Shown: in pieces, positions 1 to 64,000 of the stretch
Numbering within the stretch: the stretch's first letter is position 1
Layout of the letters: each line of letters begins with the position of its first letter
NCBI GenBank assembly: GCA_903813345.2
Contig: CAIIXF020000010.1
Location: 4,083,169-4,147,168, forward strand
DNA length: 64,000 bases
DNA from: Owenia fusiformis
Taxonomy: Eukaryota > Annelida > Polychaeta > Sabellida > Oweniidae
Direction of reading: 5' to 3'
The notes under the pieces: model-generated
Seen by the model: only the letters and a program-made list of their open reading frames with translations
Databases searched by the model: none
Told to the model about the DNA's origin: nothing
Translations under genes and position numbers: made by a program

Positions 1-241
1 TTTTTGTTTTCTACTAAGTAAACATAACGTGTTAGAATAGTGTGGTTATGCATTAATAGTGGATGAGGTGTATGCTTTGGTGGTGTGAATTGTATTATGT
101 TTAGGTATAAATATAGTAATGGGTTGTGTCTTCATATTTGAGTGATGATTCGGGCAAAATACACAAACAAAATCTTGCTCAATGATTAAGCGTTTGACTA
201 ACCATATAAAAATGGCATTAAATGTGGTCTGAGATACTCAC

Positions 242-278
242 GTGTCCATGACAAACACATCTGCACAGGCACCAGTCT
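242..278 (-). CDS. Subtilase gene, exon 6: catalytic-Asp exon (partial gene, continues left)
   Basis: This 37-nt exon lies between an acceptor (tttatttttaag) and a strong donor (GTGAGT), both read on the minus strand. Its 5' phase (1) matches the 3' end of the exon at 1042-1099. The join reads E-TGACADVFVMD-T, which fits the proteinase K family segment around the catalytic Asp (family pattern V-x-V-I-D-T-G). The Asp is residue 562 of my model. The exon ends in phase 2 inside the Thr codon, so the expected Gly and the His and Ser catalytic regions must lie in exons left of the window. I inferred this exon from splice sites, phase and family resemblance, with no transcript data. Confidence 0.62.
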
Positions 279-1041
279 CTTAAAAATAAACACCCATACG
301 TTTTACGTTATATGCTCTAACTCAGTGATTCCAGTTCAATACAGAAAATGTTTTGTCTGAGAAATACACCATTCAATACAAGTACTATTGTTGCAACTCG
401 TTATGCATTGTAAAAAATTTTGCTCTGATTATGTCACTACTAAGTATACTACTAAGTACTTAGTATATAAACCAATTGCTTGATTTTTAGCAAGTCTGTT
501 TTTCAAAATGGTGACGTTGTACCTTTTAAATCATACCTTAGAAGCATTAATTTTACAATGTATGTTTGTAAAGAAAATATCCATTCCGACAAATTGCACC
601 AGTTTTTACTCAAGAAAACAAGCTTGGGTATATTTAGCCATATTGATGATATCATACAGATCGGCTGTAGGTAGCAACCGTTTACTAAATTACTGTATCA
701 GTTCTTAAAGCATTGTCTTTGAGTTGAAACTTTGCTACATAGAGGGGTTAAATCTAAACAGGACTGGAAGGGATGCAATGATATAACTGTTTCAATGTCA
801 AAAAATTCATAGTAGTCTATAGTATAAATGAAACAATTCAGTGATTGGAAAACCGGAGAGTATACCCGTAGAGAACAAGGTAAAAAAATATCCAAAACCG
901 AATTTTATTCATAAGAAGTAGCTTTATGATTTATGTAAACATTTTCATGCATAGTGTTTCCGCTTGTAATCGACGAAGATACTCTGTGTTAACATGCCTG
1001 CGATTACAAAATATCATGATAGCAGTCATTTGAGAACTTAC
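279..1041 (-). other. Subtilase intron between exons 5 and 6
   Basis: This 763-bp AT-rich intron is bounded by GTAAGT and a T-rich AG acceptor. I see no further exon, RNA gene or clear repeat in it. The short open frames at 480-708 and 698-895 have no splice support and no recognisable protein. Confidence 0.5.
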
Positions 1042-1099
1042 CTTCATACAAATACTTTTGGTCAAGCGGCCTGTCTGGCTGGTCTACACGGTCGAGACC
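1042..1099 (-). CDS. Subtilase gene, exon 5: N-terminus of the S8 catalytic domain
   Basis: This 58-nt exon has an acceptor ending atgcatttgcag and donor GAAG|GTAAGT. It opens in phase 0 as GLDRVDQPDRPLDQKYLYE and ends in phase 1. With the Trp that ends the preceding coding exon it gives W-GLDRVDQPDRPLD, the hallmark start of proteinase K-like subtilases (family pattern W-G-L-x-R-I followed by an LPLDG-like stretch). The other two frames contain stops. Residues 532-550 of the model. Confidence 0.72.
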
Positions 1100-2464
1100 C
1101 TGCAAATGCATAATCTTGTGAATATGTCTATCTGTATATATAATACAGGGTGGTCCAAAATGTATTACTTGAACACAGAACATTTATTCATCCTCTAAAG
1201 TACACCAACATTTAACTGAGAATAGTTTCGTTTATCAGCTGTTTAAAGTATAGCTTTCACATTAGCCATTTGGATTCATGATCACCGTTCGTCATCGTGT
1301 GGCTAATTTCGGGTATTCATTCTTTAATTAATCAATTTATTTTTGTATTTGGTGTGATATGGGAGATGTCTTACTGTAAAACTATTTGTTTTACCCATCG
1401 TGCATCCATACAATGCCTAGTCGACTGGCCCAAGGTATTTTGAGTCCCCACGGCCTAAGTGTGACAGCTGTATAAGGTTTATAGGACCGATCAACAAACG
1501 TTTTGCATTAATTAGCCAATATTTGATAGAACTCCCTGTTCTAAATGTAAATTTTGCCGATATTTTTTCAAATAACCTTTCTTTCGAAGCTTTTAGGAAC
1601 GGTTCGTTTCGGTAACTAGCGTAATCGAGCGGATCACCAGTGTCAATGAAACAATCCCCTGTAATGTTGAAATACTAAGTTAATTTTGATTTCATTTTCT
1701 TGATATCATAAAGGATTCTGTTTCTCAGAACAGAAATGAGAGTTGGTCTAACAAACCAGTGAATGCAGAGCAAAAATTATTATTTTGTCGCTTGAGTAAT
1801 TCTTTGTTATGTAATGCTCACTTCTAGCACGTTCCTATACCTTCTAAGCACATTTTATCATTTTCTATTCTAAGCATTGACACAATTTTTCAACACTGTT
1901 TTGTCTCAGAAATGAACTTCCTAAATGTTCTTAAAAGCTTTGAAATGTAGAGTTTCTGAAAAGATTAAATGTGAGGTGTATCCTAAAGGGTAAATAAATT
2001 AAGCGTCGGCATGATTTAAGGCTCAGTAAAGACCCAATATGTTATATCAATTATTGGGTTTACATGATTTCAACATTATTCTTACAGAAACATTAGTTAA
2101 TCTATCTCAATTTAATACTATATTCTTATACCGAAGGGGTCCCTATCGCAAAGATATATATTACAATAGGCAATATATTTTATATATGCTTTTACTTACT
2201 TTAGTTGCAGTACATTAACCTGTTTATTACTTTGGTTGGTGCTGGGGAGGCTGGTGGGCTTTCCATGCTATGAGTTCACAAACTGATTCCCGCCAAATGT
2301 AGTCACGTGACATTCCTTCCTTATCACATGGTCTATATAAATTAACTCACCTATGCACTTGTGCCATCTATACATCACTTACGAGATAGATTTAACTGTA
2401 TGAATATCTAGTGATCTGAGACTCCAAAACACATAAATATTTATATTTCATATAAGTCATTTAC
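1100..2464 (-). other. Subtilase intron between exons 4 and 5, with repeat fragments
   Basis: This 1.37-kb intron contains a mariner-like terminal motif (acagggtggtcc near 1146). It also holds a truncated piece of the transposon seen whole at 4557-4929 (shared block around 1601-1642, including gcgtaatcgagcggatcacc). The homology join SNW|GLDR leaves no need for another exon here. Confidence 0.5.
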
Positions 2465-3722
2465 CCAATTTGATGTTGCATCAGTAACTACACATGATCC
2501 CGGGCTTCCGGTCGTCGTCGTCGGTGCTTCTGTTGTTGTTGTCGTCATCGTCGGTGCTTCTGTTGTTGTCGTCGTCGTCGGTGCTTCTGTTGTTGTAGTC
2601 GTTGTTGGTGCTTCTGTTGTCGTCGTCGTCGTAGGTGATTCTGTTGTTGTCGTCGTCGTCGGTGGTTCTGTTGTCGTCGTCGTCGGTGCTTGAGTTGTTG
2701 TCGTCGTCGTCGGTGCTTCAGTTGTCGTCGTCGTCGGTGCTACTGTTGTTGTCGTCGTCGTCGTCGGTGCTTCTGTTGTTGTCGTCGTCGTCGGTGCTTC
2801 TGTTGTCGTCGTCGTCGTCGGTGCTTCTGTTGTTGTCGTCGTCGTCGTTGGTGCTTCTGTTGTTGTTGTCGTCGTTGGTGCTTCTGTTGTCGTCGTAGTC
2901 GTAGGTGCTTTTGTTGTTGTTGTCGTCGTCGTAGTCGGTGTTTCTGTTGTCGTCGTCGTCTCCGTCGTCTTCGTCGTCGTCGTCGGTGCTTCTGTTGTTG
3001 TCGTCGTCGTCGTCGGTGCTTCAGTTGTCGTCGTCGTCGGTGCTTCTGTTGTTGTCGTCGTCGTAGTTTGTGCTTCACTTGTCGTCGTCGTCGGTGCTTC
3101 TGTTGTTGTCGTCGTCGTCGTCGGTGCTTCAGTTGTCGTCGTCGTCGGTGCTTCTGTTGTCGTCGTCGTCGTAGTTTGTGCTTCACTTGTCGTCGTCGTC
3201 GGTGCTTCTGTTGTTGTCGTCGTCGTCGTCGGTGCTTCTGTTGTCGTCGTCGTCGGTGCTTCTGTTGTCGTCGTCGTAGTCGGTGCTTCTGTTGTTGTCG
3301 TCGTCGTCGTTGGTGCTTCTGTTGTTGTTGTCGTCGTTGGTGCTTCTGTTGTCGTCGTCGTCGTCGGTGCTTGAGTTGTTATCGTCGTCGTCGGTGCTTC
3401 TGTTGTTGTAGTCGATGTTGTAGTTGTCGCCGAGGTAGTACTAATTGTTGTTGTTGCACCAGTTGAGCACCATCTTATCTCTATTTGTTCTTTAAGTGAA
3501 AGTTCATTTCCTGTGCCCTGTTGAACATCGCCAGGATTCGTTGCAGTGGCGGGTAAAGTTGGAGGATTGGGTGTAGTTCGGGGTTTAGGCTTTCTAGACC
3601 TTCCTTTACCCTTCCCTTTGGATTCTCGATCTCCCTTTCTTCTATCACGCGAAACAAAATCGTCATATTGGTCCTCTTCTATGAAATCAACCATATCATC
3701 GTCTAACAACTGTATCAAATCC
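2465..3722 (-). CDS. Subtilase gene, exon 4: end of I9 propeptide plus long Thr-rich mucin-like linker
   Basis: This 1258-nt exon enters in phase 2 after acceptor ccttttag and leaves in phase 0 at TGG|GTAAAT. It first encodes DLIQLLDDDMVDFIEEDQ, the C-terminal strand of an inhibitor I9 propeptide ('...V..IEEDQ' is where the propeptide of proteinase K-like enzymes ends). A basic stretch follows (about residues 135-159, rich in KGKGR, SRKPK and PR), then a short Pro/Thr region. About 316 residues (roughly 201-516) of repeats based on TTTTTTEAP follow, and the exon ends SPGSCVVTDATSNW. The Trp is the family Trp before GLDR. Typical members have only a short linker here, so the Thr-rich block is an insertion and is probably O-glycosylated. 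The apparent continuation to a stop at 2441 is intron read-through, and the GTG codon at 3733 is not a start. Residues 113-531 of the model. Confidence 0.75.
2510..3455 (-). repeat. Coding Thr-rich tandem repeat (TTTTTTEAP type, about 27-bp unit)
   Basis: Imperfect units of six or seven Thr, then Glu-Ala-Pro, with variants QAP, EPP, ESP, VAP, KAP and SEAQ. Thr codons alternate ACA and ACG, so the plus strand reads as tgt/cgt arrays. The units differ in length by one codon, as expected from slippage and unequal exchange that keep the frame. The composition is that of mucin O-glycosylation domains. Confidence 0.85.
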
Positions 3723-4048
3723 CTAAAAGGCACACATAGACCGTGGAATAAATGTTTATTTGAATAAGGTTCTAGTCAAATGAGGGCGCCTTTGTTTTGA
3801 AATGAACTTGTGGATCTTGAAAAGGGTTAGTGAGTTTAGAGAGTGCAAGAAACTGGAAATTATAAATAATAAATCGTGTCAAACAATATGGAATTCTGAA
3901 CGTTCAAAGTGGACATTAGACGATGATATGGTTAACGTACGATATATTTACCCTAAGTACATAACAGAAGATCTTTGACATTTTACAGATACGTGTATGT
4001 TTATTTCTACATATAAAAGTCCAAAAAATATCATCCAAGATGGGACAC

Positions 4049-4148
4049 CTTTCCTTCGCCCGAAATTCCCTCAACTCCCCAATCGTCATCGTATTGGTCT
4101 TCTTCAATATACTCAACCAAATCATCGTCTAACAACGACTTCAATTCC
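4049..4148 (-). CDS. Duplicate / alternative I9-propeptide exon of the subtilase
   Basis: After an acceptor (tgcttgttcaag) and in the same phase (2) as exon 4, this segment encodes ELKSLLDDDLVEYIEEDQ followed by YDDDWGVEGISGEGK. It is a clear relative of the exon 4 start (DLIQLLDDDMVDFIEEDQYDD). The only in-frame donor that keeps all of it is AAG|GTGTCC, which is weak. That donor is phase 0, so the exon could join directly to exon 5 (also phase 0) and skip the Thr-rich linker. It may be a mutually exclusive alternative exon or a decaying duplicate. If read on, the frame stops six codons later (V-S-H-L-G, then TGA). Confidence 0.5.
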
Positions 4149-4556
4149 CTTGAACAAGCAGAAAACCAATTGTAGTAAATGCCACATGTGATTGGAAAAA
4201 AGGATAGATGCTATGAATGCCAGAGCCGAGTGAATTATGTGTTAAAGCGTTTAAGTCTATTCCAATGAATTAGGAATGAGCATTTTTGTAATTATTTAAA
4301 GCAAGAAAACAAAACTTCAATGAGAAGTTAACATTACGTAACCTATCAGATTTTTCCTCTTGAAACATTTCCGTGTGTATAATTACCTTTTGAGTAAGTG
4401 AACAACCAATGTCAATTGATTCAACCAATGAAATCATTTTAAACTTTTTACATAAACACTTACCGCTATGGTTTTCAAAAAGCAGTTTAGTTATTTAAGC
4501 AGGGATGATTTCCATTCCAGTTATGGACAGTGTACTTATAAACTCATAGATGCCAT

Positions 4557-4929
4557 GGTGATCCACTCGATTACGCTGGTTACCAAAACGTTCGTTTCGG
4601 TAACAACATGTAGGAACATCGAAGGTACAATTTTTCTTTTTAATTTCCTTATTTCACACGTTGTAGGCAGAATTCCCACGACATTTTTTATCACAAACGT
4701 GTATCGTGGATTTAATTCCTCACTTAAGTGACATAAACGGTATTTCGAAAAACAGTTAAGATCTGCACTTTTAATTATACCCAAACCATTTATGTAACTT
4801 AAGTGGGGAATTAAATCGACGATTCTGTTGTCTTCTGAGCTATTTTTTCGCAAACATGTACATTTTCTAAATCATATAATACTGATACACGTTTGTGAGA
4901 AAAATAACAGCGTAATCGAGCGGATCACC
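4557..4929. mobile_element. Non-autonomous terminal-inverted-repeat element (about 373 bp)
   Basis: The ends are inverted repeats: GGTGATCCACTCGATTACGC on the left and GCGTAATCGAGCGGATCACC on the right. A second inverted pair lies inside (tcacaaacgtgtatc near 4690 and its complement near 4886), as does a hairpin around cttaagtg (about 4722 and 4798). The open frame at 4536-4853 on the minus strand is carried by this element and resembles no protein I know. A truncated relative lies at 1601-1642. Confidence 0.6.
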
Positions 4930-7549
4930 AGTGAGATGGGTAAGAGAAAAGATACAGTATATCCTTCGATAGAAAAGCTGACTTGACAAGTTGACCCTGA
5001 TGTTACAAATCTCGAATCAGACTCCAGTAGCGATAGTGATTGAAAGACTTTCTAGTTGAATATTTATAAAAAAAATCGATTTGTACATTTTGAGATGTTC
5101 CCTTATAGTACATATCCCAAATAATAATTATGCAATGATTGGATTTATGAAATTATAAACAGTTTGTTGAGGGGAGTAGTACATATGAAAGTATAGAACA
5201 AATGAAGTAAGAATGATCCATCCCCTGGACTAAGATCACATAACAGAGGTCAAGGTCACGAGGTAACTGGGACTTCATTATTCCACTGAACTTCAAAAGA
5301 GTATGACCACTGAAAACAACCCACAACCCACCCTCACAAGACAAAATCGTGTTTAATAACTAGCAATACCAATGTTACAACCATCTTACCCGGTCCTTAG
5401 TACTCGCAATCCTTGATTATTGATACACTTATCTGGAAGGTTATTTGAGCTTACCCGTTGGTATTGATACACTTATCTGTGTTTTTTTGGCCGGAATACT
5501 GAGGTTTATTTTTTTAATTATTGAGTCTTATTCTATTGCATTAATATGTAGTTGACTTTGTAACTACGGACGTGATATGATAGGTCTATTACATAATATG
5601 TATATATAAATATCGTGATGATTAATGAATCTAGATGAAGACTAATCATTAAAACAAACTTAGACGACATTTAATATTTAAAGAAAAATAATTTGATAGA
5701 TAACTTATGCATGTATAAGTCTCTTAGTAAAAAATTTAAGGGAAACTGGTTTCGTGATTTAACAGAGGACAGCAAGGTATCAATGTTGTTGTCTACGATC
5801 CGTATTTATTTACAGTTTGTAGATTAAAGATCCTTATTTAAAGACAACGTCGTCTTTATGAATTATTTAAGACATCAGTAGTCACAGAAATTGATTATCC
5901 GAAGAGGATACCGAGTTCTGATCAGCAGACGAACAATTGCAGACATGGGCTAAGTTTGTTTATTTAACAGTTAGATTTGTTGACTTACTGATCCGTATTG
6001 TAATCTCTGGGAAGACGTTATTTTTATTTATTCTATACTTTGCATTTGCGTCCAATGTAATAAAGTTGATACTTTTATGAACAAGAATTTCATTTTAATG
6101 GCCATTTTGTATGCCTTTTATTTCCACACCATGTTTTGATTTTGCCTCGATGTAATTGTGTCATAGTGTTTTTGCTATAAAATTCAAGAAATGTCAACTT
6201 TTTAATTAAGGAATGTTGGTTACTCTCTTGTGGTAAATCAAATTGTTGATGATGTCAACGGATCATGAGGTAACACATTGTCCGGGGAAAGATATCAATA
6301 TCAGTTGTATATCGGATAGAAAAATAAATATTATAGTAGATGCTAATTGTTTGCTCTGAAATAATGTGACTAATGACTATTCCAGCGAATCAGGTAGATA
6401 TTTCAACGGTTTTCGCGTAATGAAAGAATTTAGTTTTCGTTTCTATTAATTTGACAAGTAGGGTCGTTGATAAACACATATAACTGTAAAAGTATTTATT
6501 GGAAGTACTTGTTTTAACAGTCTTTTCTAAAATCTAAAATTTAATGATAACAAAAGGATTAATTGCTTAGTTCTCTTTGTCTTAGTCTTTGTTTTCTTAA
6601 ATGCGGAAGTGTACCAACATCATCTAAATTACATAAGAGATCATCTAACAGTCTAAAATTGCTTTTAATTGCAAGTTAATGCATTCCGATCAAATTTTGT
6701 ATACCTGAACCAAGAAATGTAGGGTACAGTAGAAAACAATTGAACATAATGATACGACGTCGGATACTGTACATTTAACAATCCTTAATATTTTCCCGTC
6801 TGTGCATATCAGTTGAATATGACAAGGGGTTCTGTAAAAGAGCCTAGAAAGACGGTGCGACGGGTAGTGTTTGAAATGTCTTCTTTCTGGTGATTCTAAT
6901 TCTGTTTCTCGTGACAAACCTTTTTGAATATAGAATAGTATTGAAGCGCACATTAATCTGAACAAAACTTGAATTTTTTAAGAAGATTCCACGAATATTA
7001 AAACGTTTGTAATTACTTGGAGGAGCATTGCGCGTATTCATCGCGTAAATGTTCGCATTTCTGTCGGTATCCGAACCTCATTGGAACAAACGACATCAAC
7101 ACAACGTGTTTAGGTCTCTCAATATTGTATTTGTTCAAATGGAAGTTTGGTTGATTTTTAAAAAGTACCTTGTTAATGAAATAAGGTTTACCTTAATTTT
7201 TATCTATTTTGGGGATTTTGTTTTTTAGTTTTTGCATACTTTTTGTTAAATCAACCAAAATTTCCTTTGAATAACTATAATATTGAGAGGTCTACAAAAA
7301 TGTTGTATATGCTATTTGGTTCCAACAAGGTTCGGAAAGACATTTTATTTCATTCTCAAGAATTGGTAGAAAGGAACAAAAAACAATTACACTAAAAAAC
7401 AAAAAAATGTTAACAAAAACAGTTATATAATATATATATATAAATATTTTTTGCATTAAATTGTTGAGAATCAGTCAACATTACATAAAGGACCGTGTTT
7501 TTTACAGAATATTTTCAATAATTGGTTAAAGAGAAAAACATTGTTCAAT

Positions 7550-8629
7550 TCAGTTCACCATATCGATACCTATCCTTTGAGGATTTTTTGAAAATCGACA
7601 TTCCCATGTTAACCAATGGGAAATGGTAGGTTTGCCCGGGTCATATGACAGAATATCCATCCATCCGAGATCTTGCAAAAAAGTTCAAGTTAGGTATTCA
7701 ATTGAATTTGCTAACTTAAACAGGCAATACGCCTATTTTTGAAGGAAAAGGACAAACATATTATTTGATCAAATACAATAAAAACTTTAATTTCAAGTCA
7801 ATACTGAAGTGAAACAAAAAATACTCGCATAGAAAAACACCATTTGAAGTTTAGAGATCAAAAGAAGTGAATTACCACTTTTGTATGTTTTAAATAACTC
7901 TTGGATTAAAAGATGGCGTATGCTTGAAAATCCTATCAAAACTGCATGGATAATTAATTTGCAAACAACAATGCCATCTTTCTATGACATTGCTAAAAAC
8001 TTGCCATATATAAATTGATAGATCAAAAATATTTTTAATTATCTAATGTCAACTCTGATGTGGTCTGTTTGAGCTGTTTTTGGTGTCAAATGAAAGATCA
8101 GGTACTTATTAATCCATTGGAAATACTATGAAGATCAAAAGTGAGACTTAATTTGTGCACTTTGTCCCTAATTTCACAAGAATTGATAAGTTTCTTCGGG
8201 TTCAACAAAATAGGTCTTTAAAGTCAAAACAGTTTTTAAAAAAAACTCTCCCAGGATGCGAAAAATGATTTTCAAAAATGACTTTGAAACGTTAGTATTC
8301 ATCAAGTAAACTAAACACTTAGTGTACAAAAATCTTTTACGGAATAGATATCCTGATTTCTGATTTACCCCGAACCCACCATTTCCCATTGGTTTGAATG
8401 GGAATGACGATTTTCAAAAATTCATCAAAATCATCAATTTTCGACCTATTGTAATTGAGGGAAAAATTTGGAAAATTTGGAGGTATTGGAAATAAGGTCA
8501 AGTTACGTTTCCATCAATATTATAAATTATTTCATCGCAGGATAAATAAAAAAAAATCAAACGTAAAGAGGCTTTAACACGTAGTTCAATAGGGGAGCTA
8601 AGGTTGCCAAACTTATGGAGGGGAGTGTA
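7550..8629 (+). mobile_element. Truncated Tc1/mariner-like element copy
   Basis: Its right end, ggttgccaaacttatggagg followed by ggagtgTA (8604-8629), matches the terminal repeat of the complete element at 54656-56069. Interior blocks also match: a ccaatgggaaatggtaggtt block near 7613 and an accatttcccatt block near 8380. The left terminal repeat was not found, so the left boundary is approximate. No transposase frame is visible. Confidence 0.6.
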
Positions 8630-9106
8630 CAGTTTTTTAGAATATTCATGTCCAGTTTTGTTTTTTCGACCATGGTCGGATTTTTCAGCCTGCCCTTTCA
8701 AAAACTGCAATTATATTCTCGAATCCTTGATCATTAACATTATGCTCCTTCCCGTGTTTAAATCATCAGACAGACATAATATATGTGCTGTTCATCCGGG
8801 ACGGAAAGCTTAACAATTTTATAAACCACAAACACGTCCAAGTATGGGATAAACAAAATCCTGTGCATGTAATGATCATATTTTACTATAGAAATAAAAC
8901 ATGAATGGAAAAATTACTATGTTAATATTTTCTAAATATGCTTATTTGATTGTGTAACTTGGATGAAAAGAAAAATATAAATATTTGTTTTTGATATTAC
9001 TGTAGCATTGGTTTCTATGAGAACTAAAATTTCAAAAGGTTTATTTTTCTTCTTGTGATTTGTAACCATCCTTTGTATTTTCCCATTGGTACTTACTTAC
9101 ACAGTA

Positions 9107-10047
9107 TCACACCCGGTGATCGTGAATATGGGACGGAGGGGGGGAGCAGGCAATTTCTGCTAGGAAATTCAACAAATCTGGAAGATTTATTTTTTCAAGA
9201 AAAAGTTTACTATTGAATTGCTAAATGGATAAGCACACGGTATGGAAGAATATGTTAGGTTTTCTGGGATTTTTTCTGAAACGATACGCATCTAAGGTAT
9301 GAGATCTATTAAAAAAGGTGCAAGGCCATCAACAGGCACAAATCAACGTTTTTGCTATAAATCAAGCAACGATGGTCTGGACGACCTGTAATAAATACTT
9401 GTGAAAATAATGAATTTGGGACGGAGGGGGGAGGGGACGGAGGGGGGGGAGCAATATGTATATAAGACATGATTAGAGATGTTTCGCGACTTTAAGTCCT
9501 TTTACTCCAAATGTCCCCATTTTTCCGTCTCCAGGGGTATATCATCCAGTTTCTTACTAAGTTAATGAGTTAATTTTTCAAATACAAGAATTCGTGTGAA
9601 GTTGTTTCACTTTATAGAATTATTATTCCCCCCCTCCGTCCCCCCCTCCGTCCCATTTTAATTATTTTCGATTATTTTTTATTTTACGTATGGAAACTTA
9701 TTTTATAAATTCAGCAATGACATTAATTTAGTTATGATAACATCACTTACAAGTATTTATTACAGGTCGTGTAGTCCATTGTTGCTTGATTTATAGCAAA
9801 AACTTTGACTTTTGCACGTTGGTTGCGTTGCGCCTTTTTTAATAGATCTTATATCTTAAAAGAGTATCGGTTGAAAAATAATCCTAGAATACCTAACATA
9901 TTTTATCATACCGTACGCTTATTCAATTTGCAATTCAATCGTAAACTCTGTCTTGAAAAAATAATTTTACCAGATTTGTTGAATTTTCTAGCGGAAATTG
10001 CCTGCTCCCCCCCCCCTCCGTCCCATTTTCACGATCACCGGGTGTGA
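9107..10047. mobile_element. Long-arm foldback element with G-rich terminal tracts
   Basis: Two arms of about 300 bp (9107-9415 and about 9745-10047) are inverted copies, starting tcacacccggtgatcgtga and ending in its complement. The trinucleotide gta flanks both sides (9104-9106 and 10048-10050), a candidate 3-bp target duplication. The G-run motif gggacggaggggggg recurs at the outer and inner ends of each arm in mirror orientation. No coding capacity. The right edge is only 68 bp from subtilase exon 3. Confidence 0.8.
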
Positions 10048-10114
10048 GTATAAATATTTAAATTCAAACAATGAGAGAAAATTACAATATTCACTAAAGA
10101 TAACACATACTTAC

Positions 10115-10286
10115 TTTGGGTCCATACACGACAAGGTGTACGCATTAAACTTGTTTATCTTAATTGTTTTGCTGCGGAACTTCTTCCCCTGGTTGCATTT
10201 GCCAGAGCTACTAGCCGCTGACATGGTATCCATCTCTACATCATCATCAGTGAATAAAGCTCTTGATTTGGCTTTCTGGTTTTTAA
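10115..10286 (-). CDS. Subtilase gene, exon 3: middle of the I9 propeptide
   Basis: This 172-nt exon has acceptor tatgtctttccag and donor CCCAAA|GTAAGT, entering in phase 1 and leaving in phase 2. Both phases fit the neighbouring exons. It encodes residues 56-111, ending KINKFNAYTLSCMDP. Joined to exon 4 this gives FNAYTLSCMDPK-DLIQLLDDD, the standard second half of an inhibitor I9 fold (family pattern 'F.G(F/Y)SAKLS...L..L' before V..IEEDQ). The first half is an acidic and Ser-rich loop (TDDDVEMD, SAASSSGKC), longer than usual for the family. Two Cys are present (C85, C108). Confidence 0.75.
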
Positions 10287-10434
10287 CTGGAAAGACATAT
10301 AAGTTCAAAAATACATCAATTGATCAAAATCTATTGACTCAATTAAGTGTCACTGAATGGATTTCTTGATTTCTTAATGCACTGTGAAATCAAACTAACG
10401 ACCTAGTTAGATTAAGAATCGAGCAACTATAAAG

Positions 10435-10614
10435 CTTGTGTTCGCGAATGCAAATAACGGCTGTCGGCTACTGGATTAACCTACTTTTTAAATGGAAAAC
10501 CAGTTTAAATATGAATGGAATAGTAGCAGGAACTTTCATATTTAAATGAGTTGGTCATAAAATAATAGGTTAATTCGGTAGCCGACAGCTGTTATTTGCA
10601 TTCGCAAATACAAG
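10435..10614. mobile_element. Hairpin MITE, copy 1 (180 bp)
   Basis: Inverted arms start cttgtgttcgcgaatgcaaa and end with the complementary tttgcattcgcaaatacaag. The arms extend through the gctgtcggctac block. Internal sequence is AT-rich and non-coding. Confidence 0.8.
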
Positions 10615-10687
10615 GTCAGATAAGGGATGGGTGCACTGCGTTCTCATTGGTCAGAAAGTGATAATACATGCCGAATACATGTCTAAG

Positions 10688-10867
10688 CTTGTATTCGCGA
10701 TTGCAACTATCGCCTGTCGGCTACCGGAATAAACTACTATTTTATGGGTAACTCATTTAACTATGAATGGTACTTGCCACTATTCCATTCATATTTAAAT
10801 GAGTTGGCCATACAATAGTAGATTAATCCGGTAGCCGGCATGCGTTAGTTGCATTCGCGAATACAAG
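10688..10867. mobile_element. Hairpin MITE, copy 2 (180 bp)
   Basis: Same family and exactly the same length as the copy at 10435-10614, separated from it by 73 bp. Arms start cttgtattcgcgattgcaac and end gttgcattcgcgaatacaag. The copies differ by many substitutions and small shifts, so they are not a recent duplication. Confidence 0.8.
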
Positions 10868-11284
10868 ATTAATGTGAATTTGTGTTATTGGTTGAATGCA
10901 GAATATAATTGAAGGGAGGAATATAAACAATAGAAACCATGAACATGGGCTTGGAAAAATAGATTGAAATACTGATCAGTACTTTGTAATTGTTATCACA
11001 CACCGAACGAGGTTTGAGAGGGATATAGACAATTTTTCTATTGACGAGTGAGGGGATCATATTAAAAGAATCTGCTGACATGATAAAGTATCTAATGATG
11101 GGTAGAGACAGGATTTTTATATCAAAGTAACATTTTATATGTCATTTGAAGAATGTAATCCTATTTTCTTTACTTTATTGCCTATATTTACTGTTATTGA
11201 AAATTGTATATTGGATGTACGTTTGGCCCTAAAAGGGCATCAGTACTAATAAAATCCTATTATTATATATAGAGAAATCCTAGG

Positions 11285-11785
11285 TCTCCTCGTTCGTTTG
11301 TTCGTTCAGTAGACCGTCCGGTCGATAACTCATGAACATATTCTATTTACTTTGGTTCAACTTTTAACAAAGGAGTTTCGCTAAAGAAGAGATTTTCAAG
11401 ATGGCCACTGATTTTCAAGATGGCCGCCATTTTTCGTAAAAATGTGTACGGATAAAGTCAAATGTGGTTCAAATTTTATACGCTCATGCCTAGGGAAGCA
11501 GGGTCTCTGCTTGAGAATGGATTTTCAAATGACTGCCATTATTGTAAAAAAAACATACTCTTTAATAACTGAAATACAAGTGGACGGATTTGGTTCAAAT
11601 TGATATATGCTGATGCTGATGCCTAGGGACAAAAGAGCATTGCTCGAGAAAAAATTGCCTAGATGACAGTCGAATTTCAAAATGGCCGCCATTTTTCGTA
11701 AAAACGTAATCTTTGATAACTCAAATACCAATGGACAGATTTGGTTGGAATTCCATATGCTGATGCTTAGAGAAAAAGGAGCTGT
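11285..11785. repeat. Dispersed repeat with internal tandem subunits
   Basis: The block ttttcaagatggccgccatt and relatives recurs near 11411, 11520 and 11676. Each is followed by a tttcgtaaaaa-like run, a '(ga)taactcaaatac' block, 'ggacggatttggttcaaatt' and 'tgatgcctaggga'. Unit spacing is about 110-155 bp. No coding signal. Confidence 0.6.
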
Positions 11786-12334
11786 GTTATTGTGTTGGCA
11801 TTGGCAATGACTTTGGACTTGGAACACTGATTAAATGATTTTAAAAGTAGTCTAACATCTGGCCTGTCGAAGAAACTTGAGAATGGTTACAGAATACTAC
11901 GTCATACATCCAATGAGATAATGGTATACAATGCGAAATGTTTAAAGGTTGCAATCATACGTCAATCATTTTCTTCCGTAATTGGATTTTCATTTGATCA
12001 AATGCTATTCTGAAAAAAACGATTTTTATAATTGTATGTAAGAGTTGCGATTGCCGTCATTACGACTTATGTAAATCGTTTGTTACCGTTCTCATTTCTA
12101 AATTAATATGAGTTAATATAAATGTCACATCCACAATCATAAAGATAGAACATAAACACCTTTTTAATTAAAATTGATTTTCTATTAATCTACTTGCTTT
12201 GTTTCTCTGCAGTTCTAAACTGGTTGATAGCTACAAACAGCATCAGAGCACAATTTAACACGTGTAACGTTCAACTTATGAAGCATTTGATTACGTCATC
12301 ATTTTATTCCGCGGCTCTATTGAATTTTTATTTA

Positions 12335-12500
12335 CTTAACCAGTGATGAAATAACTTATAATATTAATGGAAACGTAACTTGATTTAATTTCCAATACCT
12401 CCAAATTTTCTCATTTTTTTACTCAATAGGTCGAAAATGGATGATAAATTTGATGAACTTTCGAAAATTGTCATTCCCGTGTAATCCAATGGGAAATGGA
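12335..12500 (-). mobile_element. Fragment of the Tc1-like element, inverted
   Basis: The reverse complement matches the interior right part of the copy at 7550-8629 (blocks around 8380-8520: aataggtcgaaaatgg and gtaatccaatgggaaatgga). Both termini are missing. Confidence 0.55.
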
Positions 12501-12858
12501 GGGTTTCATATTTGAATACATGAAATGGGTCACTGGTTTTTATAGATTCCATTCAAATTCATATTAAATAAAATGTGCCAATAACATTACGCCTTATTTT
12601 ATCTAATAGGATAGTTTCTAAATAGCAGAAAAAGCAATGAAATCTAGTGCTGCCATATTTTATTCAGCTTTTAATTTGGGCTAGAGTTCCATTCACTTAC
12701 ATGCTAAAATCTTGGAAAAGTAGCTTAATTTCATGATTAAAAAAGGTAATGTAAGTCATTAGAGGTTTAATATGCAAATCTCACGAAAAACGAGATTTAG
12801 CGAGATTTCAAAAGCTATATGGAAACTATTCTTAACAAGAGAAAACAAGACCACTCAC

Positions 12859-12957
12859 CACTCGTGTCACTCAGACCATCCTTAAGCTTGATTATGTATT
12901 GTCCAGGTATCACATTCTTGGATTGTTTTGCAGACTTGAACTTTACATGTTTCCTTG
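12859..12957 (-). CDS. Subtilase gene, exon 2: start of the I9 propeptide
   Basis: This 99-nt exon lies between acceptor ttatgtaactttcag and donor AGTG|GTGAGT, phase 1 at both ends. It encodes residues 23-54, with IPGQYIIKLKDGLSD, the canonical first strand of inhibitor I9 propeptides (family pattern 'IPxxYIVxxKDG'). A basic stretch (RKHVKFKSAKQSKN) links it to the signal peptide. The propeptide of S8 proteases assists folding and inhibits the enzyme until it is cleaved off. Confidence 0.8.
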
Positions 12958-13529
12958 CTGAAAGTTACATAAATTACGATTCGTTAATGCGCTCTTTTGA
13001 AATGTTAGCTTGGGTCGATTCAAAGGGATAATCTTCCTTGACTTGAGAAAAACACGACACCCATTTTTCACATTTGAAAGTTTTCTTTGACAAGTTGTAA
13101 ACAATACATCACAAATGGTATTAATATTTGTAGAAATCTCGGTATTTATTCCTTACTCGTTCACCAATATTTATTTATCTTCATATTTGTATACAATTAT
13201 TAATGACTGTCGGGCGATTGAATATATTATTATTATTTGTAAAGAAATAAATATATCTTAATAATAAAAAAGATATTCATCCCAATGCGTCTTTTTTATT
13301 TTATTACGTAATTGTCTGTCATTTAAGTAGCTAAAACTAGTAAGTGATTGACACTGATCGGAGAGAAACATCAGGAACATCAATGTATATGAAAACATCA
13401 AGCAAACCTTATTCTTAATGAAACAAATGATATTAATGTGTTTATACCATATGGATTCTGAATCGAGACCTCTAAATAAATGTATAATGGAACTGTAAAA
13501 ATTGGTATTTAACTAATAAAAAAACTTAC

Positions 13530-13593
13530 GCCTTTGTGCATGAATCAGTGAAATCAGACAGAGGAAAATCCAAAATATGTGTAGCTTATTCAT
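13530..13593 (-). CDS. Subtilase gene, exon 1: signal peptide and start codon
   Basis: This 64-nt coding exon starts at ATG 13593 and ends at AGG C|GTAAGT (phase 1). It encodes MNKLHIFWIFLCLISLIHAQ plus R, a textbook signal peptide: a Lys near the start, a hydrophobic core, and a small residue (A) before a likely cleavage near H-A|Q. The leftover C joins exon 2 in frame (CCA, Pro22). The protein would be a secreted zymogen: signal, I9 propeptide, Thr-rich linker, S8 catalytic domain. A TATA-like stretch (tatacttttt) sits only about 10 bp upstream, too close to be the promoter of this start. Confidence 0.78.
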
Positions 13594-14194
13594 AATTATA
13601 AAAAGTATAAACGCGACCTTCCTATGTTTCGTCTTTGTTTAACATTAACTTGAACTTAAGGATAATGTTATTGTAATATTTGTATAAATATATTAGTAAT
13701 AAATAAAGTTAGTAACGTATTATACACATGTATTAGCATTATAAACAATGCTTATTGGATTGTAACGCAAATATACATATTTACAGGTTGATCACTAAGC
13801 TCTGGGAATTTATCTGTCATTTCATTATTTTTCAACGAATTTACTTGAAATTTTCAAGGTAAATGGGAAAAGTAATTTTGGGTTGAATAAAACAGTCTCA
13901 TTGTCATGTGATATCACAATGGATAATCATTGTTACTATAGCAACATGACAAATGGCGTAGCGGGCCAAGCAACATTTGAATTCATTTTTATTTTGCTCG
14001 ATCCAAAAGTATGGTTAATTAATACCTCTTTTGTGGACATATTTCTGTGATTTCATTTATGTTTTCGAATACATCTAGCTTTAGCTTCTAACGTAACATC
14101 TGTACTGTGATATAGTCGTGTAATTCGCTCTCTTTTCTTATCATTCGTCGGACTCTCAAAGTCAAAACCATGACTCAAAAAAGCGGGGAGTTAT

Positions 14195-14395
14195 CTTCCA
14201 TCATGACTATGCTCCTTCCCACTCCTCAAACTGCCCACACAACTCTTGAAGAATTGGGGTTCACACAAGTTGTTAATGCCCCATATTAACCGTATAATAT
14301 TCACCACATGAAGCATCATTAGGCTTCACGACATCTGGGTGTTGAAGCATCATATGAGAATAAAAAAACTTCAACAGCTTGATGATCACCCTGTA
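14195..14395 (+). pseudogene. Decayed mariner-like transposase 3' end
   Basis: Conceptual reading gives HDYAPSHSS and, after a frame change, TLEELGFTQVVNAPY followed by a stop. This resembles the region of mariner/Tc1 transposases before the last catalytic Asp ('HDNAPSH...LEELG...PYSPDL'). It ends near a gatcaccctgtat motif that looks like a mariner terminal repeat. Stops and frameshifts make it non-functional. Confidence 0.5.
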
Positions 14396-15194
14396 TATCA
14401 CAATAAAAAACATAGTTTTTTATTATAGCAAATCGTTCAATTCAATATTAATAAAGTGTGGCTTTTGTATACGCAGTTTAATGTCTCTGTCAAGCAGACA
14501 ATGGATCAATGGATGAATGACTGGGGGCTGTGTCAATTTGAATCAATTTCAATTCTTGTAAACATTGAGAATTAAATTGTAATTAAAAATAACGTATAGG
14601 TTGACCCAAAAATCCAACTTTTAGATTTGCATTCAAATAGACTAGGTACGAGTAGAAAATTCATAATTTACGTCATTAAATATTAAAAAATCATTCAAAG
14701 TGATGTCATATTTACATGTAAAAGTAACGTTTCGAAAATTGTTTATCAACTTGAAATTTAATTTTTTTAAATGTGACTTCTAGTTCGGGGAGATTTCCTA
14801 TAGACCTCATGTTATAAAATCACAAAAAAAGGAAAAACCTTTTCATTTATTGGACAGGTAACATTTTCTTTTACTAGAAATATTTTAATTTTATAACTAT
14901 TAGATACATAAGGGTGACGTGAAAATTGAACCACTAAAACTTTCTACTATACCCGCCATGCTATCTGACCCGACCAAGCCACTTGGTGGTGAAACTGGTA
15001 CATGTAACTACCTACCCGCATCTTACTAATTGGAAATATTTGATAAATCAAGAAATTATGCGACTTTTATCAGTTATTTGTTTTGTCAGTTATTCTAGCC
15101 TGACCACAACTACAACTGCCATCTATATTCTATACATCCATCTTTAAAGCGACTAATCTATTGCATGTTTCTATTTAGTTTGCACTATATAATT

Positions 15195-15285
15195 ACCCTG
15201 CTGTGTGCAGAGTCTAGTTATAGGCTGCCCTTGAAGATGAAGCTCTCTTTTGGGAAGCAAAGTCGAGCGAATGCAAAGGGTGCTA
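15195..15285 (+). repeat. Dispersed repeat fragment, inverted copy at 57595-57690
   Basis: Blocks gcagagtctagtta, gaagctctctttt and gaatgcaaagggt occur here in order. They recur as the reverse complement at 57595-57690. Confidence 0.65.
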
Positions 15286-16659
15286 TATAATATATATTCA
15301 CCTTTTTCTTCCCACTCAGTGAATAAACATAGAAAATTCAACTTGACTAAATAGATGTCAGGTCCTCGTTCAATGTCTGTTTAAAAAGAAATGGGTCGAA
15401 GTGGTTTATTTTCATTGTAAACCTTTGAAATGATAGATGTGATAGCATATGACATGTTTTACAAAAAACGTATTACTTACTGTTGTATTTTGTTACCATT
15501 TTTGATGTTTTAGAGAATTGATACAATTTTTCCAATTTTTGCACTCTGAATCCTTTATTAACTTCACCAACTTGCTATATATCTTAGATCTCTTTGGAGA
15601 TCTTACATTTGCGATCATAAGGAATGGGTTGGTAGGTGAATTGTACATTTTGCTTGCAATTTTGCCACCCCTATAGATCTGTTTCTGCCCTTAGGGTTTT
15701 TGGTTTGCCTAACTCATGTAGTTGTATTTAGAGGGTGTTTAGTGAATATTTATTTTAAAATCAGGGGTTTGTTGTGCAAGAAATATTACCTTACTAGGAT
15801 TTTGCAATAAGCTAAAAACTTCATGGTAGTTCAAACAACACAAAATATTTTTGGTATGCACTATTAAGATCACGATATTCTATCGTATTCGGCGAATAAT
15901 CTTTTTTCATTCGTTTTTGATTTAGCGCCACAAACGGTTATTTGACAAATTAAACCTTTTTTACACTTTATTGACCGTCAAATAAAGTTCCGATTGTACT
16001 TTTATGTGCTTATCATTATCAATATGATTTAATATCGCATTTCTTGAAATGGGACATGTTGACATTATATACGTAAAAACAAAATTCTGATGTTGGGCTA
16101 AAATGGACAGTTTATTTATACAACTTAATTCAGGTATATTGACTAGAATACAAATTGTATACCGCCCCTTAATGTGAAATTAACAATAAAATCTTAATTA
16201 ATCTGTACAGGTGTTCAAAATATAATTACAGACATTATAAGCAAATTAAATAACAGTTAGAAATAACATATTTGGGCGGATGGGTGGGTAGGGTCGACCA
16301 TATCCACTATAAAAAGAGTTGATCCCTACGCGTCACTACACACAAGTAAATTAGTGAATACAGTAAAATGTATTAATTCGCACATAAATACATACTAGTG
16401 AATACAGTAAACCAAACCAATGGTACTGTACTAAAAAAAGGTCCACGTGCAGTATGGCAAGTGATTTTAGACAGCCATATCTTTCACCATGAGTACTTTC
16501 TGGATATAAATACAGTGGTTTTTATTAAAACAATATGTTTCCTTTAATGTGAAGTCCCCACGGGTATTTTAAATGTTTTATTGTAATCACTGCAAATTGT
16601 CTGTTCTTTCTTACTAAATATTTGAGTTTTTGATTGCGTATTTATAATCAGTTTCAATT

Positions 16660-17385
16660 TATCTTTTTCTATATAGCTTTGAAATCTCGTTTAAGTCTCG
16701 TTTATAATGATATCTTAGGAGATCTGCATTTTTAACCATTAAAGACTAACATTTTCTTCTATTCGATGGCCTATTTGAATTCTGTGTGTAATTTTCTGTC
16801 AAAACAACTAAGGACAGTCGAGGGACGTGTGTGTATTTAGAAATATATAAGCACAAGTGCCAAAGGAAAAAAGAGTAGGGTGCTTCCTCTGGTGTGTCTG
16901 AGCGTTAACATCAGCTGCCTCTAGTCAGATTGACTAACAAAACAACCTTTTTTGGAGTTGTCGAGTTGGCCGAGAGGGCTTGAGGCTAGGCGATTGGGGC
17001 CGTAACCACGAGGTTGCGAGTTCGAGACGCGTGTGCTCCTTGCGTTTATTCATTTGATTTGCCCCGCTATTTACGTTTATTCAAATTTTAAAGATTTTCT
17101 AGTTGTTGTCTAAAAAGGTTGAGCTGAATCCCCATTGACACCATATTGAAAAACCTTTAATTTACTCTTGTAAGGATCACAATTGTAATGTGAAATCATA
17201 ATCTGCATGTCAATAACATCATAAAATTACATTCCAATGGTGTTTTAAATTGATCCAAACGGAATTACTTGTTCGATCATGAAATTAAGTGACTCTTCCC
17301 AAGTCATTCTCTTATATTCTAGCCGACCAACACCCATGATGCCATCTATTTTTCCATTTATATGGAAAATGGCCAGTGAAGTATG
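16660..17385 (+). repeat. Dispersed repeat, copy A (interrupted)
   Basis: Matches the reverse complement of 59270-59725 over several hundred bases (for example ttaaccattaaagactaac, ttctattcgatggc, acattccaatggtgtttta and acccatgatgccatctattt). Relative to that copy it carries about 243 extra bases between about 16809 and 17053. Confidence 0.7.
16954..17039 (+). repeat. tRNA-derived SINE head (tRNA-like, Ser/Leu type)
   Basis: An A box-like ttggccgagaggg and a B box-like gcgagttcgagacgc are correctly spaced for a long-variable-arm tRNA. The ends GGAG and CTCC can pair. The acceptor stem is otherwise poor and no anticodon loop is convincing, so this is a SINE or tRNA pseudogene rather than a working tRNA. 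It lies inside the sequence that is extra in repeat copy A. Confidence 0.6.
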
Positions 17386-17766
17386 TATGTATTTATGTAT
17401 GTATGTATCTGTGCTCACTTGTGGAGATGGTCGATATCCATATCCACTCATAGATAAAAATGATATCCCCCAGAAATCCTAGAACAACTCCATATATTTA
17501 CTATACTTTAAGTAAATTGTTAATTAAACTGGATATCATATCGTATAGGTATTAAGTAATTGGTCCGTAAGGCAGGATCAGTAGCCATGTTTGCATTTTG
17601 TCGCTATAGAGAGCATTTTGAGTCAAGGGTCCATTTTGAATGATATTTTTTAATCATGAGAATTTTATTTTATTTATATGTTACTATCAGTTTATAATAG
17701 ATGCAATCATGACTTATTTGACCATATAAGCATTTGTACAGCAGTTTCTATAGTGAATAAGAATTA

Positions 17767-18142
17767 TTATAACATACCTATGACGATGTATAGTGCAAAG
17801 TGTACACAAGACAGCGGGCCAATATAAGTTTTGAAAAGCCCGCGCCCGCTAACTTTCTGATTGGTCAAGGCGCTGACGTCATAACCAATCAATCGAAGAT
17901 AAAACTGCGCGAGCAATTTTTCTAAACTCATTTCAATCATTTTCAAATCATTTGTTTGTCAATTCTATAAGAAAACGGTACTCTCTCAGTCTGACCAGTC
18001 TACATCATCATAGGTATGTTATAAATCGTTTATGTCACTATCGTGGCACATATGCCCTCGGTTCTCAGAGATCAATGTCCCTCCCAAGGTCGGGCCATAT
18101 ATCACTGAGATCTCGGGCATATATGCCACGATAGTGACATAA
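17767..18142. mobile_element. Nested foldback carrying CCAAT and CRE motifs
   Basis: The outer arms are ttataacatacctatgacga (17768) and its near complement tcataggtatgttata (about 18007-18022). An adjacent hairpin has arms ttatgtcactatcgtggca (18030) and tgccacgatagtgacataa (18124-18142). Between the outer arms is a GC-richer block with ATTGG (17860-17864), the palindrome TGACGTCA (17874-17881) and CCAAT (17885-17889). Confidence 0.55.
17856..17892. promoter_or_regulatory. Promoter-like CCAAT-CRE-CCAAT cluster
   Basis: An inverted CCAAT box, a perfect CRE palindrome TGACGTCA and a direct CCAAT box lie within 30 bp, next to a cgcgcccgc block. This is a known combination for NF-Y and CREB/ATF binding. 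No downstream gene is visible, so its function is unproven. It may be part of the foldback element around it. Confidence 0.35.
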
Positions 18143-21119
18143 CCTCTAATTACGTCTTATAATATTACCTTTAGTATATCTAATTTTATCTTTCCATCTA
18201 CTCTCTTATCCTACTCTCTACGTTTCGCTGCCTCGCGGTCCACAGTCGCAGAATGGATGATCTTTATAAGTCAGCATTAAAATATCGGTTCATCGTTCAT
18301 CATTCGCATCTTATTAAGTAGGCCTGTGCTTTAAGAAAACGTCAAATAAATTATATTTTTATGCCAAGCCCACATTTTTATACTATTTTTATTTTAGGTT
18401 TTGGCCCACCGTCTAAATGATTGTATTTTCGTCAATGCTAATAACTAGGAAGTAGGGGGGTGCAATATCCTAACCACAACGTCGTTTATTTATGGTGTTA
18501 CTATCAATCGTTTTCAATTACAAAAAAATGAACGATGTTATTTGTAAATATTTCATTGAAACGAAACTTCATCACCACAAATAACTACAATGTATTTGTG
18601 GTTGGCTTAAAAATTATACCACAACCTGGTCAGAGGCCGGGTTAACTATGTCGGCTCTTAAAGGCGCCAGTAAGCCCTGAAGCTGGCTTACGACTGAAAA
18701 AGTCTTCATTCTGCAGACTACTCCTCTATTGATGCTTGCATTGTTTTGTTTTCTTGAAGAGTATTCTCTACCTAACAAGCTCCATCTGTCTTTGAATCAA
18801 GCGACTTATGCAGGATAGCTAGCTAGGTATTAAGTTTATTAAGTTTCACAAATGATAGCGTTTTACAACGGCTAAATAACTGGCTAATTAGGCCTAATTG
18901 GCCCAGGCACAATGGCTGAATTCCCGGGTAGGGGAATGGCGCTAGCTTTGCATTGGGTGGCACCTCGGGCTGACAAGCAGCAGACAAATTGAATTTAATT
19001 GATCCTCGTGTTTTTCAACAAAAATTAAATTATAGGATTCAAGTCAGGCAAATTAAAGTTAATTAATATATTTCTAAACGATCAGAAAGCGATAGAGTTG
19101 TTTAGTTAAAAGTATCTCGGAGTCGTCTTTTTCATTCATAAATTCAAGCCTCTCATAAATTACCAAAATTTAACATGTTACGTCAGTCCTAGGATGAAGG
19201 GCAAACATTGATTTGGATATATTTTCATTGCTGCTGTTCTCTCAAATATCCTAAATGTTTAATTCGTTACAAGAAACCACCTGCATGATTCAGTGTTATA
19301 AGTTTGTCACAAAGTCTATTGATGGTTTTACATAATTGCTGCATAACAATTTAATTTTTATAAATTGTAGAATCAGAAATGAACCTTATTACATTGAAGT
19401 TTAATTAAACAATTAAACAAATGATTTGTAATTAGTCAAATATATAAAATGAATATATGTAAAAAATTTCCATCTTAGAAACATAGCGGGTGGAACGGAA
19501 ACCATTTTTGCTATATAACGGAAATCTTAAAAGATCAAATATACATGGAATGTGATTTATAAGATTACTTTAGAATTGATATTCGAGAGTAAGGTCAGAA
19601 AAAGTCCGGTTGCCAAGGGGGTGTCTACCCTTCTTCCTAAACTGTCGGCATTTTTTTAATTATAGATCTCGCCGACACAACAAACACGAGATCCTTGTTA
19701 ACGTTATGAATAAATGTTTTAGCGCTATTAAATTTTAATTAGATTTAATATGTGAAGATGTTTTTTCAGTGCACTCAAATTGAATTAAGTGATTAGCGTG
19801 TTTTGTGAAAGAACCTGCTATTTTGAATAAGCGAACTGTCAGTGGGGGAAATTAGTGTCTTATGTTGTCTTTCAGAAGATAGGTCCAATTTAACGACTGG
19901 GTGCCCCGATTCGCAGAGCCCGGTTATAAACTGCCACTGGGCGAGGATGGGAAACTAACGAACGCTAATTGGGGGTGAAACTACAAGAATAAGTTTAACC
20001 AGGCGTATAATTCTTTAAAAACCTGTCTATAGGGGTGTTTAATAAGCGAATAATATTGGCTGTACATAGTGTATAGTTAATGTGTTACTAAGCCTACCTT
20101 TGCCCACCCGTGTCTAGAAACATACAAAGCACATTACAAGCATTTACATGACTACTTTAAACAACCATAGGGCGATTTACAAAAGATCCCTGCTCGACCA
20201 TAACTTTCAGTTCACAGATATTAAATGATGATAATTTGAAAATAATTAATAGGTTTTCGAAAGGACCACATACATCATAAAAGCGAGTGTTCTTTTGCCT
20301 TTACTTTGGGTATCACAAGAAATTTTAACTCAAACAATATGTTCCATTATATTTGATGGACATGAGAGGTTTGAGAAAGGTATATATTTGGCCATACTGG
20401 ATGCTTAAGTATTTGTTTCTTTTGGACATTGCGCAAGTGAGTATGTAAAAGAGGTTCTTATAGCGTCCACTTATCCCTTTAGCGCACTACTAGACCGCTA
20501 CCTGAGAACAAATAAAAACAAACGCACAATGGACGCTCGTCATAGTTTTCACAGCCCCAGAGGCTTGACATTAGCGAATCATTCAAATCTGCCTAATCCC
20601 ATCAGCAAATCCATTTGGTCGATATATTTTTCAAACATTTTAGAATAAGAAAAAAGCAAGGAACTTGAAAAATCATAAATCGAAGGTCTAATCCGACTGG
20701 AGAGTTGTTGAAGGGCCCTTCACTATGTGAGAGTGGCTCCACGAGTCGGGCCCTTTCTGTCGTGCCGTTTGAACTTGCACTTATAAAGACAAATTTTATA
20801 ATTTTATTTAATGTTCTAGACATTGTATTAATAGAGATATATGGCTGAAGGGAACCGTGAAAAATGGGGAAAATTGAGCGTGAAACCGATTTTTCATCGG
20901 CTTAAAATCTGTATGGAATTTTACACGTTTGTGGAACACAAATTTCTTGTTCATTGGGTCAGTTCGGATGTAGCGTGTATTGGTTTTCGAAGAAAACGAT
21001 TCTATTATCAAATCTATGCAAGTTCATTAAGCATGTAAATAATGGCAATTGTATAAAATATCCACTTGTATGCTTTCTCTATTGGAACCGCTTAATTTCA
21101 TTAGAGAGATGCCTTAACA

Positions 21120-21300
21120 GTGTATTGTGCGCGCATTAGGAACTGCGCAAATCTCTTCCACCTGATTGGTCCGTGTCTGGCACATCTATTCATTATCCGA
21201 CCCTCCTACCTCGTTAATAAAACATACCAGCAACTCCCCACACCAATTGTTTACTCTAGCAGTGAATACAGCTACGATCGCACTTTCTCACTCTCAGTGG
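21120..21300 (+). promoter_or_regulatory. Rx: Putative Rx promoter / 5' leader region
   Basis: About 150-330 bp upstream of the Rx start codon the sequence becomes GC-richer. It has an inverted CCAAT box (ATTGG, 21165-21169) overlapping an E-box-like cacctg and a gtgcgcgc stretch. The transcription start cannot be fixed from sequence alone. Confidence 0.3.
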
Positions 21301-21455
21301 ATCCAGTAGGAAAATAATACAAATTAAATTAGATATATAGACAGACAAACAAATACATATTTACAGTCGTGGTAGAAGTTTGGAGCTGCATAAACAGTTA
21401 CCTGAAGTCGATTGAGTGAAAGCAAACGTTACATTTAAAGTGTTACCTGTCTTCT

Positions 21456-21599
21456 ATGTCTCTACCGATGAATTTGATCAGCAATCCGAGACAGACACAA
21501 CTGGAGCAAATGGAGGCGAGGGCATACGGGCAGCCTTCACAGGGGCTTCAAACGAATACTTCTGCACACATATTTGGCATCGATGCCATCCTGGGGATA

Positions 21600-21640
<41 letters not shown>

Positions 21641-21798
21641 GGAGCATCATCAGAGACACCAAGAGACACCAGAACAGCACTTGTATATGATGCAGCAGCA
21701 ACAGCTCCAACCAAGGCCATTGCTAAATGAGGCGGAACCTCCAATCCATTCCAGTGAGCACATCTCCGTCAGAAGTTCCCATTCTCCGCAGAATTATG
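21456..21798 (+). CDS. Rx: Rx (retinal homeobox) exon 1: octapeptide and polyQ
   Basis: Start of a paired-like homeobox transcription factor, modelled as 346 residues in three exons. The ATG at 21456 follows an in-frame TGA at 21414-21416, which supports the start. Residues 38-48 (HIFGIDAILGI) hold the octapeptide/eh1-like repression motif (I-D-A-I-L-G). A run of 13 Gln follows directly (Q50-Q62: 12 CAA and one CAG), then a Gln/His/Pro-rich linker. The donor is TATG|GTAAGT, phase 1. Rx proteins specify retina and anterior brain in many bilaterians. Recognition rests on the homeodomain in exon 2. The upstream neighbour is the divergent protease gene. Confidence 0.9.
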
Positions 21799-24700
21799 GT
21801 AAGTGAGGCCACTGTACATGTGTATGGTTGGTATAATGTTCAAAATGATGACAGAAGACTAAGGATCACTTGAATGATATACTTGGCCCATTTAGATAAA
21901 TGGAATATCAAAAATGTGCAATGTCTAGATTTTTACAAAGTACAAATTATTTGTTTGAGATAGGTTGAGTTCCACCAAATAGAAGAGTAGCGCATGTCAA
22001 GTTTTAAAAGGTGTTTCAAAGAAGAATTGAAAAAATGCAATTATCATTCAATCCATAAAAAAGTATATATTTAAATACATCTACCTCAATTTAACCCTCG
22101 ACTGCAAAAACATTTCTAGAAATTTTATTGACTCAGTGAAAATTGGAGTAACTCACTTATTATTCATAAACAGTTTTAATATTTTTCAGTAACTCAAGTT
22201 GTACAGTGAGTCGACTTTTTAATCCAATAATTAATTGTTTTGATTGATTAAAATTACGCAGTTATCATTAAGTGATATTAAGTATGTTGGACGAAAATCG
22301 TCCATTTAAAACATTCCCAAAATGTGGTAATGCTCTCTTATTTTAAGAGGTTATGGAAAATACTGGCTGGATTGTATTTAAAAAAGTTTTGATTGTCTCT
22401 TGGGCAGTTGGATGATTTTGGAGAATCGAATGGAATATCACTGAGCTCTGGCCAAGAATAGAATATGTTATTAAGTGTTATGTTTTTGGGACCCCATGGC
22501 TACCTTTGAGTGTTAAACTGTTAAGTCTTGATTCGATATCGTGAGTGTATCAAATTAAGCAGTTGTGTTTTTGTGGTAAAGGGTTTGGTTATGTTTAAAA
22601 TATCTCAATATGAGATAAATAAAAAGTAAGGAGAGGACATTTTCTGCTATAGTCAGAAATATTGTAAAATTGCACATACATGTACATGTCCAACCCCCGT
22701 TACTGCCCCCCCCCCCCCCCTCGAAAATAAAGTGAAAGGTCACTCAAACACATTTCATGTCAAAGCATTTATCCTTTTCCTGGCCAACCAGAACTTATTC
22801 ATAAAAGGAATACAATCAGTCATGCGCGGATCTTTCCATTTGTGTTCCGGTTAGTTGTTTTCTAATATTGTTCACAATATTATTACAATTTTGTTCCTGA
22901 AGTAAGACCTTAAATGTGTAGTGTACAAAGAGCACTAAGTACAAATTTAAGACTTCGAGAAAACAGGGGCGAAAAATATTGACAGAAATAATTTGAACTA
23001 AAAATGGTAATTTTAATTTGCCATACATATATTTTTATGATTAAAGAATGCCAGCATATTTAATGTGTCGCCTCAAAAAGCTTCAAGATTATGAGAAAAT
23101 ATAATTACTATTGGATTCATCCAATATTTGTAATTGGATAATTCAGTATATCAAATATATTAATTTTGACACAAAATGAAACAAATCTATATTCAACATT
23201 ACAATATAAAAAAAGTTAGCTACTTGCTATTTTAGAGTTCACTAAGGTAAGGCGGAACAGAATGCCAGCTGTAAATGAAACCCTACATCGGAATACATTT
23301 AAATGTCTCCAGTTCTGACTCTCCATCGACTATGCCTGGTTCAACTCTTTTATTGTGGACATGTAGTATATCGCTCCATTGCGCTTACCAGTTTCATTTT
23401 CAATCACAGGTACCTCATATCTTCGTAATCCAAGATGGGGAATGTTAATACCACTGGAGGGGAAAGGAAATTATTACAAACATCATGATGATACAACTCA
23501 TTTATCAAAAGTGCAAGTTTCGCTCCTCCTCCTTTGTGCATTCAAGATGTGTTTAAAATCGACACAAATATTGAAGGAACTTTTGGATTTTGGTTTTCTA
23601 AACACTATTTTGTTTCTTATGGCCATCATTTTTTATTGAAAATATTCTAGGAAACAAATACTCCTTCGATTTAAATGTTTATTTTCTTCAATTTTCAAAA
23701 ATATACTATGGGGTCTTCCAACAAAAATTCTTCAAAGATTATTGGCCAATATTTTAAAGAGAACACTGACGTTTTAACGATTTTTGTGATTTTATAACAT
23801 TGCAGTACTATTATCTACACGTTTGTTTCATTGTGAATGGCTTGCCCATAAATGTTTCAAAAAGTTCACTGGGTCAATTCTTAAATCTTCTGTGGGAACC
23901 TGTCAAGTTCAAGGTCACCTTAACAGGAGGTTTTTCAAATAATATGTCAGAATAATAAGCTCAACATTTTTGCAATTAACGACACGTTTCTTTCATTTCC
24001 CAGGAATTAATCTATAGAGTCTCCTGAACTTTTTTTTAAATTTTTAGTAAAGTTTCCTGGGATAAATTTCTAAACCGGATATCTTCAATACAGTTATTTT
24101 AGCATGCTGCTAGACAAACAATAATATTTTAGTTGTTATTGTTAAAAAAATAAACTACTTTTGGTGACGTAATCAATATATGCCGTGTATGGTATATGGG
24201 TGACAGTGTTTGTTCAGATAGTGTGAATTGAAAATTACCAAAAGAAAATATGAAAACTTTGTATGGTACAAGTTTGCAATAAAAAATCATAGATTTTAGG
24301 GGAAATCTAAGTGTACCAGTTCAATTTGAAATAAGCTTGCACTAATTTCAAGTAGTTTCCTTACACTCCATTCTACTAAGAGAATCTTACATGCTGCTAA
24401 TGTTTACAATTTGCGTATGTTTGAACGTAACAGGATTTTACAAAATACGAATTTGACACCAGAATACCAAAAAGTGGTCAGATGTTTATCCAAATTTCAA
24501 ATTGTGATCACAATGACACATCTTTAATCACACTAGCATAAACATCGTAATTAATTGTAATCGTTACATGATCAAAAACTATTTTCCAAAATTGACAGAC
24601 TGTTAAAAACAGGGTTTCTCAAGAGCAATTATTAATTGCTGATTATGAAGACATAGCTATGATCGTGCCTGATTGCGTTTCATTATTATGAATGTAGACA

Positions 24701-27541
24701 TTTATTTTAAATTATAGGAATATGCCAATTACAAAAGGCTTGACTAGTGAGAATCGACAACTCCATGACAATATGTCATCACACATTGATGTCACAACAA
24801 CTTATAACTAAATCCAATGCTACAAAGAAGTCATTCAGTGTATTTATTGCTTATGTTATACTAAACCGACGAGATTTTTTACTCTTTTAAAATGCAATCA
24901 AACATGGCACGTGGCCTGGGTCGAAAAATCATTGTTTTAAATGTGTTACAAGTGTGGTACCCTAGTTTCAGGGTCTTATTGTAGGCCATCCATTGGTATG
25001 AATTGATCGTAGACCTTTTGTGTCTATTATACAATGTGCATGACATTTGGATATATATTTTACATAACAATTTGATCTGAAAAACGGAAATAATAGCAGT
25101 AAGAACTCTTTTCAAAATTTCAAAAATTCAAACTCCAATCTGTTGCATCATGCATTGTTCTAAATGGCTTATGACGCACCGCATCCCTGCGTTTCATCAA
25201 TATCTCAATCCGCAATTTGCATTTGTGATTGACTGTTTGATAATGTAATATTGTAGTACAATTAGAAGATAATACAGTGATAATAATGTAAATTAAAGAT
25301 TATCAAGAAATGCCATGACCTTTGTAGTTCTTTAATGTTTAATGAGAAATTTCAGTTGGGCCATTGTTTTTCAGTAAGATGCTTGCGTGCACGCCACATC
25401 AAGTTTCCTCTCAACGTCAGGTTTTAGAAAAGCGACTTAGCGAATTAAAACTTTCCGAATCGTTTCAGTCTAAATCCTAAAGTGATGAAGACGTGTAAAC
25501 GAAAACACTTGTTCTAGATCTCGGCACTTGTCAAAAACAATTTCACTCAGCACTTATTTTAAACACTAATTCCTACTTAATTTGCTCTTGTCACATGCTA
25601 AAAGTGTAACTATGTCTTATGCTATAGCTAAGAGGTTTAAAGTCATTATAAGCCGTTTCCGTGTCTCTAATTAATATCAGATCGCAGCATTTATAAAAAA
25701 CAATGACTTTTTATGTTGTATATTTAGTGTTTCATATTTTCTTAATCATTGATTAATGGGAATTTAATCACGAAAATTTAGCACATCTGACATTATGTGA
25801 ATAAAGCAAGTCTTTACAAAATCCAAATAAATCAGGACAAATTAAACATTTAAACAAAATCTAAGAATAATAACCCCAACCATTGAAGAAACCAATTTCT
25901 GAAAAAATCATAATCTCCACTTAACAACAATAATATGAACATAACGCGCGATTGAATGCTCCTCTCCAAATATTTTGCAACCGTTTTGAAATTATTTTTC
26001 ACCAGTTTCATCAGGTCGACGTTTATGACAAACCATTTGATGATTTCTAAAACGCCAATCATACACACGCTTATTAATTCTTAGTCCAAAAGAAGGCGGT
26101 ATTATCATACTTTTAGAAGGGGGTGCACATGCCTCTTTCTAGTCTTTTACTTCACTTTGTCAAAAATATACATGTTTGACCATTTTGGAATATATCCATT
26201 TAATTGAAATCCATTTCTATAAATCGGCTTCCCTGGTACAAGGTGAATAACTGAAATGGCAAAGGAAGATTCGAGCCAGATTATATAATTTATTTACACA
26301 TGACATGCTTTCTCAAGCTGAGATATTTCGGTTAGTCAAACAATTATGCAGCTCAACGTTGTTGTTTTTTCTAAAGACGACAGAAATGTATCTATCGTTA
26401 AGCTGACAAGTAAAACTTTAATAAGAAGGAAATAGTACATCTGGTTCCTATTTCCATTTAAGTTTTTTACACATACAAGTGTACATAGAATAGTTGTAAT
26501 TGACAGGTAGTTATCCTTCAATACAATGTTCTTTTAAAGTTGGCAATGTGAATTTGTTTTTAAAGCACAGCGTGTGAAAACATGTTTCCTTCTAATTTCA
26601 AGTTTCAAAAGTTTAGATCTATTGTTGATTGGCAAATGACGATATTCCAATATGAACGCATATTGGGATATCGATGGGAACATCGTGGGGATTATTCAAT
26701 ATCTTGCAACTATTGTAAAGAACAACATGGGCCTTTTGAATTGCGAACAACCGCTTACATAACGAAGCCAAACTAGATAAAATGCCACCAGGGGGCTCCT
26801 CAATATATTCCCTCGTTAACTTCATTTAATTGAAAAAATAAAAAAGCACGAGCCCGAACATATTGAATTAAGTGGTTTTTACTAATGTCCTATGAATTTC
26901 GCCTTGTTGGTACAATTACCTACAGTGAATAAGCAACCAATTATTGCAATTGTAGTAATTATTTCGTCTGGAAGTTGTCAAATGTTCAAATGTATCCTAG
27001 GTTAACCAATACAACTTGTCAAATGTAAAACACTTTGTGCTTACGACCCAAGAAGCGCATGGCGCCAAATTTGCCCCGTGTGACAGTCTAAACTAAGCCA
27101 GCATTCTAATTTGCATTTATAAAAAGTTTATCTTGCCAGAAAATCTCTATTCATTCAGAATAAATGTTGTCAACAAATTGGTAAATGGGAAATTGAAATG
27201 ATAATTGGAAGTATGATTGTCATTTAAATAAACAAATTGCACTCTGTAGCCACTTTTATAAGGAAAGTTCAACAAACGATACAATATTGCGTGTATTAAA
27301 GTATTGGCCTGATATCATTTTATAATGTTATTACCTCTCCCGCCCTTGACATACACTAAAAAGAAAGGGATGGGGTAGTGACACTCAGCCAAGGTCCACT
27401 TTCAATCCTCTATACACATAAGTTGCCCATTTTCCACAAGAATTTCCCACAAGACTCCACGCAAGAAATTGATTCATTTTTAATGGCTTTCCCATGTCGG
27501 GACATTCAGTTTTCTATAGGCAACATATAATTATGTTCCAG
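21799..27541 (+). other. Rx: Rx intron 1 (5.7 kb)
   Basis: GT-AG intron, phase 1. It contains a run of 15 C (22706-22720) and otherwise AT-rich sequence. No nested gene found. The GC-richer block near 27045-27110 is a candidate conserved non-coding element, but this cannot be judged without comparison. Confidence 0.6.
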
Positions 27542-27789
27542 ATGAGAATATCCAGCCAAACACAAATGATATTCTACACAGCGATGACTCTGCCAATGAG
27601 TTGGATGAGAACAAACACACAGATGATGACGATGACCAGCCAAAGAAGAAACACAGACGCAACAGGACCACATTTACGACGTACCAGCTCCACGAACTAG
27701 AGAGAGCGTTCGAGAAGTCGCACTACCCGGATGTTTATAGCAGAGAAGAGCTTGCATTGAAAATAAATTTACCAGAAGTCAGGGTCCAG
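27542..27789 (+). CDS. Rx: Rx exon 2: acidic leader and homeodomain residues 1-46
   Basis: This 248-nt exon follows acceptor ttatgttccag and ends at GTCCAG|GTGAGA, phase 0. It encodes an acidic stretch (DDDDD, residues 142-146), then [17 protein letters not shown] and continues to EVRVQ. The homeodomain spans about 152-211. The segment [20 protein letters not shown] followed by A-L-K-I-N-L-P-E is diagnostic of Rx rather than Arx, Otp or Alx. The intron falls after homeodomain residue 46, the usual position in paired-like genes. Read-through past 27789 into the intron soon hits a stop. The protein binds TAAT-type DNA in the nucleus. Confidence 0.95.
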
Positions 27790-30700
27790 GTGAGAAAAAG
27801 AATAACGATAACTTTCAGAGCCAATTGCCAATAGCTATCACTCTTCTCATAAATAACACTAAATATCTTGATTCATAATAATATGCTTCTTGAACAATCA
27901 AGACTTGACCACGAATCTACTTTTCTTAAAGAAGCTTGAAAAAAGCCTTCAAAAAAGCACAAGTTCGAATTGAAAAAATCTGCTAACATCTTTTTCAATT
28001 TTGAAAAGCGATTAATTTGATTTCTACAATTTCCAAAATTGATAAAAATTTATAATCAAAAATATATAAGGGCAATAAATATCTATATCACATACGAAAA
28101 GTGAAGGCCTCATTTGATAAGATTCGGGAAATCTTAACTTTTAAAAAATACTCTAAATGATTCATTATGCAGTTTAATTAGATGCCCAAAAGAGCGAAAT
28201 GACTATTGACTAGAATGCAAGTTGTGAGACTCTTTCGTGATTCTATCCATGATAGGATAAACCTGGGGAAATCTAACTTAATGAGGAACCGGCCCATAAC
28301 ATTTTGTGCAGTAACGAGTGAAATTGTAAGATTCAACGCCTGAGTTAAACCGATAAATCCACATACAGTAATCGAAAGAAGGTTCCCAAGTCGACGCCAT
28401 CCTAAGAGTTGCATTTCTCCTAAGGCATGTTACCATGGTAATCCCCCGTTCTAATCCCCCAAGCTTACCTGCTTCAGACGAAATTTAAAACTAATTTTGC
28501 CACGTGTAAAGGATTACAGGTTTGCCTGATTAAGACGTCCTTAGTCTGGCATGAAACGTTTGTCTTCAATTAAAGTTTATTTCTTTATTTCTTAGCAAAA
28601 ACCAACATTTGAATTAAAAACAGTTTTTCATCAATTTGCTACGTAAACAAATTGAATGTAAAATACGATGGTGAAGATATTAGTTCATTATCTTTCTATC
28701 TGTATTTTCCACTCCATTGGTTTCAATTTAATATAGCAATTTCATCTCGGGAAAGCTTCGTGTTATTCGCATGTGTCGCTCTGTGAAATAGCATGAGATC
28801 ATATAATTTAATCAAGCAAGCACATTTATTTTCATGTTTGATCGTTCACTAGCAATCTTCCTTGTAGTAATTTGAAAGCTAACGCCACTGGACCTAATAA
28901 ACCATTTAATTATAGGTTTATTATTTTTGCCTTTTTCAACCCTGAAAAACAGCAGTTATAATGAAATTAATTATTTTCCAATCCCAGTTGAACATTTGTT
29001 ATTAAGAGACTCAGCTACCGGCGATACCTTCTTGAATATAAATTTCAGTTCTTGAAGAATTCGGAATTTAGAGGTAAAACGTAATATTCAGTGAATTTCG
29101 CAGGGTTCTCTGTATTGTCTCGGGGACAATACGCCGCCCTCTAGGCAAGCAATAATTCAATTATAGGCCAACTTGAAAGACGCTGTTTCTTGAGAAAAAT
29201 GGAGAAATGTGAGCCGAATATTGATATAATAACGTGTATATATTTCCCTCTATTCACCGTGTAGTTTCATCGAATAACAACAATATAAGCTTATTAATAA
29301 TTTCTAACTTATAATTAGAGTCTGACTGGGACTCTCCAGGATGATTTCTATTTCATGAAAATTCTAATACTCTTTGCTACTTTAAACAGTATTGAACATT
29401 TAGTGGTAGATAATAGAAACGCCGTTTTGGTTTTGTTGTTTTATGTTATATTTAGTGAGCATACACAAACTCTATGATCGATATAATTCATTCAATTAAA
29501 GAAACGCCTTTTATTGTTAGAAATTCAATTGTACAAACGAACATGTAGATTTATTAAGACGATAAAAATTGCACTTTAATTCAGTTTATTTACTATTTCC
29601 TTGTTGGATATGTTTTGAAATGTCATGATATAATTATATACGTATGCTGATACTGTCATTGATATGATAGTTAAAGGAAATATCAAAATCATCTTAAAAT
29701 GCATGAAATCATAAAATGAAATCTTAAAATACGTTACATCTTTACATATAATGCGAGTAAATTACTGATAAAATAACATAATAAAATGTCAAAATAAACT
29801 AAAAATAAAGGTCGGATTCGTTTTATAGAACATTGACATACAATCAAACAAAGTAAACAATGTAATCTCTGACATACAAGTGATCAGAAGTTACATAATA
29901 TTTAGGCAATTTCGTAAAACATATTTTATAACAATTCTTAATCCAAGGACACTTACATCTCGCATGTTTACTATAGCTTGATGTGGTGTCTAAGTGACTG
30001 GAGCTATAATAATATTTAGGCAATTTCGTAAAACATATTTTATAACAATTCCTATTCCAAGAGCACTTACATCTCGCATGTTTACTATAGCTTGATGTGG
30101 TGTCTAAGTGACCAGAGCTAAAATAGCATGAGATTACGCCGTAATTAAATGATAGTAATCACAGAAACTCGCTTATTCACTAATTGTATTAGAGAGACTT
30201 CTGATTGGTTTGGACAGAAGCTGCTAAGCCCTTATTAGAGACGTACAATTAGAGAGCAGAAATCAGAAAGATTTCTTCATTAGGCAATTGCATTATGAAT
30301 CGTTACATATGATCCATTCTTAATTAAATCACTTCGAATCATTAAGGCTTATGCATTACAGTATACAGGTTTGATTTAGGACAATTTTAGTACTCTTATA
30401 TCACCCTATGTATACAGATCGCATATTAAGACTTTTGCATGACTTGAGGAACGACATTTCACCAGGAAAATAGAAAACAATAGTGTCGCTGTCACTGTCT
30501 TCTGTATCAATTTAATAAAATAACATTATGATTTCTTAATAAATGGTCAGTGATCACATTTAGTTCTGTGAGAACATCAGAAAAACTTAACGCGTTGATT
30601 ACTTATGGGTTGAAGCGAAAGGGAGATACAGTATACATTGAATTTTTAAAGACCAAATCATTTTTGTAACAATCCATGATATTATTTCAAAGTTTCATGA

Positions 30701-33700
30701 TTGGTGAACCAATAGGAAGTTACACATTATTAATCTCCCCAAAACACATTCTCGTCATAAAGAAAGTTTTGGGAAACCTACATGCAGAATGTAGTATAGG
30801 TCTGGATAAATGTTGCTCTTGATTCACAATATTCAATTCTACATATGTCATTTTGATTAGCCGCAAACTGGATGACGATAATTGAATTTTATTAATCGAA
30901 TTTCAACACCCTTTGGATAATGTAAAATCAAAGAATGGACTCTATTAACTCAGTATCATAATGACTGATTATTGAATCAACCGTATAATGGGACGATAAT
31001 AGAATTCATTGTCTCATTTGCGACATATAATAGAACCTAATACGGCACTATTTAACGAGCTCACTTCTGGTAACTTAATTAGCGATGTAAAGATTTGAAA
31101 GTAACGGTATAATGAGTTGAACTGAAACATATAATTGGCAATCAGCAAAATCTTAATTCTTAGAGACATCTTATCATTATTGTCAGTTGTTATCTTGCAA
31201 TTGAATTCTTTGAATTCTAATTCAACATTAACTTCGGGGATTTTGGGTTATTTAGTATTTTATGATGAGTGTTCCTGTTGTAACCGTTTGTAGTTTCCTG
31301 TTGTTGTACATATTCTTGTACCTGTTCTTTCGTTCGCCGATTGGGGGTACGTATCTTGATGCGCAGCACCAGGGCATGGCCACCATGCAAATGTGCCAAA
31401 ATCACTCCAAACTCGCTCTCCTACTTTGCAACATTTTAAAGCACCAACACATTTGGTGATGCTCTTATAATAATAGTTCGTGTGCCGCAAACCGTATATC
31501 TGGAAACAACTAACTGAAGTCTTAGGTCTGAAGTCAAGCATCGCTGATCTGTACTCAAGTTTGAGTTCGAGTAATGTGTTGCACAGCTGCAATGAAACAC
31601 TAAGGGCAAAGAGGAAACACTCAAATGTGCGAAATCGAACTATTGAAAATGTAGTTGCAGCTAGGATTCATCCTTGGTTGCAGGTACATCGGTGCATTGG
31701 TCTGAATCAGTTATGTGCATTTGTCCGTCTGAGATGGTCTGTTGTGTAGTGTTCAGTGTACCCACATGATTAGTCAGTTCCGTACACTGGAATTCCTCAG
31801 AATTGGCAGCCAGTATGACTAATTTTTTACATTACACATTGCATCGGGATTGCTGGCATCTTGATTCGTCAATGCATGACTGGAGGAATACATTCGTTTA
31901 CCAGTAAGGATCAATGATGTGATGTTCATTTTTTAGATGTCAAAATTGGACGCACACGAAGCTGCCTTCAAAATTAAAGAGCGCGTTGACGCGGTGATAG
32001 AATGACATTCTGTCGGTCGCCAGTTAGTGTGTCATTCGAACCGTTGTATTCAAGTTTGTTTTTGGAAGTGTTTTCAACAGTATCTTTGAACATCTAACGG
32101 GAACACGATACAATTGATACAATATAGTCTACCTCTAAACCCCAGCATGGAATAACTTAATTATAGTAAATAAGTTCAATAAAATAGGCCTATTAATGAT
32201 ATCTCTAAGAGGAATATCGAGCCCACAATTGTGATGGAGAGACGGTTGCGTGACAAGAAATGTTTGAAATGAACAAAATCGCGCGTCTAAATAGACGGAA
32301 TGACTGGGGGTCTCTGCGCAGGTGGTTTTCTTACAGTGTTACTGATAATTTCTTGAGTAACGTTCCCATCTATTATGCCAGTCAACCCACCCGACAGCAA
32401 TAATTCAATACACTCTCATTGTGTTCAATTCCGTTCAATTTGTTAACTGAATCCTTTAATTAGAAGTGTAATTTCATTAATTTGCAATTTTATATATTCC
32501 CGATTGGAAGTATTTAACAATGGTGTATTATCGATAATTGCGCAGTTGAATGCCGGTAGTAGTAGTAAATTCAAGTTGTACACGGATCTCGACCGTTTAA
32601 ATAAGGAGAAACACTATCATTTCAAATTTCCTCACCACTACTATTACAGAACAATTGTTTCATTTGTTGCAGTTTGCTTGTTAAACTATAGATGGGGTTG
32701 TCATACTAAAGTGGCCCCATATGTGCATATCACACTTCTAATTGGTCAGCTCAACTGGCATAATTAGGATCCATTTTAGAATTAGGCATATGTCATACTA
32801 ATTTAGCGGTTTGGCAAACAAGATATCTTACTTAGGCACATGTCGTAATTGCGACAGAACATGCATGACTCCATACTAGTTGCAATTGTAAGAAATCAAC
32901 CAGAATGCGTAATAAACTGCTACTTAAAGGTAGTATCAGATCTAACAAGCAACCTTAAAAATTATCTCAATTTTAAAATACGTTGGGCTAATATCATTTA
33001 TCAATAAGGAAAACTTGCACATTTGTGGAAAACTGATCACTTTGAATTTTAAATAAATTCACCGATTGATAACATTCCGCGGATCTTTTGGGAGATGAGA
33101 ATATAGATGAAATGGTACATGTTCTTGCAATTTTGTCACCCATAGCCTTGATTCTGCCTTTAATCACTTTAGAGCACATTGCTACATTGATTTTGAATGC
33201 TTATAAACAGTTAAAATATATCCCAACATTCCAATGAGCATCAGGCCAAGTTCTTGCTCGAAGAAAACGTTTAAATCCTATCATCAAATAGATAAATACG
33301 ACAATCAAATATAAATCAATAACTCTTAATAATGAATACCCTGATGTGGTTATCCAATTATTTACTGTTTTATCTATTGGTTCTTTATATGTCTTAATCG
33401 AATTCGTCTTTTCAATTTGTCATACAATAGAGCTCAGTTTACCCTATATACCAACACATAAAAGACTGAGTCTTCATAATACACTCTAATCAACGTTAAT
33501 TCATAAATAATTTTCTAATAATTTTCCGTCCATTGAGTGAATAATTATATGTCGATTAAAGTCTTACTTCAGCCAAACCTAGGGACACCCCTGACCTGTC
33601 TAATAGGTGGCATAATAACACTAGTTAGCAAGTTAAATTCGTTAATGCTTGAAATTTAATTACACGAGTGTTGTCAACTTGGTGGTGCTTGAGACAATTT

Positions 33701-33928
33701 GCCTAACAAGGCATAACAAAGGGGCTAATGAGGATATGGGGCCCCGACAGCCATCTGCTGCTGTCAGCGATATGATGGCATGTTTGGCAGTTTGGCAGGT
33801 TCCATAAAAACCTCACAAAAGTGGTAATTATTACATATCAAACGATTATAAATTCATAGGGGCAATAAGAAATAAGTCCTCATTAAGTCTAAAATGATTA
33901 TTTCATGAATTATGCATTATATTTTCAG
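27790..33928 (+). other. Rx: Rx intron 2 (6.1 kb)
   Basis: Splits the homeodomain between residues 46 and 47. It contains a 114-bp tandem duplication (29896-30123). A GC-richer block lies about 200 bp before exon 3 (near 33720-33800: ggggccccgacagccatctg) and stands out from the AT-rich background. Open frames near 31217-31749 are not supported as genes. Confidence 0.6.
29896..30123. repeat. Two-copy 114-bp tandem duplication
   Basis: Two nearly identical units in direct orientation. Each runs from aatatttaggcaatttcgta through ctcgcatgtttactatagct to tggtgtctaagtga, with only a few differences. It lies in Rx intron 2. Confidence 0.9.
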
Positions 33929-34378
33929 GTTTGGTTTCAAAACCGCCGCGCAAAATGGCGTCGTCAAGAGAAGATAGAAAGTAGTGCCTTAAAGGTGAAT
34001 GAGAATTACCCAATGTCAACAATCACTCCGCGGACTCCAGGAATGACAAGCGCTTTACCACTTGACCCATGGATGACTGCGCCAATGGCAAGTAACGCCA
34101 CTCACATGCATAACTTGCCTGGGTTCCTCGGACATAGCGCAGTGCCGTATACAAGCTATCTCAATCAAAGTAGTTCTGCATCATCATCTGTAACTTCAAA
34201 CATCGTAGTCACTCCTTCAATCTCTTCCTCTTTGGAAGGGAATCAAATATTTGGTGGAAAACTATCAGATGAGACTAGCGATCCCCGCAATACAAGTATT
34301 GCTTCTTTAAGAATGAAGGCAAAAGAACATATGAATACATTACATAAAATATTTCCGGCCCATCCAGGTTTACTATGA
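33929..34378 (+). CDS. Rx: Rx exon 3: homeodomain end, C-terminal region and OAR
   Basis: Starts after acceptor attttcag with VWFQNRRAKWRRQEKIE (homeodomain positions 47-60 plus the Rx-type tail; Gln50 is present). A Ser/Thr/Pro-rich region of about 100 residues follows, with a VTPSISSS stretch. Near the C-terminus is an OAR motif, NTSIASLRMKAKEHMNTL (residues 318-335), typical of paired-like proteins. It ends at TGA 34376-34378, for a total of 346 residues. The next gene, hbn, converges on it from the other strand. Confidence 0.95.
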   Translation, partial: VWFQNRRAKWRRQEKIESSALKVNENYPMSTITPRTPGMTSALPLDPWMTAPMASNATHMHNLPGFLGHSAVPYTSYLNQSSSASSSVTSNIVVTPSISSSLEGNQIFGGKLSDETSDPRNTSIASLRMKAKEHMNTLHKIFPAHPGLL

Positions 34379-34569
34379 ACATATTATCTAACAAATTAGA
34401 GAATTGTTTCCCTTGTTTCATAAAAAGGAAGTATCAAGTATATGGAAAAAGCAGCATGTATTTAGTACAAATAATTTTTCAAAAGAGACAATCGTGATTT
34501 GTATATCAAGCACAGTATGTGATTAATCATGTGTTTTAATATAGTAGTTTGTTGAGACAATATTGTATG

Positions 34570-34575
34570 AATAAA
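34570..34575 (+). terminator. Rx: Rx polyadenylation signal candidate (AATAAA)
   Basis: Canonical AATAAA about 190 nt after the Rx stop codon. A second one is at 34828-34833. Which is used cannot be told from sequence. Confidence 0.4.
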
Positions 34576-36693
34576 TTCACGTCAATCACCATATAACTTT
34601 CTCAACCAGAACGTGGATGTGTGAAAGGCAATCAATCTAATTTATAAGAGTACTGTTGATAGTGTGAATTAATAGTTCGTAAATGTTTGTATATTGTACG
34701 TTTATTGTTTTGATGTAGAAATGGATTTTATACTCTATATGTTCATATGATATTTCATCAAACAGAACTGAATTATATACTAAGTAAGTCCGACCTGCCA
34801 TCTGTTATAACAAACGATGAAATGTGAAATAAACTGATCGTGAATGCTTTTAGCTAGGTACGATTGAGTCTTGGAGATGAGTTGGTCTTCACATCATGGG
34901 TTATCGTGCAATTCGTGCATGTCATCATGTGCTTTGACTTATTGTGATAGAGGATTCGCATAAAAGATGGCAGTTAAGTTAATAATATCTTCTCTCGGAG
35001 AACATTCACGTATGACTACGCTACTGCCATCTTTGTATCGATCTAAAAAAGAGGGCTATGTGAAGGGTTAATATGTGGGTAAGTTTGGAGAACCTACTAT
35101 AACAGACACCCTCACCAGACTTAAAAGACACGAAATTGCAACATATATTGTATTAAAGTAGTAATCAATCAAGATGCGACATCACACTTCCCAATCGACC
35201 ATAAATCCGGAAAAATTGTCTTGTTCTTCCCTGCTGAGAAAACATAAATGTTGAAATAAAGGGACACCGATCATAACGTGTAACGGTGTATGTAAAGGCA
35301 CTGGCCGTATGAAAGATATTTGTGATTTTAAGTTTGGACAATCATACATTGATAAAACTGCGTTGTTAGATTCTGGCATGTTTGTGATATTACATTTTGT
35401 AAATGTGTATAAATAAAAGTATTTAAATAAAGGTAAGAAATAAAATAGCAAAATGTGTCACTTTAGTGTCTTACAAATGCGAACATATAATTTCGGGGAG
35501 CGATTGAATCTCCTGATATTAAAATAGGGTTTTAATCTTGTTAGCATGATTCGATCAAATCCTAAAGTAATCGTGTCATTTATTTACGTATACACCTCTT
35601 AAAGATATCCACTATTTGTTGAGTTTGACCTGCCATCTATAGACAGGTGTCTGCATTATTTTAGACAAACAGAGGATGAATAACACCAGAGTTCAAAGAT
35701 GACATACGCTTATCCTGTATTGAGATGACATACATCTCTGATTGGTCAAAAGTCGACAAACAAATGACGTCATCAACGGCGGTCTCAAAATTTTCGAAAT
35801 ACGCTTCGAATAATATTATGTTCATTTCCGGCGTGTTAACCAACATCAAAGCTTCTCATTTCACATCAAGATCAAGAAAGGTGTACGGAATATGCCTATA
35901 TCAATTAAAATATCCCATCGAAGTGTAGTATTTGATAACTAGCCGATGAAAATTCGAACGAACGAAGGTGGTAAGCAAGAGACGTAATTATGTCTGTCAT
36001 CTTTAAACTCTGGGGCTTTCAATTGGCAATCATTGCATGGTTCCCAAGTGTGCTTTTCATGACTGCCACATATAATAGAGGTCACTTCAACAGCAATTAA
36101 TGCAGTCGCAAAATATTCACAAATGTTGCCTTGATTTATGTCACTTGAAATGTTAACATGTGTTGAATATAAATAGGAAAGGCTCCACGAATAACTGGCT
36201 CTGTGTATAGATGGCGTGCATCTTCTATCGCATCTGCCTGTTGGAATATCGCTATAAAGTTGAGTTTAAAAGGTATATGATTATCTACCTAATATTAAAG
36301 ATTGTTTATATAGATATCCAGAACCTATTAATCATCTTTAGATAGCTACCGTACCACACCAAATCAAATTAAGAACTGTCAAAACACGATAATAATGAAC
36401 TTTTTGTTTATATTGACCTAGGATGAAGAAAATAATTAATTTAAAAAAAAGATTCTTTTCTTTATCTTAGACATTGACACACAATAATTACACCGAGCGA
36501 AACAGTCGGAAACTGACCAGAAAATATTGTCAAACAGATCAGCGAATTCTCCTGTAATAAAAGATGAATACTTGAAATAGCCTTTCTGATACACATTGCA
36601 TCTAAAAACCTGTCTGTCTTCAGTCGATCTGAAGAGAGGGCCATGGTATTTCATGATATAAAATTACTCCAAATAGGTATCTCTGTTGTATTG

Positions 36694-37121
36694 AACAAAT
36701 ATTTCACTCTATTGAGGTGAATACCTGTACATCTTTCACAAGTGATATTCCACGAAGCCCGAAGGGCAAGTGGAATATCACCTTGTGAAAGTGCTACAGG
36801 TATTCACCGAAAATAGAGTGAAATATTTGTTTTATTATATCACTGTCTAGCTAAACATCCCTAATATTATTAAGTCATTAAGTCTTCAGATATTTTTACG
36901 AATCTACTCGGTTCGTCTGCCATTTTGACTTAAACTGAACTAAATTATTTACACTGAACGAAAACAAATTCTTTGAAAATTCCCGGGAGCGTGGGATATC
37001 GCTAGATATCTCACGGTTGTCTTATCTGGTTAGCATTGCCATTGAATATCGCCAGATATCCCACGACATGTGACCCGGTTTTGACCAATCATACTGTCGC
37101 TAGCTAGATAGTGATATAATA
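36694..37121. mobile_element. Foldback element with near-perfect 62-bp hairpin
   Basis: Left part (36694-36832): inverted arms running from aacaaatatttcactctatt to tgatattccac, nearly perfect, around a loop of about 15 bp. Right part (about 36832-37121): ends ttattatatcactgtctagc and its near complement, with a further inverted pair inside (gtgggatatcgctagatatc and gatatcccac). No coding capacity. Confidence 0.65.
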
Positions 37122-37683
37122 ATGAATCGTATCGTATCGTATCGAGCGTATTAATGCAATGTACATTACATTATACTTTATTTTAATCATTATACATAAA
37201 TTCAAATTATATTTACGGCCTAATCGCGCAAATGGGCATTAATAGCCGTTTTGGTGTTTTTACAAGTTATTTTATGCCATCTATTGGAGGCGTTTCAGTT
37301 ATTGAAACTATGACATTCATGTTTATTGGATTCATCTTATGTGCGCGTCGCTTTTTGGCTATTTGGAAAGTTCAGGACAAAGATTGGGTGAGTAGTACAG
37401 CGATGAAAAAAGTTTCTTTTTTCTTTTTTAGTGAAAAAACAGTTTCTCCCAGGTGATGTAACAGTTTGGCGTCACGTCTTAGAATGTGATCATTGTATAA
37501 TAACTAGCTGTATTCATTACACTCTGCGTCCATCACCAAATTCGCACATTTTTCTTATAAACCTGTCCTTGTTTCTTTTTCAAAACCAACTTTTTAAGCT
37601 GGGAATACATGTGGTGCTAAGAAACTAAATGCACAAATGATTGTCAATTCTTAACGATTGCATTCTTTGGACCTCCAACTTTC

Positions 37684-38970
37684 GTGTAGTCACATAGAGC
37701 TTTATTTTGTAATGGTAAAGCGGTGTAGTCTCATAAAGCTATATTTTGTAATGGTAAAGAGGTGTAGTCACATAAAGCTATATTTTGTAATGGTAAAGAG
37801 GTGTAGTCACATAAAGCTATATTTTGTAATGGTAAAGAGGTGTAGTCAAATAAAGCTATATTTTGTAATGGTAAAGAGGTGTAGTCACATAAAGCTATAT
37901 TTTGTAATGGTAAAGAGGTGTAGTCACATAAAGCTTTATTTTGTAATGGTAAAGAGGTGTAGTCACATAAAGCTATATTTTGTAATGGTTAAGAGGTGTA
38001 GTCACATAAAGCTATATTTTGTAATGGTAAAGAGGTGTAGTCACATAAAGCTATATTTTGTAATGGTAAAGAGGTGTAGTCACATAAAGCTTTATTTTGT
38101 AATGGTAAAGAGGTGTAGTCACATAAAGCTATATTTTGTAATGGTAAAGAGGTGTAGTCACATAAAGCTATATTTTGTAATGGTAAAGAGGTGTAGTCAC
38201 ATAAAGCTATATTTTGTAATGGTAAAGAGGTGTAGTCACATAAAGCTATATTTTGTAATGGTAAAGAGGTGTAGTCACATAAAGCTATATTTTGTAATGG
38301 TAAAGAGGTGTAGTCACATAAAGCTATATTTTGTAATGGTAAAGAGGTGTAGTCACATAGAGCTTTATTTTGTAATGGTAAAGCGGAATAGTCTCATAAA
38401 GCTATATTTTGTAATGGTAAAGAGGTGTAGTCACATAAAGCTATATTTTGTAATGGTAAAGAGGTGTAGTCACATAAAGCTATATTTTGTAATGGTAAAG
38501 AGGTGAAGTCAAATAAAGCTATATTTTGTAATGGTAAAGAGGTGTAGTCACATAAAGCTATATTTTGTAATGGTAAAGAGGTGTAGTCACATAAAGCTTT
38601 ATTTTGTAATGGTAAAGAGGTGTAGTCACATAAAGCTATATTTTGTAATGGTTAAGAGGTGTAGTCACATAAAGCTATATTTTGTAATGGTAAAGAGGTG
38701 TAGTCACATAGAGCTATATTTTGTAATGGTAAAGAGGTGTAGTCACATAAAGCTTTATTTTGTAATGGTAAAGAGGTGTAGTCACATAAAGCTATATTTT
38801 GTAATGGTAAAGAGGTGTAGTCACATAAAGCTATATTTTGTAATGGTAAAGAGGTGTAGTCACATAAAGCTATATTTTGTAATGGTAAAGAGGTGTAGTC
38901 ACATAAAGCTTTATTTTGTAATGGTAAAGAGGTGTAGTCACATAAAGCTATATTTTTCAATGGTAAAGAG
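37684..38970. repeat. 39-bp minisatellite, about 33 copies
   Basis: Direct repeats of a 39-bp unit (gtgtagtcacataaagctat followed by attttgtaatggtaaagag). Units differ only at a few positions (cataaag/catagag, tatat/tttat, gtaaag/gttaag). Because 39 is a multiple of three, a 13-residue repeat stays open over long stretches, but this is a by-product: there is no start context, no splice signal, and a stop occurs at a variant unit near 38507. Confidence 0.95.
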
Positions 38971-39312
38971 GATTTGAGGGATGTAAAGCAATGTTACAAT
39001 TGAGTTTCATATAGTTTTTTCCTCACTTTCTTCATCGAACTCCGTCCATCTCTAACTATTGTACAGAAGATACCGTGTACGTAGGTATCATTCATCATGC
39101 TATCCATTATTTTCAGCTCAATTTTGGACAAGTATAGGTCACTATTAAGTTACCTTGGATGGGGATGCGTTTACCGATCCAATCTCATCTGTTGTGTTTT
39201 AATCATAACAAAACGAGAATATATACACTTTTATAACATCATAACAAAATTAACATTTATTTTAGATTTACGTATTATGAATGGGAATTGAGATTCAACA
39301 ATGCATAATTTG

Positions 39313-39379
39313 TATATATATATATTATATATATTATTATTATATATATATTATTATTATATATATATTATATATATAA
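39313..39379. repeat. AT-dinucleotide and ATT simple repeat
   Basis: Uninterrupted alternation of ta, tat and att units. Low-complexity sequence. Confidence 0.8.
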
Positions 39380-40576
39380 CCATAGTGCATCACAGTCAAT
39401 CCAAACATTACAGTAACCCACATTACAGATAAGTATTTTCAAGACAGGTCATGCAGTACTTGAAAACTAACAAGTCCTTAGAAAATTAATATTAATTATT
39501 TCATTTATGCTCCGTTTACAATGTACAATAAATAATAAAAAATGCGAGGTGCAAATATACATGGGAAACCAGATAAACAACCCCCGATAATATATATATA
39601 TCAATAATCATAAAACTAAACCACAAAACATTAAAATTTTCTTTAGAATGTAACATACATTCAGAAGTGTTGTTACAATCACAAAATATACCAAACAACG
39701 CCTACAAAAACGCCAATCTGTAGTCTAAGAATACTAAAACTCTCAGGAGAACAAGCCACTGAATTCAGAATACTAGTTCTTGTATTTGACATATAGTTTT
39801 ATCCTTCAGTCCATAACTTCTTATGATTTTGTATTATAAGTTATATCCCTCTTGGCTATCTTTTTACACCGAGATATAATATTAAATGAAATACTTTTTT
39901 ACATTTTTGAATTGTAATTTGTTTTGCTAATCATTATATTCCATGCATGTTTCCCAAATGTTGCTCTTTGTTTTGCTTTAAGTCAGGAAATATACTCCAT
40001 AAGTAAACACAAGAATACGTTTCCCACTAAAAACAAATATACATGTCGTCAATATGACATTTTAATTGGCTAATTATAAAAGGATGCACTATGAGCAACA
40101 TATGAAAAACACAAAAAGGCAAATTTTACCCTTTTAAAATTATTGTTGAGAATCCAACGTACATTTTTGGCAATAAGTATATCTGTTCATTTAAATTTTC
40201 ATGAACGTCCCAGATGCAGGAAAACTCATTTAGTGTAGGGAATAAACATGAATTCTATGAACATCGATGCAAATGATTTATAATTGATAACATTGCGCAA
40301 AATGAGCGCCAACATCGATCTTGGGGGAGATTTCGTGTTTCTTTGATTTAAGGGAAAGCGAACACACGTTATCAAACTTTCAATATTCAAGGCTGATGTC
40401 ACAAACATGGCTATCAGATAAAGGAATTAAAGTTATGTAAGTGTTGTTGATAAAAGTGTGTCGAATATATATTCTAACCGTTTCACACAGATCTAAGTGT
40501 CACTGTATGACCGTATCTTCTCTATCGTCATAATCGCTAGCTCTGACACAATTCAATCCCTCATTCGTCGCCCAAA

Positions 40577-40720
40577 ATGCCAGTTTTATCGGAGCCAACA
40601 TGTAGTGGTGTGGAGTTCCGTCATCCGGCTTATTCAATTATAAATGCCAATCATTCTGCGAATGTTGGCTGTGATAGCGTAAAGCCATTCTCAAGTAGAC
40701 TGCCACTAGTTGCAATCTAA
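40577..40720 (+). other. Small GC-richer open frame of unknown status
   Basis: An ATG-initiated frame of 47 codons (starting MPVLSEPTCSGVEFRHPAYS) in a block that is GC-richer than its surroundings (about 40480-40710). It has no splice donor in frame and I recognise no family. It could be a first exon, a uORF-like leader or a conserved non-coding block downstream of hbn. Low confidence. Confidence 0.15.
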
Positions 40721-40955
40721 GCAACGTTTTAACTAGAAGTGAATGTTTAAGTGAAACTTTAAACAAATGTAAAGATTTATATTTGCTAAGTATTTACTTA
40801 ATATAATCAATGAGTATATTTATAAACATCATAAATGCGGGCATAAATGCTATTGACATTGTGATTACCCCCACCAAACTTGGACATTATATTAGTTAGA
40901 ATAATACTGCAGTTCATCATATTGCAACTGGATCAATAGTTTTAAATCAAATTAA

Positions 40956-41495
40956 TTATGATTTTGTTATTTCAGTTTGATTTGTTCCCATGATGTTATC
41001 ATGTAAGCTAGTAGAGTGTTCTTTAGCTTTTAACCTCAGTATATCAATGCTTGTTTTACGTGCATCAAAAGTGTCAGATTCACCAAGTCTCGTCGGTGTA
41101 AGATTTAACGGCGATATTCTCCCTTGTGACGTAACCATTCCCTGGGGGAAGGACGCTGGGTGAAAAAGTCCATAATTCGGCATTTTGAGGGCTGCGGGCA
41201 TTGGGAATTGCATTTTCCCTTGAGCGAACTGTGCTGAAGTTGGCATACAGAGTGATGGATGTGCGCCTGCGCTAAGACCTTGTTGCAAGGCCATCATTGG
41301 ATTTAAGCCAATCAGATGCTGAATTCTAGCCATCCATAGCGGGTCGTGATGGGCGTTTCCCATCCCAGCGAATGGATGAGTGAGGCCGGGCATTTCTCCC
41401 AGTGGAAGCTGGTCACCGGGAATAAAACTAGGACTTTCTCGTCCCATGGCCTTCTCCCTTTTCCTCCATTTTGCTCTTCGGTTTTGGAACCAAAC
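40956..41495 (-). CDS. hbn: homeobrain exon 3: homeodomain end, C-terminal region and OAR
   Basis: Begins after acceptor atttgaag with VWFQNRRAKWRKREKAMGRE (homeodomain positions 47-60 plus tail; Gln50). A Met/Pro/His-rich region follows (GLNPMMALQQGLSAGAHPSL, MPNYGLFHPASFPQG). An OAR motif, KTSIDILRLKAKEHSTSL (about residues 298-315), lies close to the end, which is TAA at 40958-40956. The total model is 330 residues. Homeobrain is a paired-like factor of the anterior nervous system, related to Arx and Rx. Confidence 0.93.
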   Translation of the reverse strand, partial: VWFQNRRAKWRKREKAMGRESPSFIPGDQLPLGEMPGLTHPFAGMGNAHHDPLWMARIQHLIGLNPMMALQQGLSAGAHPSLCMPTSAQFAQGKMQFPMPAALKMPNYGLFHPASFPQGMVTSQGRISPLNLTPTRLGESDTFDARKTSIDILRLKAKEHSTSLHDNIMGTNQTEITKS

Positions 41496-44400
41496 CTTCA
41501 AATAAAAACAATAATTCATTAACTGATTTATAATTGTAAATATCATGAATGCTGGCATTATGGTATTTTTAAACATAAAGAAATTTAATAATTCAGAAAT
41601 GAAGTGGTTTAGATAATGTATTTAAATATTTCTAATAAAAAATATCAAATTAAACGGGTACCTTGTTAACGTATTGTGTTTAATACCAGTTATTTTTATT
41701 AGTAATATATTAGGGTATTAAATAAATATGAATCGGCACTTGAGATATCATCATTATATACCAATCAAAAATTTGTATTGAATTGAATAGCGTGTTGAGG
41801 TTGAATGCAACATTTCCCATGACAGATTTGTATAGATTACAATTTTCTAAAACATATTAATTGGTCTTGTTTTACAAATTCAGATTTTTAATTTAAGTCA
41901 CTCGAGATGCTGTGCCAGGTTTGGCTGTTTAACTCCTCACAGTGGGTGATTTTCTTGAGTAGCAATTGGAAACACTATTACACTAAGTATCAATTTTCTC
42001 CTTCAAATATCTCATTTTCCAGAACAAATAGAAATAGTTAAACTTAATTTCATTAAATGTAAATTATCTGAACACAGTAATACGCCAAGAATTGATCTGT
42101 ACTTGGAGTTCTTTGATAGGCACCCCCTGTCGGATATGAGAAATTTAGTCATAGAATTGGAACTCAATTTGCGGCCTAATAGACCTCGTGTCTTGATTTC
42201 CGACACCAAGCTACTTGCTGAATAAGCACCCCTAATATGTGAGAATAGGAACCAATTAGACCATAGTTAAAAGTGTAGCACACAATTGAATTTCCTTCTG
42301 TAATTTAATTTATTGTGTTACAAAGAATCAGAGCAGATTTCAATCAAGTAGAATTGGGAAATATGACACATTATATCCGATACTGTGTCCTTCGTTCAAT
42401 GAGACTGATTGATACGATGGAATACTATTTAACTATGATAAAACGTGAATATGTGTAAATTGCAGTTAAGATTGAACAATTATTGTGCATTATGGAGCTA
42501 AATTGACGATAAACGAGTTTGGGAGTAAGAGGAATTAGCTAAATTATTGTTCTTTGATTCCATTCCCATTACCTACTCATTAAAGCTATGATTGATTTTA
42601 GAAGAGTCTGCGGGGTTTTGTTCTCCTATCTTGGTAGTTATATATATGAATCAGATCATCAACGGGCAATTATCGAGTATTTGTACTAATAAAATCAACC
42701 CTAGAACTTTGAATTAGATCAATGTTTCATTATGATTCTCGCCATAACTCACTAATACGATCATATTTTCCAAACTAATTTCAAATGTTGATTGATCATG
42801 AAGTCGTCCAATAAAGGGAACCCTCGATCAGATTTCATCTTTACGTTTCAAGTATCTTAAAGTAATGATAAAATTATTATGATTTTCTGTTAGAAATTTT
42901 AATGACCAATTTAAGTAGTACCCTCGAAGGGAAGAATGTTTTAAATAAAAGAAAGAATTTCCAATCAAATTAGGCCGGGAATCGTTTCATTTTTGGAGTA
43001 TGCCTTTTTGCCGGAAGAGTATTAAATTAATTGGACAATTTTGTTTTTATTACTCACAGCTACGGTTTAAAACCCACAGAGTCTGGTTAATTCGATATAA
43101 AACATGATATATAATTTTGATTTGATGATTAAAGAACTTGACAATAGTTTGGCTTGCTGTATTAAGATTAGAGGCTAGTATTAAGATGAAAGTTTGACCA
43201 GTTATTATCCCAGCGTCCGGCCAGGAAATCTTACTGTGGGGACAAACACGTATACCTTTGAATTGTTTAATAATTTGAACAGTAAGACGCAGTCAAAGGT
43301 CATGTTGAGTTAAACCATAGTTAGTGTTTCTCTCTCTGTTAGATATATCTACTATAAAGACCCTTAAATTGGCTACCCCTGCTGTAAACCCCATTGGTAT
43401 CTCCCTAAACAGTATATACAATTAACTACTTTTTTACAGTTAAATACAGTTAAGCGCTGGTACCCTGCGTTCAGCGCCGTTAGTTAATAGCTAGTTAATA
43501 CACTAATGAGATGGTTAAACTACAACTTCTATTTTTGCTATTACATCCTCTGACCAAATAGCAATAAAATCTAGATAAAAACACCATGGTGATTTTAAAA
43601 GTATAATTAAACAACATGAATGATTCGTTGTTGTAATGAATGATTTGTGGTTGTTTATGAGCCTAGTCCAGGTGGATGCAAACGGTTGCCAGAGTACGTC
43701 CAACTCATCGATATGTTGTGTAATCAATTTGGGTTTCTTGTTAACCATTGAAAACGCAATTCAACCGAAATGAAAAGACAATTTGATAATGATGATTTGG
43801 ACAAGCACAGATGAAAGACACCATCGGATGTATTACATGGGCCACTTAATCCATATACTTGACACTAACATCGCCAAACAAGTCTTGTCAAACAAACAAT
43901 AATTAAATGATTTTTGTATAGTAATAAAAATTGAGTGACAATGCCAAGATATTGAATCGGGTAATTGTGTCGACCAAATGGAATGTTTTCTGATAATACA
44001 CGGAAAGTGTGGCAATTTTTTTAATGTCAATCAATATTTATTCATTTTGACCATTTGGCAAGTGTTGAAACTTTGTTTAGTTTGATTCTTTACGCTTTGG
44101 TATGTTACTTTACATCTTAAATCATGCCTTTTCGGTTGTTAAAGAATTTTTTGAACATCGAGCAAGTGTTTTTAAGTAATGAAAATGTTGAATGTCTAAT
44201 ATTGTTTGACGCATTGCCTTTTTGAATGTCATGTCCGTGTTTCCTCAAGCCCTTAAAAGTAGCAAGCGTCTCAAGAACCACTATAGTTGTATCATAAATA
44301 TATATTATTTCTTTTTTATAAGTTTGAATCTCAGATGTTTTGAATTTTTCTTACTTTGTGAATTTTCACCAATTATTCTTTCCAAAATATTTAACATACG

Positions 44401-44978
44401 TTAATTAATCAAAAAGTAAATCACATCAAATCACTGACTGACATGCCTGTAACTGTAAATAACGGCATATCATAGTCTCTATTTTCTGTAGTTTGGGCTA
44501 TTAATTGCATGATGCTGCTTACGTCGGCCAACAGTTTATATATTTATTTCTAATAGTGATAATTACTATAACCGCAGTATAATAGCAATATCTTAAAGAT
44601 GAGCAGGTGAATTTGATATTTTATTAACTGTTTGTAATTGCTATAGTATTAGCCCTCATGAGAGAGACTTAATTAATTGTCTATATATCGATAATTGTAT
44701 CTCAAACGCATCTGTTTTCACACAGAGAGCGGATTAATTTGTCATACATAGCAAATAGTCCAACACTGCGTCTGACAATGTCATTTAATTGTCTCTAGGA
44801 AGAATTCACTAAAATATTTATCACAAATATAAAGAGTGCTAATTAGTTTAACAAGGTGCGTTTCCAGTTGGAGCGAAAACACTCGGGACTGACAGCGCAA
44901 TAAATTATACAAATTATCACGTTATACATGTTTTCGTAAGATGCAATTCATGATATCATTATTAAAGTTTCTAGTTAC
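41496..44978 (-). other. hbn: hbn intron 2 (3.5 kb)
   Basis: Splits the homeodomain after residue 46, at the same place as Rx intron 2. AT-rich with many TAATTA-like motifs. No nested gene or repeat recognised. Confidence 0.6.
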
Positions 44979-45283
44979 CTGCACTCGAGCTTCGGAGAGG
45001 TCTAGTCTCATCGCAAGTTCTTCCCGGGTAAAGACATCGGGGTACTGAGTCTTCTCAAAGGCTCGTTCAAGCTGATGAAGCTGGTACGTTGTGAAAGTAG
45101 TTCTACTTCGGCGAATCTTCCTACCAGGCCTGTCTTCAGGATCAGCCGAGTCTGCCTCCGAGGCTCCATCACCTGGGGATCCTGAAATGTTCTCCATCAT
45201 CTCAGCCTCTCTCTGCATCACGGACTCATTTCTTGGACTAAGCTGCTGGCTATACGGACTTTTATGCTCTTGTCCTTGGTCAT
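44979..45283 (-). CDS. hbn: homeobrain exon 2: homeodomain residues 1-46
   Basis: This 305-nt exon has acceptor ttctgaatgtag (phase 1) and donor GTGCAG|GTAACT (phase 0). It encodes a Ser/Glu/Asp-rich leader ([20 protein letters not shown]), then [20 protein letters not shown] and [20 protein letters not shown] up to RVQ (homeodomain about 106-165). The combination [23 protein letters not shown] is the homeobrain signature. Arx has [20 protein letters not shown] instead. The gene neighbours Rx, as expected for the HRO cluster. Confidence 0.94.
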
Positions 45284-46911
45284 CTACATTCAGAAAACAA
45301 GAATATCATATTTTACATACAGCAAGTCTAATATTAATACTTAGTAATAATAGTATTTACATATTTATCAATAATTTAAAACACTGAGAATCCATATATT
45401 CAAAGATTGAGTGGAGACTTGAAAGTATAAGATATTTTTCTGCACCAGGTCCGAGCCCTCGACCCATACACTACAATCCATACATTTCAATTACACGATG
45501 TCCACTACGTAAGTGATCCCAGGGGCACGGTGCAAGACTTTATTTATATTTGTTTGCAAATGTTCATCGTTCGAGTTTTCAATAAAACACATTAAATAAA
45601 ACTCTTTTTTCTTAGCAGAATAAACTCTAAATAAAGAAAAAAATCAAAGTTATTGATGAATTACAAAAACTCGATTCCACTTAATATTGATATTAAAACG
45701 CTTTAGTTTGTTTGTTGTATAAAATAATGATCCTAATAACCATGTAAATCATTACAAATAGCAACAAAAAACATAAGAAATTGTGTTTACAAACTTGGAT
45801 TTCAATATGTCACATGTCATAGTGACTTCCAAATATTTACAAATAGGTGTACTTGAACTATTTTTAGAGTGTTGTTTTAAGATGCCCTTTCTCTCCCAAA
45901 ATATATATTATAATTAATATTCTAAGATTTGGGTTGTTATTCAGATGGACAACGGCAGATCTATTCAAAAAGTAGTTTTCCAAATTTCGAACTTTATTTA
46001 CTTTATTTTGGCGTGATCCAAGTCATTCCATGCTATGCATTTTTTTTCAAAACAGTCCATACCACATTCAGAAAATCAGGTCTCTTGAAACGTTTCTTTT
46101 AAATATATCCACTTTTATTGACTATAAGTGGTATACAAAACCATTCCCTTATATATTATATCTAAAATAATAAATGACACATTAATTCAAAAGTGACAAG
46201 TGTTTTATCTCTAGATGAAAATATTTATGGACCGAGTTTTTTCACTGGACTTCTCATCATATTTCCGATATCGATCATTATGAAATGATGTTGGGCTTCT
46301 CATTCATATTTTAGGAGTTTGTGCATTTTTATCCAAGACTTTTAACAACAGAAAGAATTAGATTTCAGATACACACATGTCATTTTTATGGAAAAAGCAA
46401 AACTTAACATTCTTGTACATTATGTGCTAAAAAGTGCCTGCGACTTACAAATCAAATGGTCGATTAGTTTTTATATGATTTCTTGGGATAAAACAATATC
46501 GAACATTGTCTTCTGGCAGTTGTGTCTTTGATAACAAGTTCAATGTCATTAAAATTATGATTTTTCAATTAAGAACTTAGTTGGCCGTGAAATTATAATC
46601 ACTATTATACGGGTCATGCATGTATATTTACTAGTAATAGTGGAAAATACTACTAGACAATAATGAAAGTATATAGGGGATACTATTGAGTTTTATTGCA
46701 AATTGATTATTATGAGGGTCAAACGTAACAAAGGTTCTGGTTTATTAATTTGATTCCTCTAATTCAAAAATACTGGTAGAGTCAGTTAACTCAGATTAAG
46801 TGAGAATTTAAACGATCGGGTCACAACAAACACGATGTAGAAATTTTATACTAAAACAATGAATGAATTTGACAGGTTGAAGTTTAGATTGACAGGTTAA
46901 GTTTTTCTCAC
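45284..46911 (-). other. hbn: hbn intron 1 (1.6 kb)
   Basis: Phase-1 GT-AG intron between the octapeptide exon and the homeodomain exon, the same arrangement as Rx. AT-rich, no gene recognised. A plus-strand stretch at 45433-45492 has exon-like splice sites but no convincing reading frame. Confidence 0.6.
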
Positions 46912-47059
46912 CGTGTTGGAATCTCGGTTTAGTATCTTGAAACTTGTCCTCATCTTTGGTGTAGTTTCCGAGAATACTGTCCATTGCAAACGACGATCGT
47001 TTCGTGCTTTGATGCTGTTTTATTGTACCGCCTGATGGTGAAAGATTCAGACCCTCCAT
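46912..47059 (-). CDS. hbn: homeobrain exon 1: start codon and octapeptide
   Basis: This 148-nt coding exon starts at ATG 47059 and ends at CACG|GTGAG (phase 1). It encodes MEGLNLSPSGG and, at residues 24-32, FAMDSILGN, an octapeptide/eh1-like motif matching the one in Rx exon 1 (IDAILG). Its leftover G joins exon 2 in frame (GAT, Asp50). The join keeps one open frame across all three exons (148+305+540 nt, 330 codons plus stop). Confidence 0.9.
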
Positions 47060-47354
47060 TGTTGAAGTCCTGCGTCTAGTCCCTAACGATTATTTTCATA
47101 GACTGAAATTTTGTGTTTTCAATTGAACTCAAATGCTTCAGATGAGTTTCAGCGTTCGTAATTGCTTGTTTAATGTTTCTTTTACTAAGTGGATGCTCCT
47201 GTTTTGGCAGCGTCGAGTCAGACTACTTGAATGCGAATGACAACACTTTCTCTTATCAACTTGTTTAAAGCTCCAATAAAGTAATTAACTCAAAACTTGA
47301 TATATTTTCCTGCATATAGTTCTTAGCATGTTTCTAAAGTATCACACACTTCAG

Positions 47355-47430
47355 AAACAAACCTCGCGTTCCTGATTGGCCAGGCGTTTAGATAATCAAT
47401 GACGTCGTTGCATCAATCAACGAATAGGAC
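47355..47430 (-). promoter_or_regulatory. hbn: Putative hbn upstream promoter elements
   Basis: About 310-370 bp upstream of the hbn start codon, an ATTGG/CCAAT box (in cctgattggcca) sits near a CRE-like TGACGTCG (47400-47407). The distance is reasonable for a promoter. No TATA box or initiator can be fixed. Confidence 0.3.
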
Positions 47431-49089
47431 TTCAGAAATGTAATTAATCATATCAATAGCGAGTTTTCACAACTATATTTAATAATAATGTAAAGGCAAT
47501 TAGTAAAATATCCCACTTATTGGTGGGTTTCTTCCTCCAATGCGATCACGAGGACCCTTCAAGTAAGCTGGTTAGCGGGCGGAGATCAATATAGTGAAAT
47601 GATAGTGTTAGCCACACAATAGCTATTTTCACGAAATAATCATTATTTTGGTATTATTAATGTAAAGTTTATAAAATTGGGCTTATGGCTTTGTTTGGCC
47701 ATTCCCATCGATGGTGTATTTTATTAGGCTTAGTGTCAGCACGCTGGAGTGGCAATGAGATCGAAAAGTTGACCAACTTACTCGCGCACTCCAATTAAAT
47801 TGACTTTAGATGGATTAGAAATTGATAAGCCTATTACTAGTGAAAGCCAGCAGATTGCTCAAGCTAAATATTTTAGCAGCAAGTTAAGATGTATTTAGAG
47901 AACAACCTGGTCTAATTAGAGTTAATGCCATTTTATTGAGGTAAAGTAAATATGGGAAGCAATCTTATTATATATAATGTACTTAGATGATGACGCTCAG
48001 ATTATGATGTGGTTGTTTTTTTCAATTCAGTTACTTAAACTTATATGGTTCCAACAACCTCAATTGAACGTCGTTTTATTCAACCATAATTAAACAGTTT
48101 ATAGATGGCCAACTGCGCAAGCAAAATTATTGCATGCATTTGATTAAATGCACAATTTATTTGTCAAAACGTTGGGAAACATTATATTCGCATCAAGTGA
48201 TGATATACATTTGCTTTGAAGTTTGAGCGTCTGTTTTTCGCATGCGCATCTAATTTTGTGCATGTGTATATGTATTGCCCTTCATATAAAGCTAAGGAGA
48301 TATAATTATTTAGAGAATATAAAGTTGAGTAAAACTATAAAGATCAATATATATGTACAAAAAAAAGAAATTAATCCAGAGCCATGTTTCTAATTCTACC
48401 TGTAGTGTTTCGATTCAAATCCCAGGTTTTTGTCAATTTTGAACACTGATTTGAACTGATCAATATCTAAAATATGGACAACATATAGTGACATAATACT
48501 GAACGAAAAAAATGTTACGTATGTGACTTTGTTCGTTACATCATCAATTATCGTGATAATATGAATGATAAAAAAATATTGTAATAATATGAAATTAACA
48601 CGTAGGTTATTATGAAAATTATATAATCGTATTTTTAAGTATACACTGCTGTGGTATCTATATTTGCCCTCACCCCAAAGCTTGATTTTATTCTTGTTGA
48701 CGAGCAACATATTTTTGGAGGACATGATAGCCTTTTATTCTTCGAGAGGTAATACTTTATTTTTTGAAAGAAGTGGAAAGATTGTACATGTTTGTTATTT
48801 AAAAGATTCCCACCACGAAGATTTCAAAAACTGGATAGCGACGCTTGGCTTATGGATGATTTTGACCGTTGCTTTTGACTGTGATCGACCAGAACTATAG
48901 GGACATACAGTTGCAACGATGTTAAATACCAGGCAACCTTTGACCTTTTAAATGACCTTGATCTTTACTCCCTCTATCTAAAAATAAAAAGACACTCAAA
49001 ATAACAAAATCATAAAATACAAATAAAGTGACATTTGTCCTTGACCTTTAAGATATCATGACCTATCATGAGGTCCAGTTAGTAATTAG

Positions 49090-49186
49090 TGTATTGTATT
49101 GTATTTATTTTATTGTATTGTTTTGTATTGTAAATGTATTTATTGTATTGTTTGTTTTGTATTGTATTGCAATTGTATTGTATGTT
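49090..49186. repeat. TATTG pentanucleotide repeat, imperfect
   Basis: Repeated tattg and tttattg units with interruptions. Simple-sequence DNA. Confidence 0.75.
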
Positions 49187-49425
49187 TGAAGTCACCTTTT
49201 CAAATCCCCCAAATGATATTATCTAAACTGAAATAACGTTAATGTAAAATTATATAACATAACTTATATATCGTTTTATTGTGAATCTTGAAAACAGTAT
49301 TTAACAAAATTGATTTGTGAATCATTCTTAATCTCATTATACTGATTAGACTAAGGTATAATTTTATGAATTCTTTTTTTTCATTTCTCATTTATTCCAT
49401 ATGTAATATATAAAATAGGGTTTCC

Positions 49426-50311
49426 GGACAACTCGGACCCAGGACAACTCGGACCCAAGACATCTCGCACCCAAGACAACTCGGACCCAAGACAACTCGG
49501 ACCACTTTTTGAAATGATGATTTTTATCAATATATATTAGGTTTTAATTATTTTTTAGGTTTATTTTGACATATATTATATATTGTGAATTCATATGTTA
49601 TGTTAATTTGATGAAATTGTTTAAAATTAACGTTTTGATGAGAGTTAAGAAGTAAGAAATTATTGAAGCTAAAGACCCAAGACAACTTGGACCACTTTTT
49701 GAAATGATGGTTTTTATCATTGTATGGGGTTCTATTTTTTTGTTTAATGTTTTTTTATGACATAAATTATATATTGTGAATTGATATATTGTGTTAATTC
49801 GATGAATTTGTTTTAAAGTAAATAAACTTTAATTTCAAAAAGTGGCCCGAGTTGTCTTGGGTCTTCAGCTTCAATATTCTCGTACTGGTCTTACTTCATA
49901 ACTTTCATCAAAAAAGTTAATTGAAAGGTTACCAATTGAAAGATCTTCATCAAATAAATACAATATATAAACTCACAATATGTCTTGCCAAACATTAAAG
50001 AAATAATCCCCAGTTACGACAACCAAAAGTATAATTTCAGAAAGTGGTCCGAGTTGTCTTGGGTTTCTAGTTTCAATATCTTCTACTTAATTTTCATCAA
50101 ATAAGTCAAATTAAAACATTTTTTTATCATATTAATACAAAATATGAATTCACAATATATAATGTATGTATTCATTTTCATAAATGAAAAAATAAAACCT
50201 CTCATTATGATAAAAATCATAATTTTAAAAAGTGGTCCGAGTTGTCTTGGGTCCGAGATGTCTTGGGTCCGAGTTGTCCAGGGTCCGAGTTGTCCTGGGT
50301 CCGAGTTGTCC
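49426..50311. mobile_element. Foldback element with 16-bp subterminal repeats
   Basis: The left end is an array of ggacaactcggaccca units (five, with small variants). The right end is the inverted array (tgggtccgagttgtcc). The same motif plus a caaaaagtgg block recurs inside at 49673 (direct) and at 49832 and 50036 (inverted). Total about 886 bp, AT-rich core, no coding capacity. Confidence 0.8.
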
Positions 50312-50525
50312 AGTTACCAAATACAATACAATATTATTGCCTGCGTTTTTCAACATTGTCGGCAATATACAAATAACATGAGATAACGGAAATACAATAG
50401 ATTAGGTCCATAATGTAGATGTTGGGAAATGTTAGAGGCCTTTATGAATATTCAAAAACTAATAAATATTAGCGCAGGGTATTACAAAACAGCCGAGCTG
50501 AATCATTGCCAACGATATTGACGTT

Positions 50526-50582
50526 ACATAAGCACAATTATTTGACATAAGCACAATTATTTGACATAAGCACAATTATTTG
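50526..50582. repeat. 19-bp tandem repeat, three copies
   Basis: Three identical units acataagcacaattatttg in direct order. Confidence 0.9.
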
Positions 50583-52178
50583 ATACAAATATATTATCAC
50601 GATTTCACTATGCATCTACAACTTTGTTCTAAGCAATGACTCAAAATAGTTTCTATGATTTGTAAATAATTCGTAAACCCATTATTTGAATAGTTCTTAG
50701 TGAGTTTAATTCATTGTATCAACACGTCAATTCGGGTACCCTAACAAACAACATTGATTTAAATGAGCATTTTCCCAACGTACTAGGGAAAGAAAATAAG
50801 TTAAATATTGTGGTAGGGTGGCTAAAGAAGGTTGGGCAAGGGCCCTCGAAATTCTCGGTCATTTACTTATCCAATTACTCGACTATTTACCACAAATGCT
50901 CTTAGTGTCAGTCCGTATTCTGTGGACTCTCGTACTTATTGTCAATTCACTTATAAGAAGGGACAACATTCAATATTTAGCTAACACTTATCTTGGCTTT
51001 ACACCGGCAAAAATACACCTGTTTAGATCGGACAGATTTGATTGAAATTACACTAATCACATTTGATTGGTTGATATTTATGATCTGGAGAAAATAATTG
51101 GACCAAACAATTGAATGTTTTAATGTTTTCATTTAAGGGCTGAATCGGATTTCCGATTGTATTCCGACCATTGCGGATTATACTATATATATTAGGACAC
51201 CCCAAACTTCCCCGTTCTGCCTTTTTTCTATATTGATTTGTTTTGAGATTAATTTTACATGTCTTTTCATGACATTATACCTTTATATACATGTATATAT
51301 CATGTATCAATGATCATTTACTTTATTTTTCATTACATCTTTATAAACACATATCATTCTATTAACTAAGTAAAACTAGATCTTTTACACATGTTTTAAA
51401 ACCTATTTGTGCCAATTTGATAGATATTTCAAAAGATTGAGCCATTTTGGTGAAAAATTCTGCGATTAGTCGCTCTTGGTATTCAAGAGGTTAAACAATC
51501 TCGAGAACATTATGTAGATAAAACATGTCTAACGCGTCCACACGTTCACAATCCATCGTATCTAGTGATAGAAAAAGCTAACGTTTCTTAGTTAATGTGG
51601 TAAGAGATTATCTTATTGACTTTTTCATTAAAACATTTAGCTTATTATTCGTTAACAAGTCGCATATACAGAATTAATCCGGTTCTACTTGTTTCCTCCA
51701 TTAGGAAAGCATTAAAACTCCGGGTTATCTGACAGAATTAGAGTTTTATTAAGTACTATTGATAAAATATGCTCCGAGATACCAATGCGGCACTCGATAA
51801 AACTCTATAGGGTAACTCTACCAAGATACAGTGTGCTTTCAATTGTGACATCATGCCTTATGAGGTCAACTAATAGGAAATATCTCCCTTTTGACAATTT
51901 TCCGGACAAATGTCCTAACGGATCCTTCAAACAATAAAACTGCTCAACACAGGTTATCATTCCCCGCCCCCTTCCACATCCGAATTCACAAACTAGAGAA
52001 TAATAGGTATATGTAATAATAATAAGGCATATCAATTAATTATTATAGAGCTCGTAAGAAAATTGCAGTTTTAATTGAGTGATAAAAGTCAATATTGTTA
52101 AACCGTCTGAATATAATTTCTTATGACTCAAAATTTCCCGACATTTTAACAACAAGTTCAGAAAATCATTCGATAACA

Positions 52179-53013
52179 CCCTATCACTCCAAACTAGTTC
52201 TCAACCATTCTTTCTAGTCCGACAAAAATGTCGTATAACGGGCTAAATTTGGGTCTGGTCGGGAAATATGTCTAAAATAATTAGCTTCTTCGTTCACAAA
52301 CAGTCAATACGTCCATCTCATTCGCAGTTCGTTCAGATCGCACCATGTCGGCGTGCACACGTACTGCAATTGATATCCGATTGCACAACGTCGTTAACGT
52401 GTCCAGTAGGGTCGAAGTAAGGTCACAAGATCGAATCACAGAACGGTTTGGTCGCCATCGGACTTAGAAATGATTAAAAATTCTAAATCATCTTCCAATC
52501 CGAGCAAGACCATGAAGTTCGTAAATATAGAACGTAAAACGTTGCACTTGCTACGTTCGATCCATTCGCACACAGTTTAAAACCAGTTCGGCTACGTTTT
52601 GAAGAACGCTGTGGCACTTAAATTGGTGTGATAGTTAAATTTTTGCTAAGTCGTTCATAAGCAGTCTTTAATACGTCCTTAAACAGTTTGATCCCGTTTG
52701 CAATCAGTTCTACCTCGTTCTCAATACGTCACAAGACAATTCATCTCGTTCTAAAAACGTCCCGAGTAGGATTGAAATACGACAGTTCCGTTCGTAGTAC
52801 GTCCAGCTCGTCTGTAGTACGTTGTCACTCGTTTTGATTGCAGAATGTGGGATTACCAGAAAATTTTGAGCATGCTCTAAGTTCTGGAGGACCCATCCGT
52901 TCGAGTACGTTCATGAAATTTGTAAATAGTACGTCTAATCCGTTCGTTGTTCGTACAAAATTTAATCCCGTTTTCGAGAACGAAGTGAGAACTAGTTTGG
53001 TGTGATAGTAGGG
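52179..53013. mobile_element. Inverted-repeat element with CG-rich interior
   Basis: The ends share ctatcac(t/a)ccaaactagt on the left and tgagaactagtttggtgtga on the right. A third end-like motif (ttggtgtgatagt) is internal near 52629. The interior is full of cgttc and acgtc words unlike the AT-rich surroundings. No transposase is visible. Confidence 0.55.
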
Positions 53014-54630
53014 CAATCGTATCTGTGTCTACATCCTGGCAATTTCTTCAATAACGATTTCCGATTCAGTTTCAACTTCAATTTCATCTAAATATTCAAA
53101 AAAGATTTAACATTTGTTAAATGTGATGTACCTTTCATAATAAGTGATGATGATGTGATGGGTGATCGTACTTCAACTAAATTGACAGTTGTATATATTT
53201 TTTAAGACACCAACGACATCTGTTCGAAATACTATGATGCATATAAGAACAGGAACTTATTCATCAGATCTAAAAATGACGCCTCTAGTTTAAATTAGGG
53301 CGCAAAGAGGTACACATCAAAAGTGAGACCTGAAAGTTCATAAAAAAACTATTTCTAAAGTATGCATGATGAAAAAGTTTAGTGACAAATAAAAAATAAG
53401 GATGATTTTTGGCCCTCTCTGATTTTCGATCATCTTATAAATAAGAGGCTGTGGTAGCAAATACGAGTAGTCTGCGCCCATACCAAGCGCATGTCACATG
53501 GAGAATGCCATAAGTATTAGATAGTGAATGTGAACAAAAAATATAACACTCGGTGGCAGGGTGCGATTTTATTACACTTTCTATTTGTGACGTCATCAAA
53601 TTACGCTGAAATCTCACTTAGGGTATAAGTGAGATTCATTCATCTATTCTTTACCTTGATATATTTTACGCGTGACTACGATTTAAGCAAAATTGGTTTA
53701 AGCTTTGCACGGGACCTTTAAAAGTATACTATTAATTATCACATAACATAACAACAATAGATAGAATTATTAGGTTGAATACTATGAATCATCTACCTTA
53801 TTATCTACCCGGTACTTATATATTCGAACTGTGCTTTGCATTGGTCTCATTAACGCGTTTAACGTCATCAAATTGACGCATCTCGTGCCTGAAAAACAAC
53901 ATTACGATTAGATAAGGCGCAACCACAGGGGGCAAAATGGTAACGAAAAAGGCATTACAAAAGAATCAACTTGAATGATTATTTAAGACCACAGCTAGTT
54001 ATAAGGAAAAAATCATGCAAGCTACTATACACCCCCTACTCCTTTTCGCCCCTCCCCTGTACACCGGGTACCTACATTCAGGAGTCTATATTATAGCACA
54101 ACCAAAAACGCAAACGCGTGAAATAACATCGTCGCCTTTCACTGGGGTAGAGGAAGGAACAACTGAAAACTTGTGAATTGGGGAGATAATGGAATATAAT
54201 TGGACTAATACTGTAGCCATTACAATACAATGTTGAAGATCGATTTTTCAAAAATGTCTACCTTGATTTTTGTTTTCATTTATTTGTTTGATTCTTTGTT
54301 TGTTTGTGTGTTTTTTGTTACATTTGCTTATTTGTTGGTTCTCTTAAGATTTTTTCTTCAGTTGGTTTGTTAGAAAATACTTCAGCAATTAAACGATCAA
54401 TCTTGTATTCTGATTTTTACGCACTACGGTTTAACTGCGCTGCTAATACGTCAAACTAGAATTTCAGAATATAGTTTTCCGTCAAAACAATTATTTCAGA
54501 CCTGTATCGTATTTATTGAACTGTTTAAATAGTTATCAGTTCAATTAGTATATCACGGGCAAACAAATGCTTGTAAACGGATTGCAATAGTTCTTAACGC
54601 TGTTCGAAGGCCCTGTGGCTGTTTATTTTT

Positions 54631-54650
54631 GATTGATTGATTGATTGATT
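54631..54650. repeat. (GATT)5 microsatellite
   Basis: Five perfect gatt units directly before the transposon at 54656. Confidence 0.9.
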
Positions 54651-54655
54651 TGGTA

Positions 54656-56069
54656 CACTCCCACTCCATAAGTTTGGCAACCCTAACCCCCCTATTGGAT
54701 TACGTGCTAAAGTCTATTTATGTTTGAATTTTTCTCAATTTTTTCACCAATGACAATAGGTCGGATATTGATGACAAATCTGATGTTTTGAAAATCGATC
54801 GATGTTAAACCAATGGAAACTGATAGGTTTGTCCCAAGTCATATGATAGAATATTCATCTATCCGAGTTCTCGTAAAAATACAAGTTAGGTAGAAAATTG
54901 TATTTACAAACTATGCTTAACAAAAAAGATATGTTTCTTCACGTTTAACAAAGTTATAGGTCTCCAAAGTCAAAATTAATTTTCAAGAAACCTCATTCAA
55001 ATAACACAGGGGGCGAAAAATTAAATATGGTTTTCAAAAATGACTTTGAACCTCTGTAACTTTTAAGTTCACGAAGTAAACTTAACACTTACCGTGCAAA
55101 AACTTTAGACAATTCAATTTTCTATATATAAATATTTTTGGTGAAGCATTTACTGAATACATGTAGATATCCAGAAATCTGATTTGCCCCAAGCACACCA
55201 TTTCCCATTACTTTATATGGATATGGGAATGACAATTTTCAAAAATTCATCAAAGTTTGTCATCAACTTTCGACTTATTGTAAATGAGAAAAAATTGGGA
55301 AAATTTAGAGACATCGGAAATGGTAAAGATTAAAAGGTGGATTGGATCGAATGGATTGGATTCATGTAAAAGGTGGATTGGATTGGGTATCTTCAAAATA
55401 TGGATTTTCCTTTAAAAAATTATATTGATCTCCGTCTAGGAAGATTGTTGCTTATTGATTGTTGCTTATTTTATTTTGCTTGGGTGGGCTAGAAGGATGA
55501 CCTGGTACCCACTTTCTGATACACGATTTGAGACATTTCATAATCATGAGACAAACTGGTTTTAAGATCCATATCATCTGTTTTTAATCCAAACTGAGCA
55601 TACCACAATGTTTTGGGAACATTCACACACCAATTTGAATGACAGCTTTTATCTACAGCGCTATGTTTATTATGTCTTACAAAAGTTGATTTACAAGGGA
55701 AAGCAGTTACATACTTAAGAGTATCCATGAACTAATTGGAGTATGTATTTCTCGTTGCTTTGTTCTGATTTCTCAAAGGGACCTGTAATACTGTAGAGGG
55801 AAATTGCTTGGAGGGAGATCAACAGAAAATTATTCATAAGAAATTCCATATTTTGAAGATTCCCGATCCAATCCACCTTTTACATGAATCCAATCCACTC
55901 GATCCAATCCACCTTTTAATCTCTACCGCGGAAATGAAGTAAAATTACATTTCCACCTTTATCATTATATTCTCATTGGAGGTTATGTAAATAGAAATTC
56001 AAACATGTAGAGGATTTCACACGTAGTTCGATGAGGAAGTTAGGGTTGCCAAACTTATGGAGGGCAGTG
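54656..56069. mobile_element. Tc1/mariner-like MITE, complete, with nested insertion
   Basis: Terminal inverted repeats: cactcccactccataagttt on the left and aacttatggagggcagtg on the right, continuing through ggcaaccctaac. TA dinucleotides flank both sides (54654-54655 and 56070-56071), the target duplication of this superfamily. No transposase. Other copies: 7550-8629 (truncated) and 12335-12500 (fragment). A 606-bp element is inserted inside. Confidence 0.8.
55323..55928. mobile_element. Nested inverted-repeat element with 8-bp target duplication
   Basis: Flanked by direct repeats CGGAAATG (55315-55322 and 55929-55936). Long inverted ends built on ttaaaaggtggattggat and its complement. 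Comparison with the related copy near 8490 shows that the host element is interrupted exactly here. An 8-bp duplication is typical of the hAT superfamily. A 79-codon minus-strand frame (55728-55489) lies inside and is unrecognised. Confidence 0.75.
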
Positions 56070-56245
56070 TAACTCTATTCGGGGATAAATATTTCCAAAT
56101 AATTACTTTTGCTAAACCTCTTTAAACGCTGTTTTGAGGGCCTGGTCTTTCCTCAAGACCCCCACCCCCAACAGGCCTGTTGCTGTTGAAGTAGAAAGGG
56201 ATCCAGCGTTTTGAATCAAGACTACGAGAGGCCTTCACGCTTCTA

Positions 56246-56736
56246 ACACCCCAGTCACATTTCCTACGGCGACCTTGCGGTCTATCATTTCTGCGGCCAG
56301 TAGCTTTTCTACGCTCCCCGCAGAATTTCTGCGCTCTCATACATGCAGCCACATTTCCCACGGCAGCCGCACGGTGAATTTTAAATTTCTATTGATAAAT
56401 AATAGTTTTTTTCATTTTATTTACATCAGGACAATTTATAAATGTTATTCAAAGTGCTAGGATGTAATATCAAATGAAAAGTGATCGTGAAACATTGACA
56501 AATAATGATTCAATCTTGTTGAGCCAGTTGATTTCTACGGGGACCTCAGATATGAACAAATATTATAACTCCGAGTTATAATTTCTACGCCTTCCCTGCG
56601 GCCTGTAAAAATCTGCATACGCCGTACGGAGGCCGCAATGCGAGCGTAGTTTTTCTACGCTCGCCGCAGAAATTCACCGATTTAATTGTTCTGCGGTCGA
56701 CTTGCGGCCGCCGTGCGACAAATGTGACTGGGGTGT
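56246..56736. mobile_element. MITE with acaccccagtcacattt termini (491 bp)
   Basis: Terminal inverted repeats acaccccagtcacattt and aaatgtgactggggtgt, followed inside by GC-rich blocks (ctacggcgaccttgcgg, ttctgcgg). These recur in mirror order through the element. No coding capacity. Confidence 0.8.
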
Positions 56737-57594
56737 AAAGCATATGCGACTGAAGGCGTATTAACGTTCCAAACGAATAAGATCTTTATGTACATCGGTA
56801 TCTACGGCACTGTTTACAAAGTACCAATTATCCTAATGCGATTAGGGCAAATTATGATAAAAATTACCTAAATACAGATAAGAAACAATTAGTAAGTAAG
56901 CACATTTGATAGGCCTTAGTGTGTAGCATTGGTAAGTCTGGCCCAACACAGACGATAACGTTGATAAGAGTGGTAAGGTGGAGTTAAGGAGATAGTTAAT
57001 GCAATCGTTCGCTATCTTGTCGCCTGGAGGCTTACTGCCACCGTTCGCTTGCAGCTAATCCACAGTCACAGTCAATACCCATTCTGTCCATGCATTCGAG
57101 ACGAGCATACCATGACCAATCTCATCCTTCAAGATCGCTCCTTCACTGCTTTCATAGCAGATCATGATGTAGTGCAATGAATTACTCTTGGGCCAAGGAT
57201 GGACCAATTTTTTTCCTAATTTTATTGTTCTGTCATTTAATATGCTTTAAAATAAAGGTTTTCACATTTTGAAAGAGATGATATCGTGCATCCCATTTCA
57301 ACTGGCCATAAAATCAAATCTGATCGTCATAAACGCATTTCATTGAGTTCACTCTAAATATTTTTTACGTCATAAATCTTGAATTAGAAATGTTTAACAC
57401 GGGGGAGTAGCTGTTCCATTGTAAATGAGTATAACCGGTCCTCAGAATCCGAATTTTAATGGTAATGAAAGACATGGTCATTTAAAATGTAACATAAATT
57501 AAAGACATATATGCATCATTATGAATGAAATTACTGCTAAACTGGATCGATTCCCCAAATCTCAGTTCATGAAAACCCATTCACTTTATGAATG

Positions 57595-57690
57595 ACTTTG
57601 ATTACCCTTTGCATTCGTTTGACTTCACTTCTTAAAAGAGAGCTTCGTCTTTGTAGTTTAACTAGACTCTGCACGCAGGGTAGACTTTGA
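57595..57690 (-). repeat. Inverted copy of the repeat at 15195-15285
   Basis: The reverse complement contains gcagagtctagtta, gaagctctctttt and gaatgcaaagggta in the same order as the first copy. Confidence 0.65.
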
Positions 57691-57910
57691 TGACATGATT
57701 GACAATTTCTATGCTTAAAACACCAGCCTTTAGTCCAAGAAAATGAATGGACACCGGGGAATGGACAATGTTCGAAAGTATGAACAAAAGAAGAATATAC
57801 TTACTTATAACATTGTCTGTTTACAAAAGTAAAACTGGGTGAAACCCGGACTATGAGGGCCTGTTATACTCAATTCGTAACATAAGATGAACAACAACCC
57901 GTCAACTAGG

Positions 57911-58012
57911 TACATAAGCAATGCAGCACCATAAGCCAATGCAGCACCATAATCAATGCAGCACAATAAGCAATGCAGCACCATGAGCAATGCATCACCA
58001 TAAGCAATGTCG
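57911..58012. repeat. 17-bp tandem repeat, about six copies
   Basis: Units of the type cataagcaatgcagcac with one or two changes each. Confidence 0.8.
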
Positions 58013-59269
58013 CACCAATGACAAGGACACAGAGACCCTGACAGACAAAAATATTTTTCTCTATAGTGTATAACTCGAACTCAGTAGGTCTGCATCGATA
58101 AACAGGTGGTAGGGCAACATAATTGCATCGAGTGGTCTAAAGATGTGTGCTTTAAAATTAATAATCATGTTACTCTTGAAATAAGAGAGTTCTTTTCAAT
58201 TAACATCAACTTAAACTAATACTTGACCTGACACTGCTTTAGTACGTTGCACAGCAACAGCCAATCACGTACGGTTAAACAAAATACGTCATCTCGTCAC
58301 GTTGTCTCGAGTGTTGATGAGATTATGGTATGAGAATGTTGGCCGATAATGGGTCGACAAATCCTCTTCAAATAAAAGTAATTGGAAATGAGATCTGAAG
58401 ACGCTTTGCTCAAGCTAGAAAGTCATCCCAGCATTGATTTCGACGCAAAACATGTAATGAATAATCTCTGTGGAGAAGTTTTCAGATATTACATCTGCCA
58501 AATTATTATTTGAAGTTTGGTTTAGGTGTAAGATTAATAGAAAATAAATAAATACGCGTTGTGCGCCGGTATATTAATTGGTAATCCGGATAAGCTTAGT
58601 CGTGGTGCATACCGATCAACAAAGTGACTTATCATTGTTCTAAAACTTTTATCTCTATGACCAAAAGCAAAAGACATTTTCGTTTTTATATTTTAAAGTG
58701 CTTAGATGCGATTCATCTAATCTTAAGATCTAGCAAATCAGAGTCAAATTTTTTTAGGGACACAATATATTAATAAATTGCTATTCTACTCTTTGTATTC
58801 TTTGCTTTCATTTGAAATAAGAAAACGGACCTTATACTAGTAATGCTATTGTTGGGTACTAATTAATTTTCAGATTGCACATCGTACAGGGTATAGAGAA
58901 AAATAAACCTGGGATTGATGTTGTTTCATGTATATCATATCAATGCCCATCAATAATGAAAATAGACACATTAGATATCACACGTAAATATGAATATGTT
59001 TATTAAAATACAGTATATAATGGAACTGTACACTTAAGACGACTTTTTATTCGAAAGGTCTTTTGCAAAATCTGAATAAATGGTATTAAAAGTAGAAAGA
59101 TATTAATTGAGTTTTTGAGTTTTGTTGAGAAATTTGCGTGCCAAATCATTGTTATACGACCAGTTCTGAATCACCAATCATTGCTTTTAGTCCATTCTTA
59201 CACTGCCATCTTTAGATCGAATACAAATGAAAGTGTGTAAAGATATAAAGCAAACTCTCGCCTATTGAG

Positions 59270-59725
59270 AAGCTCATCATATCACCATTGACCTTTTCCC
59301 ATATAACTGGTAAATAGATGGCATCATGGGTATTGGTAGGGCTCGGGTAGGGCTAGAATACGTAAATGTTTGCCAGAGTTACTTAATTTCTTGATTTTTA
59401 AAACACCATTGGAATGTATTTATATGATCTTATTGACATGTGAATTGTGATTTCACATTAAAATTGTGATCCTCATAAGAGTAAATGAACTTTAAAGTTT
59501 TTCAGCATTGTGCCCAACCTTTTTTAGACAACTAGAAAATCATTAGAATTTGAATAAAGGTAAATAACGGTGCAAATCAAAGTTGTTTTGATAGAAAATA
59601 ACACACAGAATTCAAATATGCCATCGAATAGAAGAATTTGTTAGTCTTTAATGGTTAAAAATACAGATCTCCTAAACTCTCATTAAAAACGAGACTTTAA
59701 CGAGATTTCAAAGCCATATGGAAAA
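59270..59725 (-). repeat. Dispersed repeat, copy B (uninterrupted)
   Basis: The reverse complement matches 16660-17385 but joins caaaacaact directly to ttgatttgc (junction near 59578). It therefore lacks the tRNA-like insertion and gives the empty-site version. Confidence 0.7.
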
Positions 59726-61168
59726 GGACCATTGACTTATTTGAAATTGGTTATGATATATTTTTAAATGAACAGTATATGAAATGGCAATGAGAATTGA
59801 TTTCACTTTTTGTTACTCATATTTCTTGTTTCGATAAAATTTTGAAAACATTAGGGACTTCAATTTTGAAATCAATATTTCGAACTGGCTGTCACAACAG
59901 CTCCATGTTACACAGCCAGTATAGGACAGAAGGCATTCGATCAATTAACTATGATTTCTGTTCGATAAATCCAATCCTCTCGTTTGCCTTAAACATGTCT
60001 CAACATTATATTATAGATATTTGGATACGTTTTCTAAAAGGGGTTTGATTGTGCTGTATGGGCGGTTTGTATATTTTTACCATTTTGATCTTCCAGAAAA
60101 GATATTTGCAACATCATAACCAAGAGTAAATCAATCTGACACGGCAAACACTGATATATAAAAACATGTTATTATGATATATCTAGTTTTATTATATACC
60201 AGTCATGTTCATCTCTCTGATATTTATCATTGATAATTCATTAACTACTATATTATCATTGTGCAATTCTTAGGGGAAGGCCATCTATCTGGCCAAAAGA
60301 GAGTTAAGTAATCTTACTTCAAGAGGATTCTATAGAAATAGGGTCCAGACCACATATGGGTAGCTCTGTTATAAGTGTTACAGTACGGTAATTGCCCAAG
60401 TATCCATTTGGTCAGAGAGGAGGCCTACCCCTTAAAAACGGTAATTGATAGAAGTACTAAATGAATCAATAATGACACATATCAGTGAAATAAACATGGC
60501 TGATACTTAAAAACATAACATAAACATAACATTGCATGCTGGGCCACACTGATTGACAAATGGTCTAACTGGAACTTAGAAATATTAAATTTGATTTTAT
60601 AGTTTCATGAAATGTATGAAAAATGTTGGAAAAATATTTTCAAAGGGGTACTACTTTTTACGAGACACAGCTTCTATATTATATAATTTAACATAACAAA
60701 TCATTCCAATTAATATCATATTCTATTTTATCGTTTTGTAGGTCATAATGTTACATTTCAGTTTATAACTCGAATAGTTTGAGACCTTTGGATTTCGTCG
60801 ATTATATATCATAGGACTAGAAACGTGACTGTAATCAATTAACATAAATTATGTAAAAAAGTATGTTGTTATTAGTTGTTAATTAAACACACCAACATAT
60901 ATATCGAGAATAACTTTTTTAATGAAAGGCAGATGAACAATTATGTGAAAGGTAATTGATAGTGCGTTGTAATAACGTCAAATGTATACTAGTATTACTA
61001 TTTTCTAAAAAGCGAGTGTGATGGTAGTCCTTTTAAATATATGTATACATTGATTTACAAAATAACTAACGCCAACGCTACATATTTGAGAATTTACATA
61101 ATATTAATAACATATTTACAAATTCATTTGCCAGTATCACATTCAGTTGAATCAAAGAATGAAGCAAT

Positions 61169-61174
61169 TTTATT
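61169..61174 (-). terminator. Calponin-like gene polyadenylation signal candidate
   Basis: AATAAA on the minus strand, about 320 nt downstream of the stop codon at 61494. Confidence 0.4.
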
Positions 61175-61493
61175 GCATATATTATAACTAGAAAAGTTTT
61201 TCATGTCGTACATGCTTCTTTATAGGAGTGGCCCATGATTGAGCTTTATATATGAATTGTAAGAAGCAGATCGAAAGACGCATTTACAAGCTAAGTAATA
61301 ACGTCATCATTATTAACTATTTACATTTTCAGTGCTTTAAAGTACTAGTTTGTGCCTGTGTTAAAAGTCGAGCGATTGCTGTCCTTTCATCTTCACGAGA
61401 TGATGCATTCATTTTGTACGAACAGGTAACTGAGCATCTTTCTAGAACGTCTTGATAATATCATCTTTCTTATTACAGTCCAGTTTGGCAAGT

Positions 61494-62378
61494 TTAATCA
61501 GTGACCATTCTTTGTTTTCCCATGGACATACCGGCCTGGGATGCACCAACATTGGAGCCCATTTGTAGACCGATCACTCCTTGTCCTTCTGCGGATCCTG
61601 CACCGGTCTTGATGTCGGCTACGTGACGAGTTGCACCCATTGACATACCCGACTGGGATGCGAGCTGATTGGTTCCCATCTGGAGTCCAATCATTCCCTG
61701 ACCTTCCGCCGATCCGGCTTCAGTCTTAATGTCTGCCACGTGACGTACTGAACCCATAGCCATACCAGCCTGGGATGCTCCCTTATTGCTGCCCATTTGA
61801 AGACCAATGGTTCCGGCACTATCGGCACTCATTTCGTCAGCCCTGATGTCTGCCACGTGACGCACTGCACCCATAGACATACCAGCCTGGGATGCTCCCT
61901 TGTTGCTGCCCATTTGAAGACCAATGGTCCCGGCACTGTCGGCACTCATGTCATCGGCCCTGATGTCAGACACGTGGCGCACTGCACCCATAGACATACC
62001 AGCTTGGGAAGCACCCTTATTGCTACCAGCTTGAAGACCGATGCTTCCAGCGCTATCTTTTGACATATCATCGGCTCTTATATCAGAGACGTGACGTACT
62101 GCACCCATAGACATACCAGCTTGGGACGCACCTTTGTTACTACCGGCTTGAAGACCAATGCTAGATTGACTGTCCTTGGACATGTCATCAGCTTTAATAT
62201 CTGCGATATGACGCACAGCCCCCATTGCCATGCCAGACTGAGAGGCACATTTATTGGTACCAGCCTGGAGACCAATGATGCCTTGGCCAGCCTTTAGCTG
62301 TTCTTCTGAGAACTCAACTATATGCTTCTCAGTTGGCCTAGGTCCGATGGTTGGGCCGTCAAATCCAGTTCTCTGACA
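61494..62378 (-). CDS. Calponin/transgelin-like protein, last exon: seven calponin-like repeats
   Basis: This 885-nt terminal exon (294 codons plus TAA) starts after acceptor ctatttacag in phase 0. It begins CQRTGFDGPTIGPRPTEKH, the conserved link after the CH domain in transgelin/calponin proteins. Seven calponin-like (CLIK) repeats of 39 residues follow, each starting IGLQ(A/M)G(S/T)N, then ASQ(A/S)GM and a RHV(A/S)DI block. The last repeat is short and ends GKQRMVTD. Vertebrate calponins have three such repeats; the nematode UNC-87 has seven. The repeats bind actin filaments, so this is a cytoskeletal, probably muscle, protein. Neighbouring repeats 2-4 are nearly identical, suggesting recent internal duplication. 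Confidence 0.93.
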   Translation of the reverse strand, partial: CQRTGFDGPTIGPRPTEKHIVEFSEEQLKAGQGIIGLQAGTNKCASQSGMAMGAVRHIADIKADDMSKDSQSSIGLQAGSNKGASQAGMSMGAVRHVSDIRADDMSKDSAGSIGLQAGSNKGASQAGMSMGAVRHVSDIRADDMSADSAGTIGLQMGSNKGASQAGMSMGAVRHVADIRADEMSADSAGTIGLQMGSNKGASQAGMAMGSVRHVADIKTEAGSAEGQGMIGLQMGTNQLASQSGMSMGATRHVADIKTGAGSAEGQGVIGLQMGSNVGASQAGMSMGKQRMVTD

Positions 62379-62767
62379 CTGTAAATAGATTTGACTCTTA
62401 GTTAATGATATAAGAACATTTTCACAACACGACTTTACTTTAGTTAATTCTTATAAATCTTCCCAATATTTTCTGTTGTATTTTATTGCACTTAGAATAT
62501 CGATGGATAACTGCTCGTTCCCTTGGTAACTTATCGTCTAGATAACTCATTGTTAACTCATTGGATGTTAGACATTGTTTCTTTTCACGTTAGATCATGG
62601 TTTTGGGATATATAGGGTCTACTTTTCTTATGACAGATTTACACTTACAGTTAAGTTTGCTTTTCTTGTTGGGTTTCTTAAAAGTTTTTAGTCACCCTTC
62701 CCTTTGGCATTTGTGCTTAATATTCATGCCAATAACTCGTTATGGATGCCTATAAACTCATGCTTAC
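62379..62767 (-). other. Calponin-like gene intron (389 bp)
   Basis: Phase-0 GT-AG intron (GTAAGC...TTTACAG). No other feature seen. Confidence 0.7.
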
Positions 62768-62905
62768 CTCGGTTCCCAACTGGAGGATGGTGGCCATAAC
62801 TTGAGCCATATTTCTGCCTTCGAAAAGATCGACTGTTTGGAACAAACTGTTTTTTGGAACACCATATGCTTCACAAGCGTTTAAGAAAACTGTAATGTTT
62901 TCCAT
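62768..62905 (-). CDS. Calponin-like gene, CH-domain exon (C-terminal half)
   Basis: This 138-nt exon, phase 0 at both ends (acceptor gttgaatttcag, donor GAG|GTAAGC), encodes MENITVFLNACEAYGVPKNS and then LFQTVDLFEGRNMAQVMATI and LQLGTE. This is the second half of a calponin-homology domain of the calponin/transgelin type (family pattern 'MENI..FL.A...YGV...D.FQTVDL.E..N..QV...L..LG'). The Met is internal, not a start. Confidence 0.93.
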
Positions 62906-63383
62906 CTGAAATTCAACATTTAAAATGTGAACGATTCTCTTAGTTTGAGCACGTTTCCTGGCTCTTAAAATAATTCTGTTTTGGAATTACTTGGTAAATA
63001 TTGACCTTGTATGATTATGTTTAATGGAGCTACAGGTTATTGCTAATTATTTGCAGCATGAATAGCTGCCTATTTTGTAAGGTATACGCATGTCTTCAAC
63101 AACTTTCTGTTGTATCGTTGTGTGTTTGCATCTAACTCTATAATAAAGGAACGGCACGTGGTCCGGATTCAGGGTATTCTCCCAATTTTGTATTTTTAAC
63201 TGAATCTCCTCATGTTATTTCTCATTCAAGCTTTTAAAATCAATCAAACCTGATGTTTTACCATGAAATATATCAAATGTTGGGGAAAATATTTTCAGAA
63301 AACAGAAAATGACTTAACCAAGGCGTAGTAAAAGTGAATGCAGTTATCCAATATGCTTATTGTAAATCACATCGATAATATAC
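62906..63383 (-). other. Calponin-like gene intron (478 bp)
   Basis: Phase-0 GT-AG intron (GTATAT...TTTCAG) between two CH-domain exons. AT-rich, nothing else seen. Confidence 0.65.
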
Positions 63384-63480
63384 CTGTTTGAATGGTGCAG
63401 ACATTGTGTTGAACTTGATCTTGAACTTCTTTGCTTTTGGTGGCTTTTTTGCTGTTCCTTTGTACACAGCTTGGACCAAT
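63384..63480 (-). CDS. Calponin-like gene, CH-domain exon (middle; gene continues right)
   Basis: This 97-nt exon has acceptor tcttttccag and donor CAG|GTATAT. It enters in phase 2 and leaves in phase 0. It encodes LVQAVYKGTAKKPPKAKKFK then IKFNTMSAPFKQ, joining MENI in the next exon. 'LV.A(L/V)Y.G' and 'M.(A)FKQMENI' are CH-domain landmarks. The Lys-rich stretch between them is more basic than usual. The preceding residue would be the K of 'LCK', encoded beyond 64000. Confidence 0.88.
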
Positions 63481-64000
63481 CTGGAAAAGAAAGACATCTT
63501 TGTAATAATCCTTGTTTCAAATAATGTATGTATGTTAGCATTCGTGTCGCCAAATGTTCCAACTTTATGTTCAGTTATTTTATTTTATTTCGCAAACCAG
63601 ATGACGTGTAGATTTATCATTATCATTATTTAGATTATTGAATAAACAAGCCAAAGTGACAGCATAATTAGCATTTCCAAATGGTCGTCATCGTTGAGTG
63701 GTATATTTAATAGAGGCGGTTTTAATGGACAATATTATAATTCTTTATTAGTAAAACATGGCTAAACGTTTTTTGAGTGTTCCACAAAACATTTTAGCTC
63801 GTTAGATGATATTCCACTCTATTCTATAAAGTATATTATTCCCTCTTTGCCATTGAAAACATTATTTTATATTAACCATTCAACTTTAGTTTTATCTTTA
63901 ATCCTGTATACTTTAAACAATCTTGAATTTCCAATGTGGTTAAGGTGGTTGATGTCAAATATTTAAGAAAATCGAAATATGTTTCCTAAAACATCTCTTA
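63481..64000 (-). other. Calponin-like gene intron, running off the window
   Basis: No exon with the CH-domain start was found up to 64000, so the first exons lie to the right. The plus-strand frame at 63388-63633 is a shadow of the exon at 63384-63480. Confidence 0.6.

What the first reader, a model, noticed from the sequence alone, without database searches (positions are those of the whole stretch)
242..13593. A secreted proteinase K-like protease with a mucin-like insert between propeptide and catalytic domain
Six minus-strand exons chain in perfect phase (1,1,2,0,1,2): signal peptide, I9 propeptide (IPGQYIIKLKDG ... FNAYTLSCMDPK ... IEEDQ), about 316 Thr-rich residues, then W-GLDRVDQPDRPLD and ADVFVMDT with the catalytic Asp. 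In known proteinase K-like enzymes the propeptide is followed almost directly by the WGL(D/A)R start. A glycosylated stalk at this place would separate the inhibitor from the enzyme, or tether it in mucus or matrix. The exon chain is my inference; the domain matches rest on known I9 and S8 family patterns.
Basis: partly seen in the sequence, partly recalled or inferred. Interest (0 to 1): 0.82.

Follow-up and report, generated by a model that had tools for sequence, protein, structure and literature searches.

The report
Two-headed protease with mucin-like spacer
An animal gene appears to make a secreted proteinase K-like enzyme with two catalytic domains on one chain, in which a long threonine-rich mucin-like stretch separates the built-in inhibitor from the enzyme, an arrangement that would change how such an enzyme is switched on and where it is held.

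Summary
The finding holds and understates what is there. The six exons exist, with GT-AG borders and phases 1,1,2,0,1,2. The Thr-rich stretch is 316 residues, in one exon with the end of the I9-like propeptide and the Trp of W|GLDR. The left flank carries the missing His and Ser blocks, so the refutation test is passed, and also a second complete S8 domain. Best model: 18 exons, 1152 residues: signal-like start, I9, 396-residue Thr-rich insert, S8, 67-residue Thr-rich linker, S8. A distant relative on contig C8 is modelled SP-I9-I9-S8-Thr linker-S8-linker-MAM, with only 15 residues between I9 and W; the doubled catalytic domains seem to have arisen separately in the two genes. A second copy of the I9-end exon (window 4148-4031) looks constrained and ends in a stop with AATAAA close behind: possibly an alternative last exon giving a free secreted I9 inhibitor. 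All is inferred from DNA; no transcript was available. The I9 match is below Pfam's cut-off in the main form and just above it with the alternative exon.

The parts
13530..13593 (-). Exon 1: start codon and signal-peptide-like stretch MNKLHIFWIFLCLISLIHAQR, ends in phase 1
   Evidence: signal nature judged by eye
12859..12957 (-). Exon 2: first part of the I9-like propeptide (NVIPGQYIIKLKDGLSDTS), phase 1 to 1
   Evidence: Pfam I9 match over residues 41-130, 14.3 bits, below cut-off
10115..10286 (-). Exon 3: middle of the I9-like propeptide with two Cys also found in the C8 relative, ends in phase 2
4031..4148 (-). Exon 4a: second copy of the I9-end exon (ELKSLLDDDLVEYIEEDQYDDDWGVEGISGEGKVSHLG, stop at 4033-4031), entered in the same phase as exon 4b; possible alternative last exon
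   Evidence: 68% identity to 4b over 22 residues, E 2.4e-8, alike only in the coding part; stop and donor scores; I9 21.5 bits when it replaces 4b
4000..4005 (-). AATAAA hexamer, beginning 28 bases after the first base of the exon 4a stop codon
   Evidence: about 8% by chance in 50 bases (own arithmetic from 1.59 per kb)
2465..3722 (-). Exon 4b: I9 end, basic stretch with RDRR, 316-residue Thr-rich mucin-like stretch, then SCVVTDATSNW ending in phase 0
2511..3414 (-). 27-base tandem repeat underlying most of the Thr-rich stretch
1042..1099 (-). Exon 5: start of S8 unit 1 after the W (GLDRVDQPDRPLDQKYLYE), phase 0 to 1
242..278 (-). Exon 6: TGACADVFVMD(T), catalytic Asp of S8 unit 1, ends in phase 2; the gene goes on left of the window in exons 7-18 (contig C10:4082682-4068335)

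Best explanation
One gene for a secreted protease of the proteinase K/aqualysin type (S8A) with two complete catalytic domains in tandem: signal-like start, I9-like propeptide, basic stretch, long mucin-like Thr-rich insert, S8 unit 1, short Thr-rich linker, S8 unit 2. Most likely the I9 domain caps the active site in the precursor and the chain is cut at the end of I9 or at the RDRR motif (residues 137-140) just beyond it, not next to the W as in ordinary relatives. The Thr-rich stretch then stays on the mature enzyme as an O-glycosylated N-terminal stalk that holds two active sites in mucus or matrix and resists their attack. Shown from sequence: exon phases, both sets of catalytic residues, the insert, the second unit, the short junction of the relative. 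Inferred: splicing of exon 11 to 12, the cutting site, glycosylation, location, activity.
For: 18 exons with consistent phases and one terminal stop. Coding exons of the two units have the same lengths 58/37/46/67/470/77. S8 at 1e-34 and 1.3e-30; aqualysin-1 best solved relative of unit 1. Asp, His, Asn and Ser blocks are kept in both units. Unit 2 starts GTDR and lacks a W of its own, which exon 11 supplies (NQW) at a phase-0 donor. No convincing I9 exon was found between the units. The C8 relative independently shows two S8 units joined by a Thr-rich linker that also ends in W.
Against: No transcript. The intron between exons 11 and 12 holds 16 AATAAA/ATTAAA hexamers in 4632 bases, the first 172 bases in, and reading through the exon 11 donor gives about 20 more residues and a stop, so an end after unit 1 is not excluded. 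I9 is under Pfam's cut-off in the main form; against solved structures the propeptide finds Alp1 propeptides only at E 0.53 and 1, below unrelated hits. Only one I9 is found for two S8 units. No signal-peptide, glycosylation or structure prediction was made.
Confidence: 0.6

Rival explanations
1. Two adjacent genes: a mucin-bearing single S8 protease that ends soon after the second Thr-rich stretch, and a separate S8 gene whose own signal peptide and propeptide were not recognised.
For: Hexamers and a nearby stop beyond exon 11; I9 domains are hard to recognise here (one search found none in the whole genome).
Against: Unit 2 lacks a W of its own, exon 11 supplies one in phase 0; no I9-like exon between the units in a ten-query search; the C8 relative has the same plan.
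Confidence: 0.12
2. The one-gene protein exists but the Thr-rich insert is cut off on maturation beside the W, so the stalk is only part of a long propeptide that delays activation.
For: Mature aqualysin starts a few residues before WGLDR; a Cys and a possible flexible site lie before W here.
Against: In subtilases the cut follows the I9 end, which lies in the active site (family knowledge); RDRR follows the I9 end at once. Neither was tested.
Confidence: 0.2
3. Exon 4a is a cassette exon spliced straight to exon 5, giving a form without the mucin-like insert.
For: Same entry phase as 4b; three in-frame GT sites leave it in phase 0; a W lies close to where relatives have it.
Against: Those three donors score -6.8, -7.2 and -1.0 against a minimum of 2.2 among the 40 donors of the two gene models; a fourth site scores 1.9 but is in the wrong phase.
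Confidence: 0.08

Closest known systems
Aqualysin-1 and the proteinase K group (S8A; PDB 4dzt, 2b6n, 1ic6)
   Same: Catalytic domain, W-G-(L/I)-D-R start, order I9 then S8
   Different: Those solved enzymes match over one S8 domain; here two S8 domains, a 396-residue Thr-rich insert between I9 and W, and a Thr-rich linker between the S8 units
Polyserases (human polyserase-1, -2, -3; PMC1435904, abstract seen)
   Same: Several serine protease domains on one secreted or membrane-bound chain
   Different: Polyserases are trypsin-like by recall (S1); these domains are S8. A likeness of plan only
SUB1-ProM, a stand-alone subtilisin propeptide-like inhibitor (PMC6993865, abstract seen); yeast PBI2 and Pleurotus POIA1 (recalled)
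   Same: A free I9-type domain inhibiting a subtilase, which exon 4a might yield
   Different: SUB1-ProM comes from its own gene; here it would be a shortened product of the protease gene

Membership tests
Peptidase S8A, proteinase K-like | S8 domain over Pfam's cut-off | tested here: met
   Unit 1 120.6 bits, unit 2 107.2 bits, cut-off 21.8
Peptidase S8A, proteinase K-like | Catalytic Asp, His, Ser and oxyanion Asn | tested here: met
   Present in all four units of the two genes (alignment)
Peptidase S8A, proteinase K-like | W-G-x-D-R start of the mature domain | tested here: met
   WGLDR (unit 1), WGTDR (unit 2) across a phase-0 intron
Peptidase S8A, proteinase K-like | I9 propeptide | tested here: inconclusive
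   14.3 bits with exon 4b, 21.5 bits with exon 4a, cut-off 21.2; Alp1 propeptides at E 0.53 and 1
Peptidase S8A, proteinase K-like | I9 followed closely by the mature domain | tested here: not met
   396 residues between I9 end and W; 15 in the C8 relative. Not a defining feature of the family, but the usual arrangement
Peptidase S8A, proteinase K-like | Proteolytic activity | not testable with these tools
   needs expression
Mucin | Long Thr/Ser/Pro-rich repeat region | tested here: met
   316 residues, 209 Thr, 31 Pro, 27-base repeat
Mucin | Dense O-glycosylation | not testable with these tools
   needs protein
Polyserase | Tandem trypsin-like (S1) domains | tested here: not met
   The domains are S8; only the plan is alike
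Free I9 inhibitor | A transcript giving signal peptide plus I9 alone | not testable with these tools
   Only the open frame, stop and AATAAA of exon 4a are seen

The most novel reading that the evidence does not exclude
One gene makes both a stalked two-headed subtilase and its own free inhibitor. Exon 4a, with its own stop and poly(A) signal, ends the message early and yields a secreted stand-alone I9 protein of 150 residues, which caps or helps fold the second S8 unit and restrains the pair in trans. The long stalk on the main product replaces the tight one-to-one link of inhibitor and enzyme.
Probability: 0.25. Interest if true: 0.78.

Novelty: new variant of a known kind. Interest (0 to 1): 0.62.

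Why it matters
Subtilase propeptides are held to work because they sit directly before the enzyme. A nearly 400-residue mucin-like spacer at that place, in a chain with two active sites and one recognised propeptide, is a natural test of that rule, and the same genome holds a relative with the short junction and two propeptide-like domains. It would also be a subtilase counterpart of the trypsin-like polyserases, apparently evolved twice in one genome. Exon 4a makes the making of a free inhibitor by a protease gene directly testable by RNA-seq.

Tried and rejected
Second I9 in this gene: ten queries (six C8 and four C10 I9 exons) against contig C10 from 4063200 to window position 30000; only the known exons and 4a matched convincingly, other hits were at E 0.14 or weaker. 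The whole-genome search with PF05922 gave no match at E<=1 and no candidates, so this family is not seen exon by exon here and absence means little.

Exon 4a as chance: rejected, E 2.4e-8, 68% identity. As a dead relic: disfavoured; 6 amino-acid changes among 14 base changes in 22 codons has probability 0.022 or 0.013 (starting from 4a or 4b) in a simple neutral simulation, which also puts a stop in 53% or 45% of runs. The test is small and does not say which copy is constrained. As a cassette: disfavoured by donor scores. Its acceptor scores 5.6 against 9.8 for 4b and a median of 8.6.

Other S8 loci: one search listed 18 rows. I read the surroundings of 9 of 18 (C10:4080279, 4070863, 204171, 15700583, 15704413; C8:32262562, 32261045; C4:17044854, 20155046); the other 9 were not read. 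For C4:17044854 and C10:204171, which carry S8 pieces like these, the domain plan was not worked out; no long Thr-rich frame stood in the frames listed. L009 looks like a prohormone convertase and L010 like a tripeptidyl-peptidase exon; both labels are recalled.

NCBIfam: both S8 units match only bacterial protease models, all below their cut-offs, best mycosin at 134.5 and 122.1 bits of 278.75; not used.

Literature: six phrases for two subtilisin/S8 domains in one protein gave 0 papers. Subtilisin with at least three of propeptide, mucin-like, threonine-rich, serine protease (4 of 5 terms) gave 7 papers, listing only. None of the 15 papers listed (of 632) holds 'tandem catalytic domains'; listings only. 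Two papers were opened, outline and abstract only. Absence from print is claimed only for these searches.

Full report
What was checked. The Thr-rich stretch is 316 residues, 209 Thr. It sits inside one 1258-base exon whose frame begins with the I9 end and finishes with SCVVTDATSNW, the W completing the W-GLDR motif across a phase-0 intron.

Left flank. I fetched 30 kb to the left. The rest of S8 unit 1 follows in phase: GVRSTHVDFNGRVIA, DDWNGHGTHVAG, the large exon with AAGNE and GTSQAAPHV, then AGVAALL and the end exon.

A second catalytic domain. Exon 11 holds the end of S8 unit 1, a Thr-rich linker (67 residues) and finishes GCRTTTVGTNQW at a phase-0 donor. The next exon found, C10:4074957-4074900, begins GTDRINQPDLPLD, and six more exons complete an S8 domain with LDSG, NGHGSH, AAGN and GTSMAAPHV, then a stop and, within 100 bases, AATAAA. 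Exon lengths of the two units agree: 58, 37, 46, 67, 470, 77. The model has 18 exons, 1152 residues and one stop. Pfam gives Peptidase_S8 at 1e-34 and 1.3e-30; the best solved relative of unit 1 is aqualysin-1, 1.1e-51. The splice of exon 11 to 12 is inference. It rests on phase, on the W that unit 2 would otherwise lack, on the absence of a convincing I9 exon between and on the C8 relative. Against it: the 4632-base intron holds 16 AATAAA/ATTAAA hexamers and exon 11 read through its donor soon meets a stop.

The relative on contig C8. A protein search of the genome found one other gene with several matching exons, on C8, and one single-exon match on C4. I read 24.9 kb on C8 and spliced it by hand: signal-like start, two I9-type domains, S8 unit A, a linker with NTTTPAPTTTRAPTTTRAP, S8 unit B. 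A first splice had 7 stops; moving one donor by four bases to GTATGT removed them, giving 23 exons and 854 residues. Beyond that, in phase, come a Pro/Thr-rich linker and two pieces matching MAM at 36.8 and 27.7 bits, cut-off 26.4. Between I9 and W it has 15 residues against 396 here. Its first I9 domain matches PF05922 weakly (16.8 bits, cut-off 21.2), the second not at all at E<=1; the naming rests on exon order, phases and alignment with the C10 domain at 24-29% identity.

History. In an unrooted tree of the four units and two bacterial relatives, the branch between the C10 pair and the rest has support 100/100 and the C8 pair groups at 94.8/97. Identities are 53% within C10, 57% within C8, 39-44% between the genes, and 50-53% between C8 units and the bacterial enzymes. 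So the C8 units are nearer to bacterial relatives than to C10: the two genes are old and the C10 pair has diverged more. The C8 units share a first exon of 95 bases where the C10 units have 58 and 37. This points to two independent doublings, or to conversion between units within each gene. Six sequences are few; this is tentative.

Exon 4a. At window 4148-4031 lies a second copy of the I9-end exon, entered in the same phase as 4b. The two are alike only in the coding part, dN 0.15 and dS about 1.6 over 22 codons; 6 amino-acid changes among 14 base changes has probability 0.013-0.022 in a neutral simulation. With 4a in place of 4b the I9 score rises from 14.3 to 21.5 bits, though the two queries also differ in the sequence behind I9. 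Its phase-0 donors are below the weakest of the 40 donors of the two models, and AATAAA begins 28 bases after the first base of its stop. If used, 4a is most likely a last exon, giving a 150-residue secreted I9 protein.

How it most likely works. Shown: the order of parts and intact catalytic residues. Inferred: the I9 end lies in the active-site cleft of the precursor, as in other subtilases (family knowledge). With 396 residues between, the cut that ends inhibition would fall at the I9 end or at RDRR, residues 137-140 (a furin-type motif, recalled), not beside W. The Thr-rich stretch would then stay on the enzyme as a stalk. A matrix or mucus setting is suggested by composition and by MAM in the relative, and by nothing stronger. 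How one I9 serves two S8 units is open: in turn, only one of them, or with help from the 4a product.

Novelty. The enzyme family and Thr-rich linkers are known. The long insert between I9 and enzyme, two S8 domains on one chain, and a possible free inhibitor from the same gene were not found in the searches made. Polyserases are nearest in plan (PMC1435904, abstract) and SUB1-ProM is nearest to a free propeptide-like inhibitor (PMC6993865, abstract). I rate it a new variant of a known kind.

Limits. No RNA, no protein, no related animal genomes; I9 recognition is weak; 9 of 18 S8 rows were not read; the rarity of such Thr-rich stretches in this genome was not measured.

Noticed in passing
window 9107-10047: A large inverted repeat (arms 9135-9402 and 9749-10016, 85% complementary; outer arms 9107-9149 and 10005-10047, 93%) in the intron between exons 3 and 4; looks like a foldback element.
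   Followed up: partly
window 61860-62315, minus strand: Calponin family repeats, four stretches, 158.6 bits.
   Followed up: no
L008+L004, contig C8:32254429-32258340: An unbroken 1304-aa open frame with a CCHC-knuckle-like part, gag-pol-like by eye, inside an intron of the C8 relative, on the same strand. Only described.
   Followed up: no
L008, contig C8:32252810-32251070: The C8 relative goes on into a Pro/Thr-rich linker and a MAM domain, in phase.
   Followed up: partly
C10 exons 4b, 11, 18 and the C8 linkers: A Cys stands shortly before each W, and another at the end of each S8 unit (TPPC, APEC, SVEC, SPRC), as if each catalytic domain were closed by a disulphide between its ends.
   Followed up: no
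L006, contig C10:208729-210394: A tandem array whose plus-strand frames read PDQYI-QLKVDIFP over and over, near another S8 piece.
   Followed up: no
L003, contig C10:4056941-4060603, minus strand: A single 1221-aa open frame with several hydrophobic stretches, unidentified, the next long frame left of the protease gene.
   Followed up: no
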